From Lachnospiraceae bacterium (GTDB lineage: Bacteria; Bacillota; Clostridia; Lachnospirales; Lachnospiraceae), in assembly GCA_014804485.1 (NCBI GenBank), contig JAAUZT010000011.1, positions 25,474-89,473 of the forward strand: DNA of 64,000 bases, in the 5' to 3' direction. Below, piece after piece: positions 1 through 64,000 of the stretch. Position numbers and translations under genes: made by a program. The stretch's first letter is position 1. Every line of letters begins with the position of its first letter. The notes under the pieces are model-generated. The model saw only the letters and a program-made list of their open reading frames with translations, had not been told where the DNA came from and searched no databases.

Positions 1-110
1 CACATAACATTCTTGACATTAGAATTCCAAATTCTGTTAGATCTTCTATGAGAATGGCTTACATTATTCCCGAAATGAGCGCCTTTACCACAAATATCAC
101 ATTTAGCCAT
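1..110 (-). CDS. rpmB: 50S ribosomal protein L28 (5' part only)
   Basis: The minus strand encodes the first 36 residues of ribosomal protein L28, a zinc-ribbon-like protein of the large subunit; the rest lies beyond the window. The visible N-terminus reads [20 protein letters not shown] and continues with the Arg-rich HRRSNRIWN stretch typical of the family. The CxxC pair at residues 4 and 7 is present, the first half of the usual four-Cys zinc site. The ATG at 110 is preceded by a strong AGGAGG about 7 bases upstream. It is divergent from the Gls24 gene, the usual Firmicutes arrangement for rpmB and the yloU-yloV-recG block. Confidence 0.95.
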
Positions 111-197
111 CTTTGCACCTCCTAACGATACAATCGCTTCTTAATTTGCTTTATCTCAAAGCTTCTTGTGTCAGTGATTCACCCACACAACATTTGT

Positions 198-226
198 ATA
201 ATAGCAGAAAGTAAATCGGAATGCAA
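198..226 (-). promoter_or_regulatory. rpmB promoter
   Basis: On the minus strand TTGCAT (226-221) and TATTAT (203-198) are separated by exactly 17 bases, a sigma-A type promoter. Transcription would start near 191, giving an 80-base leader to rpmB. I see no convincing structure in that leader. Inferred from sequence match only. Confidence 0.6.
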
Positions 227-298
227 GCAAAAATTACATATTTTGGACATAAAAATAAGATGAAAAATGAACTATCGGTAAATTATGGATATTTTTTG

Positions 299-327
299 TT
301 TCATTTTTTAGTAGATCGGGTTATAAT
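299..327 (+). promoter_or_regulatory. Possible promoter for the Gls24-YloV unit
   Basis: A perfect TATAAT at 322-327 sits 35 bases before the start of the Gls24 gene. The matching -35 position (299-304, TTTCAT) is weak at 17-base spacing. The surrounding sequence is AT-rich. Confidence 0.4.
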
Positions 328-362
328 ATCAATGTATATTCAGAATAATAAGGAGGTAACTT

Positions 363-722
363 ATGAAAGTTTCTTCAATGGACACTCATATGGGGAATAT
401 TTCGATTGATCAGGAAGTCGTTGCGCAGTATGCCGGTACGGTGGCGATGGAATGTTTCGGCGTAGTCGGTATGGCGATCATGAACGTCAGAGACGGACTT
501 GTCAGACTGCTCAAGAAGGACAGCATGACAAGAGGAATTCAGGTGCTTTTAAACAATAATAAACTGACGCTTAATTTTCATATTATTGTGGCTTACGGCG
601 TGAGTATTCTTGCAGTATCGGATAATCTGATCAGCAATGTAAAGTATAAAGTAGAAGAGTTTACCGGAATTGAAATAGAAAAAATAAACATCTTCGTTGA
701 AGGTGTCAAAGTGATTGACTAA
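363..722 (+). CDS. Asp23/Gls24 family envelope stress protein (YloU-like)
   Basis: A 119-residue member of the Asp23/Gls24 (DUF322) family, small proteins linked to cell-envelope homeostasis in Firmicutes. The family pattern is visible: an N-terminal GNISIDQEVVAQYAG segment, a central VVGMA strand, then hydrophobic strands and the VEEFTGIEIEKINIFVEGV C-terminus. The length is normal for YloU-type members. ATG at 363 follows AAGGAGG at a good distance. The DAK2 gene starts 14 bases after the stop, so the two are almost certainly cotranscribed, as yloU-yloV are in other Firmicutes. The exact biochemical role of the family is not settled. Confidence 0.9.
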   Translation: MKVSSMDTHMGNISIDQEVVAQYAGTVAMECFGVVGMAIMNVRDGLVRLLKKDSMTRGIQVLLNNNKLTLNFHIIVAYGVSILAVSDNLISNVKYKVEEFTGIEIEKINIFVEGVKVID

Positions 723-736
723 GGGAGGACAGTGAG

Positions 737-2422
737 GTGGTTTCAAATACGATTAATGCCGGGACAATGGCAAAGTTGTTTCTGGCAGGAGCAAAGAATC
801 TTGAAAGTAAGAAAGAATGGATCAATGAATTAAATGTTTTCCCGGTTCCTGACGGAGATACCGGTACGAATATGACGCTTACAATTATGTCGGCAGCAAG
901 GGAGGTTGCTGCTCTCCATGATATGGGCGATGTGGATATGCAGTCACTGTGTAAAGCCATCTCTTCCGGTTCCTTAAGAGGTGCCAGAGGTAATTCCGGC
1001 GTTATTTTGTCTCAGTTATTCCGCGGTTTTACGAAGGTTGTCAAGGAATATGATGAAGTTACGATTCCGGTTGTTGCTTCGGCTTTTGAAAAGGCGGTAG
1101 AGACTGCTTACAAGGCTGTCATGAAGCCTAAAGAAGGCACGATCTTAACTGTGGCTAAAGGGGCGGCAGTTAAAGCACGCGAATTGGCAGACAGCGGCAT
1201 GGAAGACATGGCGGATTTCCTGGCACAGGTGATTGAGCATGCGGATGAAGTTTTGGAGCAGACTCCGGATATGCTTCCTGTTTTGAAACAGGCAGGCGTG
1301 GTTGACTCTGGCGGTCAAGGGCTTATGCAGGTGTTAAAGGGAGTATATGATGCATACACCGGTAAAGAAATTGATCTGACGCTGAGTTCCGAGCAGATGT
1401 CTCATTCAGGCGGCAAATCTGCGGGAGCAGGTCTGGAAGCGCAGGCAAATGCGGATATTAAATTCGGCTACTGTACAGAATTTATTATTATGTTAAATAA
1501 GGTGTTTAATATTAAGACTGAGATGGATTTCAAGGCATATTTAGAGTCGATCGGTGATTCTATCGTAGTTGTGGCAGATGAGGATGTGGTAAAGGTACAT
1601 GTACATACCAACGACCCTGGTCTTGCCATTCAGAAAGCACTGAAATACGGTGCATTATCGAATATGAAGATTGACAATATGCGTCTGGAACATCAGGAGA
1701 AGCTGTTCAAACAGTCGCAGAAGGAAGCGGCCAAGAAGCCAGAGGCAGAAGAACAGCCTAAGAAGGATGTAGGATTTATCGCGGTGTCCGTGGGTGACGG
1801 TATTAATGAGATCTTTAAGGGTCTCGGTGTGGATCATATCATTGAGGGCGGACAGACCATGAATCCGAGCACTGAAGACATGCTCAATGCCATTGATCAG
1901 GTCAATGCCGATACGATCTTTATCCTGCCGAACAATAAGAACATTATTCTGGCAGCGAATCAGGCACAGTCACTTGTCAAGGATAAGAAGATTGTGGTGA
2001 TTCCCACCAAAACCGTTCCACAGGGTATTACGGCGGTTATCAATTATGTACCGGATCTGACTGTGGAGGAGAATACGAAGACTATGACGGACGAGATCGC
2101 TAATGTGGCGACCGGTCAGGTTACCTATGCGGTCAGGGATACGAGTATAGACGGTAAAGAAATCAGGCAGGGAGATTTCATGGGAATCGGCGATTCCGGT
2201 ATCCTCTCTGTGGGCACGGCTATATCGGATGTAACCATGAGCATGATCGACGAGATGATGTCGGATGAGATGGAGTTGATCAGCATATATTACGGCTCGG
2301 AAATCACACAGGAGGATGCCGACAGTCTTCGCGAGCGGGTTGAGAGCAAATATTCTTCCTGTGATATTGAATTACAGTATGGCGGTCAGCCGATTTATTA
2401 TTATATTGTGTCTGCCGAGTAA
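737..2422 (+). CDS. yloV: DAK2 domain protein YloV / fatty acid kinase catalytic subunit (FakA-like)
   Basis: A 561-residue protein with an N-terminal DAK2 (dihydroxyacetone-kinase-like) nucleotide-binding domain at about residues 10-200, with FPVPDGDTGTNM and the GARGNSGVILSQ loop, and a C-terminal DegV-related region. In Staphylococcus the homologue FakA phosphorylates fatty acids bound to DegV-type FakB partners, feeding exogenous fatty acids into phospholipid synthesis; that role is inferred here. A Lys/Glu-rich linker (about residues 315-345) separates the two halves. GTG at 737 is the start, with GGGAGG upstream. A DegV gene, the candidate FakB partner, lies just beyond recG. Confidence 0.88.
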   Translation: MVSNTINAGTMAKLFLAGAKNLESKKEWINELNVFPVPDGDTGTNMTLTIMSAAREVAALHDMGDVDMQSLCKAISSGSLRGARGNSGVILSQLFRGFTKVVKEYDEVTIPVVASAFEKAVETAYKAVMKPKEGTILTVAKGAAVKARELADSGMEDMADFLAQVIEHADEVLEQTPDMLPVLKQAGVVDSGGQGLMQVLKGVYDAYTGKEIDLTLSSEQMSHSGGKSAGAGLEAQANADIKFGYCTEFIIMLNKVFNIKTEMDFKAYLESIGDSIVVVADEDVVKVHVHTNDPGLAIQKALKYGALSNMKIDNMRLEHQEKLFKQSQKEAAKKPEAEEQPKKDVGFIAVSVGDGINEIFKGLGVDHIIEGGQTMNPSTEDMLNAIDQVNADTIFILPNNKNIILAANQAQSLVKDKKIVVIPTKTVPQGITAVINYVPDLTVEENTKTMTDEIANVATGQVTYAVRDTSIDGKEIRQGDFMGIGDSGILSVGTAISDVTMSMIDEMMSDEMELISIYYGSEITQEDADSLRERVESKYSSCDIELQYGGQPIYYYIVSAE

Positions 2423-2425
2423 AAA

Positions 2426-2523
2426 GACATGAAGTGATTCTAAGGCTGTAAAATACACAGCCTAAGAATCACTAAGTCATGTCTGGAAGAATGCGGCTTG
2501 AAAAAGCAAGCCAGCATTCTTCC
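2426..2523. repeat. Two consecutive long hairpins after yloV
   Basis: Arms starting GACATGA (2426) and ending GTCATGTC (2483) enclose AGTGATTCT/AGAATCACT and AGGCTGT/ACAGCCT pairs, forming a near-perfect stem of about 25 bp. Immediately after, GGAAGAATGC (2485-2494) pairs with GCATTCTTCC (2514-2523) around an inner GGCTTG/CAAGCC stem. The second hairpin shares its two stem sequences with the 78-bp array at 60837-61070. They could act as terminators or RNA-stabilising elements; no long T-run follows either one. Confidence 0.75.
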
Positions 2524-2567
2524 CTTGAAACGATTAGATTATTTGCTTGCGATTATGATTAGAGTTT

Positions 2568-2604
2568 CCCTGACAATGATGTTATATTATTGTCGGGGAT
2601 TTTT
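2568..2604 (+). terminator. Terminator-like hairpin before recG
   Basis: CCCTGACAAT (2568-2577) pairs with ATTGTCGGGG (2589-2598) and is followed by ATTTTT. It fits an intrinsic terminator of the upstream transcript. It ends only 20 bases before the recG start, so recG needs readthrough or a promoter overlapping this element. Confidence 0.6.
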
Positions 2605-2624
2605 AGGAAGGAAAGCTGTAAAAT

Positions 2625-4673
2625 ATGGAGATTACGGCGCTTAAGGGGATTGGGGAAAAGACGGCGGAGCTTTTTCATAAACTTCATGTATATACCGCGG
2701 AAGATCTGGTGCATTATTATCCGAGAGATTACGAATATTTCTCTGATCCGGTAGATTTGATTCATGCCGGTGTGAATGAGATGACAGCGGTTTCGGGAAA
2801 AATCCGCGGAAATATTGCGACCAGACATGTGAGAGGCCTAAGTATCACGTCCTTTGAGGTGGAATGTGTGGGCGGCGGAACCTTGCATATGACTTACTTT
2901 AACATGCCTTATCTGAAAAACAGTCTGAAACGGGACGTATTATATATATTCCGTGGGATTTTGCAGCTAAGAGGCAGCCGATACGTGATGGAGCAGGCAA
3001 GGATGTATAAACCGGAGGAGTATGGGAAAATGGCATCCCATATGCTTCCGCGTTATTCGACCACCAAAGGATTAAGTAATAATGCGGTCACCAAAGCCAT
3101 GAGGCAGGCGATTACGGCAGTGAATCTGTCTGATGATTATCTGCCGGAGCATATCCGTGAGGAAGAAGGGCTCTATAGTTTAGAGGATGCAGTGAGGCAA
3201 ATGCATTTTCCGGAGAGCAGGGAAACGCTGGTGAAAGCCAGAGAACGTCTTGTATTTGATGAATTTTTGCTTTTTACTCTCATGATCCGCAGGATGCGGG
3301 ACAGCAACGAAGAAATCAGCAATCAATATCCGATGATTGATGTTGCACAGACAAAGCGGCTGATCGAGGCGCTTCCTTACAGCCTGACAAATGCACAACA
3401 TAAGGTGTGGACGGAAATAAAAAATGATCTGACTTCGGAGCATACGATGAACCGGTTGATTCAGGGGGATGTGGGTTCAGGTAAGACAATTCTGGCTTTT
3501 TTGACGCTTATCATGTGTGTGGCAAACGGGTACCAGGGAGCGATGATGGCGCCCACGGAAGTGCTTGCCTCGCAGCATTATGAGACGCTGATACAGATGC
3601 AGAAGAAATACAAGCTGCCGATTCATCCCGTGTTATTGACCGGTTCCACATCGGCGAAAGACAGGAAATCTATTTATGCGCAGATCGAGAGCGGTGAGGC
3701 TAATATTATTCTGGGAACTCATGCACTGATTCAGGATAAGGTGATTTACCGCAATCTGGCGTTGGTGATTACCGATGAGCAGCATCGGTTTGGGGTAAGA
3801 CAGCGGGAAAGTCTGGCACAGAAAGGCAATACGGTGCATGTACTGGTTATGAGTGCGACACCGATTCCGCGGACGCTGGCCATCATTCTCTATGGCGATC
3901 TGCATATTTCCGTGTTGGATGAGCTGCCCGCAAATCGTCTGCCCATCAAGAATTGTGTGGTAAACACATCTTATCGGGAAACTGCATACCGATTTATCGA
4001 GAAAGAAGTGTCTGCCGGACATCAGGTCTATGTGATTTGTCCCATGGTGGATGAGGGTGAGGCGGAAGAATTGGAAAATGTCGTCTCCTATACGGCTAAA
4101 TTAAAAGGTACGATGAATTCGTCCATCCAAATTGCCGCCCTCCACGGCAGGATGAAGGCGGCGGAGAAGAAGCGGATCATGGAAGCCTTTGCCGCACGAC
4201 GGATTGATGTATTGGTATCTACCACCGTAATCGAGGTAGGGATCAATGTACCAAATGCTACGGTGATGATGGTGGAAAATGCAGAGCGCTTCGGTCTGGC
4301 GCAGCTTCATCAGCTTCGCGGACGTGTGGGGAGGGGAGACGAACAATCTTACTGTATCTTTGTGAGCGGATCGCAGAAGCCTGAAACCATGGCAAGACTT
4401 AAGATATTAAATGACTCCAATGACGGATTCTATATCGCCTCGCAGGACTTGAAACTTCGGGGCCCGGGAGATCTTTTTGGTATCAGACAGAGCGGAGATA
4501 TTCACTTTGTCCTAGGTGATATCTATCAGGATGCCGGGATATTGCAGCGTGCCAGCGACAGGGCGGACAGGATCCTGTCCGAAGAGGCATTTTTTACAGA
4601 TGTACGGTATGCTTTACTGCGGGAGCGGATGGAACATGCCGCAATAAATGAGGTTGACTTTAGAACTATCTAA
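2625..4673 (+). CDS. recG: ATP-dependent DNA helicase RecG
   Basis: A 682-residue RecG, the monomeric helicase that remodels stalled forks and Holliday junctions. The N-terminal wedge/OB-fold region precedes a superfamily 2 motor. Walker A GDVGSGKT lies near residue 282, and the Walker B variant DEQH near residue 385, followed by the RFGVRQR segment. The SATPIPRT motif and the C-terminal QLRGRVGRG motif VI are intact, so the enzyme looks complete at the normal family length. ATG at 2625 follows GGAAGGAAAGC. Its position after yloV is conserved in Firmicutes. Confidence 0.97.
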   Translation: MEITALKGIGEKTAELFHKLHVYTAEDLVHYYPRDYEYFSDPVDLIHAGVNEMTAVSGKIRGNIATRHVRGLSITSFEVECVGGGTLHMTYFNMPYLKNSLKRDVLYIFRGILQLRGSRYVMEQARMYKPEEYGKMASHMLPRYSTTKGLSNNAVTKAMRQAITAVNLSDDYLPEHIREEEGLYSLEDAVRQMHFPESRETLVKARERLVFDEFLLFTLMIRRMRDSNEEISNQYPMIDVAQTKRLIEALPYSLTNAQHKVWTEIKNDLTSEHTMNRLIQGDVGSGKTILAFLTLIMCVANGYQGAMMAPTEVLASQHYETLIQMQKKYKLPIHPVLLTGSTSAKDRKSIYAQIESGEANIILGTHALIQDKVIYRNLALVITDEQHRFGVRQRESLAQKGNTVHVLVMSATPIPRTLAIILYGDLHISVLDELPANRLPIKNCVVNTSYRETAYRFIEKEVSAGHQVYVICPMVDEGEAEELENVVSYTAKLKGTMNSSIQIAALHGRMKAAEKKRIMEAFAARRIDVLVSTTVIEVGINVPNATVMMVENAERFGLAQLHQLRGRVGRGDEQSYCIFVSGSQKPETMARLKILNDSNDGFYIASQDLKLRGPGDLFGIRQSGDIHFVLGDIYQDAGILQRASDRADRILSEEAFFTDVRYALLRERMEHAAINEVDFRTI

Positions 4674-4738
4674 AAGTAATATGGTTAAGGGAGATATGAT
4701 CTATCCCTGATGAAGCGGAAATGGAGAGGATAGCTGCT

Positions 4739-5605
4739 ATGGCACAGAAAATCGCGATTGTTACGGACAGTAACAGTGGTATCACGCAGGCACAGGCTAA
4801 GGAGCTGGGTATATATGTGCTGCCTATGCCTTTTATGATTAATAACGAGACATTTTATGAAGACATCACATTGACACAGGAGGAATTCTATCGTCGTCTG
4901 GCAGAGGGCGCGGAAGTGATCACAAGTCAGCCGACACCGGAGTCTGTCATGAATCTGTGGGATGAACTGCTGCAGGATTATGACGAGGTCGTCCATATTC
5001 CCATGTCAAGCGGTCTTAGCGGTTCTTGTCAGAGTGCGATTATGCTTGCACAGGATTATGAGGGGAAGGTGGAAGTGGTTAATAACCAGCGGATATCCGT
5101 TACCCAGAGACAATCCGCATTAGATGCGCTGCAGTTGTCAAAGCAGGGTATGAATGCCCCGCAGATTAAGGAGTTTCTGGAACAGGACAAATTCAATTCC
5201 AGTATCTATATTATGCTGGACACGCTGTATTATCTGAAAAAGGGCGGAAGAATCACGCCGGCTGCCGCAGCACTTGGGACAATTCTGAGATTAAAACCGG
5301 TATTGCAGATACAGGGTGATAAGCTGGATGCATTTGCCAAGGCAAGAACAGTTTCGCAGGGGAAGTCTATCATGATCAACGCGATCCGCAGCGATATGGA
5401 GAAGAGGTTCGGTGGTGCCACGTCGGATAATATTTGGCTGGAGATCGCTTATTCTTATGATCGTGAAGCGGCATTGCAGCTCAAAGAGGAAGTACAGGCG
5501 CAGTTCCCCGGTTTTGAAATACATGTGGATCCGTTGTCGTTAAGTGTTGCCTGTCATATCGGTCCGGGCTCGCTTGCAGTCGCCTGCTGTAAGAAGATAA
5601 AATGA
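4739..5605 (+). CDS. DegV family fatty-acid-binding protein (FakB-like)
   Basis: A DegV-family protein that binds a long-chain fatty acid between two lobes. The N-terminal MAQKIAIVTDSNSGI, the early TSQPTPE segment, the PMSSGLSGSCQSA loop and the GGRI segment near the middle are family hallmarks. I prefer ATG 4739 (288 residues) because the conserved first beta strand begins there; an upstream ATG at 4721 would add six residues. With the FakA-like YloV encoded upstream it could be the lipid-presenting subunit of a fatty acid kinase, an inference from family and neighbourhood. It overlaps miaB by four bases. Confidence 0.9.
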   Translation: MAQKIAIVTDSNSGITQAQAKELGIYVLPMPFMINNETFYEDITLTQEEFYRRLAEGAEVITSQPTPESVMNLWDELLQDYDEVVHIPMSSGLSGSCQSAIMLAQDYEGKVEVVNNQRISVTQRQSALDALQLSKQGMNAPQIKEFLEQDKFNSSIYIMLDTLYYLKKGGRITPAAAALGTILRLKPVLQIQGDKLDAFAKARTVSQGKSIMINAIRSDMEKRFGGATSDNIWLEIAYSYDREAALQLKEEVQAQFPGFEIHVDPLSLSVACHIGPGSLAVACCKKIK

Positions 5606-7071
5606 CAGAGAGAATGAACATGGCGGATCATAATATAATGCAGTTTACATCTACAAATGATGAGCAGGAATCAGCCCTGCAGAAAAAGTACATGGACGAG
5701 GCGGCGTTCTATGTGGATGCGCTGTCGAAGCAGCTTGGCCGGAAACCTTTGTGTTGTGTGACTACCTTTGGGTGTCAGATGAACGCCAGAGATTCCGAAA
5801 AATTGCTGGGTATCCTGACGCGGATCGGTTATATGCCTACCGAAAAAGAAGAAGAAGCCGATTTCGTCATATATAATACTTGTACCGTTCGGGATAATGC
5901 CAATCAGCGGGTTTACGGCCGGTTAGGTTTCCTGAACAGTCTGAAACGTAAGAAACCGCATCTTAAGATCGCATTGTGTGGCTGTATGATGCAGGAGAAG
6001 AGCGTAATTGAGAAAATCCGGCAAAGTTACCGGTTCGTGGATCTGATCTTCGGAACCCATAATATCTTCAAGTTTGCACAGCTTCTGGTGACAATGTTTG
6101 AAAATCAGGAGATGATCATCGATATCTGGCAGGAGACAGATCAGATCGTCGAAGAACTGCCGGTCAGTCGTAAATATCCTTATAAGTCGGGAATTAATAT
6201 TATGTTCGGGTGTAATAATTTCTGCAGTTACTGTATCGTGCCCTATGTGAGAGGGCGGGAGCGTAGCAGAGACCCGAAAGAAATTATAAGAGAGATAGAA
6301 CGTTTAGTTGCGGATGGCGTAGTGGAGGTTATGCTGTTAGGTCAGAACGTCAATTCTTATGGAAAGAATCTGAAAGAATCGATTACTTTTGCGCAGCTTT
6401 TGCAGGAAGTAGAACAAATTGACGGGCTGAAACGAATCCGGTTCATGACATCACACCCGAAGGATCTGTCCGACGAATTGATCGATGTGATGAAACATTC
6501 CACGAAGATATGCCGACATCTGCATCTGCCGGTTCAGGCAGGATCGAACCGGATACTGCAGGCGATGAACAGATGCTACACGAAAGAACAGTATCTGTCG
6601 CTTGTGGATAAAATTAAAACGTCCATGCCGGATATTGCCATTACCACAGATATTATTGTCGGTTTCCCCGGGGAGACATTAGAGGATGTGGAAGAGACGA
6701 TCGATGTTGTACGCAGGGTACAGTATGATAATGCATTTACTTTTATCTATTCCAAGCGGACGGGCACGCCTGCAGCGGCGATGGAAAACCAGGTTCCGGA
6801 AGAGATTGTCAGGGAAGGCTTCGATAAACTCTTAAAGGTCGTTCAGGATACTGCGAGGGAACGAGCGGCACTGTTGCAGGGGAAGATTATGGAGGCGTTG
6901 GTGGAAGAAGTGAATGAACAGGATGACTCCCTGCTGACCGGGCGGCTTTCCAATAATATGCTGGTTCATTTCCCGGCAGGCAATATACAGATCGGGCAGC
7001 TTGTTATGGTGTCTCTTGATACCTGCCATGGGTTCTATTATACGGGGCATGTAGTCGAAGAATACAAATAA
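5602..7071 (+). CDS. miaB: tRNA-2-methylthio-N6-dimethylallyladenosine synthase MiaB
   Basis: A 489-residue methylthiotransferase that adds the 2-methylthio group to i6A37 of tRNAs reading UNN codons. The N-terminal UPF0004 domain carries its cluster cysteines (TFGCQMN, NTCTVR, GCMMQEK). The radical-SAM motif CNNFCSYC is near residue 204, and a C-terminal TRAM domain follows from about residue 420. It begins with a roughly 50-residue N-terminal extension common in Clostridial MiaB. The ATG overlaps the degV stop as ATGA; a downstream ATG at 5614 is an alternative. miaA, which makes the substrate i6A, lies in the same block. Confidence 0.96.
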   Translation: MTERMNMADHNIMQFTSTNDEQESALQKKYMDEAAFYVDALSKQLGRKPLCCVTTFGCQMNARDSEKLLGILTRIGYMPTEKEEEADFVIYNTCTVRDNANQRVYGRLGFLNSLKRKKPHLKIALCGCMMQEKSVIEKIRQSYRFVDLIFGTHNIFKFAQLLVTMFENQEMIIDIWQETDQIVEELPVSRKYPYKSGINIMFGCNNFCSYCIVPYVRGRERSRDPKEIIREIERLVADGVVEVMLLGQNVNSYGKNLKESITFAQLLQEVEQIDGLKRIRFMTSHPKDLSDELIDVMKHSTKICRHLHLPVQAGSNRILQAMNRCYTKEQYLSLVDKIKTSMPDIAITTDIIVGFPGETLEDVEETIDVVRRVQYDNAFTFIYSKRTGTPAAAMENQVPEEIVREGFDKLLKVVQDTARERAALLQGKIMEALVEEVNEQDDSLLTGRLSNNMLVHFPAGNIQIGQLVMVSLDTCHGFYYTGHVVEEYK

Positions 7072-7092
7072 AAGAAAGACGGTTAAAAATAA

Positions 7093-9738
7093 ATGGCAGA
7101 ACTAACCCCCATGATGCAACAGTATCTGGAAACAAAAAAAGAATATCAGGATTGCATTCTTTTGTATCGTTTGGGAGATTTCTACGAAATGTTTTACGAG
7201 GATGCGCTTCTGGCCTCAAAAGAACTGGAAATCACGCTGACAGGCAAGAGCTGCGGACAGGAGGAGCGGGCACCTATGTGCGGCGTACCTCATCATGCAC
7301 TGGAAGGATATCTGAGCAAGCTGGTATCTAAGGGGCATAAAGTCGCGATCTGTGAACAGATGGAGGACCCGAAACTTACCAAGGGAATCGTTAAGCGTGA
7401 AGTCGTGCGTATCGTGACGCCGGGAACGAATCTGAATCTGCAGACCATAGAGGAATCACGCAATAACTATCTTATCTGTATTGCTTATTTACCCGGAAAA
7501 ACAGGTATATCCGTAGCGGATGTCACTACCGGAGATTATTATCTGACAGAAGTGGAGGATATTCGTAAGCTGCAGGATGAGATCAATAAATATGAACCTT
7601 CCGAGATCGTCTGCAATGAGCAGTTTCTTGTCAGCGGTTATGAGATCGATGATCTGAAAGACCGTCTGGGTGTTACAGTCTATTCTCTGCAATCCCACTA
7701 TTTTGATGAGGATAATTGTCGTAAGATATTAATGAAACACTTCCGCGTAAACACGCTCTCCGGCCTGGGTGTAGAGGACTTTCCGACGGGGCTGATCGCT
7801 GCGGGAGCACTTTTACAATATTTATACGAGACACAGAAGACGTCTCTTGCACATTTTACGCACCTATATCCTTATCTTACGAATAAGTACATGCTGTTAG
7901 ACAGTTCTACGAGACGTAATTTGGAATTGACTGAGACTCTTCGGGAGAAACAGAAAAAAGGATCGCTGCTGGGAGTTCTCGATCGGACCAAAACTGCCAT
8001 GGGCGGCCGGCTGTTGCGCAAATATATTGAACAGCCTTTGATCGATAAGACTAAAATGGAGCAGAGACTGGATGCTGTAGAGGTGCTTAGTCAAAAAAGC
8101 GTAGACAGAGATGAACTGCGAGAGTATCTGAATACGATATACGATCTGGAACGGCTTCTTGGTAAGGTGAGCTATAAAACGGCAAATCCTCGTGATCTGA
8201 TTGCTTTTCGCAATTCACTTGCCATGCTGCCATCTATTAAAACAGTGCTGGGTGATCTTGATACAGTTCTTTTACAGGACATTAATGACCATATAGACTC
8301 TTTGGAGGATATCTACCATCTGATAGATGATTCAATCATAGAGGAACCGCCTATCTCGATCAGAGACGGCGGCATGATCAAAGAAGGGTTCAGTGACACC
8401 ATAGATTCACTCCGCAGCGCCAAGACAGACGGCAAGAACTGGCTTGCAGAGCTGGAGGAGGCGGACAGAGAGCGCACGGGAATTAAGAATCTGCGTATCA
8501 AATATAATAAAGTATTTGGCTATTATTTTGAGGTGACCAACTCCTATAAAGATCTCGTTCCGGAGGATTACATCCGCAAGCAGACCCTGGCTAATGCAGA
8601 GCGCTACACCACACCCCGTCTGAAGGAGCTGGAAGATTCCATTCTCAATGCGGAGGATAAGTTGTCTTCTCTGGAGTACGATCTGTTCTGTGAAATCAGA
8701 GAGGCTATTGCGGCCGAGATGGAGCGCATTCAGAAGACGGCAAGAGCTATCGCGAAGCTGGATGTATTTTCTTCGCTGTCCTATGTAGCCGAGCGCAATC
8801 AGTACATACGTCCTTCGCTCAACGAAAAGGGAATCATTGACATCAAAGGCGGCAGGCATCCCGTAGTGGAACAGATGATTGAACATGATATGTTTATTGA
8901 GAATGACACTTATCTGGATAACCGGAAACATTGCATAGCAGTGATTACGGGACCGAATATGGCGGGCAAGTCCACCTATATGCGTCAGACAGCCCTGATT
9001 GTCCTTTTAGCCCAGATTGGCTCTTTCGTGCCGGCCAGAAAGGCGAATATCGGCATTGTGGACCGCATCTTTACCCGTGTAGGGGCTTCTGACGATCTTT
9101 CCAGTGGTCAGTCTACCTTTATGGTGGAGATGAATGAGGTCGCTAATATCCTGAGAAACGCCACTGCCAACAGTCTGTTGGTGTTGGACGAGATCGGCAG
9201 GGGCACATCCACCTTCGACGGACTGAGTATTGCGTGGGCAGTCATCGAGCATATCAGCAACCGTAAGATTCTGGGGGCGAAGACACTGTTCGCGACCCAC
9301 TATCATGAGCTGACGGAACTGGAAGACAAGATGGATAATGTGAATAATTACTGTATTGCCGTTAAAGAAAAGGGCGATGATATCGTGTTCCTTCGCAAGA
9401 TTATCAAGGGCGGCGCGGATAAAAGCTACGGCATACAGGTAGCGAAGCTGGCCGGTGTGCCGGATATGGTAATCGACCGTGCAAAAGAGATCGTAGAACA
9501 ATTAAGCGACAACGATATTATTGAGAAAGTTCAGAATATTGAGGTCAACATCAAGAGCGAGAAACGCAAACCGGTAAAATACGACGAAGTTGATCTGGAG
9601 CAGATGTCACTTTTTGACACGGTGAAGGATGAGGATATCATTAAGGAACTGCAGGAGATCGATGTGGGACACCTGACGCCTGTTGATGCGCTTAATACCT
9701 TATATCGTCTGCAGAATAAACTGAAAAACCGATGGTAA
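7093..9738 (+). CDS. mutS: DNA mismatch repair protein MutS
   Basis: An 881-residue MutS, the mismatch-recognition ATPase. The N-terminal mismatch-binding domain has the Phe-x-Glu wedge in GDFYEMFYEDA near residue 30. The ABC-type ATPase has Walker A GPNMAGKST near residue 620 and LVLDEIGRGTSTFDG near residue 695. The C-terminal helix-turn-helix dimerisation region is present, and a SLFDT motif resembling beta-clamp binding motifs lies near residue 840. It follows miaB by 21 bases and is separated from mutL by a repeat-bearing gap of 144 bases. Confidence 0.97.
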   Translation: MAELTPMMQQYLETKKEYQDCILLYRLGDFYEMFYEDALLASKELEITLTGKSCGQEERAPMCGVPHHALEGYLSKLVSKGHKVAICEQMEDPKLTKGIVKREVVRIVTPGTNLNLQTIEESRNNYLICIAYLPGKTGISVADVTTGDYYLTEVEDIRKLQDEINKYEPSEIVCNEQFLVSGYEIDDLKDRLGVTVYSLQSHYFDEDNCRKILMKHFRVNTLSGLGVEDFPTGLIAAGALLQYLYETQKTSLAHFTHLYPYLTNKYMLLDSSTRRNLELTETLREKQKKGSLLGVLDRTKTAMGGRLLRKYIEQPLIDKTKMEQRLDAVEVLSQKSVDRDELREYLNTIYDLERLLGKVSYKTANPRDLIAFRNSLAMLPSIKTVLGDLDTVLLQDINDHIDSLEDIYHLIDDSIIEEPPISIRDGGMIKEGFSDTIDSLRSAKTDGKNWLAELEEADRERTGIKNLRIKYNKVFGYYFEVTNSYKDLVPEDYIRKQTLANAERYTTPRLKELEDSILNAEDKLSSLEYDLFCEIREAIAAEMERIQKTARAIAKLDVFSSLSYVAERNQYIRPSLNEKGIIDIKGGRHPVVEQMIEHDMFIENDTYLDNRKHCIAVITGPNMAGKSTYMRQTALIVLLAQIGSFVPARKANIGIVDRIFTRVGASDDLSSGQSTFMVEMNEVANILRNATANSLLVLDEIGRGTSTFDGLSIAWAVIEHISNRKILGAKTLFATHYHELTELEDKMDNVNNYCIAVKEKGDDIVFLRKIIKGGADKSYGIQVAKLAGVPDMVIDRAKEIVEQLSDNDIIEKVQNIEVNIKSEKRKPVKYDEVDLEQMSLFDTVKDEDIIKELQEIDVGHLTPVDALNTLYRLQNKLKNRW

Positions 9739-9739
9739 A

Positions 9740-9855
9740 AAAGTTAATCGCGTTGCGATTAACTTTGCGAGATTTGCTTGCTTGCGCTTCGCAAACTCGT
9801 ACTAGACCAAGGGATTTGCTTTGCGAGATTGGCTCTCTTGCGCTTTTCAAACTCG
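9740..9855. repeat. Composite hairpin repeat between mutS and mutL
   Basis: A perfect 12-bp stem AAAGTTAATCGC/GCGATTAACTTT (9740-9766) is followed by two direct copies of a 36-base unit at 9764-9799 and 9820-9855. By eye they match at 31 of 36 positions; both begin TTTGCGAGATT and end CAAACTCG. Each unit can fold on itself (GCGAGATTTGC against GCAAACTCG). A shorter relative occurs at 30143-30166 between lspA and the pseudouridine synthase gene. Confidence 0.75.
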
Positions 9856-9882
9856 GATTAAACAGAGGAAGAGTGAGAATAT

Positions 9883-11859
9883 ATGGCTCTTATTAATATA
9901 TTAGATCATCAGACAATTGATAAAATAGCAGCCGGTGAGGTGGTGGAGCGTCCGTCCAGCGTGGTCAAGGAGCTTGTGGAGAATGCTATAGATGCAGGTG
10001 CGAGTGCCGTTACCGTAGAGATCAAGGACGGCGGGACTACGCTGATCCGTGTCACGGATAACGGAGGCGGTATTGAAAAATCGCAGATACATAATGCTTT
10101 TCTGCGTCATGCCACCAGTAAAATTGCATCCGCGGATGATTTGACCAAGTTGGTCAGTCTAGGATTTCGTGGAGAGGCGCTGGCCAGTATCGCAGCGGTT
10201 TCCATGGTAGAACTAATTTCCAAGATACCGCAGGAGCTAACAGGCATTCGCTATGTGATTGAAGGCGGTATGGAGAAAGAGCAGGAAGAGATTGGCGCGC
10301 CGGAGGGAACGACCGTGCTTGTGAGGAATCTTTTCTATAATACGCCGCCCCGCAGGAAATTCCTGAAGCAACCTCAGACAGAGGGCTCCTATGTAGCAGA
10401 TTTAATGGAACACCTGGCTATGTCCAATCCCGACATTTCCTTTAAATTCATTATAAACGGGCAGACCAGATTCTATACGGCCGGTAATCATGAACTACAG
10501 GAGATTATTTATCGGATCTACGGTAAGGAGATTGCGGAGCAGCTTGTTCCGTTTCATTACGAGGATAAGGGAATTATAATTGACGGACTTCTGGGCAAAC
10601 CAGTGATAAACCGTTCCAACCGCAATTATGAGATTTTCTATGTCAACGGCAGATACATTAAGAGCACACTGATCAGCAAGGCTATCGAAGAAGGATATCG
10701 GGAATACCTTATGCAGCATAAGTTCCCGTTCTGTGTTCTGCATTTTACAATTGATACGGATCGAATCGATGTAAATGTACATCCTACCAAGATGGAGATC
10801 CGCATCGCGGACGGCCCTGCGTTCTACGATACGGTGATGTGTGCGATTCACGAGGCGCTTCATGAAACGGAGATGATCCCGCAGGTATCTCTTGTCAACA
10901 AGAAAGAGGAGCAGGGGGAAAAGTCAAACCGGACAGCAGAAAAGGCGAAAGTATCCGCGCCGGAGCCCTTCGAAAAGCGAAGAATCGCGGAGACCGCTTC
11001 CCGTTCGTCGAAATCGGATGCCATCGCAAGGATCTATCAGAAAAATCAGTCAAACCGCAGTCAGCCGGATACAGATGGGCAGAACTCACAGAAGACAGGA
11101 ACGCAGGAAGTGACAATCGCATATCGGCCGACTAATCTCAGAAAAATATCGGAACAGGACAGTCTGCGTGAAACGACGGACTATCATATAGAAGATCGAT
11201 CTGCCGCAAAGGAGATACCGACGCAAAAGCCTGTACAGATGGAGCTTTTCGATGATAAGATTCTGTCTGAGCAGGCAAGAGTTCATTTCGAGATCATCGG
11301 GCAGTTGTTTGACACTTACTGGCTGATTGCTTATGAGGACAAGCTTCTCATTGTGGATCAGCATGCTGCACATGAAAAAGTGAAATACGAGCGGTTTATG
11401 AAACGGTTTCGAGCGCATGATATCGCATCCCAGACCATCAATCCTCCCATCGTAGTGACCATGAGCGGCAAAGAGCGGGAATGCTATTTAAGACACGCGG
11501 AGGATTTCGAGGCATTAGGCTTTGTGGTTGAGGAATTCGGCGGTAATGACTATGCGATCCGCGGGGTTCCGTTAGATTTGTACGGATATGAAGAGAAAGA
11601 GTTTTTTCGGGAAATACTGGATGAACTGGCGGACGAGTCCGTGACGGGTACGCCCGAGAGCATCCGTATTCGTATTGCGACTATGGCGTGCAAAGCGGCC
11701 GTTAAGGGCAATATGCATATGAGCCGAGAAGAGGCTGAGCAGCTCATAGACGAACTGCTGACACTGGATAATCCCTATCATTGTCCTCACGGCAGACCTA
11801 CCATTATATCCATGACGAAGTATGAGCTTGAGAAGAAATTTAAGAGGATCGTAACCTGA
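9883..11859 (+). CDS. mutL: DNA mismatch repair protein MutL
   Basis: A 658-residue MutL with an N-terminal GHKL ATPase (ENAIDAG near residue 38, DNGGGI, GFRGEAL near residue 98) and a C-terminal endonuclease domain. The metal-binding motif DQHAAHEKVKYE is near residue 492, and the accessory ACKAAVK and CPHGRPT motifs are present. This is the nicking form found in bacteria without MutH. The poorly conserved Ser/Gln-rich linker is at about residues 340-440. The ATG follows AGAGGAAGAG. The stop overlaps the miaA start by one base. Confidence 0.97.
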   Translation: MALINILDHQTIDKIAAGEVVERPSSVVKELVENAIDAGASAVTVEIKDGGTTLIRVTDNGGGIEKSQIHNAFLRHATSKIASADDLTKLVSLGFRGEALASIAAVSMVELISKIPQELTGIRYVIEGGMEKEQEEIGAPEGTTVLVRNLFYNTPPRRKFLKQPQTEGSYVADLMEHLAMSNPDISFKFIINGQTRFYTAGNHELQEIIYRIYGKEIAEQLVPFHYEDKGIIIDGLLGKPVINRSNRNYEIFYVNGRYIKSTLISKAIEEGYREYLMQHKFPFCVLHFTIDTDRIDVNVHPTKMEIRIADGPAFYDTVMCAIHEALHETEMIPQVSLVNKKEEQGEKSNRTAEKAKVSAPEPFEKRRIAETASRSSKSDAIARIYQKNQSNRSQPDTDGQNSQKTGTQEVTIAYRPTNLRKISEQDSLRETTDYHIEDRSAAKEIPTQKPVQMELFDDKILSEQARVHFEIIGQLFDTYWLIAYEDKLLIVDQHAAHEKVKYERFMKRFRAHDIASQTINPPIVVTMSGKERECYLRHAEDFEALGFVVEEFGGNDYAIRGVPLDLYGYEEKEFFREILDELADESVTGTPESIRIRIATMACKAAVKGNMHMSREEAEQLIDELLTLDNPYHCPHGRPTIISMTKYELEKKFKRIVT

Positions 11860-12818
11860 TGAAAAAGCCTTTAATTATACTGACCGGACCGACGGCAGTG
11901 GGAAAATCAGCGCTTTCCATTGAATTGGCGAAGCGGATCGGCGGAGAGATTATTTCCGCAGATTCTATGCAGGTGTACCGGCATATGGATATCGGATCCG
12001 CAAAGATCATGCCGGAGCAGATGGGCGGTATTCCCCATCATCTGATCGACATACTGGAGCCGACAGAAGAGTTTAATGTGGTCACATTTCAGCAAAAAGC
12101 CAAAGAGGCGCTGCATGAGATTTACGACAGAGGTCGTATTCCCATAGTCGTAGGTGGTACGGGCTTCTATATTCAGGCGCTTCTTTATGACATTGATTTT
12201 ACGGATAACGACGAGGATACAGTTCTGAGAGCAGAACTGGAAGAGAGCGCGAAAGCGCAGGGCAGTGAAGCATTGTATGAGAGGCTTAAAGAGATCGATC
12301 CGGAATCCTGCGAGATTATCCATCCCAATAATGTGAAGCGTGTGATTCGTGCCATTGAATTTTACGAGAAGACGGGCACGAAAATTTCAGCGCATAATAA
12401 AACACAGCGTCAAAACAGCTCTCCTTACAACTTTGCCTATTTTGTACTGAATGAAGACCGGGCGAAGCTGTACCGGAAGATCGAGCAAAGAGTCGATGCC
12501 ATGATAGAACAAGGGCTGGTAGAAGAAGTGTCCGGGCTGGCCGCCGCAGGGTGTACGCGGGATATGGTTTCCATGCAGGGGCTGGGCTATAAGGAGATTC
12601 TGGATTATCTGGACGGGCACATTACACTGGAAGAGGCCGTGTATCTGATTAAGCGGGATACGAGGCATTTTGCCAAGAGGCAGCTTACATGGTTCCGCAG
12701 GGAACGAGACGTGCTGTGGGTAGAGAAACCGGAAGTGGATTATGACAATGAGCTGATTCAGAATATGATTACGGAATATATTATGTTCGTACTACGGGAG
12801 AAAAATATTATTCACTAA
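11859..12818 (+). CDS. miaA: tRNA dimethylallyltransferase MiaA
   Basis: A 319-residue prenyltransferase that transfers a dimethylallyl group to A37, the step before MiaB. It has the P-loop GPTAVGKSA at residues 8-16, the SADSMQVYRHMDIGSAK DSxQ motif near residue 34, and the GGTGFYIQALL segment near residue 100, all in order. Length is normal. Translational coupling to mutL through an overlapping TGATG is direct sequence evidence for one operon. Confidence 0.97.
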   Translation: MKKPLIILTGPTAVGKSALSIELAKRIGGEIISADSMQVYRHMDIGSAKIMPEQMGGIPHHLIDILEPTEEFNVVTFQQKAKEALHEIYDRGRIPIVVGGTGFYIQALLYDIDFTDNDEDTVLRAELEESAKAQGSEALYERLKEIDPESCEIIHPNNVKRVIRAIEFYEKTGTKISAHNKTQRQNSSPYNFAYFVLNEDRAKLYRKIEQRVDAMIEQGLVEEVSGLAAAGCTRDMVSMQGLGYKEILDYLDGHITLEEAVYLIKRDTRHFAKRQLTWFRRERDVLWVEKPEVDYDNELIQNMITEYIMFVLREKNIIH

Positions 12819-12834
12819 GAAACGGGAAAAGAAA

Positions 12835-14133
12835 ATGATTAAATTAAATGAACAATATGAACAATTCGGTATATCGAAAAGGGTATATGCCTACGGCGAA
12901 GAGATTCTTGCCTCGCTGCAGGAACGTTTCAGACAAATTGATGAAGTCGCGGAGTATAACCAGCTAAAGGTGATTCGAGCCATGCAGGAGTGTAATGTCA
13001 GCGAAGCATGTCTGCTCGGTACAACAGGCTACGGCTATAACGACTTGGGACGTGATACGCTGGAAAAGGTATATGCAGCTTTTTTTCACACGGAAGATGC
13101 GTTAGTGCGGCCCCAGATCACCTGTGGCACCCATGCGTTGGCTTTGGCGCTTATGAGCAATCTGCGTCCAGGCGATGAACTTTTATCTCCTGTAGGCAAG
13201 CCTTATGATACCTTGGAGGAGGTCATCGGCATAAGGCCGTCCAAGGGCTCCCTGAAAGAATACGGGATTTCCTACAGACAGGTAGACCTTCTGCCGGACG
13301 GCGGATTTGATTACAAGGGAATCCGTGCAGCGATAGGAGAACATACCAGACTGGTTACCATTCAGCGGTCTAAAGGCTATCAGACCAGACCTACGCTGTC
13401 CGTTGCGCGCATCGGAGAATTGATTCGCTTTATTAAGGATGTCAGGCCCGATATCATCTGCATGGTTGATAACTGCTACGGTGAGTTCGTGGAGACCATA
13501 GAGCCTACGGATGTGGGTGCGGATATGGTTGTGGGTTCCCTGATCAAAAATCCCGGCGGCGGGCTGGCACCCATCGGCGGCTATATAGCGGGCACGAAGG
13601 ACTGTGTTGAAAATGCGGCATATCGACTGACTTCGCCGGGACTTGGCAAGGAGGTCGGAGCATCACTTGGGATTCTTTCTTCCTTCTATGAAGGTTTATT
13701 CTTAGCGCCCACCGTTACGGCGAATGCCTTAAAAGGAGCCATTTTTGCGGCAAACATCTATGAAAAGATCGGTTTTTCGGTAGTGCCGAACGGATCCGAG
13801 AGCAGACATGACATTATACAGGCGGTCACATTCGGATCTCCGGACGGAGTGATAGCATTCTGTCAGGGGATTCAGGCGGCTGCCTCCGTGGACAGCTTCG
13901 TGACACCGGAACCTTGGGATATGCCCGGATACGATTCCCAAGTGATCATGGCGGCCGGCGCTTTTGTGTCGGGTTCCTCCATAGAACTCAGTGCAGACGG
14001 TCCCATCGCGCCACCCTATGCGGTCTATTTTCAGGGCGGTCTGACCTTCCCCCACGCGAAACTGGGTATCCTGAAGACCTTACAAAACCTGATAGATCGG
14101 GGCATAATTACGTCGGATTTCCGCAAGGCATAA
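12835..14133 (+). CDS. Methionine gamma-lyase family protein (PLP enzyme, YnbB-like)
   Basis: A 432-residue fold-type I PLP enzyme of the family once called aluminium resistance protein and now methionine gamma-lyase family (B. subtilis YnbB). The early GYGYND segment, the VRPQITCGTHALA loop (cofactor phosphate region), the DNCYGEF segment, and the probable Schiff-base lysine in SLIKNPGGG near residue 238 are all visible. Its substrate is unknown. It follows miaA by 16 bases, and this neighbourhood is common in Firmicutes. Confidence 0.88.
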   Translation: MIKLNEQYEQFGISKRVYAYGEEILASLQERFRQIDEVAEYNQLKVIRAMQECNVSEACLLGTTGYGYNDLGRDTLEKVYAAFFHTEDALVRPQITCGTHALALALMSNLRPGDELLSPVGKPYDTLEEVIGIRPSKGSLKEYGISYRQVDLLPDGGFDYKGIRAAIGEHTRLVTIQRSKGYQTRPTLSVARIGELIRFIKDVRPDIICMVDNCYGEFVETIEPTDVGADMVVGSLIKNPGGGLAPIGGYIAGTKDCVENAAYRLTSPGLGKEVGASLGILSSFYEGLFLAPTVTANALKGAIFAANIYEKIGFSVVPNGSESRHDIIQAVTFGSPDGVIAFCQGIQAAASVDSFVTPEPWDMPGYDSQVIMAAGAFVSGSSIELSADGPIAPPYAVYFQGGLTFPHAKLGILKTLQNLIDRGIITSDFRKA

Positions 14134-14143
14134 ATAATACCTA

Positions 14144-14210
14144 GCACAGATGAAAGTTAATTTCTTAAGGAGCGAAGCGCGGCGACGAAGATATTAACTT
14201 TCATCTGTGC
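14144..14210. repeat. 18-bp perfect inverted repeat after the PLP lyase gene
   Basis: GCACAGATGAAAGTTAAT (14144-14161) is the exact complement of the arm at 14193-14210. The 31-base loop contains GCGAAGCGC, a sequence reminiscent of the other intergenic repeats. Only a few T residues follow, so it is either a strong terminator without a T-tract or an RNA-stabilising or repeat element. Confidence 0.75.
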
Positions 14211-14276
14211 GGACGGCATATATGACTTGTGAATAGCCATTTTTTTTATGATTCTTTTATTAAAATTTACCAATTT

Positions 14277-14305
14277 TTGTATACATCAAAAACCTCTTGT
14301 GATAA
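14277..14305 (+). promoter_or_regulatory. Possible promoter for DUF4321-radC
   Basis: TTGTAT (14277-14282) and TGATAA (14300-14305) are 17 bases apart, about 33 bases before the DUF4321 ATG. The -10 is imperfect. It follows the inverted repeat that closes the preceding operon. Confidence 0.4.
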
Positions 14306-14337
14306 AATGAGCGTTGGGAAAGGAGATTCTGGGTCGT

Positions 14338-14574
14338 ATGCATAAAAATAACTGGACTTGTTTTCTACTGATCCTGGCAGGCATCGTCATCGGCGGATTC
14401 ATTGGAAGTCTTTTTCCGGATACATGGTTAAATTATGGGAAGTCTTTTGGTCTGACCACGCCGCTGATATTGGATTTGGAGATTTTAGTTATAACATTCG
14501 GACTGACCATCAAGATCACGATCGCAAGCATTATCGGTATTGCGGCGGCGATCATTATATATCGCTTTATTTAA
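14338..14574 (+). CDS. DUF4321 domain small membrane protein
   Basis: A 78-residue membrane protein with two hydrophobic segments (about residues 8-27 and 46-78) joined by a short loop containing SLFPDTWLNYGKSFG. This matches DUF4321, a family found before radC-mreB in Clostridia; its function is unknown. The frame is open from a TTG at 14314, but the ribosome site AAAGGAG lies at 14319-14325, so ATG 14338 is the real start. The position suggests a link to the cell-shape genes that follow. Confidence 0.8.
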   Translation: MHKNNWTCFLLILAGIVIGGFIGSLFPDTWLNYGKSFGLTTPLILDLEILVITFGLTIKITIASIIGIAAAIIIYRFI

Positions 14575-14627
14575 CGAATCTTTTACCCGTCGTTTAAGGA
14601 GAGAGAAGCTGTCGGGAAAGAGGTTGA

Positions 14628-15374
14628 ATGAAATCAGGCAAGTATGAGAACAATGAGTATTACAGGATGCAGAATCTTCCATATGAGAAATTTATTTCCT
14701 ATGGAAGCAGGTCGCTTACCGACTCAGAGCTTCTGGCGATCATGCTGCGTACCGGAACGCGGGGGATGAATGCGCGTATGTTGGGAGAGAAGGTACTCTC
14801 TGAGACGGCGCGTTACGGGAACGGACTGCTGGGATTATACCACATTCCGCTGAAGGAGCTGTGTAAAATTGACGGCATTGGCGAGGTGAAAGCAATCCAG
14901 CTTAAGACAGTGGCGGAGTTATCTACCAGAATGGCGCAGGCAAAAGCGAAGAGTAATCTTTCTTTTCACAGTCCTGCCTCGATAGCGGATTATTACATGG
15001 AGCGTTTCCGACATGAGAGCGTGGAATATATTATGCTCTTAATGCTGGATTCCGGTCTGCATCTGATTAGTGAGCGGATTCTTTCCAAAGGAACCGTCAA
15101 TGCATCTTTGGCATCTCCGAGAGAAGTATTCATTCATGCTCTGCAGGCGCAGGCGGCAGGGATCATGCTCCTGCACAATCATCCGGGCGGCAATCCGGTG
15201 CCCAGCGAGAATGATATACGGGTCACGAGACGGATCGGGCAGATCGGCATGCTGACGGATATACCGCTTTATGATCATATCATTATAGGGGATAATAAAT
15301 ATTTCAGCTTCAGTGAAAGCAAATTATTGACAGATATATGTTCTGAAAGTGTATTACAGGAAAGAGAGGAATAG
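14628..15374 (+). CDS. radC: RadC family JAB-domain protein
   Basis: A 248-residue RadC/YsxA protein. An N-terminal helix-hairpin-helix region (about residues 55-100, IDGIGEVKAIQLK) precedes a JAB1/MPN metalloprotease-like domain with the intact JAMM motif HNHPGGNPVPSEND near residue 184. Despite the name, a DNA-repair role is not established. radC directly upstream of mreBCD is a conserved Firmicutes arrangement. The stop is 5 bases from the mreB TTG start. Confidence 0.94.
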   Translation: MKSGKYENNEYYRMQNLPYEKFISYGSRSLTDSELLAIMLRTGTRGMNARMLGEKVLSETARYGNGLLGLYHIPLKELCKIDGIGEVKAIQLKTVAELSTRMAQAKAKSNLSFHSPASIADYYMERFRHESVEYIMLLMLDSGLHLISERILSKGTVNASLASPREVFIHALQAQAAGIMLLHNHPGGNPVPSENDIRVTRRIGQIGMLTDIPLYDHIIIGDNKYFSFSESKLLTDICSESVLQEREE

Positions 15375-15379
15375 CTGCT

Positions 15380-16390
15380 TTGGCTTACAATGCATTTGGA
15401 ATTGATTTAGGAACGAGTAATATCAAAATATATAATCGTTCGGATGACGAAGTTTTTGTAGAGAAAAACATGATCGCCATTGAGAATAAGAGAAACCTGT
15501 TTGCATACGGGGATTCTGCTTTTGAGATGTATGAGAAAGCACCCGGCAATATTAACATTTCGTATCCGCTTAGTAATGGTGTTATCGCTGATATCCAGAA
15601 TATGGAGATGCTCGTCAGATATTTCATGAGTGATTTGATGAAGAACAACTTAAGACCGGCGGATTACTATATTGCTGTCCCTTGGGACGTGACCGAAGTA
15701 GAGAAACGTGCGTTCAAAGATCTGATTAAGGAGTCCAATGTCAAGGCAAAGAAGGTTATGGTCGTGGATAAAGCCGTTGCAGACGGTCTGGGTCTGGGGA
15801 TCGATGTCAAGAATTCACAGGGTGTTCTGGTAGTTAACGTTGGGTTTGACACAACGGAAATCTCTATTCTGTCATTGGGTGGTATCGTGCTCAGCAGACT
15901 GATTAAGGTCGGCGGTCGTAAATTTGACGATGCAATCAAAGCGGCGATTCGTCGGGAATACAGTCTAATAATCGGTGGCAAAACCGCGGAAGTTGTGAAA
16001 ACATCCCTTCTTGATCTGGAAGAACAGCGTCTGGGCGCTCTTGTGTACGGCAGAGATATTGTCACGGGACTTCCCGTGGAACGCGAGATTCCTACCGCGC
16101 TTGTGGATGAATGTCTCACCGAACATTTTGATACGATTATAGATAATATTAAGGTAATCTTAGAGCGCACTCCGCCCGAACTTGCGGCGGATATATACCG
16201 CCATGGCATCTATCTGACAGGCGGCGCTTCACAGGTGAGTAACCTTGCAAGACTCATGAGCAAGGGAACAGGACTTAAAGTCAATGTGTCCGAGAATCCT
16301 ATGACCAGTGTTGCGCTGGGGCTCGCTAAGATCATTAATGATGATAATTATAAATCCGTAGCATATGCAATAGAAGGAATGAGTAAATGA
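15380..16390 (+). CDS. mreB: Rod shape-determining protein MreB
   Basis: A 336-residue actin-like protein that forms membrane-associated filaments guiding the elongasome. Actin-fold motifs are present: phosphate-1 GIDLGTSNIKIY near residue 8, the VVDKAVADGLGLG segment, phosphate-2 VVNVGFDTTEI near residue 155, and an adenosine motif GIYLTGGASQ near residue 275. The start is TTG (15380) after AGAGAGGAA. It overlaps mreC by four bases (ATGA). The first gene of the contiguous mreBCD-PBP2 unit. Confidence 0.95.
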   Translation: MAYNAFGIDLGTSNIKIYNRSDDEVFVEKNMIAIENKRNLFAYGDSAFEMYEKAPGNINISYPLSNGVIADIQNMEMLVRYFMSDLMKNNLRPADYYIAVPWDVTEVEKRAFKDLIKESNVKAKKVMVVDKAVADGLGLGIDVKNSQGVLVVNVGFDTTEISILSLGGIVLSRLIKVGGRKFDDAIKAAIRREYSLIIGGKTAEVVKTSLLDLEEQRLGALVYGRDIVTGLPVEREIPTALVDECLTEHFDTIIDNIKVILERTPPELAADIYRHGIYLTGGASQVSNLARLMSKGTGLKVNVSENPMTSVALGLAKIINDDNYKSVAYAIEGMSK

Positions 16391-17256
16391 GTCCAATCGT
16401 AAAGAGAAAAGGAGAGAAATTTACGTTACCAGGTAAATATCTCCTTTTTATTTTAACAATCCTCTGCACCGGCATGGTGCTGCTTACTTTTAATACCACT
16501 GTGTTCAGCGGCCCATTAAGTGCAGTGGCCGGGTACACGGTAGTTCCCTTTGAAGAGGGAATCAGCAGTGTGGGAAGCTGGCTTGCGAACCGCTCCGAGG
16601 AATTGGTGCAGATCAGGGATCTGATTGCGGAAAATGAGAAACTCAAACAACAGTTAGACGATTTGACAATCGAAAATACCAGACTGCAACAGGATCGCTA
16701 TGAGCTGACTAATCTGCGGGAATTGTACAGTCTGGACGCGCAGTATGACGAGTATGAAAAGACCGGCGCACGTATCATTGCCCGGGACAGCGGTAACTGG
16801 TTTCATTCTTTTGTGATCAATAAAGGATCGGCGGACGGCATTGCTGTTGATATGAATGTGATGGCGGGCAGCGGTCTGGTAGGACGTATTGTAGATGTGG
16901 GTCCGAACTGGGCGAAGGTGAAGGCGATTATCGCTGATGACTCTAATGTAAGCGCTATGGTGCTGTCCAGTTCCGATAATATGATCGTATCAGGCAACCT
17001 GAAACTGTATGCTTCAGGCGTGATTGAATTTGAGCAGCTGGTTGACAGCGATAATGTGGTTGTGGAGGGGGATAAGATCGTCACCTCCAATATCAGCGAC
17101 AAGTATTTGCCCGGGATTCTTGTAGGGTATATCAGCACGATCAATCAGGATGCCAATAACCTGACGAAATCGGGATATGTCACACCGGCAGTAGATTTTG
17201 AACATTTGGAAGAAGTGCTTGTAATCATGCAGTTGAAGCAGTCCATAGAAGATTAG
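16387..17256 (+). CDS. mreC: Rod shape-determining protein MreC
   Basis: A 289-residue bitopic membrane protein. A basic N-terminus is followed by one membrane helix at about residues 18-40, a coiled coil at about residues 75-115 rich in Leu/Glu heptads, and two extracytoplasmic beta domains. MreC links MreB to MreD, PBP2 and RodA. Length and layout are typical. Its start overlaps the mreB stop. Confidence 0.95.
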   Translation: MSPIVKRKGEKFTLPGKYLLFILTILCTGMVLLTFNTTVFSGPLSAVAGYTVVPFEEGISSVGSWLANRSEELVQIRDLIAENEKLKQQLDDLTIENTRLQQDRYELTNLRELYSLDAQYDEYEKTGARIIARDSGNWFHSFVINKGSADGIAVDMNVMAGSGLVGRIVDVGPNWAKVKAIIADDSNVSAMVLSSSDNMIVSGNLKLYASGVIEFEQLVDSDNVVVEGDKIVTSNISDKYLPGILVGYISTINQDANNLTKSGYVTPAVDFEHLEEVLVIMQLKQSIED

Positions 17257-17264
17257 GGAGAGTT

Positions 17265-17783
17265 ATGAAACGTTTTCTTATCACCACGGTTTTGATTTTT
17301 ATATGTTTCCTGCTGCAATGTACCGTATTTCATACACTGGCATTCGGTGGCATCGTGCCGAATCTGCTGATTGTTCTGACCGCTTCATTCGGATTTATGC
17401 GCGGGGAAAAGACAGGACTTTTGATCGGATTTTTCTGTGGACTGCTGGTAGACATTTTTTTCGGAAATACGATAGGATTTTATGCCCTTCTGTACATGTA
17501 TATCGGGTATATAAACGGTAAGTTCTGTACGATCTTTTATCCGCAGGACATCAAACTGCCGATTGCACTGATACTCGGGAGCGACTGCTTCTACGGATTG
17601 ATCTGTTATGTGATTATGTTCCTTCTGCGCAGTAGATTTGATTTCCGCTATTATTTCATGCATATTATACTGCCGGAGATTGTATATACGATCGTTGTAA
17701 CAATTTTTCTGTATCCGCTCATCCTCTGGATCAACACCGGGCTGGAGCGCAGTGAACTAAGGAGTGGTAAAAAGTTTGTTTGA
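17265..17783 (+). CDS. mreD: Rod shape-determining protein MreD
   Basis: A 172-residue polytopic membrane protein with about five hydrophobic helices. The conserved GLLVDIFFGNTIGFYALLYM segment identifies MreD, the membrane partner of MreC in the elongasome. ATG 17265 follows AGGGAG and is 8 bases after mreC. Its 3' end overlaps the beginning of the PBP gene. Confidence 0.93.
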   Translation: MKRFLITTVLIFICFLLQCTVFHTLAFGGIVPNLLIVLTASFGFMRGEKTGLLIGFFCGLLVDIFFGNTIGFYALLYMYIGYINGKFCTIFYPQDIKLPIALILGSDCFYGLICYVIMFLLRSRFDFRYYFMHIILPEIVYTIVVTIFLYPLILWINTGLERSELRSGKKFV

Positions 17784-20670
17784 CCATATAATGGAAGAAA
17801 TTAAAGAAAATTTCATGAATATGATCACCTCCAGACTGCTTGTTCTTATACTTGTACTGTTCGGTATGGGTGGTTATTTGATCTACACGATCTTTCAACT
17901 GCAGATCGTCCATGGGGAAGAGTATTATAACAACTTTCAGCTCAGTATTACGAAAGAACGGACAATCTTACCGACCAGGGGTAATATTCTGGATCGTAAC
18001 GGTAATCTGCTGGCATATAATGAACTGGCATATTCGGTCACGATAGAGGATGTGTATGAATCGGGCAGAGCCAAGAATGCCAATCTCAATAATACGATCT
18101 ACAAATTGATTAAGATGATCGAACGAAACGGCGATCAGATCATCAGCGATTTCCACATCGTGCTGGATAAGAGTGGAAATTATCAGTTTAACGTGGAAGG
18201 GACACAACTTTTGAGGTTTCTGGCGGATATCTACGGATATCCAACCATTGATGAGCTTAAGCCGGATGAGCGGGTTGCTACGGCAGAAGAGGTGATTGAA
18301 TATCTGTGCGGTACTTCGCCTTCCTCTCGTTACGGCATCGGCGCATGTACGGTGGAAGATGATTCTTCTACTTTTGAAGCGGGGTACGGATATACCAAGG
18401 AAGAGGTTCTAGGGATCGTCACCATACGTTATGCCATGAGTGCCAACAGCTTTCAGAAATATATTGCGACTACGGTGGCGAACAATGTTTCGGAGAAGAC
18501 GGTGGCTGTGGTAATGGAGAATGCGGATGAGCTTCTGGGCGTCTCGATTGCCGAGGGCACGATCCGCAAATACAATGACAGTATCTATTTCTCCCAGATA
18601 TTGGGATATACCGGTAAAGTTGATACTGAAGAGTTAAAAGAACTGCAGGAGACAGATGAAACTTACGATCTGAATGATACCGTGGGTAAATCAGGCATTG
18701 AGGCATCCATGGAGAGAGAACTGCAGGGAAAGAAAGGATCGGAGACGGTCTATGTGGACAACCTCGGTAAGGTAATCGAAACTCATGACAGAGTGGAATC
18801 GATTGCCGGTAATGATGTCTATCTGACGATAGATCCGGATCTGCAAAGAACATGTTATCATATTTTGGAATCCAAACTTGCCAGTATTCTACTCGCAAAA
18901 ATCGAGAATATCAAGGAATACCATGCACCGGAAACCGGAAGCGGCGGTAATATTCCGATCCCGATCTATGATGTTTATTTTGCATGCATCAACAATAATG
19001 TCATTGACACCTCGCACTTTGAATCCGCTCATGCCGGTGAAACGGAGAAGCTTGTTCAGGAGACATATCTGGATAAAAAGTCGCGTGTATTTGCCACGCT
19101 TCGGGAAGAAATGGAAGAGACTTGTACTCCTTATGAAAACCTGACGGAGGAATATCAGAATTACGAGAGCTATATCGTATCCATGCTTTACAGAAAAGAA
19201 ATTGTTATGCGCTCCGTGATAGACCGTAACGATGCCACGTATATTGCGTGGACAACGGACGAGGTGATCAGTCTGAACGAGTATCTGAATTATGCGATCG
19301 CTCAGAACTGGATCAATGTATCGGCGCTTGCCATTGACTCACGGTATTCTGATTCCGTTGAAATATATAATAAAATTATGGATTATATCTTCGCACAGCT
19401 TAATTCCGACAGTGACTTTGATAAGAGAATGTACCGCTATATGATCAACAGTGACGAACTGACGGGCAGGCAGATCTGCCAGCTTCTGATAGAGCAGAAT
19501 GTAGTCGAACCGTCGGAGGAAGAGCTTAAGCAGTTTGAAGCAGGGAGTATCACGCCGTATGCTTTTATGCGAAACCGCATTGAGAATCTGGATATTACGC
19601 CTGCGCAGCTTGCACTGGATCCCTATTCCGGTTCTATTGTCATTACGGATGTGAATACGGGAGAAGTACTGGCGCTCGTGTCCTATCCGAGTTATGATAA
19701 TAACAAGATGGCAAACGGAGTAAACGCGGCATACTTTGCGAGCCTGAACAACGATCTGTCCTATCCGCTCTTAAATTATGCGACACAGCAGAGGACGGCA
19801 CCGGGTTCTACCTTTAAGCTGGTATCTTCTACAGCAGGATTGACAGAAGGGGTGATCACGACGACAGACACGATCACCTGTACAGGTATTTTTGATAAAA
19901 TTGACTCCGGTACCCAGAGCCCGAGATGTCATATTTATCCGGGTGCTCATGGCTCCTTGAACGTATCCGGAGGCATACAGCGTTCCTGCAACTATTTCTT
20001 CTACGAGGTCGGTTACCGGCTGGGGATCGTAGGAGACTCCTACAATAGTGATGTAGCGCTTAACAAATTGGCAAGGGCAGCGGATCTGTATGGTTTGTCT
20101 GAAACTTCCGGTGTGGAGATTGAGGAGTATGCCCCGGAGATATCCGATACGGATGCCGTCCGTTCAGCCATTGGTCATGGCAGCAACAACTTTACTACGG
20201 TAGGTCTTGCGCGATATGTTACAACTGTTGCCAACAGCGGAACATGTTATAATTTAACATTAGTAGACAAAATACAAGACCATAACAGCAATCTGGTTGC
20301 GGATAATGAGGCGCAGGTCCGCAATACGATCGATTTAGCCTCCGAGTATTGGGATGCCATGCATACGGGCATGCGCAGAGTTGTGGAGGGCAAGGCATAT
20401 TTTTCTGATCTGGATGTGGAAGTTGCGGGTAAGACCGGTACGGCGCAGGAAGACCGAAACCGCCCGAACCATGCGCTTTTTATCAGCTATGCACCTTACG
20501 ATGACCCTGAAATATCCGTTACGGTTCGTGTGGCACACGGCTATACGTCAGATTACAGTGCGCAGATTGCCAAAGATGTCTATGCGTACTATTATGGACT
20601 GAAAGACGAGAGTGAGATCATTACCGGAACCGCCACGACCTTAGAAGGCGGTGCGATCAATGCAGATTAA
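17776..20670 (+). CDS. mrdA: Class B penicillin-binding protein 2 (elongasome transpeptidase) with a large insertion
   Basis: The D,D-transpeptidase of the rod complex, about 964 residues, far longer than the 600-700 usual for PBP2. The N-terminal membrane helix is at about residues 16-40, then a pedestal with ERTILPTRGNILDRNG. Catalytic motifs are intact: STFK near residue 677, SCN near 737 and KTGT near 886. Between the end of the dimerisation domain (about 355) and the transpeptidase start (about 620) lies an extra Glu-rich stretch of roughly 230 residues. I favour TTG 17776, eleven bases after AAGGAG; a GTG at 17764 overlaps that ribosome site and would place the start inside it. Confidence 0.93.
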   Translation: MFDHIMEEIKENFMNMITSRLLVLILVLFGMGGYLIYTIFQLQIVHGEEYYNNFQLSITKERTILPTRGNILDRNGNLLAYNELAYSVTIEDVYESGRAKNANLNNTIYKLIKMIERNGDQIISDFHIVLDKSGNYQFNVEGTQLLRFLADIYGYPTIDELKPDERVATAEEVIEYLCGTSPSSRYGIGACTVEDDSSTFEAGYGYTKEEVLGIVTIRYAMSANSFQKYIATTVANNVSEKTVAVVMENADELLGVSIAEGTIRKYNDSIYFSQILGYTGKVDTEELKELQETDETYDLNDTVGKSGIEASMERELQGKKGSETVYVDNLGKVIETHDRVESIAGNDVYLTIDPDLQRTCYHILESKLASILLAKIENIKEYHAPETGSGGNIPIPIYDVYFACINNNVIDTSHFESAHAGETEKLVQETYLDKKSRVFATLREEMEETCTPYENLTEEYQNYESYIVSMLYRKEIVMRSVIDRNDATYIAWTTDEVISLNEYLNYAIAQNWINVSALAIDSRYSDSVEIYNKIMDYIFAQLNSDSDFDKRMYRYMINSDELTGRQICQLLIEQNVVEPSEEELKQFEAGSITPYAFMRNRIENLDITPAQLALDPYSGSIVITDVNTGEVLALVSYPSYDNNKMANGVNAAYFASLNNDLSYPLLNYATQQRTAPGSTFKLVSSTAGLTEGVITTTDTITCTGIFDKIDSGTQSPRCHIYPGAHGSLNVSGGIQRSCNYFFYEVGYRLGIVGDSYNSDVALNKLARAADLYGLSETSGVEIEEYAPEISDTDAVRSAIGHGSNNFTTVGLARYVTTVANSGTCYNLTLVDKIQDHNSNLVADNEAQVRNTIDLASEYWDAMHTGMRRVVEGKAYFSDLDVEVAGKTGTAQEDRNRPNHALFISYAPYDDPEISVTVRVAHGYTSDYSAQIAKDVYAYYYGLKDESEIITGTATTLEGGAINAD

Positions 20671-20701
20671 GTGACGAATTATCGTCAGATGGAGGATTAT
20701 C

Positions 20702-21382
20702 ATGAAGAATCCGGTTATTATTAAAAGTTTTCAAAACGGGCTGTCTATCTATCTGGATGAAGAAATGCCATTTGCGGAACTCCTTAATGAGATTGCGTTC
20801 AAATTCAAAGAATCGGCACATTTCTTTAAGGATGCCAGCATGGTGATTTCCTTTGAGGGAAGAAGTCTGTCCGATCAGGAGGAACGACAGCTTGTGAACA
20901 CGATTACGGCCAATTCCTCGCTGAATGTGATGTGCATCATGGGCAAAAACGAGGAGACCAACAAGAACTTCGTGAAGGCTCTGCAGAAGGTATCTTATCA
21001 CCAGCAGGCGCTTGAGAATGCCGGACAGTTTTATAAGGGAACCTTGAAGGACGGACAGGTCCTGGAAACGGAAAACAGCCTGATCGTGTTGGGAGATGTA
21101 TACCCCGGCGCAAGCGTAATATCCAATAAAGATATCGTGGTACTCGGCGGTCTGTACGGACAAGCCTATGCCGGTGGGAACGGAGAAGAGGGACATTTTG
21201 TCGTTGCGCTTGAAATGTCACCGGAGAAGCTTAAAATCGGTGACTTCAAATATAAGACATCAGAAAAACAGAGCAAATGGTCGATCAAACCCAAGATCCA
21301 GCCGAAGATTGCTTATGTGAAAGACGGAAGAGTTATTATGGAGCCTATTACCAAAGAATTACTGAACGATCTGCCCATCTAG
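20702..21382 (+). CDS. minC: Septum site-determining protein MinC
   Basis: A 226-residue FtsZ inhibitor. The N-terminal domain (about residues 1-100) is followed by the right-handed beta-helix dimerisation domain with the VLGDVYPGASVISNKDIVVL and GGLYGQAYAGG segments that define the family. ATG 20702 follows TGGAGG. It starts 31 bases after the PBP2 stop and heads the minCDE group. Confidence 0.94.
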   Translation: MKNPVIIKSFQNGLSIYLDEEMPFAELLNEIAFKFKESAHFFKDASMVISFEGRSLSDQEERQLVNTITANSSLNVMCIMGKNEETNKNFVKALQKVSYHQQALENAGQFYKGTLKDGQVLETENSLIVLGDVYPGASVISNKDIVVLGGLYGQAYAGGNGEEGHFVVALEMSPEKLKIGDFKYKTSEKQSKWSIKPKIQPKIAYVKDGRVIMEPITKELLNDLPI

Positions 21383-21436
21383 CGGCAGCGGTCAGGGGAC
21401 GATAATACATCATATTCAGGAGGTCAGCGAGAAGAT

Positions 21437-22228
21437 ATGAGTGAAGTAATTGTCGTCACATCAGGGAAAGGCGGAGTAGGCAAGACCACTACTACCGCAA
21501 ATGTTGGTACAGGTCTGGCAGCTATGGGTAAGAAGGTGATCTTGATTGATACCGATATCGGACTGCGTAATCTGGATGTCGTTATGGGGTTGGAAAACAG
21601 GATCGTATACAATCTGGTGGATGTGGTAGAAGGTAACTGCCGTATCAAACAGGCAATCATACGGGATAAGAGATATCCAACTTTATTTCTGCTTCCTTCC
21701 GCACAAACCAGAGATAAAAGCGCCGTGAACCCGTCACAGATGGTCAGAATGATCAGCCATCTTAAAGATCAGTTCGATTATATCATATTGGACTGTCCTG
21801 CCGGTATTGAGCAAGGGTTTCAGAATGCCATAGCCGGTGCAGATCGGGCGCTTGTCGTCACGACGCCGGAGGTATCGGCTATCCGGGATGCGGACCGGAT
21901 CATCGGTCTTTTGGAAGCCAATGAGATACATAAGATAGATTTAGTAATTAACCGCATTCGCTACGATATGATAAAGCGCGGAGATATGATGTCTTCGGAA
22001 GATGTGGTAGACATCCTTTCCTTACCCCTTATTGGGATGGTTCCCGATGATGAGAACGTGGTGATTGCCACCAATCAGGGGGAGCCGTTAGTCGGAAATA
22101 ATACACTGGCGGGCAGAGCCTATCAGAATATTTGTCACAGAGTGCTTGGAAGAGAGGTGCCTTTTCTGGATTTTGAGAAGGGCGTTTCTTTCTGGGCGAG
22201 AGTGTCAGGTATCTTTCATAAGGGTTAG
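21437..22228 (+). CDS. minD: Septum site-determining ATPase MinD
   Basis: A 263-residue ParA/MinD-type ATPase that recruits MinC to the membrane. The deviant Walker A GKGGVGKTT is at residues 10-18, with IDTDIGLRNLDVVMG near residue 37 and DCPAGIE near 120. A C-terminal amphipathic helix (FWARVSGIF) serves as the membrane-targeting sequence. Start ATG with AGGAGG 12 bases upstream. minE begins 11 bases later. Confidence 0.96.
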   Translation: MSEVIVVTSGKGGVGKTTTTANVGTGLAAMGKKVILIDTDIGLRNLDVVMGLENRIVYNLVDVVEGNCRIKQAIIRDKRYPTLFLLPSAQTRDKSAVNPSQMVRMISHLKDQFDYIILDCPAGIEQGFQNAIAGADRALVVTTPEVSAIRDADRIIGLLEANEIHKIDLVINRIRYDMIKRGDMMSSEDVVDILSLPLIGMVPDDENVVIATNQGEPLVGNNTLAGRAYQNICHRVLGREVPFLDFEKGVSFWARVSGIFHKG

Positions 22229-22239
22229 GGGGGATTGCA

Positions 22240-22506
22240 GTGTTTAAAAATATATTAAAACGGAAAAGCTCCAGAGAGATTGCTAAGGACAGGTTGAAGA
22301 TTCTGTTAATTTCAGACCGTGTCAATTGTTCTCCGGAGATGATGGAGATGATCAAGAACGATATTGCAAAGGTAATCTCCAAATACATGAAGATAGACAC
22401 TAAGAGTATGGAAATACAGATCACCAAGACCGGAAGCAAGGGACGCAGTCTGAAAAATCCGACACTTTATGCCAATATACCGATCCTGGATCTGAATCAC
22501 GATTAG
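22240..22506 (+). CDS. minE: Cell division topological specificity factor MinE
   Basis: An 88-residue MinE, the activator of MinD ATPase that sets up pole-to-pole dynamics. The N-terminal membrane/MinD-contact stretch and the family segment AKDRLKILLISDRVNCSPEM are visible, followed by the ISKYMKID dimer region. The start is GTG 22240 after GGGGGGA. The presence of MinE rather than a DivIVA/MinJ system is typical of many Clostridia. Confidence 0.93.
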   Translation: MFKNILKRKSSREIAKDRLKILLISDRVNCSPEMMEMIKNDIAKVISKYMKIDTKSMEIQITKTGSKGRSLKNPTLYANIPILDLNHD

Positions 22507-22563
22507 ACTATTTATACAGATGACGGATGATACGACAGAATTGCCCGGAAAGGAGCCGCTTAA

Positions 22564-23667
22564 ATGGCAAGACAATACCATATACGGGATTATGACTTCA
22601 AATTGATTATTCTTGTGGTGGCGCTGACATGGATCGGCATCTTTGCCATCGGCAGCGCGGAGGAATCCCTGCAGTCAAGACAGCTTATGGGGTTTGTTCT
22701 GGGTTTTTTTCTGATGATCGTTCTGTCTTTGTTTGACTATTCAATCATCCTGCGATTTTACTGGGTGATGTATGCGGCAAACATTGTGCTTCTGGAATTG
22801 GTCAGACAGAAAGGTGTAGAGCGTGGAGGTGCCCAGAGATGGCTGAATATCTTCGGTATTCAGTTTCAGCCGTCGGAAACGGCAAAAATCTTACTTCTTC
22901 TTTTTTTTGCACAGTTTATACTGAGGCATAAAGACGAAATGGGGTCGCTTAAGGTGATCGGTATGTGTGTGCTTTTCTTTATCCCGCCGATTGCTCTCAT
23001 CTATAAGCAGCCGGATCTGTCAACGAGTATCATGATCGTATTGTTATTCTGCATCATCCTGTTTGTGGGCGGTATCAGTTGGAAATATATCATCATGGCA
23101 ATCGCAGTGGCAGTTCCGGCCTTTATCATCCTGCTTACGCTTGTACTGCAGCCGGATCAGGAGATCATTGAACCTTTCCAGCAGAAGCGTATTCTTGCAT
23201 TTCTTTATCCTGATGAATATGCCAATGCGGAGGCATACCAGCAGAAAAACTCCGTTACGGCCATCGGCTCCGGCATGCTGTACGGAAAAGGATATAATAA
23301 TAACGAATTCAGCTCCGTGAAGAGCGGAAATTTTATTTCGGAACCGGAAACTGACTTTATTTACGCGGTTATCGGGGAAGAATTTGGTTTTGTAGGGGGA
23401 TGTACCGTAATTGTCTTATTGATTTTAATCGCATTTGAATGTATTATGGTAGCTAGGAGGGCAAAAGATCTGGCGGGAACGATAATCGCCGCGGGAGTGG
23501 CGGCGTTGGTCGGATTTCAGGGAATGATCAATATATCGGTTGCCACCTTTGTCATTCCAAACACGGGAATACCGTTGCCGTTTGTCAGTTATGGATTGAC
23601 TTCACTGGTCAGTCTTTATATTGGGGTAGGATTCGTACTGAACGTACGATTACAGTGCAAAAAATAA
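22564..23667 (+). CDS. rodA: FtsW/RodA/SpoVE family peptidoglycan polymerase (RodA)
   Basis: A 367-residue SEDS-family glycosyltransferase with about ten membrane helices. Family hallmarks are RWLNIFGIQFQPSETAKI near residue 97, the KQPDLSTS loop near 150, and the C-terminal PNTGIPLPFVSYGLTSL near 335. The cell-shape context (mreBCD, PBP2, min) makes RodA more likely than FtsW. ATG follows AAAGGAG. Confidence 0.93.
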   Translation: MARQYHIRDYDFKLIILVVALTWIGIFAIGSAEESLQSRQLMGFVLGFFLMIVLSLFDYSIILRFYWVMYAANIVLLELVRQKGVERGGAQRWLNIFGIQFQPSETAKILLLLFFAQFILRHKDEMGSLKVIGMCVLFFIPPIALIYKQPDLSTSIMIVLLFCIILFVGGISWKYIIMAIAVAVPAFIILLTLVLQPDQEIIEPFQQKRILAFLYPDEYANAEAYQQKNSVTAIGSGMLYGKGYNNNEFSSVKSGNFISEPETDFIYAVIGEEFGFVGGCTVIVLLILIAFECIMVARRAKDLAGTIIAAGVAALVGFQGMINISVATFVIPNTGIPLPFVSYGLTSLVSLYIGVGFVLNVRLQCKK

Positions 23668-23694
23668 TATAGTCAAAGAAGGGTGTTATCAATT

Positions 23695-24090
23695 ATGAAC
23701 ATTGCATTAATTGCACATGATGCAAAGAAGAAACTGATGCAGAACTTTTGTATCGCATATCGGGGAATTTTAAGCAAAAACGAATTGTTTGCAACCGGAA
23801 CAACGGGCAGGTTGATTGAAGAAGTGACGAATCTGACCATTCATAAATATCTGGCCGGTCATTTAGGCGGCGCACAGCAGATCGGCGCGCAGATCGAACA
23901 TAACCAGATAGACCTTGTTATTTTCCTGCGGGATCCTTTATATCCGAAATCGCATGAACCGGATGTCAACAATGTGGTGATGCTGTGCGACCGGCATAAC
24001 ATACCGCTTGCTACCAATCTGGCTTCAGCGGAATTGTTGATTAAATCACTCGACAGAGGAGACCTTGAGTGGCGTGAAATGTACAAATAG
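23695..24090 (+). CDS. mgsA: Methylglyoxal synthase
   Basis: A 131-residue enzyme converting dihydroxyacetone phosphate to methylglyoxal and phosphate. The N-terminal MNIALIAHDAKKK, the ATGTTGRLI phosphate-binding loop near residue 41, the GHLGGAQQIGA segment and the catalytic Asp in FLRDPLYPKSHEPD are all present. ATG 23695 aligns with family starts, and an upstream in-frame GTG at 23683 is less likely. Its last 26 bases overlap the next gene. Confidence 0.95.
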   Translation: MNIALIAHDAKKKLMQNFCIAYRGILSKNELFATGTTGRLIEEVTNLTIHKYLAGHLGGAQQIGAQIEHNQIDLVIFLRDPLYPKSHEPDVNNVVMLCDRHNIPLATNLASAELLIKSLDRGDLEWREMYK

Positions 24091-25057
24091 TAATATAAAA
24101 TATAAAACGGCAGCCATTCTTCTTATGCTCGCCATGACCATAACAGGTTGCGGCGGCAGTAAGTATGATATGGCATATAAACTTAATAATGATGTGAGCA
24201 GTTTTCAGCTCTTAAATACGACAAATCAGGAAACTCTGGAACCTTTTGCCGCGGATCTGTGCGTTGTGAGCGATGATGTGAAAGCGGTAGGGATTGATCT
24301 TTCTGAAGTAGGAGCTGCAGCGCTGTTTGATACTAAGAACCTGAAGACACTCTATGCGAAGAACGCAAATACGCAGGTCAATCCTGCCAGTCTGACGAAG
24401 ATTATGACAGCGCTCGTAGCCATGAAATACGCATCTACGGATCAAATGCTGACGGCTTCAGAAAACGTCTTGGTCACGGAATCAGGAGCGGTACTGTGCG
24501 GTTTGAATCCGGGAGATCAAATGACGCTTGATCAGGCATTACACATCCTGCTGATCCAGTCAGCCAATGATGTAGCGATTCTGATCGCGGAAGGCGTGGC
24601 CGGATCCGTGGACGAGTTTGTGTCTCTTATGAATCAGGAAGCCTCCGAACTTGGTGCGACGAACTGCAATTTTGCCAATCCGAACGGTTTAACTCAGGAG
24701 GGGCATTATGTGACGGCGTATGATTTATATCTGATTTTTCAGGAAGCGCTGCAGTATGACCTTTTTAACCAGATCATTCAGATGACTTCATACTCTACCG
24801 TATATACGGACAGAAATGGCAATGAGAAATCGCTTGAGGTGAATAGCTCAAACCGATATCTGAAGGGTACATGGGAGATGCCGCCGAATGTTACCGTAAT
24901 CGGCGGGAAAACAGGAACAACCAATGCGGCCGGGCACTGTCTGATCCTGCTGTCAAGGAGCAGTGACGGGACACCCTACATATCCGTTATCATGAAGGAT
25001 ACTTCCGGGGATGATCTGTATACCGATATGACCAAATTACTGGGGCTGGTGAAATGA
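24065..25057 (+). CDS. D-alanyl-D-alanine carboxypeptidase (lipoprotein, class C-type PBP5 family)
   Basis: A 330-residue serine D,D-carboxypeptidase that trims peptidoglycan stem peptides. Motifs are complete: SLTK near residue 109 (catalytic Ser and Lys), SAND near 168, and KTGTT near 281. The N-terminus has a hydrophobic stretch ending in a lipobox ITGC near residue 29, so the protein is probably a lipid-anchored exported enzyme. It lacks the long C-terminal domain and amphipathic anchor of classical DacA. The TTG start at 24065 lies inside mgsA, preceded by GAGGAG; no better start exists between there and the lipobox. Confidence 0.88.
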   Translation: MSGVKCTNSNIKYKTAAILLMLAMTITGCGGSKYDMAYKLNNDVSSFQLLNTTNQETLEPFAADLCVVSDDVKAVGIDLSEVGAAALFDTKNLKTLYAKNANTQVNPASLTKIMTALVAMKYASTDQMLTASENVLVTESGAVLCGLNPGDQMTLDQALHILLIQSANDVAILIAEGVAGSVDEFVSLMNQEASELGATNCNFANPNGLTQEGHYVTAYDLYLIFQEALQYDLFNQIIQMTSYSTVYTDRNGNEKSLEVNSSNRYLKGTWEMPPNVTVIGGKTGTTNAAGHCLILLSRSSDGTPYISVIMKDTSGDDLYTDMTKLLGLVK

Positions 25058-25067
25058 TTTTTTTTAG

Positions 25068-25096
25068 TTGTTTTTTTGATGTCTTTCCCTTATAAT
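25068..25096 (+). promoter_or_regulatory. Promoter before the P-loop protein gene
   Basis: TTGTTT (25068-25073) and a perfect TATAAT (25091-25096) are 17 bases apart, 60 bases upstream of the next ATG. The 3' end of the carboxypeptidase gene is immediately followed by this T-rich stretch. Confidence 0.6.
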
Positions 25097-25155
25097 ATGG
25101 ATAGACAAAGTAATATCATAGATGTCATAATAATTTACTTTAGGAGGGTTTCGCC

Positions 25156-25575
25156 ATGGTGCGATTAATCGTAGGCAATAAAGGTAAAGGAAAAACCAAG
25201 CATTTATTGGATAAAGTAAATACGGAGATCAAAAACGTGCAGGGAAATGTCGTTTATCTTGACAAGAGCACTAAGCACATGTTCGAACTGAACAACAAGA
25301 TCAGACTGATTGATGTCTCCGATTATCTGGTGACAAACAGTGACGAATTTATCGGATTCATCTGCGGTATTATCTCGCAGGATCATGATCTGCAGCATAT
25401 GTACTTTGACAGTTTCTTAAAAATTGCCTGCCTGAATGAAAATGAGATCGGCGCTACGATTGCCAAGTTAGAAACCATCAGTACAAAATTCAATGTTGAA
25501 TTTGTACTTAGCATCTCCATTGATGAGAGTGCATTACCCGAAGAACTGAAATCTAAGGTTATTATCTCTTTATAA
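25156..25575 (+). CDS. Small P-loop protein of unknown function
   Basis: A 139-residue protein opening with a Walker A motif (GNKGKGKT, residues 7-14). It looks like a minimal P-loop NTPase core: LIVGNKGKGKTKHLL, a strand NVVYLD near residue 34 and a YFDSFLK segment near residue 79. No clear partner domain is visible. Similar short Lachnospiraceae proteins have been annotated loosely as PilT-like; no type IV pilus genes are near, so I do not adopt that. It has its own promoter and ends in an intrinsic terminator, so it is monocistronic. Start ATG 25156 follows AGGAGGG. Confidence 0.75.
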   Translation: MVRLIVGNKGKGKTKHLLDKVNTEIKNVQGNVVYLDKSTKHMFELNNKIRLIDVSDYLVTNSDEFIGFICGIISQDHDLQHMYFDSFLKIACLNENEIGATIAKLETISTKFNVEFVLSISIDESALPEELKSKVIISL

Positions 25576-25607
25576 ACGATACATAATCTATAAATATGTA
25601 ATTCCAT

Positions 25608-25640
25608 AAAAACCTCGGGGAATCCGGGGTTTTTGTTTTT
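25608..25640 (+). terminator. Intrinsic terminator of the P-loop gene
   Basis: AAAAACC and GGTTTTT arms close around CGG/CCG with a small loop, followed by TTTGTTTTT. This is a canonical terminator. The ribosome site of the next gene starts right after it. Confidence 0.8.
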
Positions 25641-25655
25641 CGGAGGAAATTGTTC

Positions 25656-27053
25656 GTGGCAGATAACGGAAGGAAGATAACTAAATACAGACGTCCGCTG
25701 AATTTAAATATCGGTATGCTGATCTTCGTCGCCATTTTTATCTACGTAATCATATGTGTGGCAACATATTTTAAAACAGATCATATTGTCGGCTACAATG
25801 TTCAGGAAGGGTCCTTGACCTCCAACAGCATCTATACAGGTGTTGCACTGCGCACGGAAGAGATCGTAACAAGCAACGATGCCGGATACATCAATTATTT
25901 TGCAAGAGAAGGGGCGCGTGCCGCTGTCGGCAATTTGATTTATACTGTTGATGAAACCGGGCGATTGTCCGATTATATTCATGCAAGCGAGAGTGGGGAA
26001 AACTCTCTGTCAGATGCAGATCTGTCAGAGCTAAAGACTGAGATCATCGCTTTTACGAGTCGTTTTGACCGGACAGAATTTATGGATGTATATAATTTCA
26101 AGTACAGTGTGGAAGGAACGGCATTGAAACTCTCCAATTATAATATTCTGGAGAATGCAGGCGCATTAAACGATGCCTCCGGCACGACATTCATCAATTA
26201 CCGCTATGCGGCCAAGAGCGGCATTGTTACATACTATATTGACGGTTATGAGAATCTGAAGCCGGAAGATATGACAGAGGAACTTTTCGACCAGAAACAG
26301 TACGAAAAACAACACCTTGTCAATAATGAGCTGATTGCTAAGGGGGATCCGGTATATAAACTGTCTACCAACGAGGATTGGTCTATCGTGATTCAGGTAG
26401 ACGATGAAAATATTCTGGAACAGCTTGTTGAGAAGGAGGTCGTTGAGGTCAGGTTTTTAAAGAATCAGTATACGTCATGGGGCACGGTTGAGACCCATAC
26501 GAATGAGGCGGGAGACAACTTGGTTTCACTGACATTTACGAATTCCATGATTACTTTCTGTAATGACCGCTTTATCGATATCGAGCTTTTATTGGAAGAT
26601 GAAAAAGGACTTAAGATACCGAATTCCGCCATTGTGGAGAAGGAGTTTTTCATCGTTCCCAAAGAATATCTGACGAAGGGCGGTAACAGCGGCCGAGACG
26701 GCGTGCTTCTGGAAACATATGACGATGAAGGTAATGCAGCCACAGAATTTGTGCCGACTACGATCTATGATGCCACGGATACAGAGTATTATCTGGATGA
26801 CACGGTCCTGCGTGCCGACAACTATATTGTCAAGCCGGAATCCACGGAGAAATATAAGATTAGTAAAACAGGCTCTCTTACCGGCGTATATAACATTAAT
26901 AAGGGATATGCGGACTTTAAGCAGGTAAATGTTCTCTATGAAAATGAAGAATATTCAATCGTGAGATCCAACACCGTATACGGATTAAATGTCTACGATC
27001 ATATCGTATTGGATGCCTCGATGGTAAACGATAACCAGTTTATTTATGAATAG
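25656..27053 (+). CDS. HlyD-like membrane adaptor protein
   Basis: A 465-residue protein with a basic N-terminus, one membrane helix at about residues 18-42, then an extracellular region resembling HlyD/efflux adaptor proteins: a beta-barrel/lipoyl-like half near residues 60-110 and a matching half near residues 185-260. No partner permease or ABC ATPase gene lies nearby. GTG 25656 is preferred over TTG 25650 because GGAGG at 25642-25646 is nine bases from it and only three from the TTG. It precedes yggS and sepF, a linkage common in Lachnospiraceae, suggesting an envelope or division role rather than export. That role is an inference. Confidence 0.75.
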   Translation: MADNGRKITKYRRPLNLNIGMLIFVAIFIYVIICVATYFKTDHIVGYNVQEGSLTSNSIYTGVALRTEEIVTSNDAGYINYFAREGARAAVGNLIYTVDETGRLSDYIHASESGENSLSDADLSELKTEIIAFTSRFDRTEFMDVYNFKYSVEGTALKLSNYNILENAGALNDASGTTFINYRYAAKSGIVTYYIDGYENLKPEDMTEELFDQKQYEKQHLVNNELIAKGDPVYKLSTNEDWSIVIQVDDENILEQLVEKEVVEVRFLKNQYTSWGTVETHTNEAGDNLVSLTFTNSMITFCNDRFIDIELLLEDEKGLKIPNSAIVEKEFFIVPKEYLTKGGNSGRDGVLLETYDDEGNAATEFVPTTIYDATDTEYYLDDTVLRADNYIVKPESTEKYKISKTGSLTGVYNINKGYADFKQVNVLYENEEYSIVRSNTVYGLNVYDHIVLDASMVNDNQFIYE

Positions 27054-27168
27054 GGGACCGGGATATTGTTCGACAACTAAATCGATATGCATAGAAATTA
27101 AAAAACAGAATGTATGACGGCAATAACATAATTGATTTTATAACTACAGAAAGGTTTACATAACAACT

Positions 27169-27864
27169 ATGATTCGAGATAATCTGCAGAACGTAGAAGA
27201 GAATATCAAATCCGCCTGTGATAAGAGCGGACGCAGTCGCGAAGATGTGAAATTAATTGCGGTCAGCAAAACCAAACCGATAGAAATGCTACGGGAAGCA
27301 TATGACTTAGGATGTCGCGATTTCGGCGAAAATAAAGTGCAGGAGCTGATGGATAAATACGATCAACTGCCCAGAGATATAAGATGGCATATGATCGGAC
27401 ACTTACAACGCAATAAAGTAAAATATATCGTAGATAAGGTATTTCTGATTCACAGTGTGGATTCTTTGCGGCTTGCCGAGGAGATCAGCAAGGAAGCGGT
27501 TAAGAAAAACGTGACTGTTTCCATTCTTGTAGAAGTCAATGTTGCGGGTGAAGAGACAAAGTTCGGAACGACTGCGCAGGAGGCAATTTCTCTTGTAGAG
27601 GAAATAGCGAAACTGCCCAGCATCGTGATTAAAGGATTAATGACAATAGCACCATATGTTGAGAATTCGGAAGAGAACAGACTATATTTTGCAAAATTAA
27701 AGCAAATATATGTTGACATAATACATAAAAACATTGATAATGTTTTTATGGAAGAACTTTCTATGGGTATGACCGGAGATTATGAGGTCGCAATAGAAGA
27801 GGGCGCGACGTATATCCGTGTCGGAACCGGTATTTTCGGAGAAAGACAATATCAGAATGTTTAG
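27169..27864 (+). CDS. YggS/YlmE family PLP homeostasis protein
   Basis: A 231-residue PLP-binding protein of the YggS/PROSC family, which buffers free pyridoxal phosphate. The cofactor lysine sits in LIAVSKTKP near residue 36, followed by FGENKVQEL and WHMIGHLQRNK. The C-terminal ELSMGMTGDYEVAIEEGAT and RVGTGIFGER segments bind the PLP phosphate. The gene precedes sepF, as ylmE does in Bacillus. Confidence 0.95.
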   Translation: MIRDNLQNVEENIKSACDKSGRSREDVKLIAVSKTKPIEMLREAYDLGCRDFGENKVQELMDKYDQLPRDIRWHMIGHLQRNKVKYIVDKVFLIHSVDSLRLAEEISKEAVKKNVTVSILVEVNVAGEETKFGTTAQEAISLVEEIAKLPSIVIKGLMTIAPYVENSEENRLYFAKLKQIYVDIIHKNIDNVFMEELSMGMTGDYEVAIEEGATYIRVGTGIFGERQYQNV

Positions 27865-27918
27865 TATACATAAGTTAATGCGTAATGAAGGAAATCGAAA
27901 CGACGGAGGCTTTTGCAT

Positions 27919-28404
27919 ATGAGTGTAATGGACAAGTTTTTAAATGCAATGAAACTAAATGATGAAGAAGACGAATACTATGACGATGATTTCTATGATG
28001 ATGAACCGGAACCGATTAAGAAACCGAGCTCGATGCGTGAAGATCCCGCTATGGATGACGACAGACCGGTTAAGAAATCTACACCGAAAGTAACACCGAT
28101 GAGACAGATGAAGAAAATGCCGGGAACCGGTATGGAGGTCTGTGTGATCAAGCCTACTACGGTGGAGGATGCCAGAGAGATTACGGAGACGCTTCTTGCG
28201 AACAGAACCGTCGTCTTAAATCTGGAAGGACTGGATGTTGACATTGCACAGAGGATCATCGATTTTACATCGGGATCATGCTTTGCTATTTCAGGTAATC
28301 TGCAGAAGATATCACATTATATCTTTATTATCACACCGGCGAGTGTTGATATTTCCGGTGATTTTCAGGAAATCTTATCCGGTTCTTTTGATGTACCAAT
28401 GTAA
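27919..28404 (+). CDS. sepF: Cell division protein SepF
   Basis: A 161-residue SepF, which binds FtsZ and bundles its filaments at the membrane. The short N-terminal helix (MSVMDKFLNAMKL) is the membrane anchor. It is followed by an acidic, Pro-rich linker (about residues 15-70) and the alpha/beta core starting at VCVIKPTTVEDAREI. ATG 27919 is favoured over an upstream TTG since GGAGG lies 11 bases before it. Confidence 0.93.
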   Translation: MSVMDKFLNAMKLNDEEDEYYDDDFYDDEPEPIKKPSSMREDPAMDDDRPVKKSTPKVTPMRQMKKMPGTGMEVCVIKPTTVEDAREITETLLANRTVVLNLEGLDVDIAQRIIDFTSGSCFAISGNLQKISHYIFIITPASVDISGDFQEILSGSFDVPM

Positions 28405-28416
28405 GTAAGCAAAACG

Positions 28417-28447
28417 ACTTCCTGACTGTACGGTCAGGAAGTTTTTT
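28417..28447 (+). terminator. Intrinsic terminator after sepF
   Basis: ACTTCCTGAC (28417-28426) pairs perfectly with GTCAGGAAGT (28433-28442) around a six-base loop, followed by a T-run to 28447. A complete rho-independent terminator directly before the aroB ribosome site. Confidence 0.85.
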
Positions 28448-28459
28448 ACGGAGGAAATT

Positions 28460-29569
28460 ATGGCGAACAGAATGACAATCAATTATGAGAAGAAACCCTG
28501 CTATGACATCGTTTTTACTGACAGTTTCGATCTACTTCCGGATGAACTGCAGGCATTTGATTCGGAAAACCGGAAGGTAGCGGTTATTATGGATTCCAAC
28601 ACGGAGCGGTTGTTCGGAAATGCGGTGTGTGATCTGCTGAAAGGCCACTGCAAAGAAGTAATGCTTCATGCATTTCCGGCAGGGGAATCCAACAAGACTT
28701 TAGATACGGTTAAGGACATCTATAAAGCCCTGATCGAGGCAAAGTTTGATCGTAAGGATCTGCTAATTGCCCTGGGCGGCGGTGTTGTGGGAGATGTTAC
28801 CGGCTATACGGCGGCTACATATCTTCGCGGGGTAGATTTTATCCAGATTCCGACTACCCTGATCGCCCAGTCGGACAGCAGTATCGGCGGCAAGACAGGC
28901 GTAGACTTCGATGGATACAAGAATATGGTGGGTGCCTTCTACATGCCGAAGCTGGTCTATATGAATATCGCAGTCCTCAAAGAACTGGACGACAGGCAGT
29001 TTTATGCCGGATTTGCCGAAGTCATGAAGCATGGTCTGATTAAGGATGCCATGTTCTATGAATGGCTGCTTGACAATATGTACGGAATCCATGACCGTGA
29101 GCTCGAAGTGCTTGAGGAAATGGTTATGAGAAGCTGTACGATCAAGAAACTGGTAGTGGAGAAAGATCCGAAGGAACAGGGAGACCGCGCACTTTTGAAT
29201 TTCGGACATACGATCGGGCATGCTATTGAAAAGGCTATGCATTTTGAGATGGTGCATGGAGAATGCATTGCGCTCGGCATGGTTGCCGCCGCATACATTT
29301 CATGGAAACATAATTGGCTGTCCATGGAGGAATATTATGAAGTACGGGATATGTTCGTTCCCTTTAACCTCCCGATCAGCATCGATTCCATTGACCCGGA
29401 AGAAATTCTGCAGCTGACGAAATCCGATAAGAAGATGGATGGCGGACAGATCAAATTTGTATTGCTTAAGAAAGTCGGCAAAGCCGTAATTGACAAGACC
29501 ATTACCGATGAGGAGATCTTGGAAGCGATCCGCGAAATATATTTTAGTGATGAGGATGCAAAAGAATGA
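28460..29569 (+). CDS. aroB: 3-dehydroquinate synthase
   Basis: A 369-residue NAD-dependent enzyme that cyclises DAHP to 3-dehydroquinate, the second step of the shikimate pathway. The GGGVVGDVTGYTA NAD loop near residue 109, TTLIAQSDSSIGGKTG near 135, the zinc ligands in the E-x-MKHGLI region near 190, and NFGHTIGHAIE near 250 are intact. ATG 28460 follows GGAGGAAA. The stop overlaps lspA as ATGA. Confidence 0.96.
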   Translation: MANRMTINYEKKPCYDIVFTDSFDLLPDELQAFDSENRKVAVIMDSNTERLFGNAVCDLLKGHCKEVMLHAFPAGESNKTLDTVKDIYKALIEAKFDRKDLLIALGGGVVGDVTGYTAATYLRGVDFIQIPTTLIAQSDSSIGGKTGVDFDGYKNMVGAFYMPKLVYMNIAVLKELDDRQFYAGFAEVMKHGLIKDAMFYEWLLDNMYGIHDRELEVLEEMVMRSCTIKKLVVEKDPKEQGDRALLNFGHTIGHAIEKAMHFEMVHGECIALGMVAAAYISWKHNWLSMEEYYEVRDMFVPFNLPISIDSIDPEEILQLTKSDKKMDGGQIKFVLLKKVGKAVIDKTITDEEILEAIREIYFSDEDAKE

Positions 29570-30093
29570 GCCTGAAAAAGAAACTGTTATTGTTCTTAGA
29601 TCTGCTGGGAATTTGCGCATTAATTGCTCTGGATCAGTATACAAAATATCTTGCAGTGATCCATTTAAAAGATAAACCGGCATATAATATCATAAACGGC
29701 GTTCTTGAGTTGAACTATCTCGAGAACAAAGGGGCGGCTTTCGGCATGCTGCAGAATCAGAAAGCGTTTTTTATCTTCGTGGCAGTCGTGACACTCAGCG
29801 TTATCGGTTATGTACTCTTTAAAGTGCCTGATCGAAAAAAATATGGGATATTGCACCTTCTGCTCAGTCTGATTGCTGCCGGTGCGATCGGCAATATGAT
29901 CGATCGAATTCGTTTCGACTATGTGGTAGACTTTATTTATTTTGTATTGATCAATTTCCCGATCTTTAATGTAGCAGATATCTATGTAACGGTTTCTACC
30001 ATAGTGCTTGTATTTCTTTTACTGTTTGTATATAACGAAAATGACTTAAGTTTTATCAGCTTTAAACAGAAACGTTATCGAGAGGTGAAGTGA
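29566..30093 (+). CDS. lspA: Lipoprotein signal peptidase (signal peptidase II)
   Basis: A 175-residue membrane aspartyl protease that cleaves prolipoprotein signal peptides. It has four membrane helices; the catalytic aspartates lie in GNMIDRIRFDYVVDFI and FNVADIYV near residues 120-145, with the ENKGAAFGML motif near residue 53. Translational coupling to aroB is visible, and the pseudouridine synthase follows after a repeat-rich gap. The carboxypeptidase at 24065 is a likely substrate. Confidence 0.95.
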   Translation: MSLKKKLLLFLDLLGICALIALDQYTKYLAVIHLKDKPAYNIINGVLELNYLENKGAAFGMLQNQKAFFIFVAVVTLSVIGYVLFKVPDRKKYGILHLLLSLIAAGAIGNMIDRIRFDYVVDFIYFVLINFPIFNVADIYVTVSTIVLVFLLLFVYNENDLSFISFKQKRYREVK

Positions 30094-30096
30094 AGT

Positions 30097-30205
30097 AAAT
30101 TCCTTCGGAATTAACAAATCGAACAAGTTCGATTGCGAGATTTGCTTCGCAAACTCGAATGAGCGGTACGATTTACTTTACGTAATTTATTTTGCGAACT
30201 CGGAT
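30097..30205. repeat. Chain of short palindromes between lspA and the pseudouridine synthase gene
   Basis: Consecutive palindromic elements: AATTCC/GGAATT around 30099-30112, AATCGAAC/GTTCGATT around 30117-30134, then TTGCGAGATTTGCTTCGCAA with AACTCG. The last is a compact version of the 36-base unit between mutS and mutL. A further TTTTGCGAACTCGGATT follows near 30191-30207. None has a T-run. Confidence 0.65.
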
Positions 30206-30223
30206 TTTGGGAATGAGATTTTT

Positions 30224-31132
30224 ATGGAACAATTTACTTATCAGATTGGATTGGGAGAGGACGATGAGCGGCTGGATAAATGGATTAGCAGTGCGCTGCC
30301 TGACCTTTCCCGTTCTTATATCCAGAAGTGCATCAAGAGCGATGACCTGTTGGTAAACGGAAAACCGCAGAAAGCAAGTTATCGGCTTCGGGTGGATGAT
30401 GAGATCGTTTTTCATATTCCGGAAGCCGTAGAACCGGATATTGCAGCCGAAAATATACCTTTGGATATTTTATATGAAGATGCGGATGTACTGATAGTCA
30501 ACAAGCCGAAGGGAATGGTAGTGCACCCTGCGCCCGGACACTACAGCGGCACGCTTGTCAATGCAGTCATGTACCATTGTAAAGGAAATCTCTCCGGAAT
30601 AAACGGAGTGCTGCGCCCGGGAATCGTGCATCGGATCGATCGGGATACGACAGGGTCTCTGATTATCTGTAAGAATGACCATGCGCACAATATTATTGCG
30701 GCGCAATTAAAAGAGCACAGTATCACGCGCAAATACCGTGCCATTGTATGTGGCGTTATTGTTTCCAACGAAGGCACCGTTAGGGCGTCTATCGGCAGAG
30801 ATCCAAAAGAGCGAAAGCGGATGGCTGTCAATGAAATAAACGGGAAACCTGCGGTGACACATTACAAGGTGCTTCAAAGATTTAAGGAATATACTTATAT
30901 AGAATGTCAGCTGGAAACGGGGCGGACGCATCAGATCAGAGTTCACATGGCAAGTATCGGGTATCCGCTTCTGGGGGATGAAGTGTATGGCAGTCGTAAA
31001 TCTGTTCATCGTACGGAAGGGCAGACGCTTCATGCCATGGTGATCGGCTTCATACATCCGTCTACCGGCGTATATACGGAAGTTACGGCGCCGCTGCCGG
31101 AATATTTTGAACGTTTACTGCATATTTTGTAA
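30224..31132 (+). CDS. RluA/RluD family RNA pseudouridine synthase
   Basis: A 302-residue pseudouridine synthase. The N-terminal S4 RNA-binding domain (about residues 12-75) precedes the RluA catalytic domain with catalytic Asp in HRIDRDTTGSLI near residue 139. RKYRAIVCG and the C-terminal GRTHQIRVHM segment near residue 235 are also present. The architecture matches RluD (YlyB in Bacillus), usually next to lspA, but the exact rRNA target cannot be read from sequence. Confidence 0.92.
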   Translation: MEQFTYQIGLGEDDERLDKWISSALPDLSRSYIQKCIKSDDLLVNGKPQKASYRLRVDDEIVFHIPEAVEPDIAAENIPLDILYEDADVLIVNKPKGMVVHPAPGHYSGTLVNAVMYHCKGNLSGINGVLRPGIVHRIDRDTTGSLIICKNDHAHNIIAAQLKEHSITRKYRAIVCGVIVSNEGTVRASIGRDPKERKRMAVNEINGKPAVTHYKVLQRFKEYTYIECQLETGRTHQIRVHMASIGYPLLGDEVYGSRKSVHRTEGQTLHAMVIGFIHPSTGVYTEVTAPLPEYFERLLHIL

Positions 31133-31231
31133 GAAGATTCTGATATCCGGTTCAATATTTTATGAATGATAGAAAATGTGCATAAATTTGCAATATAAAC
31201 TGTATATTATATGATTGTGCGTATACAGCTT

Positions 31232-31260
31232 TTCTAAAGAAATTCTAAAGGATTTCTAAA
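31232..31260. promoter_or_regulatory. Three TTCTAAA direct repeats with 11-bp period
   Basis: TTCTAAA occurs at 31232-31238, 31243-31249 and 31254-31260, exactly one helical turn apart. This is the geometry of sites for OmpR/PhoB-type response regulators binding as head-to-tail dimers. A TATAAA follows at 31268. It sits in the 264-base gap upstream of the unknown protein and cstA, and may be their activator site. The function is inferred. Confidence 0.5.
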
Positions 31261-31396
31261 CATTCTGTATAAAAAACATTGTTTTTTATATACATTTGTG
31301 ATAAATTTTTATTAGTGTGTAATATAAGAATCTTGCATAAAAAATTGTTTTATTACCACTGCATAGACCTATCGCATAATATAAAGGGGTATTAGA

Positions 31397-31930
31397 ATGA
31401 GAACTGCTGATTATCTGGATCAACTGTTACGCAAATACTCGGGTACATTTGATATCTATCAGCCATACGTCATTCATGGTAAAGAGTACCCTGCATATGG
31501 GTACTTTTTTTCACATATCGAGAAATACATCCTTGTGCGGGAAGCAAATATGTGGTCCGCCGACAGCTATGAACATATTCTTTTTATTGAGACAGAAAGC
31601 GTGGATCAGGCTTTGATTGATGAGGCGTATTCCATCGTAAAAGATTACATAGAACCAGTTCTTGTGTGCAAAGGGGAAGAGATGCCGGCTGAGGGGCATA
31701 TGTATAGTTATATGACGATTAGCCTGATCTCTGAACAGCCATTATCTAAAGAGATGCAAAAAGCCATTAAACGCTTTAAATATGAAAAGAGTTACAAGTT
31801 CAACATCCGCGGATTCTCTCAGGCACATATCATCTGTGCAACTATGGAAGATAAGAAAGTCTACACCAATTATGTTGGGCGTAAATCAGCGAAGTTATTT
31901 CAGGATAACTTCAAAGACATTTGCTTATAG
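31397..31930 (+). CDS. Conserved protein of unknown function upstream of cstA
   Basis: A 177-residue soluble protein I do not recognise as a named family. It has no signal peptide, membrane helix or clear motif; it is rich in aromatic residues and Glu. Order: a YxQPYVIHGKEYPAYGYFFSH start, an acidic middle (HILFIETESVDQALIDEA) and a basic C-terminus. The gene has an AAAGGGG site upstream. cstA starts 66 bases after it without an obvious terminator, so both are probably in one transcript, suggesting a regulatory or accessory role for the transporter. Confidence 0.7.
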   Translation: MRTADYLDQLLRKYSGTFDIYQPYVIHGKEYPAYGYFFSHIEKYILVREANMWSADSYEHILFIETESVDQALIDEAYSIVKDYIEPVLVCKGEEMPAEGHMYSYMTISLISEQPLSKEMQKAIKRFKYEKSYKFNIRGFSQAHIICATMEDKKVYTNYVGRKSAKLFQDNFKDICL

Positions 31931-31996
31931 AATAGAGGAATCTATTTCATATAAGAACAGGCACTAAAGAAATATATCAAATTAGGAGGGATTAGT

Positions 31997-33649
31997 GTGA
32001 ACTCAGTAGTATTAATTTTGCTGGCTATCGTAATCTTCGTAGTAGCTTATCTTACATACGGCAGATACTTAGCCAAGACATGGGGAATCGACCCCAGTCG
32101 CAAAACACCGGCACATGAGTTAGAAGACGGTGTTGATTATTGTCCTGCCAAGACTCCGGTTCTGATGGGACATCACTTTTCATCTATTGCCGGTGCCGGC
32201 CCGGTCAACGGACCGATTCAGGCAGCATTCTTCGGATGGCTTCCGTGTTTCCTATGGATCGTGATCGGCGGTATCTTCTTCGGAGCTGTTCAGGACTTCG
32301 GTTCTATCTTCGTATCCATCCGTCACGAGGGTAAGTCTCTCGGCGAGGTTATCGAGGAGAACATCGGTCATAAGAGCAGAGTTCTTTTCACCGTATTTGC
32401 ATGGCTCGTATTACTTCTTGTAATCGCTGCTTTTGCAGATATTGTTGCGAACTCCTTTACGGGCAGCGACGCAAACGGTTCCGTTGCAACAGCTTCCATA
32501 CTGTTCATTCCGCTTGCGATTGTATTCGGCTTCTTCGTGTATAGGAAGAATGCCCCGATGGCAGTAGCATCAGTGATCGGTGTAATTTTGCTTGCGGCAT
32601 GTGTAGCAATCGGTCTTGCATTCCCGATCGTTCTTTCGAAGAACTTCTGGCTTGGATTTGTATTTGTTTACATCATGATCGCATCTGTGACTCCGGTGTG
32701 GATTCTGCTGCAGCCCAGAGATTATTTGAGCTCTTTCCTGCTTTACTTCATGATGATCGCCGCTGTGATCGGTATCTTTGCGGCACATCCTGCAATCGAG
32801 GTTCCGGCATTTATCGGATTCCATGTAGGAGCTAACTATCTGTTCCCGACATTGTTCATCACCATTGCATGCGGTGCTATTTCCGGTTTCCATTCACTGA
32901 TCGGTTCCGGTACCACATCCAAGCAGCTGGATAATGAGAAAGATGCTCTGCTGGTTGGTTACGGCTCCATGTTGATCGAGTGTGTGCTGGCAGTTATTTC
33001 CTTGATTGCAGTTGCTACACTGACAACAGACGGACAGTTTGCCGCAGCAGGTTACGGTTCACCTACGGTAGTATTTGCAACGGCTATTTCCGGTTTCTTT
33101 GCTACGGTTGGCTTCCCGGATGGAGCGGTAAGCGCTACTTATACCATTATCTCTCTGGCAGTATCCTGTTTCTGTCTGACATCCTTAGATACCGGTACAA
33201 GACTTGGACGTTTCATGTTCCAGGAACTGTTTGCAGGTACAGAGGTCGGCAAGAAGCTGAAACTGGACAATATGTATGTGGCAACAGTTATCACCGCGAT
33301 CTGTGGCTTTGCGCTGTGTCTGGCAGGCTATCAGAAAGTATGGCCTCTGTTCGGTGCATGTAACCAGTTAGTTGCGGTTCCTGCATTCCTTGCTGTCGGC
33401 ACTTACTTAAAGAAGCAGAAGAGAAACAACAAGATGCTGTATATCCCGATCATCTTCATGTCTTGTGCGACACTGGTATCCCTGTTCTTCTCCTTTAAGA
33501 ACAATCTTGTTGCACTGATGGGCGGCGGATTAGACGGAACAGCGATCTTCACAAACGTATTACAGGACGTTATCATTGTTCCGATTGTGATTCTGGCTAT
33601 CATTCTTTTGATCGATGGCGGCAAGGTTCTTTGGGGCAAAGAGGCATAA
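31997..33649 (+). CDS. cstA: Carbon starvation protein CstA family transporter
   Basis: A 550-residue polytopic membrane protein with about 15 hydrophobic helices, matching the CstA family of peptide/pyruvate transporters. The early TYGRYLAKTWGIDP, the HHFSSIAGAGPVNGPIQA segment near residue 56 and the HSLIGSGTTSKQL segment near residue 300 are family signatures. GTG 31997 follows AGGAGGG. It is the shorter Gram-positive form compared with the roughly 700-residue E. coli CstA. The substrate is not determinable here. Confidence 0.92.
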   Translation: MNSVVLILLAIVIFVVAYLTYGRYLAKTWGIDPSRKTPAHELEDGVDYCPAKTPVLMGHHFSSIAGAGPVNGPIQAAFFGWLPCFLWIVIGGIFFGAVQDFGSIFVSIRHEGKSLGEVIEENIGHKSRVLFTVFAWLVLLLVIAAFADIVANSFTGSDANGSVATASILFIPLAIVFGFFVYRKNAPMAVASVIGVILLAACVAIGLAFPIVLSKNFWLGFVFVYIMIASVTPVWILLQPRDYLSSFLLYFMMIAAVIGIFAAHPAIEVPAFIGFHVGANYLFPTLFITIACGAISGFHSLIGSGTTSKQLDNEKDALLVGYGSMLIECVLAVISLIAVATLTTDGQFAAAGYGSPTVVFATAISGFFATVGFPDGAVSATYTIISLAVSCFCLTSLDTGTRLGRFMFQELFAGTEVGKKLKLDNMYVATVITAICGFALCLAGYQKVWPLFGACNQLVAVPAFLAVGTYLKKQKRNNKMLYIPIIFMSCATLVSLFFSFKNNLVALMGGGLDGTAIFTNVLQDVIIVPIVILAIILLIDGGKVLWGKEA

Positions 33650-33683
33650 GAAATTATGTTTTAGAAATAGAATGTAATATGAT

Positions 33684-33723
33684 AAAGGCACATCTGATCT
33701 GTGGAAGATCGGGTGTGCTTTTT
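33684..33723 (+). terminator. Intrinsic terminator after cstA
   Basis: GCACA and GATCT elements in the left arm pair with AGATC and TGTGC in the right arm, followed by TTTTT at 33719-33723. The internal mismatch is small. It separates cstA from the BlaI-type operon. Confidence 0.7.
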
Positions 33724-33749
33724 CATATAGAAATCGTTGCAGATAAACA

Positions 33750-33797
33750 TTGACAGATGTATTATACCGCTGTATAATAATTATACAAACGTATAAT
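33750..33797 (+). promoter_or_regulatory. Consensus promoter with twin BlaI-type operators
   Basis: TTGACA (33750-33755), a 17-base spacer and TATAAT (33773-33778) form a perfect sigma-A promoter. Two perfect palindromes overlap it: ATTATAC-cgct-GTATAAT (33761-33778) across the spacer and -10, and ATTATAC-aaac-GTATAAT (33780-33797) over the start site. Their identical arms and 19-bp spacing indicate two BlaI/MecI-type dimer sites. The regulator encoded 16 bases downstream is the obvious ligand, giving autorepression. Confidence 0.85.
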
Positions 33798-33812
33798 TAA
33801 GGAGATAAAGCT

Positions 33813-34220
33813 ATGTGTAACACACTGAAAAAGCTGGGAGAAGCCGAGTTGGAGATCATGCAGGTCATCTGGGACAATACGGCACCCGTTACATCCAATT
33901 ATATCCTCAGAGAATTACAAGATCGCAGGAAATGGCAGTTATCCACTCTTATGACCTCTTTATCTAGACTGGCTAATAAAGGGTATATTATCTGCGACCG
34001 TTCCACGGGTACGAATCTGTATACCGCAATCGTTTCCGAAAACGATTACAAGACCACTGCGGGGAAACATTTTCTGGAACAGCTGTACAACAATTCCATA
34101 CAGAATATGGTAGCTTCCCTATACAGCAGTAAAATGCTTAAGGACTCCGATCTGGCAGAACTTCGGGGTTATCTGGATACATTGGAAAATATGGAGCATG
34201 GGGAGGCGGAGCAATGTTAG
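33813..34220 (+). CDS. BlaI/MecI/CopY family transcriptional repressor
   Basis: A 135-residue winged-helix repressor. The N-terminal LGEAELEIMQVIWD, the recognition region WQLSTLMTSLSRLANKGYI near residues 47-65, and the C-terminal leucine-rich dimerisation helices fit BlaI/MecI. In known systems the partner M56 protease triggers inactivation of the repressor. The operator pair upstream supports autoregulation. It overlaps the M56 gene by seven bases, a standard pairing. Confidence 0.92.
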   Translation: MCNTLKKLGEAELEIMQVIWDNTAPVTSNYILRELQDRRKWQLSTLMTSLSRLANKGYIICDRSTGTNLYTAIVSENDYKTTAGKHFLEQLYNNSIQNMVASLYSSKMLKDSDLAELRGYLDTLENMEHGEAEQC

Positions 34221-36208
34221 AGCGTATATTTCTTACTGTTTTAAGCACTTCATTGGTGACAAGCATCATCATTATACTTCTCATGATTCTGTCACCCTTT
34301 ATCAACAGACGCTATGCCGCCAAATGGAAATATTGGGTTTGGATTCTGCTTGCGCTACGCTTGATGATACCTTTCAATATGTCAGATATGCAAAATATGC
34401 TCGAAAACTTAAGCCGGAGTCTGACGGACGTAGTAATGCCGTACGAGAGTAATACTTATAAGTCCGACACTGCCGGACCAACGATACAGACATCACAGAA
34501 GATCCTGTTGGAAATACCATCGCGAATGACAGAACCTCTATCACCGCCAAAAAAGATTGGGGCAACCTCTAACGTCACATTTCTTATGATTGTGGAATTT
34601 ATTTGGCTGACAGGCGGGATACTCTTTAGCGCCGTACATCTGTGCAGCTATCTGTTATATAGACGGAAGATAAATCAGAATGGGCACCGGATCGTGAATG
34701 ACTCCATCTGTGTTCTGTATGATAAACTGTTTGATGAATTACAGCTTGACCGGCGCATCCCTATAGTAGTCTGCGACAGGGCAGACAGTCCGATGGTTCT
34801 GGGATTTATTCATCCTGTTCTGGTTCTGCCGGCAGAAGAATATTCTGACGAAGAATTATACTTTATCTTCAAACATGAGTTAATCCATTACAAGCGGCAT
34901 GACGTCTGCTTTAAACTGCTTTTTGTACTGGCTAACGCAGTTCATTGGTTTAATCCTGTCGTCTGGCTTATGCAGAGAGAAGCGGTAGTGGATATGGAAT
35001 TGTCCTGCGATGAAAGCGTAATGCTCAATGCGGACTATACTGCCAGAAAAACTTACACCGAGATACTTTTTTCTATACTGCATAAAAAATGTACGAATAA
35101 AACTCCTTTATCCACACAGTTTTACGGTGGGAAACAGGTGATGAAGAAACGGTTTCGGAACATTCTTGAACGCTCGGGCAAGCGAAGCGGATTATACATA
35201 CCGTTCTGCACCCTGGGTCTTGTCATGGGGCTTGGTTTCCTAATCGGATGCTCTGTTTCCGAACCTGACCGCTTGGAGAAAACTTCAGCTGAAGAGGGTG
35301 CTTTAGAAGGAATCGTGGCGAATAGCGTAGATGTCCCGGACATTGTACTGAATCACACAAAAGAACTGGTTTCGGAATGGTATGCGGTCGCTCAGGCGGA
35401 CTTTCCGGATTACGGTTATGCCAACTGGAGGATTGAGTTATTAACCCATTGCCATACTTATGATGATTTTGAAGGTATGACTGTGCAAATCTATCAGTTA
35501 AACTATGAATTATTATCCGAAAAACCCCAAAATATCATGCTGACAGGAGGTATGAGCATCACTGAGGACGGATGGGTCACGCCGGACTATTCCAACAGCA
35601 GATTTTTGGTTTTTCAGCAGAATGGTGACGATCTTTCTTACCTCACCTATTTGTTTGAAAATGACTGTTATCCGCCGGACAAAATATTTACTGATGATTT
35701 AAGGAATCAGCTTGAAGCGACAGACATTATAGCAACTTCCGAAAACAGCGATACCACAACGCCTGCATACATCGTGGGAGGTGCATCACAGGAAGCAAGT
35801 GCAGAAACGGTACAGACAGAGAATGAGCAAATGGAGGAGGCCGAGATTAAGGGTGCGGTTCAGGCAGAAGAAATGACGTTTTCATGCGAAGTGTCAGGCT
35901 GCACAGAGACCGAAGCACACCAGCACGGTCTTTGCGGAATTGACGGCTGCATACAGATTGGCGAGCACAGCCACGGCATATGCGACATAGCAGGATGTAC
36001 TGAAACAGAAACACATCTGCACAACGGAGAATACTGTTATCCACATAGTGCAGATGATGGACACGCATACCATAATTGCGGCGTATCAGGCTGTACGGAG
36101 AAAACGGCCCATACACACGGGGCTTGTGGAATTGACGGCTGTACACAAATTGGCGAACACCACCACGGAGGAAATAGTGGGGGACATCATCAGTCCGGTC
36201 ATCATTAA
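34214..36208 (+). CDS. M56 family membrane metallopeptidase (BlaR1-like) with Cys/His repeat tail
   Basis: A 664-residue sensor protease. N-terminal membrane helices (about residues 5-22, 33-52, 120-145) flank a zinc protease with HELIH near residue 224 and a second-sphere ELSCDE segment near 264. Another helix is near residues 330-350. The outside part is not a penicillin-binding domain: motifs SxxK and KTG are absent. Instead residues about 558-664 carry five repeats of the form CxxxGCxxxxxHxHG, ending in a His-rich HHHGGNSGGHHQSGHH. That resembles a metal-binding tail, so metal sensing is plausible but unproven. The stop codon shares TTAA with the stop of the convergent recombinase. Confidence 0.85.
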   Translation: MLERIFLTVLSTSLVTSIIIILLMILSPFINRRYAAKWKYWVWILLALRLMIPFNMSDMQNMLENLSRSLTDVVMPYESNTYKSDTAGPTIQTSQKILLEIPSRMTEPLSPPKKIGATSNVTFLMIVEFIWLTGGILFSAVHLCSYLLYRRKINQNGHRIVNDSICVLYDKLFDELQLDRRIPIVVCDRADSPMVLGFIHPVLVLPAEEYSDEELYFIFKHELIHYKRHDVCFKLLFVLANAVHWFNPVVWLMQREAVVDMELSCDESVMLNADYTARKTYTEILFSILHKKCTNKTPLSTQFYGGKQVMKKRFRNILERSGKRSGLYIPFCTLGLVMGLGFLIGCSVSEPDRLEKTSAEEGALEGIVANSVDVPDIVLNHTKELVSEWYAVAQADFPDYGYANWRIELLTHCHTYDDFEGMTVQIYQLNYELLSEKPQNIMLTGGMSITEDGWVTPDYSNSRFLVFQQNGDDLSYLTYLFENDCYPPDKIFTDDLRNQLEATDIIATSENSDTTTPAYIVGGASQEASAETVQTENEQMEEAEIKGAVQAEEMTFSCEVSGCTETEAHQHGLCGIDGCIQIGEHSHGICDIAGCTETETHLHNGEYCYPHSADDGHAYHNCGVSGCTEKTAHTHGACGIDGCTQIGEHHHGGNSGGHHQSGHH

Positions 36209-37137
36209 GAGTCAAATATCTTAAAATCCTTTCGCGGATGCTTCGTGGTAAGGATATCCCGCTGTTTCGCCGTTGCCACATGGGTGTAGATTTCCGTGAT
36301 ATTAATGGAACTGTGACCAAGCATCTCCTGAATATAGCGGATATCTACATCGGCTTCCAACAGGCTTGTGGCAAACGTGTGGCGAAACATATGCGGAGTG
36401 ATGTGCAGTTCAATAGACGCGAGCGCGCAGTATTTTTGTATCATCCTGCGGACTGACTGGTCGCTCAGCGGTCTTCCTGACAAGTTGGTAAAGAAGTACC
36501 CGCAATCTTGTATTTCCGCACGAAACTGCTCCCGATAAGTCTCCAATATGCTGATGACATCGTCATTGCCGATCTGGATTCGTCTCTCCTTAGCGCCTTT
36601 GCCGTAGATCAGGATTGTCCTGTCATACAGGTTCACGTCGCTGCCCGCCAGAGAGCACAGCTCCGAGATCCGCATACCGGTGGAAAAGAGCAGTTCGATG
36701 ACTGCCGCGTCGCGGAGCGCGGTTTTCTTTTGATAATCTGTCTTTGCATTTCTATATTGTGAATAAATGGCAGATAGAAACTGCTCCACCGTATGAAGAG
36801 GAATTGTTTTGGGAAGAATAGAGGGCTCTCGGAATTTTATTTGGAGTTTGCTGAACGGATTTCGTTCAATGACTTCTTTGTATTCCAGATAGTGGAAGAG
36901 TGCTTTGAGAGATGCGATCTTGCGTTTCACAGTCTTCGGTTTATAATTTCCGTGCAGGTATGCAATGTAATTTTCTAATACGATAGGCGTAATATCTGCG
37001 ATGTCTGTTAGTGCGATTTGTGCTGCAAATTGCCCTAAGTCAATGCGATATGCTTTTAGAGTCTTTTCATCCAGTCGTTTCTGGTATCGGCAATAGTCCA
37101 GATAGTTTTTTATATACTTGTGTAAATCTTTTTTCAT
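36205..37137 (-). CDS. Tyrosine recombinase (XerC/XerD-like)
   Basis: A 310-residue integrase-fold recombinase. The N-terminal SAM-like domain covers about residues 1-90 (YLDYCRYQKRLDEKTLKAYRIDL). The catalytic domain has Arg in STGMRISEL, Lys in GKGAKERRI, HMFRHTFATSLL (HxxR), LGHSSI and the nucleophile Tyr in TEIYTHV. All catalytic residues are present. I chose ATG 37137, which follows AAGGGAG; an upstream in-frame ATG at 37233 would add an atypical Cys-rich extension. It is isolated, convergent with the M56 gene, and overlaps it by four bases at the stop codons. No phage or transposon genes surround it. Confidence 0.88.
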   Translation of the reverse strand: MKKDLHKYIKNYLDYCRYQKRLDEKTLKAYRIDLGQFAAQIALTDIADITPIVLENYIAYLHGNYKPKTVKRKIASLKALFHYLEYKEVIERNPFSKLQIKFREPSILPKTIPLHTVEQFLSAIYSQYRNAKTDYQKKTALRDAAVIELLFSTGMRISELCSLAGSDVNLYDRTILIYGKGAKERRIQIGNDDVISILETYREQFRAEIQDCGYFFTNLSGRPLSDQSVRRMIQKYCALASIELHITPHMFRHTFATSLLEADVDIRYIQEMLGHSSINITEIYTHVATAKQRDILTTKHPRKDFKIFDS

Positions 37138-37284
37138 ATTTTTCTGTTTTCTCCCTTGTAAACATTTCTTATGCAAAATATATTGCAAACAAAACAGGCA
37201 AATCTGCTTGTATGCTGAATATTGTGCTTTCACGTTCCTTGATGTTTAGAAATTTTCACGGGCGCTGCTTTGTCCCAGACTTAT

Positions 37285-37313
37285 ATTGTACATGATAAAA
37301 CACACAAACCCAA
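37285..37313 (-). promoter_or_regulatory. Possible promoter for the recombinase
   Basis: On the minus strand TTGGGT (37313-37308) and TACAAT (37290-37285) are 17 bases apart. The leader to ATG 37137 would be about 140 bases. The -35 is imperfect. Confidence 0.4.
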
Positions 37314-37403
37314 TATAAACAACAAAAAAGAATGTAGAATCTTGTTGAATATTAATACAATTATGTATTTTTATATGTTTTGTATAATAAACGCTCAAAA
37401 TAT

Positions 37404-37460
37404 TTGCTTTTTATGTGGAAAATATATATAATATAAATATAATTATCTTGTTAAGATAAT
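37404..37460 (+). promoter_or_regulatory. Promoter and downstream palindrome before the kinase-like gene
   Basis: TTGCTT (37404-37409) and TATAAT (37427-37432) are 17 bases apart. A perfect inverted repeat, ATTATCTT (37442-37449) with AAGATAAT (37453-37460), lies at roughly +3 to +21. It could be an operator or a small 5' hairpin. No regulator gene is adjacent. Confidence 0.55.
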
Positions 37461-37488
37461 AATCTTATGGCAGAAAGGATGATGCTTT

Positions 37489-38115
37489 ATGAATACAATT
37501 ATTACAATTGGTCGTCAGTTTGGTTCCGGCGGCCGCGAAATCGGTAAGAAAGTAGCCGAATATTTCGGAATCAAATTCTATGATAAAGATCTTCTGACAA
37601 GAGCGGCAAAGGAGAGCGGTTTCTGTGAAGAGATGATACAGACTCACGACGAGCGGCCCACCAATTCATTTCTCTACAATTTAGTGATGGATACTTATTC
37701 ATTCGGTTATAATTCATCCTCTTTTGTGGATATGCCGATCAGCCACAAGGTCTTTCTGGCACAATTTGATACGATTAAGAAGATCGCAGGGGAGGGACCT
37801 TGTGTGATTGTAGGCCGCTGCGCGGACTATGCGCTTCACGATTATCAGAATTGTCTTCATCTTTTTATCCATGCAGACCAGAAGAGCAAAGTGAAACGAA
37901 TCATGGAGCGCTACGAGGATGTGACATCGGAACAGAAGGCGATTGATATGATGAACAAGAAGGATAAGTCACGTCAGAGTTATTATAATTATTATTCTTC
38001 CAAGAAATGGGGACGTTCGGACAGTTATGATTTATCCATCAACAGCGGTGTTCTCGGTATCGATGGTTCTGTGAAGCTGATTACACAGTTTGTTGAGGAT
38101 TTTGAGAATAGATAA
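37489..38115 (+). CDS. Cytidylate kinase-like family protein
   Basis: A 208-residue P-loop kinase-like protein. The N-terminus MNTIITIGRQFGSGGREIG contains the phosphate-binding loop, then KFYDKDLL. GPCVIVGRCADY near residue 104 and a late RQSYYNYYSSKKWG segment match the cytidylate-kinase-like family (cytidylate_kin2), which is separate from the housekeeping Cmk. The substrate is unknown. ATG follows AGAAAGGATG. It is alone in its transcript, between its own promoter and a terminator. Confidence 0.85.
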   Translation: MNTIITIGRQFGSGGREIGKKVAEYFGIKFYDKDLLTRAAKESGFCEEMIQTHDERPTNSFLYNLVMDTYSFGYNSSSFVDMPISHKVFLAQFDTIKKIAGEGPCVIVGRCADYALHDYQNCLHLFIHADQKSKVKRIMERYEDVTSEQKAIDMMNKKDKSRQSYYNYYSSKKWGRSDSYDLSINSGVLGIDGSVKLITQFVEDFENR

Positions 38116-38122
38116 TATAAAT

Positions 38123-38154
38123 AAGGACGAAGGTGTTTTGCTTTCGTCCTTTTC
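38123..38154 (+). terminator. Intrinsic terminator after the kinase-like gene
   Basis: AAGGACGAA (38123-38131) pairs with TTTCGTCCTTTT across a short GTGTTTTG loop and ends in T residues. It stands 22 bases before the next ATG. Confidence 0.7.
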
Positions 38155-38175
38155 CTTTGACTATGGAGAAAACTT

Positions 38176-39765
38176 ATGGACAGGAAAAAGCGGGCACGAC
38201 ATAATCCGTACGCTGAGAATCATTCATACATAAACAATAGTACATCTAATCCACCACCGCCGGATTATGACGAATATTACATGTTTACGGTACTTTATGT
38301 GCTTTTTGTACCTGTTGCCATAACGATTATAATGGGATTCAACGGCATATTTGAATATACGCCTTTATTTGTCGCGTTTATGATGTTTCTATATGCATAT
38401 TTGTGTATTGCCAAATTCAAATTGAATAAACCCGACAGCCTGTTTGAATTATATTTACCAATCCTCGCCTATCTGGGTTGGCAGCTGTTTCTCTCGGTGA
38501 TATTTACCTTATTTATCTATGATGGTGCATTTATCTATGCGTTTTTGTCTTTAAATTTTTACGGAGTCATGTATGACCCTGATTGGCAGTTGGTACTGCT
38601 TTTTAACTGGATATATAATTTATTGCTCTCAGGCGGTTTCGCAGCAGGAGAGCGGCTTGCCTTTCACAAAACCAAAGTAGTGCGGAAATCCTTTCGCATC
38701 AAATATGTACGGTTGATACTGATTGGCAGTGCCATGATGATTTTAATAAGTGAAGGAGTCTGGTTTTATAAGCGGAGAGATATTATAGAACGAGATCCGG
38801 AGCAGGGCGGATATGGATTTGCCTATGAGAACGGCTATTCAAGCACTAATTTAGAACCGTACTATGTTGAGAATAAAGAAAACATTCTTGCCCGATTAGA
38901 TGAACCTTCTACATTTATGATTTCCGAACCAACCCATATGCCTGTATTGGATGGAGCAGAAGCGGCATATCCAGTCTATTCTGCTTTTGCTAACGCCTGC
39001 TATGAGAATATTGGCGAAATACAGGAATATGCCAAACAGACCAAATCCAAAGATTCTGATGTCACAATGCCTGTTAAGTTTAATAACAGCGTGATTGCTT
39101 TCGAGGATTTGGTAGCAGGAGAGACAGATATCTTTTTTGGCGCAAAACCATCAAAAGAGCAACAGGAACTGGCTACAGAAGCCGGCAAGGAGCTGATTCT
39201 GACACCAATAGGCAAAGAAGCGTTTATCTTTTTTGTCAATAGCGAAAATCCGGTTAACGGACTGACTTCCGACCAAATACGCGATATTTATTCCGGTGAA
39301 ATCACAAATTGGAACAAAATCGGCGGAGCAAGAGAACGAATTCTTGCATTCCAACGTCCTGAGAATTCCGGTTCCCAGACAATGATGGAATATTTTATGG
39401 GGGATGTGCCGCTCAAAGAACCTCTGCAAACCGAACATGTCAGTGGTATGGGCGATCTGTTCTTAAGAACGGCAAATTATCAGAATCGGTCTTCAGCAAT
39501 CGGATATTCCTTCCGGTATTTTGCAACTATTATGGTAAAAGATATGAATTACTCGGATCATATTAAATATCTGTCAGTAGATGGCATTTATCCTGATGAG
39601 AAAACAATTCGATCCGGAGAATATCCGTTCACTACAGAACTTTATGCGGTTACGCTTGTCGATAATCCAAATGAAAATGTAAAATTATTCTTAGAATGGA
39701 TGACAGGTCCTCAAGGTCAGCAAATCGTATCTGATACCGGATATGTCGCGCTACAAAGCCCGTGA
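38176..39765 (+). CDS. Membrane-anchored PstS-like substrate-binding protein
   Basis: A 529-residue two-part protein. Residues about 35-200 form five or six membrane helices after a charged, Pro-rich N-terminus. Residues about 225-529 form a periplasmic-binding-protein domain of the phosphate-binding type: ADIFFGAKPSKEQ-like loop, NPVNGLTSDQIRDIYSGEITNW near residue 370, and the QRPENSGSQTMMEYF anion-binding segment near 395. Ordinary PstS is a lipoprotein and is encoded with pstCAB-phoU; none are nearby. The fusion suggests a fixed sensor or receptor. The ligand is not certain. Confidence 0.8.
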   Translation: MDRKKRARHNPYAENHSYINNSTSNPPPPDYDEYYMFTVLYVLFVPVAITIIMGFNGIFEYTPLFVAFMMFLYAYLCIAKFKLNKPDSLFELYLPILAYLGWQLFLSVIFTLFIYDGAFIYAFLSLNFYGVMYDPDWQLVLLFNWIYNLLLSGGFAAGERLAFHKTKVVRKSFRIKYVRLILIGSAMMILISEGVWFYKRRDIIERDPEQGGYGFAYENGYSSTNLEPYYVENKENILARLDEPSTFMISEPTHMPVLDGAEAAYPVYSAFANACYENIGEIQEYAKQTKSKDSDVTMPVKFNNSVIAFEDLVAGETDIFFGAKPSKEQQELATEAGKELILTPIGKEAFIFFVNSENPVNGLTSDQIRDIYSGEITNWNKIGGARERILAFQRPENSGSQTMMEYFMGDVPLKEPLQTEHVSGMGDLFLRTANYQNRSSAIGYSFRYFATIMVKDMNYSDHIKYLSVDGIYPDEKTIRSGEYPFTTELYAVTLVDNPNENVKLFLEWMTGPQGQQIVSDTGYVALQSP

Positions 39766-39935
39766 AAGATAATTGAATATAATTTGTATTTTATAAAACC
39801 GCGCATAACCTTGATTTTACTGCATTTTGTGGCAACTTGGATGATTTGAGAGTGGATTGCTTCAATATATAACTATGCGCAAAACACAAGTTTAACGAAT
39901 AGTTGTGCTCTTAAACGGCTAATTATCCTTCGAAC

Positions 39936-40385
39936 CTAAAATATTTCTTCAGAATCCAGCCAGACTGTAAAAGGACCATCATTTACAAGCGCTACCTGCA
40001 TATCAGCGCCAAACTCGCCATGAGCAACTTTCGGAACATATTCTCTACATTTTTCTATAATGTACTGATACAACAGCTCCGAAGGTTCGGGTTTGCCGGC
40101 ATTTATAAATGATGGTCTGTTTCCATGCTTACAATCAGCATATAATGTAAATTGTGAAACAATTAACAATTCGCCATCGACAGAAGAAATATTTAAATTT
40201 GTCTTTCCGTTCTCATCGCTGAAAATACGTAGATTAACCAGCTTATGGACCATTCTATCGGCAATTTCTTTCGTATCGCTGTCAGAAATACCGACAAATA
40301 CACAGAAGCCTTGCCCAATCTCTCCGACGCTCCTGTCTTCTATCGTTACACTTGCTCTACTTACGCGTTGAATCAGAAGTCTCAT
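39936..40385 (-). CDS. dtd: D-aminoacyl-tRNA deacylase
   Basis: A 149-residue proofreading enzyme that hydrolyses D-aminoacyl-tRNA. It starts MRLLIQRVSRASV and has the catalytic SQFTLYAD segment near residue 78 and the C-terminal gate segment NDGPFTVWLDSE (the family's GP-containing motif). ATG 40385 matches the family start; it lies inside the 3' end of the upstream AI-2E transporter gene, overlapping by 29 bases, so the two are cotranscribed. Confidence 0.95.
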   Translation of the reverse strand: MRLLIQRVSRASVTIEDRSVGEIGQGFCVFVGISDSDTKEIADRMVHKLVNLRIFSDENGKTNLNISSVDGELLIVSQFTLYADCKHGNRPSFINAGKPEPSELLYQYIIEKCREYVPKVAHGEFGADMQVALVNDGPFTVWLDSEEIF

Positions 40386-41667
40386 TGTCACTACTCTCTT
40401 CTTTTCTCTTTTTCTTTTTGACCGGCGGGACATATTCTGTGAAGACTTTAGCCTCGTCGATCTGTCCCACTGTCATATAAGGCTGTATATCTGTAGGAAG
40501 ATCCTTTTTACGCAGCATTCTGTTTATCATGGCGCTGACTCCCGCATAGAAAACTGCAAAGATCGGCACACCGACTACCATACCGAGTACGCCGAACAGA
40601 CCGCCGAATATTGTGATTGCAAATATAACCCAAAATCCTGAAAGACCTGTAGAATCACCCAGAATCTTCGGCCCGAGAATATTGCCGTCAAACTGCTGAA
40701 TAATCAGGATCAGAATAATAAAATACAACGCCTGTATCGGATCAACCATCAAAACAAGCAGTGCACTCGGTACTCCGCCGATCCATGGACCGAAGAAAGG
40801 AATAACATTAGTTACACCGATGATTACGCTCACAAGGATTGCATAGGGAGTTCCAATAATACTGGTACATACGAAACATATAACGCCAATAATAATGGAA
40901 TCCACGATTTTGCCGCCGATAAATCCGATAAAAGTGCTATGGATAAATCGAAAGTTTGTGATGACTTCATTTCCGGTCTTGCGGTCAAACAACGCATAGG
41001 CTATCTTCTTCGCCTGTCCGGCAAATTTCTCCTTGCTGCCGAGAATATAGATAGAAATAATAAAACCAATTACAAAATTCCACAGTGCCTTAAATACACC
41101 GATCACACTCAATGACAGCGTCTTTAAAAGATCATTCATATGAGGAAGCAGATTGCTGTTGAGATAATCCAGTAATTTAGAAGAATACTGGGCAAGCAGT
41201 GCGTTTAACACCTCCTCAAGATTAGGATTATTTTTCATAAGTCCAAGCGCCCATGTATTTAAGTTATTGACATAGATCGGGAACTGGAAAATAATGCTCT
41301 GTATACTGCGGATCACTTCAGGGATAATGAGTCCGAAAAATTCATATAGGATGATTAGAATCAAAACGATGGTCGCTAATATAGAAAGTCCTCTCATCCG
41401 CCTTTTATTTTTGGCTGTCATCGGTACGTTAGCTTTCATATATAGAGGTTTGATAATACATTTCTCAATCTTATTGAGAACAGGTGTCATCAGATATGCC
41501 AACACAAAACCGTCTATAATCGGCATAGAGATCCCGATAAGCTTTGCAATACCGTTAGATAAGTTAGATCTGTGAAAAAGAACATAATAAAATAAGATAC
41601 TTGCAACAATCACAAGAAATGCCGTGATTCCCCAGCATAAGTATTTTTTTTCAAACTTAAATTTCAT
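40357..41667 (-). CDS. AI-2E family transporter
   Basis: A 436-residue polytopic membrane protein of the AI-2E/TqsA/YdiK permease family. Two N-terminal helices, a long amphipathic region and a C-terminal cluster of helices with FFGPWIGGVPSALLVL and QQFDGNILGPKILGDSTGLSGFWV (split here by family landmarks near residues 290 and 330) are characteristic. The tail is Lys/Glu-rich. Members carry diverse substrates (quorum signals, sodium/proton antiport), so no substrate is assigned. A hairpin at 41700-41730 lies in the divergent gap upstream. Confidence 0.88.
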   Translation of the reverse strand: MKFKFEKKYLCWGITAFLVIVASILFYYVLFHRSNLSNGIAKLIGISMPIIDGFVLAYLMTPVLNKIEKCIIKPLYMKANVPMTAKNKRRMRGLSILATIVLILIILYEFFGLIIPEVIRSIQSIIFQFPIYVNNLNTWALGLMKNNPNLEEVLNALLAQYSSKLLDYLNSNLLPHMNDLLKTLSLSVIGVFKALWNFVIGFIISIYILGSKEKFAGQAKKIAYALFDRKTGNEVITNFRFIHSTFIGFIGGKIVDSIIIGVICFVCTSIIGTPYAILVSVIIGVTNVIPFFGPWIGGVPSALLVLMVDPIQALYFIILILIIQQFDGNILGPKILGDSTGLSGFWVIFAITIFGGLFGVLGMVVGVPIFAVFYAGVSAMINRMLRKKDLPTDIQPYMTVGQIDEAKVFTEYVPPVKKKKRKEESSDNETSDSTRK

Positions 41668-41856
41668 TTAGATTAACCCCGCTATAAATTATGTACATTC
41701 CGTATCCGTACGCCTTTAAAAAAGATACGGTATATTTATTAGTATACCATTTTTTTCATAATCTGCATTATAAATTTAAAAATTTAGTGCTAAGGAGTTG
41801 ATTGTTTTGTATAATAGATGCGGTGACCACAGTTATCAGAGGGAAAGGAATATCAC

Positions 41857-42576
41857 ATGAAACTTCAGCAATTATACAGCCTGACGCGTAAGGCCATAGA
41901 TGATTATCACATGATTACGGCGGGTGATAAGATTGCCGTCGGTATTTCCGGAGGTAAAGACAGCCTGACATTGCTCTATGCCTTACAGGGACTACGCAGA
42001 TTCTACCCGCAGTCATTTGAGCTTTGTGGCGTTACGGTGGATCTGGGATTCGAGAACCTGAATCTGGATAAGATAAAAGAGTTATGTGCTTCTCTTAACG
42101 TAGAGTATCATATTATCAAGACAGATATCGGCAAAATAATTTTCGATGACCGGAAAGAATCAAACCCATGCTCTCTGTGTGCAAAAATGCGAAAAGGTGC
42201 ATTAAATGATGCTATGAAGGCTTCCGGATGTAATAAAGTCGCATATGCCCACCATAAGGATGACGTTGTGGAGACCATGATGATGTCACTGATCTATGAG
42301 GGTCGATTCCACACCTTTCGTCCGGTCACTTACCTGGATCGCACGGATATTACCGTGATTCGTCCGTTGATCTACATGAATGAAGCGGATGTGATCGGTT
42401 TTGTCAATAAATATAATGTTCCCGTGGTAAAAAGTCCCTGTCCGGCGGACGGACATACGAAACGGGAATATATTAAAAACCTTGTCCGTGAGATCAATCT
42501 GGAAACCCCCGGAGTTAAAGAAAGAATGTTTACCGCCATTCAGAGCGGAAAACTGGAAGGATGGGAACTGTCATGA
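41857..42576 (+). CDS. TtcA-like tRNA thiolation protein
   Basis: A 239-residue PP-loop ATPase of the TtcA/TtuA group. SGGKDS near residue 31 is the ATP pyrophosphatase loop; CSLCAKMRKG near residue 108 supplies the CxxC pair typical of TtcA-type proteins that thiolate C32 of tRNA, and AHHKDDVVET near residue 130 follows. A late SPCP motif near residue 193 offers another Cys. Family identity is firm; the precise tRNA position is inferred. It overlaps the recombinase start as ATGA. Confidence 0.87.
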   Translation: MKLQQLYSLTRKAIDDYHMITAGDKIAVGISGGKDSLTLLYALQGLRRFYPQSFELCGVTVDLGFENLNLDKIKELCASLNVEYHIIKTDIGKIIFDDRKESNPCSLCAKMRKGALNDAMKASGCNKVAYAHHKDDVVETMMMSLIYEGRFHTFRPVTYLDRTDITVIRPLIYMNEADVIGFVNKYNVPVVKSPCPADGHTKREYIKNLVREINLETPGVKERMFTAIQSGKLEGWELS

Positions 42577-43652
42577 ATGCAAAAGATCAAAATTACCATG
42601 ATCAGCAGAATATAAGTAATGTTCAGAAAATGAGAGAGGTAATCGGCACATTACCGCCCTTCTGCAAACAATTTTTCCGTGGTATCAGTGAATATACTTC
42701 GGCTCGGACGAGGCTTGCATATGCGTACGACATCAGGGTCTTTTTTGAATATCTGCATGATAATAACAGTTATTGCGGGCAGATGGATATTCAGAAATTT
42801 CCGCTTACGATATTGGAGCAGCTTACGCGTGAAGATATCGAAGAATATATTGAATATCTTTCTTACTATGAGAAAGACGGCAAAGTCTACACAAATGATG
42901 AGCGTGGCAAGAAAAGAAAACTGGCGGCTCTCAGAAGTTTTTATAATTATTATTTTCAAGCGGAATTAATTGAGAAAAACCCTGCGGTTCTCGTTCCACT
43001 TCCCAAATTGCATGAAAAAGAAATTATTCGTCTTGATGCGGATGAAGTCGCCATTCTGCTAGATCAGGTAGAGGATGGCACCGGACTGACTAAGGCACAG
43101 CAGCGTTTCCATAAAGTCACAAAGACAAGAGATGTTGCAATACTTACATTGCTTCTCGGTACGGGCATACGTGTATCGGAATGTGTCGGACTGGACATCG
43201 GTGATGTGGATTTCAAAAATAACGGCATAAAGATCAGACGTAAAGGCGGTTACGAGGCAGTCGTCTATTTCGGAGAAGAGGTGGAAAATGCCTTGCAGGA
43301 CTATCTGGATGACCGCCATCATATCATTCCGCAGTCCGGGCATGAGGATGCACTGTTTCTGTCCCTTCAGAATCGGCGGATCTCTGTGCGGGCTGTAGAA
43401 AATATGGTAAAAAAATACTCTTCTACAGTCACAAGCCTTAAGAAAATTACTCCGCATAAGCTTCGAAGCACATACGGCACATCCCTATATCGTGAAACCG
43501 GGGATATCTATCTGGTGGCGGATGTTTTAGGTCACAAGGATGTTAATACGACCAGAAAACATTATGCCGCTCTGGAAGATGAACGGCGCCGTTATGCTGC
43601 CGACAAAGTGAAGCTGCGGGAAAAACATAACTCTGATGAATCGGAAGATTAA
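42573..43652 (+). CDS. Tyrosine recombinase (XerC/XerD-like)
   Basis: A 359-residue site-specific recombinase. The N-terminal SAM-like domain spans about residues 30-130. Catalytic residues are intact: Arg in GTGIRVSECVGL near 206, Lys in RRKGG, HKLRSTYGTSLY (HxxR), LGHKDV and the Tyr nucleophile in RKHYAAL near 335. It is a second such gene beside that at 36205-37137. The start ATG shares ATGA with the TtcA-like stop, so both genes are translated from one mRNA. A chromosome dimer resolution role is plausible from the family, but no dif-like site was recognised. Confidence 0.9.
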   Translation: MNAKDQNYHDQQNISNVQKMREVIGTLPPFCKQFFRGISEYTSARTRLAYAYDIRVFFEYLHDNNSYCGQMDIQKFPLTILEQLTREDIEEYIEYLSYYEKDGKVYTNDERGKKRKLAALRSFYNYYFQAELIEKNPAVLVPLPKLHEKEIIRLDADEVAILLDQVEDGTGLTKAQQRFHKVTKTRDVAILTLLLGTGIRVSECVGLDIGDVDFKNNGIKIRRKGGYEAVVYFGEEVENALQDYLDDRHHIIPQSGHEDALFLSLQNRRISVRAVENMVKKYSSTVTSLKKITPHKLRSTYGTSLYRETGDIYLVADVLGHKDVNTTRKHYAALEDERRRYAADKVKLREKHNSDESED

Positions 43653-43654
43653 TA

Positions 43655-44053
43655 TCATCCTGTGAAAGCAGTGTCATAATAGGGAATCACCAGATGTCTC
43701 CCATATTGGATAGAGTCGTCCGAAAGAGAATTCATGGCTTTGACTTCATTAATATAGTCGTTAATAGATGTATAATGATCCCCGTCCATGTACTCTTCTG
43801 CAATCGACCATAATGTGTCATTATTAGATACCATAATACTCTTATAATATTTGTAAGAGGGTGCTGTGTCGGCCTTGGCATTGGAACGGAAGCTGCTTAA
43901 TGCCACGGAGCAGGTGACGATTAGGCATACGGTCATGACCAAAATAAGAAAATTTTTCATCATCTCTCTTTGTCTTCTCACTCTGTTCCTGCGAATTCTT
44001 CTCTCACTTCTCAAATCTTTTCTTCTCATATATCTTACATGATTGTTATACAT
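43655..44053 (-). CDS. yneA: LysM protein, YneA-like SOS cell division inhibitor
   Basis: A 132-residue protein with a strongly basic N-terminus, one membrane helix at about residues 33-52, and a C-terminal LysM domain (SNNDTLWSIAEEYMDGDHY near residue 75). In Bacillus the divergent neighbour of lexA is yneA, encoding just such a membrane/LysM protein that stops division during SOS. The same position, layout and a LexA-box-loaded promoter support orthology, although primary sequence conservation in this family is low. Start ATG 44053, with AAAGGAGA upstream. Confidence 0.8.
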   Translation of the reverse strand: MYNNHVRYMRRKDLRSERRIRRNRVRRQREMMKNFLILVMTVCLIVTCSVALSSFRSNAKADTAPSYKYYKSIMVSNNDTLWSIAEEYMDGDHYTSINDYINEVKAMNSLSDDSIQYGRHLVIPYYDTAFTG

Positions 44054-44081
44054 TTCTATAATCGTCTCCTTTCACAAAGCA

Positions 44082-44147
44082 GAACAAATGTTGCGAACAA
44101 ATGTTCTTTATGTCTTGTATTATATCGAACATATTTTCTGGTGTCAA
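44082..44147 (-). promoter_or_regulatory. yneA promoter with LexA boxes
   Basis: On the minus strand TTGACA (44147-44142), a 17-base spacer and TATAAT (44124-44119) form a perfect promoter. LexA-type sites GAAC-N4-GTTC are at 44095-44106 (perfect) and 44082-44093 (one mismatch, GAACaaatGTTG) just downstream of the start site, and GAACatatTTTC at 44127-44138 lies inside the spacer. Strong SOS repression is expected. Confidence 0.85.
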
Positions 44148-44167
44148 TACTTTTAAATAAAATTTTC

Positions 44168-44225
44168 GAACAAATATTCTGAATATATGTTTGCTTTTTG
44201 TTCTTCCCTGTGTTATGCTTATAAT
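44168..44225 (+). promoter_or_regulatory. lexA promoter and nearby LexA-like site
   Basis: TTGTTC (44198-44203) and TATAAT (44220-44225) are 16 bases apart, pointing toward lexA. GAACaaatATTC at 44168-44179 resembles a LexA box but lies upstream of the -35, so its effect on lexA is uncertain. Confidence 0.6.
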
Positions 44226-44331
44226 ATCTTAAGAAACTTGGCTCTTTCTTAAAGTATGCACTTACTTTTTTTGGAATTTAGCGTAGGAACATTTTCACAA
44301 TTTATTTTAGGAAAGGATAAGGTAATTATTT

Positions 44332-44952
44332 ATGGGTTATGGTAAGATTACCGCAAAACAGCAGCAAATACTTGACTATATTAAAGATGAAATCCTAAAG
44401 CGGGGATATCCGCCGGCAGTTCGGGAGATCTGCGAAGCTGTCAATTTAAAATCAACTTCATCCGTGCACTCTCACCTAGAGACTCTTGAGAAGAACGGAT
44501 ATATCAGACGTGACCCCACAAAACCGCGTGCTATTGAAATTTGTGATGATAATTTTCAGATGGTACGCACAGAGATGGTTTCCATTCCTGTAATCGGACA
44601 GGTTGCTGCCGGGCAGCCCATTCTTGCTGAACAGAATATTGAGAGCTATTTCCCCGTTCCCGCCGATATGGTACCGGGCGGTGAGTCCTTTGCTCTGAAG
44701 GTTAAGGGCGATTCCATGATCAACGTAGGAATCTATAACGGTGACCAGATTTTTGTTAAGAGCTGTCAAACTGCTAATAACGGAGATACAGTGGTTGCCT
44801 TGATCGATGATTCCGCTACTGTTAAGACATTTTATAAAGAAAACGGCCATATTCGTCTGCAGCCCGAAAACGATTCTATGGAGCCAATTATTGTTGATAA
44901 CTGCCAGATTCTGGGCAAGGTTTTTGGTGTATTCAGGCTGTACCGCCAATAA
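44332..44952 (+). CDS. lexA: SOS repressor LexA
   Basis: A 206-residue LexA. The N-terminal winged helix ([21 protein letters not shown], here read in two stretches near residues 24-45) binds SOS boxes; the C-terminal S24 protease domain has the Ala-Gly cleavage site in VAAGQPI near residue 92, catalytic Ser in KGDSMI near 128 and Lys in [10 protein letters not shown] near 165. It is self-cleaved on RecA activation. Divergent from the YneA-like gene across a LexA-box region. Confidence 0.97.
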
Positions 44953-45057
44953 TATTGATATCTGAACTGATATTTTTTGTAAATCATGTATGAATTATTC
45001 ACGCTGTATTGTTATTGGTATATTTTCCAGTATAGTATATTGGGCGCAAGACATAAT

Positions 45058-45098
45058 AATAGTAACTGTCAACGAGAGTCGGCAGTTACTATTTTAAG
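45058..45098 (+). terminator. Terminator-like hairpin after lexA
   Basis: AATAGTAACTG pairs with CAGTTACTATT around a 14-base loop, followed by TTAAGTTT. It is about 105 bases after the lexA stop and before the DUF378 gene. Confidence 0.6.
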
Positions 45099-45188
45099 TT
45101 TATGACGAGAATCTTTCAAAGGCATGAAAATTAGCCTATCAAGATTTGAAGTAACGGTATTGTACGTTTTCAAAAAGGGGGAAAAAGC

Positions 45189-45410
45189 ATGAAAAATAAA
45201 GGTTTAGATTATCTTGCCCTGACGATTGCCATTATCGGTGCTATTAACTGGGGGTTGATCGGTCTTTTCAGTTTTGACCTTGTGGCATTTGTTTTCGGTA
45301 ATATGTCATGGTTCTCAAGAATCATTTATTCGTTAGTCGGTATCGCGGGTCTTTATATCATCACATTCTATATGTATGCAGGTGGTGAGACAAAAAGCGC
45401 CGATTCATAA
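45189..45410 (+). CDS. DUF378 small membrane protein
   Basis: A 73-residue protein with two membrane helices (about residues 7-32 and 43-63) and the INWGLIGLFSFDLVAFVFG segment typical of DUF378 (YuzA-like). The function of the family is unknown. ATG follows AAAGGGGGAA. It is flanked by hairpins on both sides, so it is a single-gene transcript. Confidence 0.85.
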   Translation: MKNKGLDYLALTIAIIGAINWGLIGLFSFDLVAFVFGNMSWFSRIIYSLVGIAGLYIITFYMYAGGETKSADS

Positions 45411-45449
45411 TTATTTATGCAAAGTGGATTTTAACAGTCCGAATGAACG

Positions 45450-45490
45450 GAAGCCGGCATTGCTTTTTACAGCATGTCGGCTTCTTTTTT
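45450..45490. terminator. Bidirectional terminator between DUF378 and rsfS
   Basis: GAAGCCG-gCAT-TGC pairs with GCA-ATG-tCGGCTTC-type arm (45471-45483) and is followed by TTTTTT on the plus strand; AAAGTGG-type A residues precede it. It lies 40 bases after the DUF378 stop and faces the rsfS 3' end. Confidence 0.75.
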
Positions 45491-45514
45491 GCTTATAGTT
45501 ATTACATCCATTGC

Positions 45515-45856
45515 TTAAAAATTTTCCACAAGTTTCCCGTCTCTCCATATGCGTTCCAGATCGTAAAACAAACGATTTTCTTTATCAAAAATATGGATAA
45601 TCACATCATGAAAGTCAAGAAGTATCCAGTTGGCATTATTATAACCTTCAATCTGTCTTAGGGGAACGCCCGCCTGTCCGAGCTTCTCTTCTACGTTGTC
45701 TGAAAGCGCCTGAATCTGGCTGTTATTTGTGCCGTTTGCGATAATAAAATAATCCGCAATCACGGATACCTCGCTGATATCGATAACCTTGATGTCTTCA
45801 GCCTTTTTATCTTCCAATGCCGCGATGGCAAGTTTTGCAATTTCTTTACTATCCAT
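45515..45856 (-). CDS. rsfS: Ribosomal silencing factor RsfS
   Basis: A 113-residue RsfS/Iojap protein that binds L14 and blocks subunit joining. The N-terminus MDSKEIAKLAIAALEDKKAEDI and the central VSVIADYFIIANGTNNSQI are family hallmarks, followed by the WILLDFHDVIIHIF segment. ATG 45856 aligns with the family start and follows AGAGAGGAAG; upstream in-frame ATGs add an atypical stretch. Last gene of nadD-yqeK-rsfS. Confidence 0.95.
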   Translation of the reverse strand: MDSKEIAKLAIAALEDKKAEDIKVIDISEVSVIADYFIIANGTNNSQIQALSDNVEEKLGQAGVPLRQIEGYNNANWILLDFHDVIIHIFDKENRLFYDLERIWRDGKLVENF

Positions 45857-45937
45857 AAACTGTTGCTTCCTCTCTTTCTGTTGTGTCATAAATAGGGAAC
45901 TGTTTTGCAGACCCTGCATGCCGTACTTAATGCTATA

Positions 45938-46546
45938 TTACAGTTTCCTATAATATTCATAGGTTTCTCTGGTCATGGGATCTATTTCCCCACCCTTCTG
46001 TGTCAGATGAGTTAACGTATCCTGTAAAATTCTGCATAACGCTTTATTCAAGTCCTGATAGGCCAGTTTACGTGCCGCCGCGAGATTCTGCATATATTGC
46101 TCTTCAATAGCCGCGGTTCTTTTCATATGTTTCCGTCCGGGCTCAATATAGTCCGCGATATAGATTACTTGTTCTAAGGGGCTCATCTGCGGTCTGCCCG
46201 TAGTGTGATAATATATCGCATTCAGAATGTCTTCGTCGGTAATGCCGTATTCCTGCTTTGCCAAAGCACCGCCTGCTTTGGCATGTAAGAGCGGAGAATC
46301 TTCCTGAGCTTCTGTTTCAGAGAGCACGATATGATTTTTGGAACAAAGAGACATCTGCTTTTTGTAACTTAAACACTTGGCGCAGTCATGCAGCATACCC
46401 GCCACAAGCGCTTTTTCTATATTTACACCATGTACCGCGGCCAGATTAGCCGCCGTATATGCAACACTCAAAGTATGCTCATATCGCTTGGGTTCCAGCT
46501 TTTTCTCCATTTCTTTTCTGAATTTTGCCAGATCTGCTGTTTTCAT
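45938..46546 (-). CDS. yqeK: YqeK family HD-domain hydrolase
   Basis: A 202-residue HD-domain protein. H...HD...D metal ligands are visible: KRYEHTLSVA near residue 20, GMLHDCAK near residue 51 and the late IYIADYIEPGRKH near 128. YqeK homologues hydrolyse diadenosine tetraphosphate. The gene follows nadD by a few bases on the minus strand and precedes rsfS, the usual Firmicutes order. Confidence 0.92.
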   Translation of the reverse strand: MKTADLAKFRKEMEKKLEPKRYEHTLSVAYTAANLAAVHGVNIEKALVAGMLHDCAKCLSYKKQMSLCSKNHIVLSETEAQEDSPLLHAKAGGALAKQEYGITDEDILNAIYYHTTGRPQMSPLEQVIYIADYIEPGRKHMKRTAAIEEQYMQNLAAARKLAYQDLNKALCRILQDTLTHLTQKGGEIDPMTRETYEYYRKL

Positions 46547-46553
46547 GTGTATA

Positions 46554-47180
46554 TCAATCCTTTCCGGGCTGTTCCTCCTCGCGATATAAACCTTGCTGTG
46601 CTATATATAATCTGACAGATTCTGGCACATCCTTCTCGACGGACTCTCCGGCCGCAATTTTTCGTCGAATGTCTGAAGAAGAAATATCCATGCATTCTGT
46701 CTGCAGCAGGCGAATGTCTGCACGGTATTCTTTTTGTAAAACCCGAATCTGTTCTTCCATGTCCGCAGTCGTCTTGCCATCCCGCACGGCTGCCAGAATA
46801 CAGCAGTCAGCGAAAATTTCCTCGGGATGAGCCCATTTGGACATGTGAAAAAGACTGTCAGCGCCAACTATAAAATAGTATGCAGTCTGCGGATTTTCCG
46901 TCCGCAGCCGTTTTAATGTCCGATAGGTGTAAGTATTGCCCGTCTGCATAAGCTCTATGTCTGACAGTGTAAACCGGGGCTGCCCCTCGATCGCAAGCGC
47001 CGTCATTTCGGCACGTACCCGGCCGTCTTCCACCTTCTGGCCGGCCTTCATATACGGCACACCGCATGGCATGAAAATCACCTCATCCAACGTAAACTGC
47101 TTAAGTGCTTTCTGTGCGAGCATCAGATGACCGTTATGAATCGGGTTGAAAGTACCGCCCATGATTCCTACTTTTCTCAA
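46554..47180 (-). CDS. nadD: Nicotinate-nucleotide adenylyltransferase
   Basis: A 208-residue nucleotidyltransferase that makes deamido-NAD from nicotinate mononucleotide. The N-terminal GIMGGTFNPIHNGHLMLA contains the (T/H)xGH nucleotide-binding motif, and the C-terminal ISSSDIRRKIAAGESV carries the ISSTxxR-type motif. The length is typical. Starts 53 bases after yhbY. Confidence 0.95.
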   Translation of the reverse strand: MRKVGIMGGTFNPIHNGHLMLAQKALKQFTLDEVIFMPCGVPYMKAGQKVEDGRVRAEMTALAIEGQPRFTLSDIELMQTGNTYTYRTLKRLRTENPQTAYYFIVGADSLFHMSKWAHPEEIFADCCILAAVRDGKTTADMEEQIRVLQKEYRADIRLLQTECMDISSSDIRRKIAAGESVEKDVPESVRLYIAQQGLYREEEQPGKD

Positions 47181-47233
47181 AATCTACCTCCTGTACAGCA
47201 ACGCCGTGCCGGACTATATTTTATGCCAATCGC

Positions 47234-47548
47234 TCAATTTCCCTGCCTCGAAGGATTTTCCTTCGGCAGCACGATTTTCGGGTCTTTTTTGTCCGGCTTG
47301 TAAAGTACGATCTTCTTGCCGATTACCTGCACTACTTGAGAATGTGTACGTTCTGCGATTACCTGCGCGATTTCACCGGGATCATCCATGCAGTTTTTTA
47401 ACACGGCAATCTTAATCAGTTCTTTTGTATTGAACGCTTCATTAATTGCCGATGTAAATTCCGGTGTCAGGCTGGATTTTCCTACTTGAAAAATAGGATT
47501 TAACGTACTCGCCAGACTCTTTAAATATGCTCTCTGTTTACTTGTCAT
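47234..47548 (-). CDS. yhbY: YhbY family RNA-binding protein
   Basis: A 104-residue CRM-domain protein associated with 50S assembly. MTSKQRAYLKSLASTLNPIF, the VGKSSLTPEF turn and the central GNKIVLYK-like strand (here GKKIVLYKPDKKDP) fit the family. Between obgE and nadD, the conserved order. Confidence 0.93.
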   Translation of the reverse strand: MTSKQRAYLKSLASTLNPIFQVGKSSLTPEFTSAINEAFNTKELIKIAVLKNCMDDPGEIAQVIAERTHSQVVQVIGKKIVLYKPDKKDPKIVLPKENPSRQGN

Positions 47549-47604
47549 AATATACCTCTGTTTTCAACTGTTGTAAATTCATATTATGGATCATATCCGG
47601 TGCA

Positions 47605-48912
<1,308 letters not shown>

Positions 48913-48917
48913 TTATT

Positions 48918-48954
48918 AGAAAAAAGGCTCCAAACACCTAGATGTTCGAAGCCC
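48918..48954 (-). terminator. Intrinsic terminator between rpmA and obgE
   Basis: On the minus strand GGCTTCGAACA pairs with TGTTTGGAGCC with two mismatches, followed by TTTTTT (48925-48920). It would end the rplU-prp-rpmA transcript 13 bases after rpmA. Confidence 0.7.
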
Positions 48955-48966
48955 GAATCAATCATC

Positions 48967-49251
48967 CTATTTCTCTACAGGATATACGGAAGCCTGTTTC
49001 TTGTCTCTTCCTTTTCTCTCGAAACGAAGCACACCGTCAACCAGAGCATACAATGTGTCGTCGCCGCCGATTCCCACATTTACACCTGGATGGATCTTGG
49101 TTCCGCGCTGTCTGTATAAGATATTTCCTGCCTTAACGAATTGTCCGTCAGCTCTCTTCGCACCTAATCTCTTGGCCTCGGAATCTCTACCGTTCTTAGT
49201 AGAACCAACACCTTTCTTATGTGCAAAAAATTGAAGGTTCATATTTAACAT
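48967..49251 (-). CDS. rpmA: 50S ribosomal protein L27 with Prp-cleaved leader
   Basis: A 94-residue L27. The N-terminal extension [14 protein letters not shown] contains the Firmicutes leader LQFF before AHKKG, removed by Prp protease. [17 protein letters not shown] and [10 protein letters not shown] follow. ATG 49251 lies nine bases after GGAGG. The 5' end overlaps none; prp ends four bases upstream. Confidence 0.96.
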
Positions 49252-49255
49252 GGTA

Positions 49256-49588
49256 TTACACCTCCTCAAATGTCAATTTACAATAGTTCTTCCCATATTG
49301 TTTCTCAATCTGGGTAAGTCCCAACACCAGTGAATCCACGAGTACCCTTGAAGTCTCCTTCAAAGTCCGGTCAACAAACCTACACCGGATGACTCCGCGG
49401 TCTTTGTCTGTCTCCACGTTTATCTTCTCCGCTGTTATCTCTTCCAGAGAATTGATTGTGTTAATGACAAGTACCGAAATGGATGCGCAAACGATATCTT
49501 CACCATAATTGGCGTATCCTGCATGTCCGTCACATGTAAACCCCTGATATTCTCCTGCTGTTGTTTTATAAAATGTGATCTGTGTCAT
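49256..49588 (-). CDS. prp: Ribosomal-processing cysteine protease Prp
   Basis: A 110-residue protease that removes the N-terminal leader of L27. Catalytic His and Cys are visible in [21 protein letters not shown] (split: His near residue 22, Cys near residue 34). The gene lies between rplU and rpmA, its invariable site in Firmicutes. Confidence 0.94.
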
Positions 49589-49699
49589 CTCACACCTTTG
49601 ACTACGATCTCCGGCATCTGTTGATTTGTCTGCGGCGATCGTCTCTGCACACTCTCAAAAATATGATGTGTAAATAAATACCTTGTAGTATCAAAATTA

Positions 49700-50005
49700 C
49701 TATGCATTTATTTTATCGATCTTAACCTGAGTGTATGCTTGCCTATGACCATTTTTCTTGTGATAGCCTGTTTTTCTCTTGTACTTGTATACGATAACTT
49801 TGCGGTACTTACCCTGATCCATAACGGTTCCGGTAACAGTTGCACTCTCTACATCGCCTGCAACCTTAAGTTCCTTATCGCTAACAGCTATAACCTGGTC
49901 AAATGTTACAGAAGCTCCGACTTCAGCGTCCAGCTTTTCAACCTTAATGACGTCTCCCTCAGAAACTTTGTACTGCTTTCCACCTGTTGCAATAATTGCG
50001 TACAT
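49700..50005 (-). CDS. rplU: 50S ribosomal protein L21
   Basis: A 101-residue L21 starting [18 protein letters not shown], with the conserved [19 protein letters not shown] stretch near the C-terminus. ATG 50005 follows AGGAGGTG; an upstream frame extension reads atypical residues and is excluded. First gene of rplU-prp-rpmA, behind a structured leader. Confidence 0.96.
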
Positions 50006-50125
50006 ATGGCACCTCCTATTCATGAACCGAAGTCCATTTACTCGCTAGCTTCGGTGATGTCTATATGATATAATACTAAAAAACCATTATCAATGGACAT
50101 ACTTCTACCTCACTATGCGGCATAC
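50006..50125 (-). ncRNA. Putative ribosomal protein L21 leader
   Basis: The 120-base 5' UTR between the predicted start site and rplU contains the stem CTTCGGT/ACCGAAG (minus-strand ACCGAAG at 50055-50049 with CTTCGGT at 50032-50026) directly upstream of the ribosome site. The Firmicutes L21 leader (a known autoregulatory RNA family) has a hairpin in this position. Assignment is by position and hairpin only, not by covariance. Confidence 0.5.
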
Positions 50126-50131
50126 TCAGTT

Positions 50132-50160
50132 ATCATATCCTTTTTGGGGATATTTGTCAA
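50132..50160 (-). promoter_or_regulatory. rplU operon promoter
   Basis: On the minus strand TTGACA (50160-50155) and TATGAT (50137-50132) are separated by exactly 17 bases, about 127 bases before rplU. Confidence 0.75.
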
Positions 50161-50221
50161 TGTATTTTCTTTTAAAAATCATTAAAAATCATCAAAACCC
50201 TGTAATTTATCAAAAAAACCT

Positions 50222-50881
50222 TTAGTTTGTTCTCATCCTATTACTATAACATCCTATCGCTATCAGATAAGATATGAGCAAAACTGCTATACTCACCGCC
50301 ACACATATGGCACTCAAAAGGCCTTGATTAATTTTAATACTGAAATCGACATCCCCTGCCGAAGATACATTTAATGCTGTATATGTGACAAGCGCCACCA
50401 CTGCCATAAGAACAATCACGCACCAGAAACGTGCTTTAGCATAGGGTAACCGCAAACAGATCGGAATTTGAATGCAAGTCACTGCCGTGAAGATTAATAG
50501 TGATTCGCAGACTGCCGTAAGAAGTGTCATGAACTGTAATGTATCACCGTATACAAACATAGCGCCGACGCCTATTATGACAGTCACTCCCAATATTATT
50601 AAATACTGAATGTAGCAAAAAAGAAATCTGCCGGCAACAATATTTTTATTGTCAAGCGACAGTGAGGCATATAAACGCTCAAGACCGTTTTTATCCTGTA
50701 TCATAAAAATATTAGTTGAAGCTAGTGCCGCGTACCATGCCGCCGTAAAGCAAAGAGTATACATGGAAGACTCCATGAAACTGAAAATCCCTGCAATTAC
50801 GAAAGTAGCAACAATATTTTCAAAGATCAATGATTTTGCCGTGTAATAATCGAGTTTTGTCATTTTGAATGTTCCTGACAT
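50222..50881 (-). CDS. ABC-2 type transporter permease
   Basis: A 219-residue protein with six hydrophobic segments, the permease of the GntR-regulated ABC operon. The helices begin at about residues 18, 38, 85, 112, 150 and 185. No specific substrate motif is visible. It overlaps the ATPase gene by 22 bases. Small permeases of this size in YtrA-type operons often act in antimicrobial or drug self-protection, an inference. Confidence 0.8.
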   Translation of the reverse strand: MSGTFKMTKLDYYTAKSLIFENIVATFVIAGIFSFMESSMYTLCFTAAWYAALASTNIFMIQDKNGLERLYASLSLDNKNIVAGRFLFCYIQYLIILGVTVIIGVGAMFVYGDTLQFMTLLTAVCESLLIFTAVTCIQIPICLRLPYAKARFWCVIVLMAVVALVTYTALNVSSAGDVDFSIKINQGLLSAICVAVSIAVLLISYLIAIGCYSNRMRTN

Positions 50882-51735
50882 CTCTTAGCCTCCTTTCCGA
50901 TATGAACAATAATTTCATCTACTGTGGGCGTATCTAACACAAACCCTTTGTATTTCTTCGCCGTATCAGTCTTTATAAGCCCCTCAAATCCAAGAGATGT
51001 CTGGGACAGACCGATTAAATGCTGCCGCAGGTCTTCTGTCAGTTCACCTGGAGCGCCTTTGATAATACAATACTTTGCCAGCAGCTCTTCCATACTGCCC
51101 GTATAAACAATCCTCCCATGTTCCAGATATGTGATATAATCGGCCACTTTTTCTAAATCTGTTGTAATATGTGTAGAAAAAAGTACGCTTTTCTCCCCAT
51201 CCTGAATGTAATCCTGAAGAATGTCTAAAATTTCGCTTCTGGTTGTGGGATCCAATCCGCTTGTAGGTTCATCCAGAAGAAGAAGCTTCGCGTTATGCGA
51301 GCACGCGCATGCCAGCATAAGTTTCATCTGCATCCCGCGCGACATTTTGCCGATTCTTGTCTTATCGGGAAGCTCAAACTGCTCTTTCATTCTGATAAAT
51401 GTGTCGTGATTCCATTCGTCATAAAACATGGACAGCGCTTTTTCCAAATCCTTAACAGTCCATGTGTCCACGAAAAAGTTACTGTCATATACGATTCCGA
51501 TGTCCTGTTTGATCTGCTTTTCATAATCGAGGTGATCTTTACCGAACACTTTGATACTTCCGATATCCTTTTCCATCATATTCATGATAAGATTGAGCGT
51601 CGTCGTTTTACCGGCACCGTTAGAACCAACCAGCCCCATGATATAACCTTTGGGAAGTTCAAAACTGATATCGTGCAGCGAAAATTCCGAAAAAGTTTTA
51701 CTTACATTATGCAATTCCAAATTATTTTCAGTCAT
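50860..51735 (-). CDS. ABC transporter ATP-binding protein
   Basis: A 291-residue ATPase with Walker A GSNGAGKTT near residue 38, signature MSRGMQMKL near 134, Walker B LLLLDEPTSGLDP near 152 and the H-loop in FSTHITTDLE near 190. The C-terminal domain resembles the BcrA/CcmA group. Translationally coupled with the repressor and permease. Confidence 0.92.
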   Translation of the reverse strand: MTENNLELHNVSKTFSEFSLHDISFELPKGYIMGLVGSNGAGKTTTLNLIMNMMEKDIGSIKVFGKDHLDYEKQIKQDIGIVYDSNFFVDTWTVKDLEKALSMFYDEWNHDTFIRMKEQFELPDKTRIGKMSRGMQMKLMLACACSHNAKLLLLDEPTSGLDPTTRSEILDILQDYIQDGEKSVLFSTHITTDLEKVADYITYLEHGRIVYTGSMEELLAKYCIIKGAPGELTEDLRQHLIGLSQTSLGFEGLIKTDTAKKYKGFVLDTPTVDEIIVHIGKEAKRCQEHSK

Positions 51736-52108
51736 CGCTTACCTCCTGTAATAATTTCAATAAGTTGCCTAGTTCATCGGGTGACAGGGATGCCCTGCGC
51801 GCTGCCGTGATCGCGTTATTTAAATGACTCTCCACTTCCTTAATCAGCTGCTCCCGCATTAAGTCCGAGCCGCTGGGCATTACATAGAATCCTTTTCCTT
51901 GTCTGCTTGTGATATATCCCTCCTCTTCCAGCTCATTGTATGCCCTCGTTGTAGTAAGGACACTGATTTTCAGGTCTTTAGCTAGTTGCCGCAGGGATGG
52001 GAGCATTTCATTTTCACACAGTTCACCGGTTAAAATCTGTGTCTTGATCTGTTCCTTGATCTGCTCATAGATCGGCAGATCAGAGCTGTTTGACAATACA
52101 ATATGCAT
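51728..52108 (-). CDS. GntR family (YtrA subfamily) transcriptional repressor
   Basis: A 126-residue repressor. The N-terminal winged helix (SDLPIYEQIKEQIKTQILTG, LPSLRQLAKDLKISVLTTTRAY, EGYITSRQGKGFYV) is characteristic; the short C-terminal tail lacks an effector domain, as in YtrA. ATG 52108 is favoured because the operator and promoter lie upstream. Its own operator is described separately. It overlaps the ABC ATPase by eight bases. Confidence 0.92.
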   Translation of the reverse strand: MHIVLSNSSDLPIYEQIKEQIKTQILTGELCENEMLPSLRQLAKDLKISVLTTTRAYNELEEEGYITSRQGKGFYVMPSGSDLMREQLIKEVESHLNNAITAARRASLSPDELGNLLKLLQEVSDD

Positions 52109-52128
52109 ATGTACACCTACTTTCTTAA

Positions 52129-52179
52129 CTGTACTGTTGTTTACAAGTACAGTATATACAGATATTACAGATATGTCAA
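52129..52179 (-). promoter_or_regulatory. GntR operon promoter with palindromic operator
   Basis: On the minus strand TTGACA (52179-52174), a 17-base spacer and TATACT (52156-52151) form a strong promoter. The inverted repeat CTGTAC...GTACAG (52129-52152) covers the -10 edge and start site, the position expected for a YtrA-type repressor. It is 21 bases upstream of the GntR start. Confidence 0.8.
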
Positions 52180-52183
52180 GCAT

Positions 52184-52233
52184 AAAAAAGAGCCGTTGTC
52201 CGACAGATGATTGATCTGACCATACAACAGCTT
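52184..52233 (-). terminator. Terminator of the NUDIX gene
   Basis: On the minus strand AAGCTGTTGT (52233-52224) pairs with ACAACGGCT (52199-52191), followed by CTTTTTT. The loop is long (24 bases) and has one G-T mismatch. Confidence 0.55.
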
Positions 52234-52320
52234 ATGATTCCTCTTCTATTCCTCTCGTGCTGCCGTGCGTCATGTACACGGTACACAAGTGCTTCAAAAT
52301 ACAAAAACAAATGCTTCCTT

Positions 52321-52881
52321 TTACGCTTCACCCTTCGGCATCACAAAGAAATACGCCGCCATCTGCGCTCTGGAACTGAATTCTTCCGTCTCTAACAGTT
52401 CCCGCACCTCTTCTTTGCTGTAAAAATTGGCCGTGATCTGCTCATTCTCCGATGTATGATCCTCGAAATCCCCTTCCGCATCCACGAATGCGATCTGTGT
52501 TTTCACATCGGAAAAGGCAACCGCCGCAAAAGAAGGCGGCAGAATACTGCGAATTTTTTTCACACTGAGTCCCGTCTCTTCATAAAGTTCCCTTTGAATA
52601 CATTCTTCCAAAGACTCCCCTTCGTTGATCATACCCGCACACAGATTGTATACGAAGCGGTTAACACCCATGCGAAATTCCCTCAGTAACAGCAGCTTAT
52701 CCTCGTGGTACGCCACGATGGAAACACCGCTTACACGCTGTCCAATCGCCTCCGGTCCCACAATCTCACTCCGGCTGACGATCTCGTATTTTTTCTCCCT
52801 GCCTGCCTTATTGATATAGGTCAGCTCATAATTTTTCAGGTACTTTCCGTCTTTTACCTTCTCGAAACTCAAAAGCTTCAT
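52321..52881 (-). CDS. NUDIX hydrolase
   Basis: A 186-residue NUDIX-domain protein. The Nudix box G-x5-E-x7-REUxEExGU is intact in GMINEGESLEECIQRE continuing LYEETGL, near residues 85-107. The N-terminal beta segment resembles ADP-ribose pyrophosphatases; the substrate is unproven. An alternative start is ATG 52893. It stands alone between rng and the GntR operon. Confidence 0.88.
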   Translation of the reverse strand: MKLLSFEKVKDGKYLKNYELTYINKAGREKKYEIVSRSEIVGPEAIGQRVSGVSIVAYHEDKLLLLREFRMGVNRFVYNLCAGMINEGESLEECIQRELYEETGLSVKKIRSILPPSFAAVAFSDVKTQIAFVDAEGDFEDHTSENEQITANFYSKEEVRELLETEEFSSRAQMAAYFFVMPKGEA

Positions 52882-52935
52882 ATGAAAAACCATGCCTTTC
52901 TCTTTTTCTTTAATCCTATTGTAGTATAACATATC

Positions 52936-54213
52936 TTATAATTTATGCGAAGCCGCTACTCCAAATTGCTCCCGGAAACTCGGGTTCACTTTCTTCCTTG
53001 TAATTTCCATCAATCCGAGTCCCGTCATATCCACAACATCTGCCGTGATACTGTCTTTCTTAAGCAAACTTCTCATATATTCCACGAGCTGTCTCTCATG
53101 CTCCTTTTTTCTGAAATTAATGAAATCCACCAGAATAATGCCCGATAAGTTTCTCGCCCGCAGATGTACGGCAATCATCTCGGCAGCTTCCATGTTGATC
53201 TTTACGGCTGTTTCCTCTTTATCTTTGCCCTGCTCACATTTTCCGCTGTTTACATCAATGGAAATAAGGGCCTCTGTCGGCTCAATGACAAGATAACCGC
53301 CGGACTTTAACCATACCTTCCTGTCTAAAAGCTCATGGATCCGCGTTTCTACGGCATACAGCTTATAAAGCGGCAGCATTTGGTCCTCATAGAGACGGAG
53401 CGACAGATCCGTTCCCGCGAACTGAGATTGCAGTACTTTATAGATTTCGGGAAGATCGGTGATTACCTCATCATATTCTGACGTATAAATATTCTCAATA
53501 AAATGAACATAATCGGGCTTGCCGCGGTACAGGCAGCTATAACAGGTACGTTTATCTGCAATCTGCATAATATGCTCCAACTGCTCTGTCAAATACTGTG
53601 CTTCTTCAATCAACGGCTCATCTTCGGTAAGTTCCCCGGCATTCGTACGGACGATAAGCTGATAATGTTCGGCTATCTGCCGCAGCGCCTCTATACTTCG
53701 GAATCTGACCTGCTTCTTCTTACTCAGTTTGGATGATATCTGAACAAGGTTCCGTCCGCAAATGCTGTCAGAGTCCTCTGTCTGTATTCCGGAATCCGGC
53801 TCTGCAGGGATACGGTTCCCGAAATGCTCCTGTCGCGGCACCCCAACGACAGCATACTGCCCCGACAGGGAAATTGATGTCGTCACACCTGCCAGCTTCG
53901 TTTTCATCGGTTCTTTGATGATCTGAACGGGAATTTCATCCCCCGCTTTAATCTTCCCGTCCGCTTTCCGATTCATCACACAGGCGTATTTTGCGTCCGT
54001 AAGCGGCAAAAAGGTGAGATATCCCTGCCCCAGATCCACAAATGCGGCTCCGATATTTTCAGAGATATTCTTCACCTTGCCTACATAGATGTTCCCCACC
54101 GCATACTCGTTCTGATTCTGTACCTGTATGGAAAGAATCTGATTATCCCGTATGAGTATGGAGAGTAATTGTTCATTTAATTTTAAAATCAGAATTTTGC
54201 CTTTTGCCGACAT
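52936..54213 (-). CDS. rng: Ribonuclease E/G family protein
   Basis: A 425-residue endoribonuclease. An S1 RNA-binding domain (about residues 38-120, YVGKVKNISENIGAAFVDLG) precedes the RNase E/G catalytic domain with ISIDVNSGK near residue 303 and ILVDFINF near 350, carrying the catalytic aspartates. The protein ends shortly after, with MEITRKKVNPSF, and lacks the CPxC zinc-link and the C-terminal scaffold of E. coli RNase E. In Clostridia rng precedes rplU, here separated by accessory genes. Confidence 0.92.
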   Translation of the reverse strand: MSAKGKILILKLNEQLLSILIRDNQILSIQVQNQNEYAVGNIYVGKVKNISENIGAAFVDLGQGYLTFLPLTDAKYACVMNRKADGKIKAGDEIPVQIIKEPMKTKLAGVTTSISLSGQYAVVGVPRQEHFGNRIPAEPDSGIQTEDSDSICGRNLVQISSKLSKKKQVRFRSIEALRQIAEHYQLIVRTNAGELTEDEPLIEEAQYLTEQLEHIMQIADKRTCYSCLYRGKPDYVHFIENIYTSEYDEVITDLPEIYKVLQSQFAGTDLSLRLYEDQMLPLYKLYAVETRIHELLDRKVWLKSGGYLVIEPTEALISIDVNSGKCEQGKDKEETAVKINMEAAEMIAVHLRARNLSGIILVDFINFRKKEHERQLVEYMRSLLKKDSITADVVDMTGLGLMEITRKKVNPSFREQFGVAASHKL

Positions 54214-54342
54214 CGCAGACTCCTGCTTATATCATCCTACGTTTAAAACTACGCCTTATGACTGAAGTTCACTGTGAATAGTATATCACAATATAAGAGA
54301 AAAGCCAAAACAGAATCATTCGGCAAATCATACGAATGCGTT

Positions 54343-55203
54343 TTACAGTTCTTCTTTTTTAATTCTATACAGAATATAGAATGCAAACAAAATAGTCGGC
54401 ATAAAAGGGATTATTCCTGCATATGCAGGACCGATCAACATCTTATATTGCGTTGTACTGCAGAACAGTATGCCTGTGCTTCCCAAGCCGTTGATGGCGC
54501 TGTGGCAGATCGCTGCCGGAAGTGCGCTGTCTGTACGCAGTGTGACGTACCCTTCAATCACTCCGATGAAAGTGCAGAAGACAATCATTATCAAAATGCC
54601 CAGATAAGGATATCCAGGGTAATCCGTGCCATAATTGTGTCCCATAGCAATCATCGGAGCATGCCATATTCCCCAGATTATGCCTGTAAACAAAACAGCT
54701 TTCATGCTGCCGCAGGAGTCCTTTAATCCGTATAACAGATATCCACGCCAGCCGAGCTCTTCGCCAAGAGTCGGAATCACATTGATAATTGGTGAAATCG
54801 CCGTGACCACGATCAAATTGACGATCTGCGACGTGCGCATATCCGGAGCAAAATCCCACATCACGGATGCGGTCAGGTCAAACTGTTCGCTGTAGATCAG
54901 ATAATAAACCAATATACCCAGATACACTAAGATGATAAAACTGAAATAAGCAAACAGATAATTTCGCCCATTCCCTTTGAATTTGGGTGCCAGCTTAAAA
55001 TCGTGAAACCCCTGCTTTGTGGTCAGTCTGGTCAGTACATTGCCGAGAGCCGGCATAAACATACACAGCATAAATATGACAAGGGACTCTATTCCCCCGT
55101 AAGCTACCCCCATAACCGGAATCAATGCAAGAAGCAGCCATGTCAGGGTAAAAGTTATAACGCAGAATAGAATTGTGCGTTTTTTCGTTATTTTATGTTC
55201 CAT
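54343..55203 (-). CDS. CPBP family intramembrane glutamic endopeptidase
   Basis: A 286-residue polytopic protein with about eight membrane helices. The CPBP (Abi) motifs are visible: EExxR-type GEELGWRGYLLYGL near residue 149, FxxxH-type GIIWGIWHAPMI near 178, and HSAINGLG near 240. These proteases process prenylated or peptide substrates; some confer bacteriocin immunity. No bacteriocin gene is nearby. Confidence 0.88.
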   Translation of the reverse strand: MEHKITKKRTILFCVITFTLTWLLLALIPVMGVAYGGIESLVIFMLCMFMPALGNVLTRLTTKQGFHDFKLAPKFKGNGRNYLFAYFSFIILVYLGILVYYLIYSEQFDLTASVMWDFAPDMRTSQIVNLIVVTAISPIINVIPTLGEELGWRGYLLYGLKDSCGSMKAVLFTGIIWGIWHAPMIAMGHNYGTDYPGYPYLGILIMIVFCTFIGVIEGYVTLRTDSALPAAICHSAINGLGSTGILFCSTTQYKMLIGPAYAGIIPFMPTILFAFYILYRIKKEEL

Positions 55204-55241
55204 ATCGGTTCATCCTCCGCTCAAATTAAAATCCGAAATAT

Positions 55242-55278
55242 AGAGGATGTCCTTGCTCTTCCCCATAAGACATCCTCT
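55242..55278 (-). terminator. Hairpin after the YbjQ gene
   Basis: AGAGGATGTC (55242-55251) pairs perfectly with GACATCCTCT (55269-55278). On the minus strand it follows ybjQ by 6 bases, but only short T-stretches follow. Confidence 0.5.
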
Positions 55279-55283
55279 TACCG

Positions 55284-55601
55284 CTACAGATTCTTATATT
55301 TCACAGCCGTGCCATAAGCAATCACTTCCGCCGCTCCCTGCATAACCGAGGAAGACGCATACCGCACATTGACGATTGCATCCGCGCCTATCGCCTGCGC
55401 TTCATCCACCATACGCTTCACGGCGATCTGTCTTGCCTGATTGAGCATTTCCGTATATTCCGTGACCTCTCCGCCGACTAATGTTTTAATTCCGGCCATA
55501 AAATCCTTGCCGAAATTTTTCGTCTGCACAATACTTCCCTTCACAATTCCTAATGTTTCTAATTCTTTTCCTGAAATATAATCAGTATTTACGAGCAGCA
55601 T
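55284..55601 (-). CDS. YbjQ/UPF0145 family protein (DUF74)
   Basis: A 105-residue protein with the heavy-metal-binding-like YbjQ fold: the early GIVKGSIVQTKNFGKDFMAG, the central KRMVDEAQAIGADAIVNVRY and C-terminal YGTAVKYKNL fit the family. Function is unclear. ATG 55601 follows AGGAGGAGAAG; overlaps the MerR gene by 20 bases, so cotranscribed with it. Confidence 0.88.
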   Translation of the reverse strand: MLLVNTDYISGKELETLGIVKGSIVQTKNFGKDFMAGIKTLVGGEVTEYTEMLNQARQIAVKRMVDEAQAIGADAIVNVRYASSSVMQGAAEVIAYGTAVKYKNL

Positions 55602-56223
55602 CTTCTTCTCCTCCTTCAATCTCTCTCATACGCTGTATCAGTGCGATAATCACTGCCATAATCACCGCTATCGGTATGAAAATAAATACACCCAGCATCC
55701 AGAGCGGAATCGGGTCTGTTATATAGCCCCAAATAAAGACACAGATTAAAAACACCATAAAAATAATAAATGTCCCTGCCGCAATGATGGAGCCAAATTT
55801 TTTTTGAATGATATCATTCTTATTCACATTGGTAAATCTCGTTCCTTCTTTCTCCATTGCCACCATCCTTTCCAAGTATTCATCAGGCATAAGAACGGGG
55901 TATTTACAATGATCTTCCAAAAGACTATGGCAGAGTCCGGAAGTTTCCTGCAAATTAATTTTCTCCCGTTCTAAAACGATCAACTGCCGTTGCAGCGCAT
56001 CCTCAAGAAGCAGTTCGCCATGCTGAATCTTACGGATCTCTTCAATCGGAAGGGAAAGCTTTCTGAGAAGTTTGATTTTCTTTAACTCAGACACGTCTTC
56101 CTCCATATAGTCCCGATATCCGTTTTCAACATTTCTTCTGGGATTCAGAAGCCCTTGTTGTTCATAGAAGCGGATGTTCTTTTTGGTAATACCCACCTGC
56201 TGTTCAACTTCGTTGATCTTCAT
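55582..56223 (-). CDS. MerR family transcriptional regulator with membrane domain
   Basis: A 213-residue regulator. The N-terminal MerR winged helix (MKINEVEQQVGITKKNIRFYEQ, here in two parts, then GLLNPRRN and the GYRDY wing) is followed by a coiled-coil dimerisation helix. Two membrane helices occupy about residues 145-190 and a charged tail follows; no metal-binding Cys cluster is visible. ATG 56223 matches the family start. It lies behind a 19-bp-spaced MerR-type promoter. Confidence 0.85.
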   Translation of the reverse strand: MKINEVEQQVGITKKNIRFYEQQGLLNPRRNVENGYRDYMEEDVSELKKIKLLRKLSLPIEEIRKIQHGELLLEDALQRQLIVLEREKINLQETSGLCHSLLEDHCKYPVLMPDEYLERMVAMEKEGTRFTNVNKNDIIQKKFGSIIAAGTFIIFMVFLICVFIWGYITDPIPLWMLGVFIFIPIAVIMAVIIALIQRMREIEGGEEDAARKY

Positions 56224-56259
56224 GGTATGATTTCCTTTCTTACCCGTCCTGTTGCAATC

Positions 56260-56290
56260 AGAATAAGGCTTCCACAAGGTGGAAGGTCAA
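56260..56290 (-). promoter_or_regulatory. MerR-type promoter with 19-bp spacer
   Basis: On the minus strand TTGACC (56290-56285) and TATTCT (56265-56260) are 19 bases apart, the overlong spacing typical of MerR-controlled promoters. The spacer contains a perfect palindrome, CTTCCAC-aag-GTGGAAG on the plus strand (56269-56285), the presumed MerR site. Confidence 0.75.
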
Positions 56291-56320
56291 TAGTTTTTTG
56301 AAATTTTATCAATAATATTA

Positions 56321-56361
56321 TAGGGAACTCTTGCAAATATATTTTGCAAAAAAGTTCCCTA
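56321..56361. repeat. Inverted repeat between TraX and MerR genes
   Basis: TAGGGAACT (56321-56329) pairs with AGTTCCCTA (56353-56361) and TTGCAAA with TTTGCAA inside. It lies 68 bases beyond the TraX stop and may end that transcript. Confidence 0.55.
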
Positions 56362-56428
56362 TATTCCAACGACCGAATGATTGCCCTTTGACTGAGCCTA
56401 TAAAAAGCCCGAAACTGCGATACATTAT

Positions 56429-57193
56429 CTAAAAATTTGCTGTTCCGGTTGAATATCCGACACCCCATAATATAACGCGTATCATACCGCATATGAACAA
56501 ATGAAGCGGATAATACACATAAAATAATTTGCCCATTCCCCTAAAAGTGCCGCGTTCCCCATTATAGAGTCGTAAAAGCGGAATAGTAAGGCAGGTTCCC
56601 AACTGGATGAGTGCATATATTTTATCGATAAACAGGAAATATACTATCGCATACATAACTACGCAAGCCATCATATGCGTCATCTGTTTCTTAAAATTTC
56701 CCCTGTTCATGCCGATTGATAAAATCGCCATGGTAGCAATACAGCTCCAGTCGGAAGGAAAAGTAATGAGACAGATGATGATAGCCGCCACGCTTTTCTG
56801 CCACGCTTTCCACTCAGCCTTGTCAAATATGTACAGTAATACCAGTCCCCATGCTAACGACCATACAACCCCTGTCTGATTAAATATTGTAGTCTGAAAA
56901 GGGATGAAAGGTATTCCAAAGCAGAAATTGTAAGCAAAATGAGATATAACTGCCAATATAAATAATCTCGCAGCATATTTCTTAATATTATGTGTGTGAT
57001 AATACCCCTCGGCAATGAAAAACCACATAATAGGCGCTGTTATTCTGCCGATAATATGTAAAAGAATCACATACCACTCTGTAGAGTAGCCCGGAAACAA
57101 TGTCCATGTTAAGTGATCCAGCGTCATAGCCACAATCGCTATCAGTTTAAGCGTATTTGCGTTTAGTCCTTTTACTTTGTCTGTATATGCCAT
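56429..57193 (-). CDS. TraX family membrane protein
   Basis: A 254-residue polytopic protein. The LIAIVAMTLDHLTWTLFPG first helix, GRITAPIMWFFIAEGYYHT near residue 50 and a late YYPLHLFICGMI segment identify TraX/acyltransferase-3-like membrane proteins. TraX of F plasmid acetylates pilin; chromosomal Firmicutes members are uncharacterised. The 5' end overlaps no other start but lies within 20 bases of the TIGR03936 gene. Confidence 0.87.
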   Translation of the reverse strand: MAYTDKVKGLNANTLKLIAIVAMTLDHLTWTLFPGYSTEWYVILLHIIGRITAPIMWFFIAEGYYHTHNIKKYAARLFILAVISHFAYNFCFGIPFIPFQTTIFNQTGVVWSLAWGLVLLYIFDKAEWKAWQKSVAAIIICLITFPSDWSCIATMAILSIGMNRGNFKKQMTHMMACVVMYAIVYFLFIDKIYALIQLGTCLTIPLLRLYNGERGTFRGMGKLFYVYYPLHLFICGMIRVILWGVGYSTGTANF

Positions 57194-57212
57194 GTTCAGT
57201 CCTCTTTGTTTC

Positions 57213-57911
57213 TTACCCCACATCTGCAAGCGGGATAAATCTGTGGTCGTCTCCATCTTTCGCAGTATCAGTGTAAGTCTCCAGTCTGGTCACCTGATAA
57301 GCTGACGGGGAAATTTCTACACCCGCAAACTGACACAGTTTTTCAAATACCATCGTAGGCTTAATGTTTCCGCTGCTGCTTGCATTGACAAGCATGTGAA
57401 TCGTTCCGTTCTGTCCCGCTCCGAGTTCATAGATGCCTTGTTTTAAATCCAATTCAACAACACTTTTCTTCGTTTCTTTCATATAAGGGATGGTAACCTG
57501 ACTGCAGAAATCCTGTATTTTACCTTCCAGATCATCAATCGGAAAACTGCCCTCTTTCATCCGCAGGCTGTAAGAAGCCGCTGCAACGCTGGACATGGCA
57601 TTTTTCGCGTGCTCCGGCAATATAGTTACAGAAAGCACTTCCACGCCTTCCACCATGACCTGATTCAGTGCATCTTTCATATCCTCCGTAGAAGTCATGG
57701 AGAGCACTTCAATATCCATATATTCCCCACGGCTCTCAATCCCTACGCCCAAAGGCGCCGCAAAGGACATGATTTGGTGGGGGCTAAAGCCTTCCGAATA
57801 CTTAACGTCAATTTCTGCCCGCCTAATCGCTTTCTGGAAAAAACGCATCATGTCCAGATGTCCTATAAACTTCATTGTGCCGTATTTAGCAAACTTGATT
57901 CTGATTTTCAT
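57213..57911 (-). CDS. TIGR03936 family radical-SAM-associated protein (DUF2344)
   Basis: A 232-residue protein with no radical SAM motif of its own. The N-terminal KIRIKFAKYGTMKFIGHLDMMRFFQKAIRR and the SEGFSPHQIMSFAAPLGVG segment define TIGR03936/DUF2344. It normally sits directly after the TIGR03960 radical SAM gene; here a three-gene module of unrelated origin separates them. ATG 57911; ATG 57917 is two codons further upstream. Confidence 0.92.
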   Translation of the reverse strand: MKIRIKFAKYGTMKFIGHLDMMRFFQKAIRRAEIDVKYSEGFSPHQIMSFAAPLGVGIESRGEYMDIEVLSMTSTEDMKDALNQVMVEGVEVLSVTILPEHAKNAMSSVAAASYSLRMKEGSFPIDDLEGKIQDFCSQVTIPYMKETKKSVVELDLKQGIYELGAGQNGTIHMLVNASSSGNIKPTMVFEKLCQFAGVEISPSAYQVTRLETYTDTAKDGDDHRFIPLADVG

Positions 57912-57998
57912 TAACAACCTCCGTTTTCATTAGAGTTCTGAACATAAATCAAAGGCTTCTCAGCATCTTTAAATATGCTTGAATTGAAAATGTATGTT

Positions 57999-58211
57999 TT
58001 ACGCCATTTTTTCATATTCATCATGCAAATCTTTTGCAAGGTACTCATCGCTCATACAGTGCATATCCGATACTCCGTTTTTAACAAGTTGATATAAATC
58101 AGAGTGATAGAAAAATGTAAGCGCCTCGTCAAACGATATGCCTGTTATCCCGGCAAACAAACTGACCACGCGGGCATATTTCATTTGCAATAAAATCGGA
58201 TTCGCATTCAT
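57999..58211 (-). CDS. Small alpha-helical protein, third gene of the DUF3990 module
   Basis: A 70-residue protein with LLQMKYARVVSLFAGITGISFDEA-like helices and a MHCMSDEYLAKDLHDEY tail. It resembles small proteins commonly encoded beside DUF3990 genes and may be DUF3791-related, but I cannot be sure. No signal peptide or membrane helix. Its ATG shares ATGA with the DUF3990 stop, direct evidence of translational coupling. It may be a neutralising partner of the DUF3990 enzyme, an inference. Confidence 0.75.
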   Translation of the reverse strand: MNANPILLQMKYARVVSLFAGITGISFDEALTFFYHSDLYQLVKNGVSDMHCMSDEYLAKDLHDEYEKMA

Positions 58212-58681
58212 GCAGGCTCTCTCCTCTCATACTTTAGATATTGGTCAATTACATCTTGTGAGCGGAATACTATCTGAAAATTAGGTTTCTCATAGCGCAG
58301 CCGCTTGATAGCTTCTGTCATGTCAATCAGACCGTCATAAAACAGTTCAACAGTATTAAATACTTTATCATTCGCCACGCCGCCCATAACAATCTCATAA
58401 TCTGTGTCATCTTCACCGCGCCGGCATTTGAGAACAAACTCTAACCATTCTTCCGAATAACTGCCAAATTTCCTCACTTTACATTCATTTATAGCACTAT
58501 CATCCAATGTGTAAACAGAAACAACTGCTGATTCCCCTTTATCTTTAAACTTTTTACACCATTTTTGTGCCTGATCCAAAAGCGGCGTTGTGTAAAAGCC
58601 ACGCCCAAAATCTACATTGGTTCTGGAATGTATAATGTCCGGATTTACGACTTCCGTATATGAACCATGATATAGAATCAT
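58208..58681 (-). CDS. DUF3990 protein, ADP-ribosyltransferase-like
   Basis: A 157-residue protein of the DUF3990 family. The N-terminus MILYHGSYTEVV places a His at residue 5 in an HGS motif, and DFGRGFYTT places a Tyr at residue 30, the spacing and context of the H-Y motifs of PARP/diphtheria-type ADP-ribosyltransferases. A late MGGVANDKVF segment is conserved in the family. Catalysis is inferred from these motifs only. ATG 58681 overlaps the upstream DUF3791 stop as ATGA, and the stop overlaps the next gene in the same way. Confidence 0.82.
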   Translation of the reverse strand: MILYHGSYTEVVNPDIIHSRTNVDFGRGFYTTPLLDQAQKWCKKFKDKGESAVVSVYTLDDSAINECKVRKFGSYSEEWLEFVLKCRRGEDDTDYEIVMGGVANDKVFNTVELFYDGLIDMTEAIKRLRYEKPNFQIVFRSQDVIDQYLKYERREPA

Positions 58682-58911
58682 ATCGTTATTCCTCTCTTTT
58701 TCATAAGTTCCAAAATATCTTCTACGATATATTCCTTGCCCTGCGTATGCAGGATATCGTAGCATGGCACGATATAACTGTATAAAATGTCACTTTTTAC
58801 CGTCAATGCATCATAAATCTTCTCCGCCGCAACATTCAAATGTATTGCTATATTTTCCACACAAAAAATAGCAAATTCCAGCTCTTTTTCATTTTGAATG
58901 ACATCTGCCAT
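58678..58911 (-). CDS. DUF3791 family small protein
   Basis: A 77-residue protein matching DUF3791: ELEFAIFCVENIAIHLNVAAEKIYD, SYIVPCYDILHTQGKEYIVEDI near residues 44-66. DUF3791 genes are frequently next to DUF3990 genes in Firmicutes. It follows the TIGR03960 gene by 22 bases with AGGAG before its ATG, so it can be read from that operon. Translationally coupled to the DUF3990 gene. Confidence 0.85.
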   Translation of the reverse strand: MADVIQNEKELEFAIFCVENIAIHLNVAAEKIYDALTVKSDILYSYIVPCYDILHTQGKEYIVEDILELMKKRGITI

Positions 58912-58933
58912 AATAAAGATTCTCCTATTTTAC

Positions 58934-60802
58934 TCACATTCTCTCATAACAGATTCCGCCGCCGAAACGGTTTGCTCCGCATCCCTGACACTGCACCTTA
59001 CAGTTGGGGGACACTGTCTGCGCCTGCGCTTTTTTCCACTCTCTTAAAAGAAATTCCCTTGTTACGCCGCAGTCCAGGAAATCCCACGGGAAAATCTCAT
59101 CATCTGCCCTCTCCCTCGTGGTATAGAATCCGATATCCAGCCCACAGTCTTCAAAGCTTTTCATCCATACGTCATTATGGAAATACTCGCTCCAAGAGTC
59201 AAACAGACAGCCATTCTTATAAGCCTCCATAATCACCTGCGCGATTTTGCGGTCACCTCTGGCAAACACACCCTCCAGTACACTCACGTCCGCCTCATGC
59301 CAGTTATATTTGATGCTCTTCTGATTGAGCTGCTCCATAATACCCCGCTTCGTCTGATAAGCCTTCTCGACAAAGTCCTCCTTCGTGCACATAGATGCCC
59401 ACTGAAAGGGTGTAAAGGGCTTCGGAATGAAAAAGGAAGTGCTGGTGACGATCTGCACTTTGCCGTTGACACGCTTGTCCTTCGGAACGGTATCAAAAAA
59501 AGTCGCCGCAATCTTATTGGAAAGATCGCCGATGCCCCGGATATCTTCCTCTGTCTCTGTGGGAAGTCCCAGCATGAAATAGAGTTTTACCCTGGTCCAT
59601 CCGCCCTGAAAGGCAAGTGCCGCGCCTTTTAAGATCACTTCCTCCGTCAATCCCTTATTGATTACGTCACGCAGTCTCTGACTGCCCGCTTCCGGCGCGA
59701 AGGTAAGGCTGCTCTTCTTGACATCCTGTACCTTGCTCATCACATCCAGAGAAAAGGCATCAATACGCAGAGACGGAAGGGAGATATTCGTATGTCTCTG
59801 ACCGCAGTCTTCAATCAGGAAATCCAAAAGTTCATCCAGATGGGAATAATCGCTGGAACTTAAAGAACTTAAGGAAATCTCTTCATATCCTGTATTTTTA
59901 AGCATTTCCACAGCATATTCCTTAAGTTTGTCCACATTTCGCTCCCGCACGGGACGATATAACTGTCCAGCCTGACAGAACCGGCAGCCGCGGATGCAGC
60001 CCCTTTGAATCTCCAATACTACCCGGTCCTGTGTCACCTTAATAAAAGGAACTACCGGCTTTAGCGGATAATGCGTATTTGTCACATCCATCACGATCTC
60101 TTTTAAGATAGTATCGGGAATATCATCATACTGCTTACGCCTTCCCTGTATCGTACCGTCCTCGTTATAAAGCTCCTCATAGAACTGCGGCACATATATG
60201 CCGGGAATCTTTGCGGCGCCGCGTAAGAAATCCTGTCTTGACCCGCCATTATCCCTATTTTCAATATACCAGTTAAATAATCTGCGGTACTGTGTCTCAC
60301 CTTCACCGATATAGAACAGATCAAAAAATTCTGCAATCGGCTCCGGATTATAGGTGCACGGACCGCCGCCGATCACGATAGGCATATCCTCGCCCCGGTC
60401 TTTAGCATATAGTGGAATCTGTGCAAGATCCAGTACCTGCAGAATATTGGTATAGCACATTTCATACTGAATGGTTATCCCGAGAAAATCCATATTTTTG
60501 ACCGGTTCCTGCGACTCTAAGCCAAAAAGCGGAATATTCTTATCCCGCATAATCTTATCCAGATCAACCCACGGAGAATAGACACGCTCACACCACACGT
60601 CCTCCCACTCGTTCAGCATACTATATATAATCTGGATGCCCAGATGAGACATACCGATCTCGTATACATCCGGAAAACACATGGCAAACCGTATTGCCAC
60701 CTGTGATTTATCCTTTACGACAGAGTTCACCTCATTGCCGATATAACGCGCAGGCTTCTCCACCTGCATTAAAATGTCGTCACTTAAAGCCAGTTTTCTC
60801 AT
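58934..60802 (-). CDS. TIGR03960 family B12-binding radical SAM protein
   Basis: A 622-residue enzyme with an N-terminal cobalamin-binding-like domain (about residues 40-200, GMSHLGIQIIY near 51) and a radical SAM core with the CxxxCxxC cluster in CIRGCRFCQAG near residue 270. A Cys-rich C-terminus (QCQGCGANRFGGGICY) follows. The family is linked to ribosomal-gene neighbourhoods in Clostridia but its reaction is not established. Its 5' leader carries three 78-base repeats. Confidence 0.93.
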   Translation of the reverse strand: MRKLALSDDILMQVEKPARYIGNEVNSVVKDKSQVAIRFAMCFPDVYEIGMSHLGIQIIYSMLNEWEDVWCERVYSPWVDLDKIMRDKNIPLFGLESQEPVKNMDFLGITIQYEMCYTNILQVLDLAQIPLYAKDRGEDMPIVIGGGPCTYNPEPIAEFFDLFYIGEGETQYRRLFNWYIENRDNGGSRQDFLRGAAKIPGIYVPQFYEELYNEDGTIQGRRKQYDDIPDTILKEIVMDVTNTHYPLKPVVPFIKVTQDRVVLEIQRGCIRGCRFCQAGQLYRPVRERNVDKLKEYAVEMLKNTGYEEISLSSLSSSDYSHLDELLDFLIEDCGQRHTNISLPSLRIDAFSLDVMSKVQDVKKSSLTFAPEAGSQRLRDVINKGLTEEVILKGAALAFQGGWTRVKLYFMLGLPTETEEDIRGIGDLSNKIAATFFDTVPKDKRVNGKVQIVTSTSFFIPKPFTPFQWASMCTKEDFVEKAYQTKRGIMEQLNQKSIKYNWHEADVSVLEGVFARGDRKIAQVIMEAYKNGCLFDSWSEYFHNDVWMKSFEDCGLDIGFYTTRERADDEIFPWDFLDCGVTREFLLREWKKAQAQTVSPNCKVQCQGCGANRFGGGICYERM

Positions 60803-61125
60803 AAATTACTGTTCCTTATTTTCCTTAAACTTTCAAATATGTTGCTGGGAAGAATGCATGCTTTTAGCATTCTTCCAGACAAGAAAGGCTTGCTTGCAAG
60901 CCGTAGAATTTCTTATATGTTGCTGGGAAGAATGCATGTTTTTAGCATTCTTCCAGACAAGAAAGGCTTGCTTGCAAGCCGTAGAATTTCTTATATGGCG
61001 CTGGGAAGAATGCATGTTTTTAGCATTCTTCCAGACAAGAAAGGCTTGCTTGCAAGCCGTAGAATTTCTTAGCCGGCGTTCTATGACGGCTTAGAAATTC
61101 TTCTTGTCTTAGTATATAGGATATA
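60803..61125. other. Intergenic region carrying the 78-bp array
   Basis: The 323-base gap between the TIGR03960 gene and the 154-residue gene is mostly the three-copy repeat and a trailing hairpin. The repeats keep frame because 78 is a multiple of three, so open frames cross the array on both strands, but they have no ribosome site and are repeats of the DNA rather than evidence of protein. Confidence 0.8.
60837..61070. repeat. Three tandem 78-bp direct repeats with hairpins
   Basis: Units at 60837-60914, 60915-60992 and 60993-61070 are exactly 78 bases each and nearly identical; only a few positions differ (for example c/t near the loop, TTG/GGC near the third start). Each contains GGAAGAATGC/GCATTCTTCC and GGCTTGC/GCAAGCC inverted repeats. 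A partial inverted tail follows at 61061-61095 (AGAATTTCTTAGCCG with CGGCTTAGAAATTCT). On the minus strand the array lies in the leader of the TIGR03960 gene. Confidence 0.92.
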
Positions 61126-61539
61126 TCACTCAAAATCAAGCAACGACGCCAGCCCATCCATGGTACTATTCCCCTCCCCGTCATATAAATGAAAGGTATC
61201 CGCCATAATCATTTCATGAATATCATTAGTCGAATAGCTGCCGATTTTGTCATCACCCGTATCACACAAAAGAAAACCGACAAACAAGAGAATCGCAAGA
61301 ATCATGCGATATTTAAATGTTCCCATGGAAAAACCCGGAATAATACCGTCCTCCGTCGGGCGATTCTCATAATCATAATCTCCCGACACTAGTTTCCCTC
61401 TGTCATACAAGGGTGGCTGCGTGTCCGTACCGTACAAAATATGTTCTCTCTGTCTGATTTTTATACGATTTCCATGATTTTCCTCTCTTATGTACTGTGC
61501 CAGAGCCATTTTCTTTTCTAAAGGAATTTTATGTTCCAT
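61126..61539 (-). CDS. Unknown single-span membrane protein
   Basis: A 137-residue protein. An N-terminal charged helix (MEHKIPLEKKMALAQYIREE), a Tyr/Gly-rich linker, one membrane helix near residues 77-93 (MILAILLFVGFLLCD) and an acidic C-terminal tail. It has no recognisable family. Start is uncertain: ATG 61539 begins at the first helix and is chosen; ATG 61590 is also open but lacks a ribosome site. It lies upstream of the 78-bp array. Confidence 0.6.
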   Translation of the reverse strand: MEHKIPLEKKMALAQYIREENHGNRIKIRQREHILYGTDTQPPLYDRGKLVSGDYDYENRPTEDGIIPGFSMGTFKYRMILAILLFVGFLLCDTGDDKIGSYSTNDIHEMIMADTFHLYDGEGNSTMDGLASLLDFE

Positions 61540-61590
61540 ATTTATACTGCCTATCCCATATATCTGTTGCTCTATTTTATGTTTTGTCAT

Positions 61591-62183
61591 CCAAAAAAAG
61601 AACGAGTCCGGTTGTACAGCGTTCTAGGTGACACGCAAAAGCAAAAAATATGAAGAAACAATTGTTATTCACTTTTCCGAACAAACTGCAAAGAAAACCA
61701 ATAACAAATAAGTCACTTCAGCATCGCAAAATCATACAGATAAGAAATTATATCGCGCACGTTATTTTATTTGCTTCACATTTTATTTTTAAACAAATCA
61801 ATATAATTTACGCAGGAAATCCTGCAAAGTGCATTTTTAAGATGAAAAATTATTCCAAATATGAAAGTTTTATGAATTTTAGCTAAAATATCTCAGTTGC
61901 GACACTGTAAAAATCAAAAAGTAATCCCTATGCATTTTAGCTTGCATTCATAGTACGGTTTAATAAAAAAATTATTTATAGATTTTTATGATATGTTTTT
62001 TTGACAATTCACATTATAACAATATTGTCGTTAAATCATTTGCGTCAAATCTAATTTGATGTGAAATTACAACAAATTTTTAAGAAAAATAAAAATAACA
62101 ATAGTTACCATAAAATGGATAATTGATAACTGTTGTTATTTCGATTTACATATCTTTGTTGTCAAAGTAATGTATTTATGACT
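61591..62183. other. AT-rich intergenic region upstream of the 154-codon frame and downstream of hisIE
   Basis: 593 bases, very AT-rich. Holds the terminator of the his genes on the minus strand (62083-62141) and a short open frame at 61650-61886 with ordinary intergenic composition and no ribosome site. No RNA gene recognised. Confidence 0.6.
62083..62141 (-). terminator. Intrinsic terminator of the his genes
   Basis: On the minus strand AAATAACAACAGTTA pairs with TAACTATTGTTATTT with a single mismatch, followed by TTTATTTTT. It stands 42 bases past the hisIE stop. Confidence 0.8.
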
Positions 62184-63467
62184 TTATCTCTGTGCTAATT
62201 CTGTTGTAATCTCTTCCCAAGTTACATTTTTTTCCGCCATCAGCACCATCATATGGTACAGAAAATCGGAAATTTCATACTTAACTTCGTTTGCATTAGG
62301 GTTTTTGGCGGCAATTACAATCTCCGTAGCCTCCTCTCCCAGCTTCTTTAGAATCTTATCGATTCCTTTATCAAACAAATAATTTGTATAGGATCCCTCT
62401 TTCGGGTGCACTTTTCGGTCCTTAATCACATCAAACACCTGCTCAAATACTTTGAGAGGATTCGTCTCTTCATATTCCTTCGTCATAATCTCATTAAAGA
62501 AGCAGGAATGGGAACCCGTATGACAGGCAGCTCCGATCTGGGAAACTTTTGCAAGAATCGTGTCCTTATCGCAGTCAGCCGTGAGAGATTTCACGTACTG
62601 GAAATGTCCGCTGGTCTCGCCCTTAACCCAAAGTTCCTGCCGGCTTCTGCTATAATAAGTCATTTTACCGGTCTTCAGGGTCATATTATAAGCTTCCTCA
62701 TTCATGTATGCCACCATCAGCACTTCATCGGTCTTATAATCCTGCACCACCACCGTCACATGTCCGTCGGAATTGAGCTTAAATTCTTCCCACCGGATCG
62801 CAGGTTCAAACGTATTGACCGCAATACCGTTATTTTGGCAGAGTGCCTTGATGGCAAGCAGTTCTTTAGCGTTCTGATTAATTGCATAGCCGGAAATACC
62901 ACATATATTATCGTTGGATAAAAGTTCCAGTATCTTGTCGAGAGAAACTTCCGGAACGGAAGCGATCATCGGGAACTCGGAAACACTGATCGCCTCTTTT
63001 AATCCCTTCTCCCGCACCAAAATGATCTCTGATACATAGTCCGCCAGAAGATCTCTGTTATCAGTAATGGTATCGGCCTCCGTCACACAGGCCACGATCT
63101 TATCCTTGCCGAATTTCTTGGAAACTTCTTCCGTAATCTCTATGTTGCCCGGCTTGGAATAATTGAGCGCCGCCTTCTTACATCCCGCATACAGCAGCTT
63201 CTTAATGTCTTCCATACGCTTCACGTTTCCTGCACCGATCACCGGAACCTCCGCTTCATTGCAGATGGCCTTGATGATATCCAGCGCCTCCTCATGCTCC
63301 GCGTCCTGATCCGACATGTCATATACGATAATTTCGTCCGCATTATTGTCACTGTAGAACTTTGCAAGCGCTACCGGATTGGTGTCAATGATCGTGTTAT
63401 CCGAGAAACCTTTGACTGCGTCTCCTTTATATAGATAAATACAGGGTACAAACTTCTTGTAACTCAT
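62184..63467 (-). CDS. hisIE: HisIE fused to an inactive-looking HisF-like domain
   Basis: A 427-residue protein in three parts. Residues 1-215 resemble HisF/HisA barrels (GNVKRMEDIKKLLYAGCKKA, NDNICGISGYAIN), but the catalytic Asp expected after PCxD is Tyr (FVPCIYLYKGDAVKG) and the second Asp region reads ACVTE. Residues about 220-320 are the HisI cyclohydrolase with MVAYMNEEAY, YYSRSRQELWVKGETSG and zinc Cys in CDKD/CHTGSHSC. Residues about 325-427 are the HisE pyrophosphatase with KKLGEEATEIVIAAKN. Activity of HisI and HisE is likely; the first domain may be structural. It follows hisB by 48 bases. Confidence 0.9.
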   Translation of the reverse strand: MSYKKFVPCIYLYKGDAVKGFSDNTIIDTNPVALAKFYSDNNADEIIVYDMSDQDAEHEEALDIIKAICNEAEVPVIGAGNVKRMEDIKKLLYAGCKKAALNYSKPGNIEITEEVSKKFGKDKIVACVTEADTITDNRDLLADYVSEIILVREKGLKEAISVSEFPMIASVPEVSLDKILELLSNDNICGISGYAINQNAKELLAIKALCQNNGIAVNTFEPAIRWEEFKLNSDGHVTVVVQDYKTDEVLMVAYMNEEAYNMTLKTGKMTYYSRSRQELWVKGETSGHFQYVKSLTADCDKDTILAKVSQIGAACHTGSHSCFFNEIMTKEYEETNPLKVFEQVFDVIKDRKVHPKEGSYTNYLFDKGIDKILKKLGEEATEIVIAAKNPNANEVKYEISDFLYHMMVLMAEKNVTWEEITTELAQR

Positions 63468-63515
63468 AATCGATGATGATACCTTTCTTGTGTTTTTAAC
63501 TTCTATACTGTTCTC

Positions 63516-64000
63516 TTATGCCAGAGCGCCCTTCGTACTGAGTACCCCTTTGATCCGGTCATCGTAAGATGAGGCTTCATCCAGCGCTTTTCCGAATGCT
63601 TTAAACATCGCTTCAATCATGTGATGTGCATTAGCGCCATTTAGCATCTTGATATGCAGATTCATGCCCGCGCCATAGGATACTGCATAGAAAAATTCTT
63701 TCACCAATTCCGTATCCAGCTCTCCTACCCGCTCAACGGGAAATTCACAATCAAATGCAAAATAAGGTCTGCCGCACAGATCTATGGCACACAGACAGAG
63801 CGCGTCGTCCATCGGCAGGATAAACGAGCCATACCGTCTGATTCCGGCTTTATCCCCGATCGCCTCACGAATTGCCGTACCGAGTACGATTCCCGTATCT
63901 TCCACCGTATGGTGCCCATCCACATGAAGATCCCCGTTCACCTGCAGTGTTAGATCGAAAAAACCGTGTTTGGAAAATCCTTCCAGCATATGATCAAAGA
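63516..64000 (-). CDS. hisB: Imidazoleglycerol-phosphate dehydratase (5' part missing)
   Basis: The last 161 codons of HisB, running off the right edge. The segment continues through FDHMLEGFSKHGFFDL, then HVDGHHTVEDTGIVLG (metal-binding HHxxED) and a second GANAHHMIEAMFKAFG motif near the end. Histidine pathway step six. The N-terminal roughly 35 residues, including the start, lie outside the window. Confidence 0.94.
   Translation of the reverse strand, partial: FDHMLEGFSKHGFFDLTLQVNGDLHVDGHHTVEDTGIVLGTAIREAIGDKAGIRRYGSFILPMDDALCLCAIDLCGRPYFAFDCEFPVERVGELDTELVKEFFYAVSYGAGMNLHIKMLNGANAHHMIEAMFKAFGKALDEASSYDDRIKGVLSTKGALA

Follow-up and report, generated by a model that had tools for sequence, protein, structure and literature searches.

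What do three small overlapping genes contribute to the genome of a Lachnospiraceae bacterium, lodged as they are between the genes for a radical SAM protein (TIGR03960) and TIGR03936? They lie in a stretch of 64,000 nucleotides (contig JAAUZT010000011.1, positions 25,474 to 89,473 of the forward strand; hereafter the window), on the minus strand from 58911 to 57999, in the order a (DUF3791, 77 amino acids), ART (DUF3990, 157 amino acids) and b (70 amino acids). In our reading they probably constitute a mobile toxin-antitoxin module, composed of a DUF3990 ADP-ribosyltransferase (ART) toxin and a two-part DUF3791 antitoxin, and acting in defence or addiction. This reading is supported by the anatomy of the locus, the predicted ART fold, an invariant triad, the paralogy of the partners, gene fusions, mobility, and the embedding of some relatives in restriction-modification and BREX operons.

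Table 1. Features of the module and its neighbours in the window (1-based positions; the ART gene is the DUF3990 gene).
Feature	Position	Strand	Basis or conservation
TIGR03960 radical SAM protein, upstream neighbour, host gene outside the module	58934..60802	-	NCBIfam
GGAGA, likely ribosome-binding site of gene a	58921..58925	-	Read in the sequence, inside the 22 bp past the TIGR03960 stop
Gene a, DUF3791, proposed antitoxin half	58678..58911	-	PF12668 E 4.1e-20; PDC-M13A E 2e-35
ATGA stop/start overlap a-ART	58678..58681	-	Read in the sequence; 4 bp in 74/80 relatives
DUF3990 ART-fold protein, proposed toxin, 157 aa	58208..58681	-	PF13151 E 2.4e-50; PDC-M13B E 2.7e-67
His5 codon, HGS motif	58667..58669	-	Kept in 59/59 readable of the diverse set (60 members)
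Tyr30 codon, DFGxGFY motif (window: GRGFY)	58592..58594	-	60/60 diverse set; 74/75 close set
Gln136 codon, strand 134-139, proposed third active-site residue	58274..58276	-	56/56 readable, 4 unreadable
ATGA stop/start overlap ART-b	58208..58211	-	Read in the sequence; 4 bp in 66/80 relatives
Gene b, 70 aa, divergent DUF3791 paralogue, proposed as the other antitoxin half	57999..58211	-	PF12668 E 8.6e-5; PDC-M13C E 1.6e-35
TIGR03936, downstream neighbour, host gene outside the module	57213..57917	-	NCBIfam

Gene a begins 22 bp past the stop codon of TIGR03960, and 81 bp separate the end of the trio from the listed start of TIGR03936 (table 1). The start of ART was set at the ATG at 58681; a longer open reading frame of 185 amino acids would begin within gene a. 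The first-pass annotation had described both junctions of the trio as ATGA stop/start overlaps, and both are present on the minus strand. To follow them in relatives we used the best 80 of 136 stretches encoding a relative in the species-genome collection (a few genomes contribute two), a set that favours close relatives because it was found with the peptide patterns of the window protein. The upstream overlap measures 4 bp in 74 of these relatives, 1 bp in 3 and another length in 2, with none found in 1, and the downstream overlap 4 bp in 66, 1 bp in 2 and another length in 9, with none found in 3; these counts follow a longest-ORF rule and include wrong frames or starts at some loci. The two overlaps are no chance effect.

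The trio itself is well kept in the same 80 loci. HMM coverage detects all three genes in 76, among them one locus (L026) with a stop 11 codons into ART, and with this locus set aside the trio is undisrupted by these tests in 75. ART is disrupted next to undisrupted a and b in four loci (L026, L028, L048, L050) and L087 is decayed, while a disrupted a or b beside a sound ART occurs in none of the 80. Compared with the near relatives L008 and L009, all three genes have dN/dS values of 0.06-0.23, one of the two relatives containing Ns. Pairwise distances correlate over 68 loci (r 0.84 for a-ART, 0.89 for b-ART and 0.85 for a-b), which speaks for joint inheritance only, because relatedness alone yields such a correlation. 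Across 146 genomes of the order, DUF3990 occurs in 40, DUF3791 in 34 and both in 26, with about 9 expected if the two were independent. Eight genomes have DUF3791 without DUF3990 (G044, G085, G087, G100, G103, G141, G143, G157); their DUF3791 perhaps acts as a solitary antitoxin or has a different partner, and they slightly lower our confidence in the toxin-antitoxin reading. In a quick tree of the ART proteins the phylum label changes at least 14 times, a count made without a shuffled control, in which mis-binned genomes are possible and on which nothing here rests.

The structure predicted for the DUF3990 protein alone bears out the ADP-ribosyltransferase likeness noticed in the first-pass annotation: the model has an ART fold (pLDDT 91.9), and its closest solved structures are the RES toxins of toxin-antitoxin pairs, the best PDB matches, and ParT, the top VIA match, whose title calls it an ADP-ribosylating toxin of Prs. 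In the available part of PMC7955679, DUF3990 is listed in Pfam's ART clan. The HGS (His5) and GRGFY (Tyr30) motifs on which the ADP-ribosyltransferase likeness had been based are present in the window and kept in all readable members of a diverse set (table 1). As far as the accessible text of PMC9503650 defines it, an H-Y-[EDQ] clade of ARTs is marked by a conserved His, Tyr and E/D/Q, and DUF3990 has this trait in His5-Tyr30-Gln136. Gln136 is the putative third active-site residue in the model, placed by strand and position and not by residue-level superposition. In Pfam no RES family model matched the DUF3990 protein at E <= 1. Among PHROGs the best match for the module reaches only E 0.029.

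What, then, are the two partners? Gene a yields an all-helical AlphaFold2 model (pLDDT 94.8) with no clear match in the PDB. Although its PF12668 match of 22.9 bits falls under the cut-off of 25, gene b belongs to a group in which 27 of 42 proteins match that family at E <= 0.01. Moreover, the a and b profiles align over 57 columns (E 1.1e-5, 82%; other alignments gave E 0.0037, 3.7%). On these two grounds we take a and b as DUF3791 paralogues, b being the divergent one as judged from sequence. DUF3791 is the sole credible Pfam match of either, and neither matches an HTH, Xre/ParS-type antitoxin or SecB model in Pfam. A DNA-binding antitoxin that represses its own operon is common in type II toxin-antitoxin systems, not universal. 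The first-pass annotation had proposed antitoxin or specificity factors; we consider it likelier that a and b each form half of a single antitoxin than that they are unrelated factors of these kinds. His55 of gene a (window 58749-58747) is invariant in 51 aligned proteins, within a Leu-His-Thr motif whose Leu and Thr are nearly invariant, and gene b has a nearly invariant His-Cys at His51. Such an invariant His in a and near-invariant His-Cys in b are strict for an antitoxin. In three loci (L056, L059, L061) an ORF that by eye resembles a serine recombinase has its end in the same frame as gene a, possibly a recombinase-DUF3791 fusion.

The surroundings of the trio indicate how it reached its place. 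PF13151 is patchy, with a match in 21 of 41 genomes, that of the window included. TIGR03936 was matched in 34 of the 41, and the analysis covered its locus in 29 relatives. TIGR03960 adjoins TIGR03936 in 26 of these, none with ART between them; in the other 3, TIGR03960 was not seen within the fetched stretch. The hand-derived gap between the two genes is below about 130 bp in 23 relatives; the three wider ones measure about 0.28 kb (L094), 0.58 kb (L118) and 1.26 kb (L095). In the window the gap spans about 1.0 kb, as it does in L008 and L009, both with the same trio in this position. Since the trio is absent from all 26 relatives showing both neighbours, it was inserted, as the first-pass annotation had proposed on seeing this pair interrupted. 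The gaps of L095 and L118 hold other small genes, named by eye (YqeY-like in both, metallo-beta-lactamase-like in L095); therefore the spot accepts insertions, and it looks like an insertion hot spot.

Beyond close relatives the same parts appear in several arrangements. Writing a slash between adjacent genes, we found a/ART/b, b/a/ART, a fused b-a/ART, ART/b/a, an ART-b fusion, ART followed by one partner of about 150 amino acids (the PDC-M10 type) and ART followed by an HTH partner (PDC-M42-like). At the level of the order, 30 HMM-labelled loci, one per genome from the 40 with a match, comprise ART/M10B (8), a/ART/b (7), ART alone (5), ART/M42B-like (5), ART/b/a (2), a/ART (2) and ART/b (1); the M10B and M42B labels arise partly by construction, since their models drew on 7 and 5 loci from this very set, and one locus labelled ART/M10B (L156) shows, in its wider version L203, separate b- and a-like ORFs by eye, that is, ART/b/a. 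In the Bacteroidales, the order of locus L086, 14 of 149 genomes match, 11 of them over the cut-off. They gave 24 loci, of which 5 weak or partial ones were dropped, and the other 19 divide into a/ART/b (7), b/a/ART (5), a/ART (2), ART/b (2), ART alone (2) and ART/M10B (1). Thus the expected recurrence of the trio in related genomes is borne out both by the close set and by 7 loci in each of these broader, less biased ones.

The fusions bear on the relationship between the partners. In pBF9343 and related Bacteroides plasmids, a b-a fusion of 147-149 amino acids overlaps ART by ATGA; with hhalign it aligns to a (E 9.9e-12, 97.7%) and to b (E 6.2e-5, 36.7%), shuffled controls giving at most 1.2%. 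In one phage-collection contig b is fused to ART, where the contig end cuts it. The M10B partner of about 150 amino acids aligns by its first half to a (E 0.0025, 4.8%) and by its second half to b (E 0.028, 0.9%), with shuffles at 0.3% or less, and the b half of the b-a fusion aligns to the M10B second half at E 4.8e-5 and 40%, a comparison made without a shuffled control. PADLOC bears out the M10B label in L149 and the M42B label in L167 and L169, these last two being loci whose partners of about 210 amino acids end in an HTH_3 domain. Profile comparison detected no homology between the HTH-type partners and a or b; their resemblance by eye is a guess. In L203 (7457-8434), two tandem b-a like pairs, recognised by eye, follow one ART within a type I restriction-modification operon.

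Many gut bacteria, and plasmids too, carry relatives of the module. The plasmid search returned 72 records, 42 of them from Bacteroides and 28 typed conjugative; some plasmid relatives adjoin ParA, zeta toxin, Fic or HipA genes, and in two plasmids ParA and one other small gene come shortly before the module. A Moraxella plasmid has the succession HsdM, ART, a b-like gene (by eye), DUF3791 and HsdS, with 4-bp overlaps throughout. Among viral contigs there was one relative and no ART-b fusion. The phage collection gave 7 records, two of which are one Geobacillus phage. Carriage by phages was considered and rejected: two phage-collection matches (L125, L219) share their partner proteins unchanged with plasmids L124 and L218, and the L125 module has ParA beside it, which makes these matches doubtful as phages, and we therefore count the module as plasmid-borne and not phage-borne.

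From 20 wider loci, 10 large neighbours of 5 loci picked by eye were scanned with PADLOC. Three of the five (L200, L201, L203) lie within type I restriction-modification operons. In L206, a BREX locus at the same place as L159, DUF3990 is flanked by BrxC and PglX, and no DUF3791 partner is recognised there; the neighbour protein of L202 had no PADLOC match. Embedding in restriction-modification or BREX operons therefore affects at least 4 of the 20, since only 5 were scanned. For the trio-type loci we drew a random 148 of 283 flanking ORFs, removed 7 by hand (near-duplicate loci, two module-related ORFs and one overlapping host gene) and scanned 141. Among the best 25 of 107 PADLOC families these hit mostly HTH-type models, with 6-8 proteins, followed by methylase-, radical-SAM- and restriction-type models (mad2, mad3, pVip, mREase_IV and others) with 2-4 proteins each; Pfam returned ordinary HTH, transporter and enzyme families. 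Thus no clear defence island was seen around trio-type loci in this uncontrolled list of the best 25 of 107 families from 141 ORFs.

How does the module compare with described systems? All three proteins match PDC-M13 models best (2.7e-67, 2e-35 and 1.6e-35 in PADLOC), and so the trio is already catalogued as a candidate virus-defence system, PDC-M13 being a computational candidate with the same gene set. PDC-M10 and PDC-M42 share the DUF3990 core (the window protein also matches M10A at 7.7e-37 and M42A at 2.8e-9) and the small adjacent partner, but PDC-M10 has a single partner of about 150 amino acids and PDC-M42 an HTH partner of about 210, whereas the trio has two separate DUF3791 proteins. 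The type II toxin-antitoxin traits of small, adjacent, overlapping genes with a mobile and patchy occurrence are all found here. DarTG likewise joins an ART toxin to an antitoxin, as proposed for the trio. DarG is a macrodomain antitoxin, and in Pfam the trio proteins matched neither a macrodomain nor a DarT domain. The RES modules (Xre-RES, ParST, MbcAT, NatRT) offer the closest ART-type fold among solved structures and also have a small adjacent partner; they differ in their Xre/ParS partners, in the RES family itself, which the trio does not match, and in their active-site residues, given as R/R/Y/N/S in the available text of PMC11535050. CmdTAC, like the trio, combines an ART with two partners, but its third component is a SecB-like chaperone (PMC11618068, in the portion accessible) and that of the trio a DUF3791 paralogue. 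According to the part of PMC13356809 that is accessible, PDC-M13 has 3,324 occurrences in rumen genomes and is among the most frequent defence candidates there. In a literature search whose scope left out preprints and most subscription papers, the available texts held no experiment or mechanism for the DUF3990/DUF3791/PDC-M13 trio, and nothing was found on PDC-M10; the accessible parts of PMC13324451 and PMC11514479 describe no activity of the trio.

We infer toxicity, neutralisation, target and trigger from this combination of features. DUF3990 would be an ADP-ribosyltransferase toxin that uses NAD+ and has His-Tyr-Gln as its active site, and a and b, translated before and after it through the ATGA overlaps, would together bind and block it as a two-part antitoxin. 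Infection or loss of the replicon would upset this balance and free the toxin, whereupon growth would stop; the freed toxin would most likely ADP-ribosylate a macromolecule, which our guess slightly favours over simple NAD+ destruction. An ART toxin with a two-part antitoxin would account for the fold and the invariant site, for translational coupling and gene fusions, for one-sided decay and mobility, and for the embedding in restriction-modification and BREX operons.

The closeness of the model to RES toxins and ParT raises the possibility, in our view a doubtful one, that DUF3990 destroys NAD+ and that its partners plug the pocket. RES toxins do degrade NAD+ (a title cited in PMC9503650, and NatT in PMC11535050, both as far as available), but the invariant H-Y-Q of DUF3990 differs from the RES residues and ParT, the top VIA match, is by its title an ADP-ribosylating toxin. 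We hold it just as doubtful that the trio is purely selfish, stabilising plasmids and persisting on chromosomes without any part in phage defence. The plasmid records, the conjugative types among them, the two positions shortly after ParA, the lack of a clear defence island among the best 25 of 107 families and the insertion of the window trio between two ordinary genes are in keeping with such a role; the several relatives embedded in restriction-modification and BREX operons are not, and addiction and defence may coexist.

A further alternative, in which DUF3990 is no toxin and reversibly modifies a host protein, perhaps in a link with the radical SAM pair, appears unlikely. The trio starts close enough to TIGR03960 that the two may share a transcript; however, the 26 relatives with both neighbours have no trio there, neighbours elsewhere vary, and ART is broken in 5 of 80 loci though otherwise well kept. 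Least credible, and very improbable, is a secreted effector with immunity proteins. A putative Rhs effector of Serratia does end in a C-terminal DUF3990 domain (PMC4524185, in its accessible part), but the protein in the window consists of the bare domain, starting at the HGS strand; it has partners on both sides, and neither Pfam nor NCBIfam matched a delivery domain in it.

We thus retain the ART toxin with a two-part DUF3791 antitoxin. While the trio is already known as a catalogued candidate, PDC-M13, the two-part antitoxin, its rearrangements and the H-Y-Q site are, to judge from our search, new proposals. If true, this reading would give a function to two common families of 'unknown function' and merge three catalogue entries (PDC-M10, PDC-M13 and PDC-M42). 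It also raises the questions of why the antitoxin is split in two and why the toxin resides inside restriction-modification and BREX operons. We put forward, tentatively, that DUF3990 modules might be one large ART-toxin family, whose split, duplicated helical antitoxin has been shuffled, merged or replaced by a one-piece HTH partner, with PDC-M10, PDC-M13 and PDC-M42 as variants; in restriction-modification and BREX operons they could supply an integral suicide fallback, infection being sensed by one of the two antitoxin halves.

A second copy of the module is found in the genome of the window (G000 C2:73664-74253; L143:1635-2502), where it is flanked, by eye, by an FtsX-like permease on one side and an ABC ATPase on the other. 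Its a ORF is open, as is a b-like ORF recognised by eye, and its ART is in two pieces with a part missing. In another genome, a weak DUF3990 match (G195:C81:162862-163047; E 5.3e-4, below the cut-off) lies within an open frame of 3377 amino acids, perhaps a polymorphic toxin. The promoter and terminator scan returned 12 promoter-like sites against a shuffle mean of 9.5, and 7 terminator-like sites against 2.8, three of the latter being one repeated hairpin upstream of TIGR03960. There, at window positions 60833-61094, the hairpin GGCTTGCAAGCAAGCC followed by TTTCTTGTCT occurs three times with a spacing of 78 bp.
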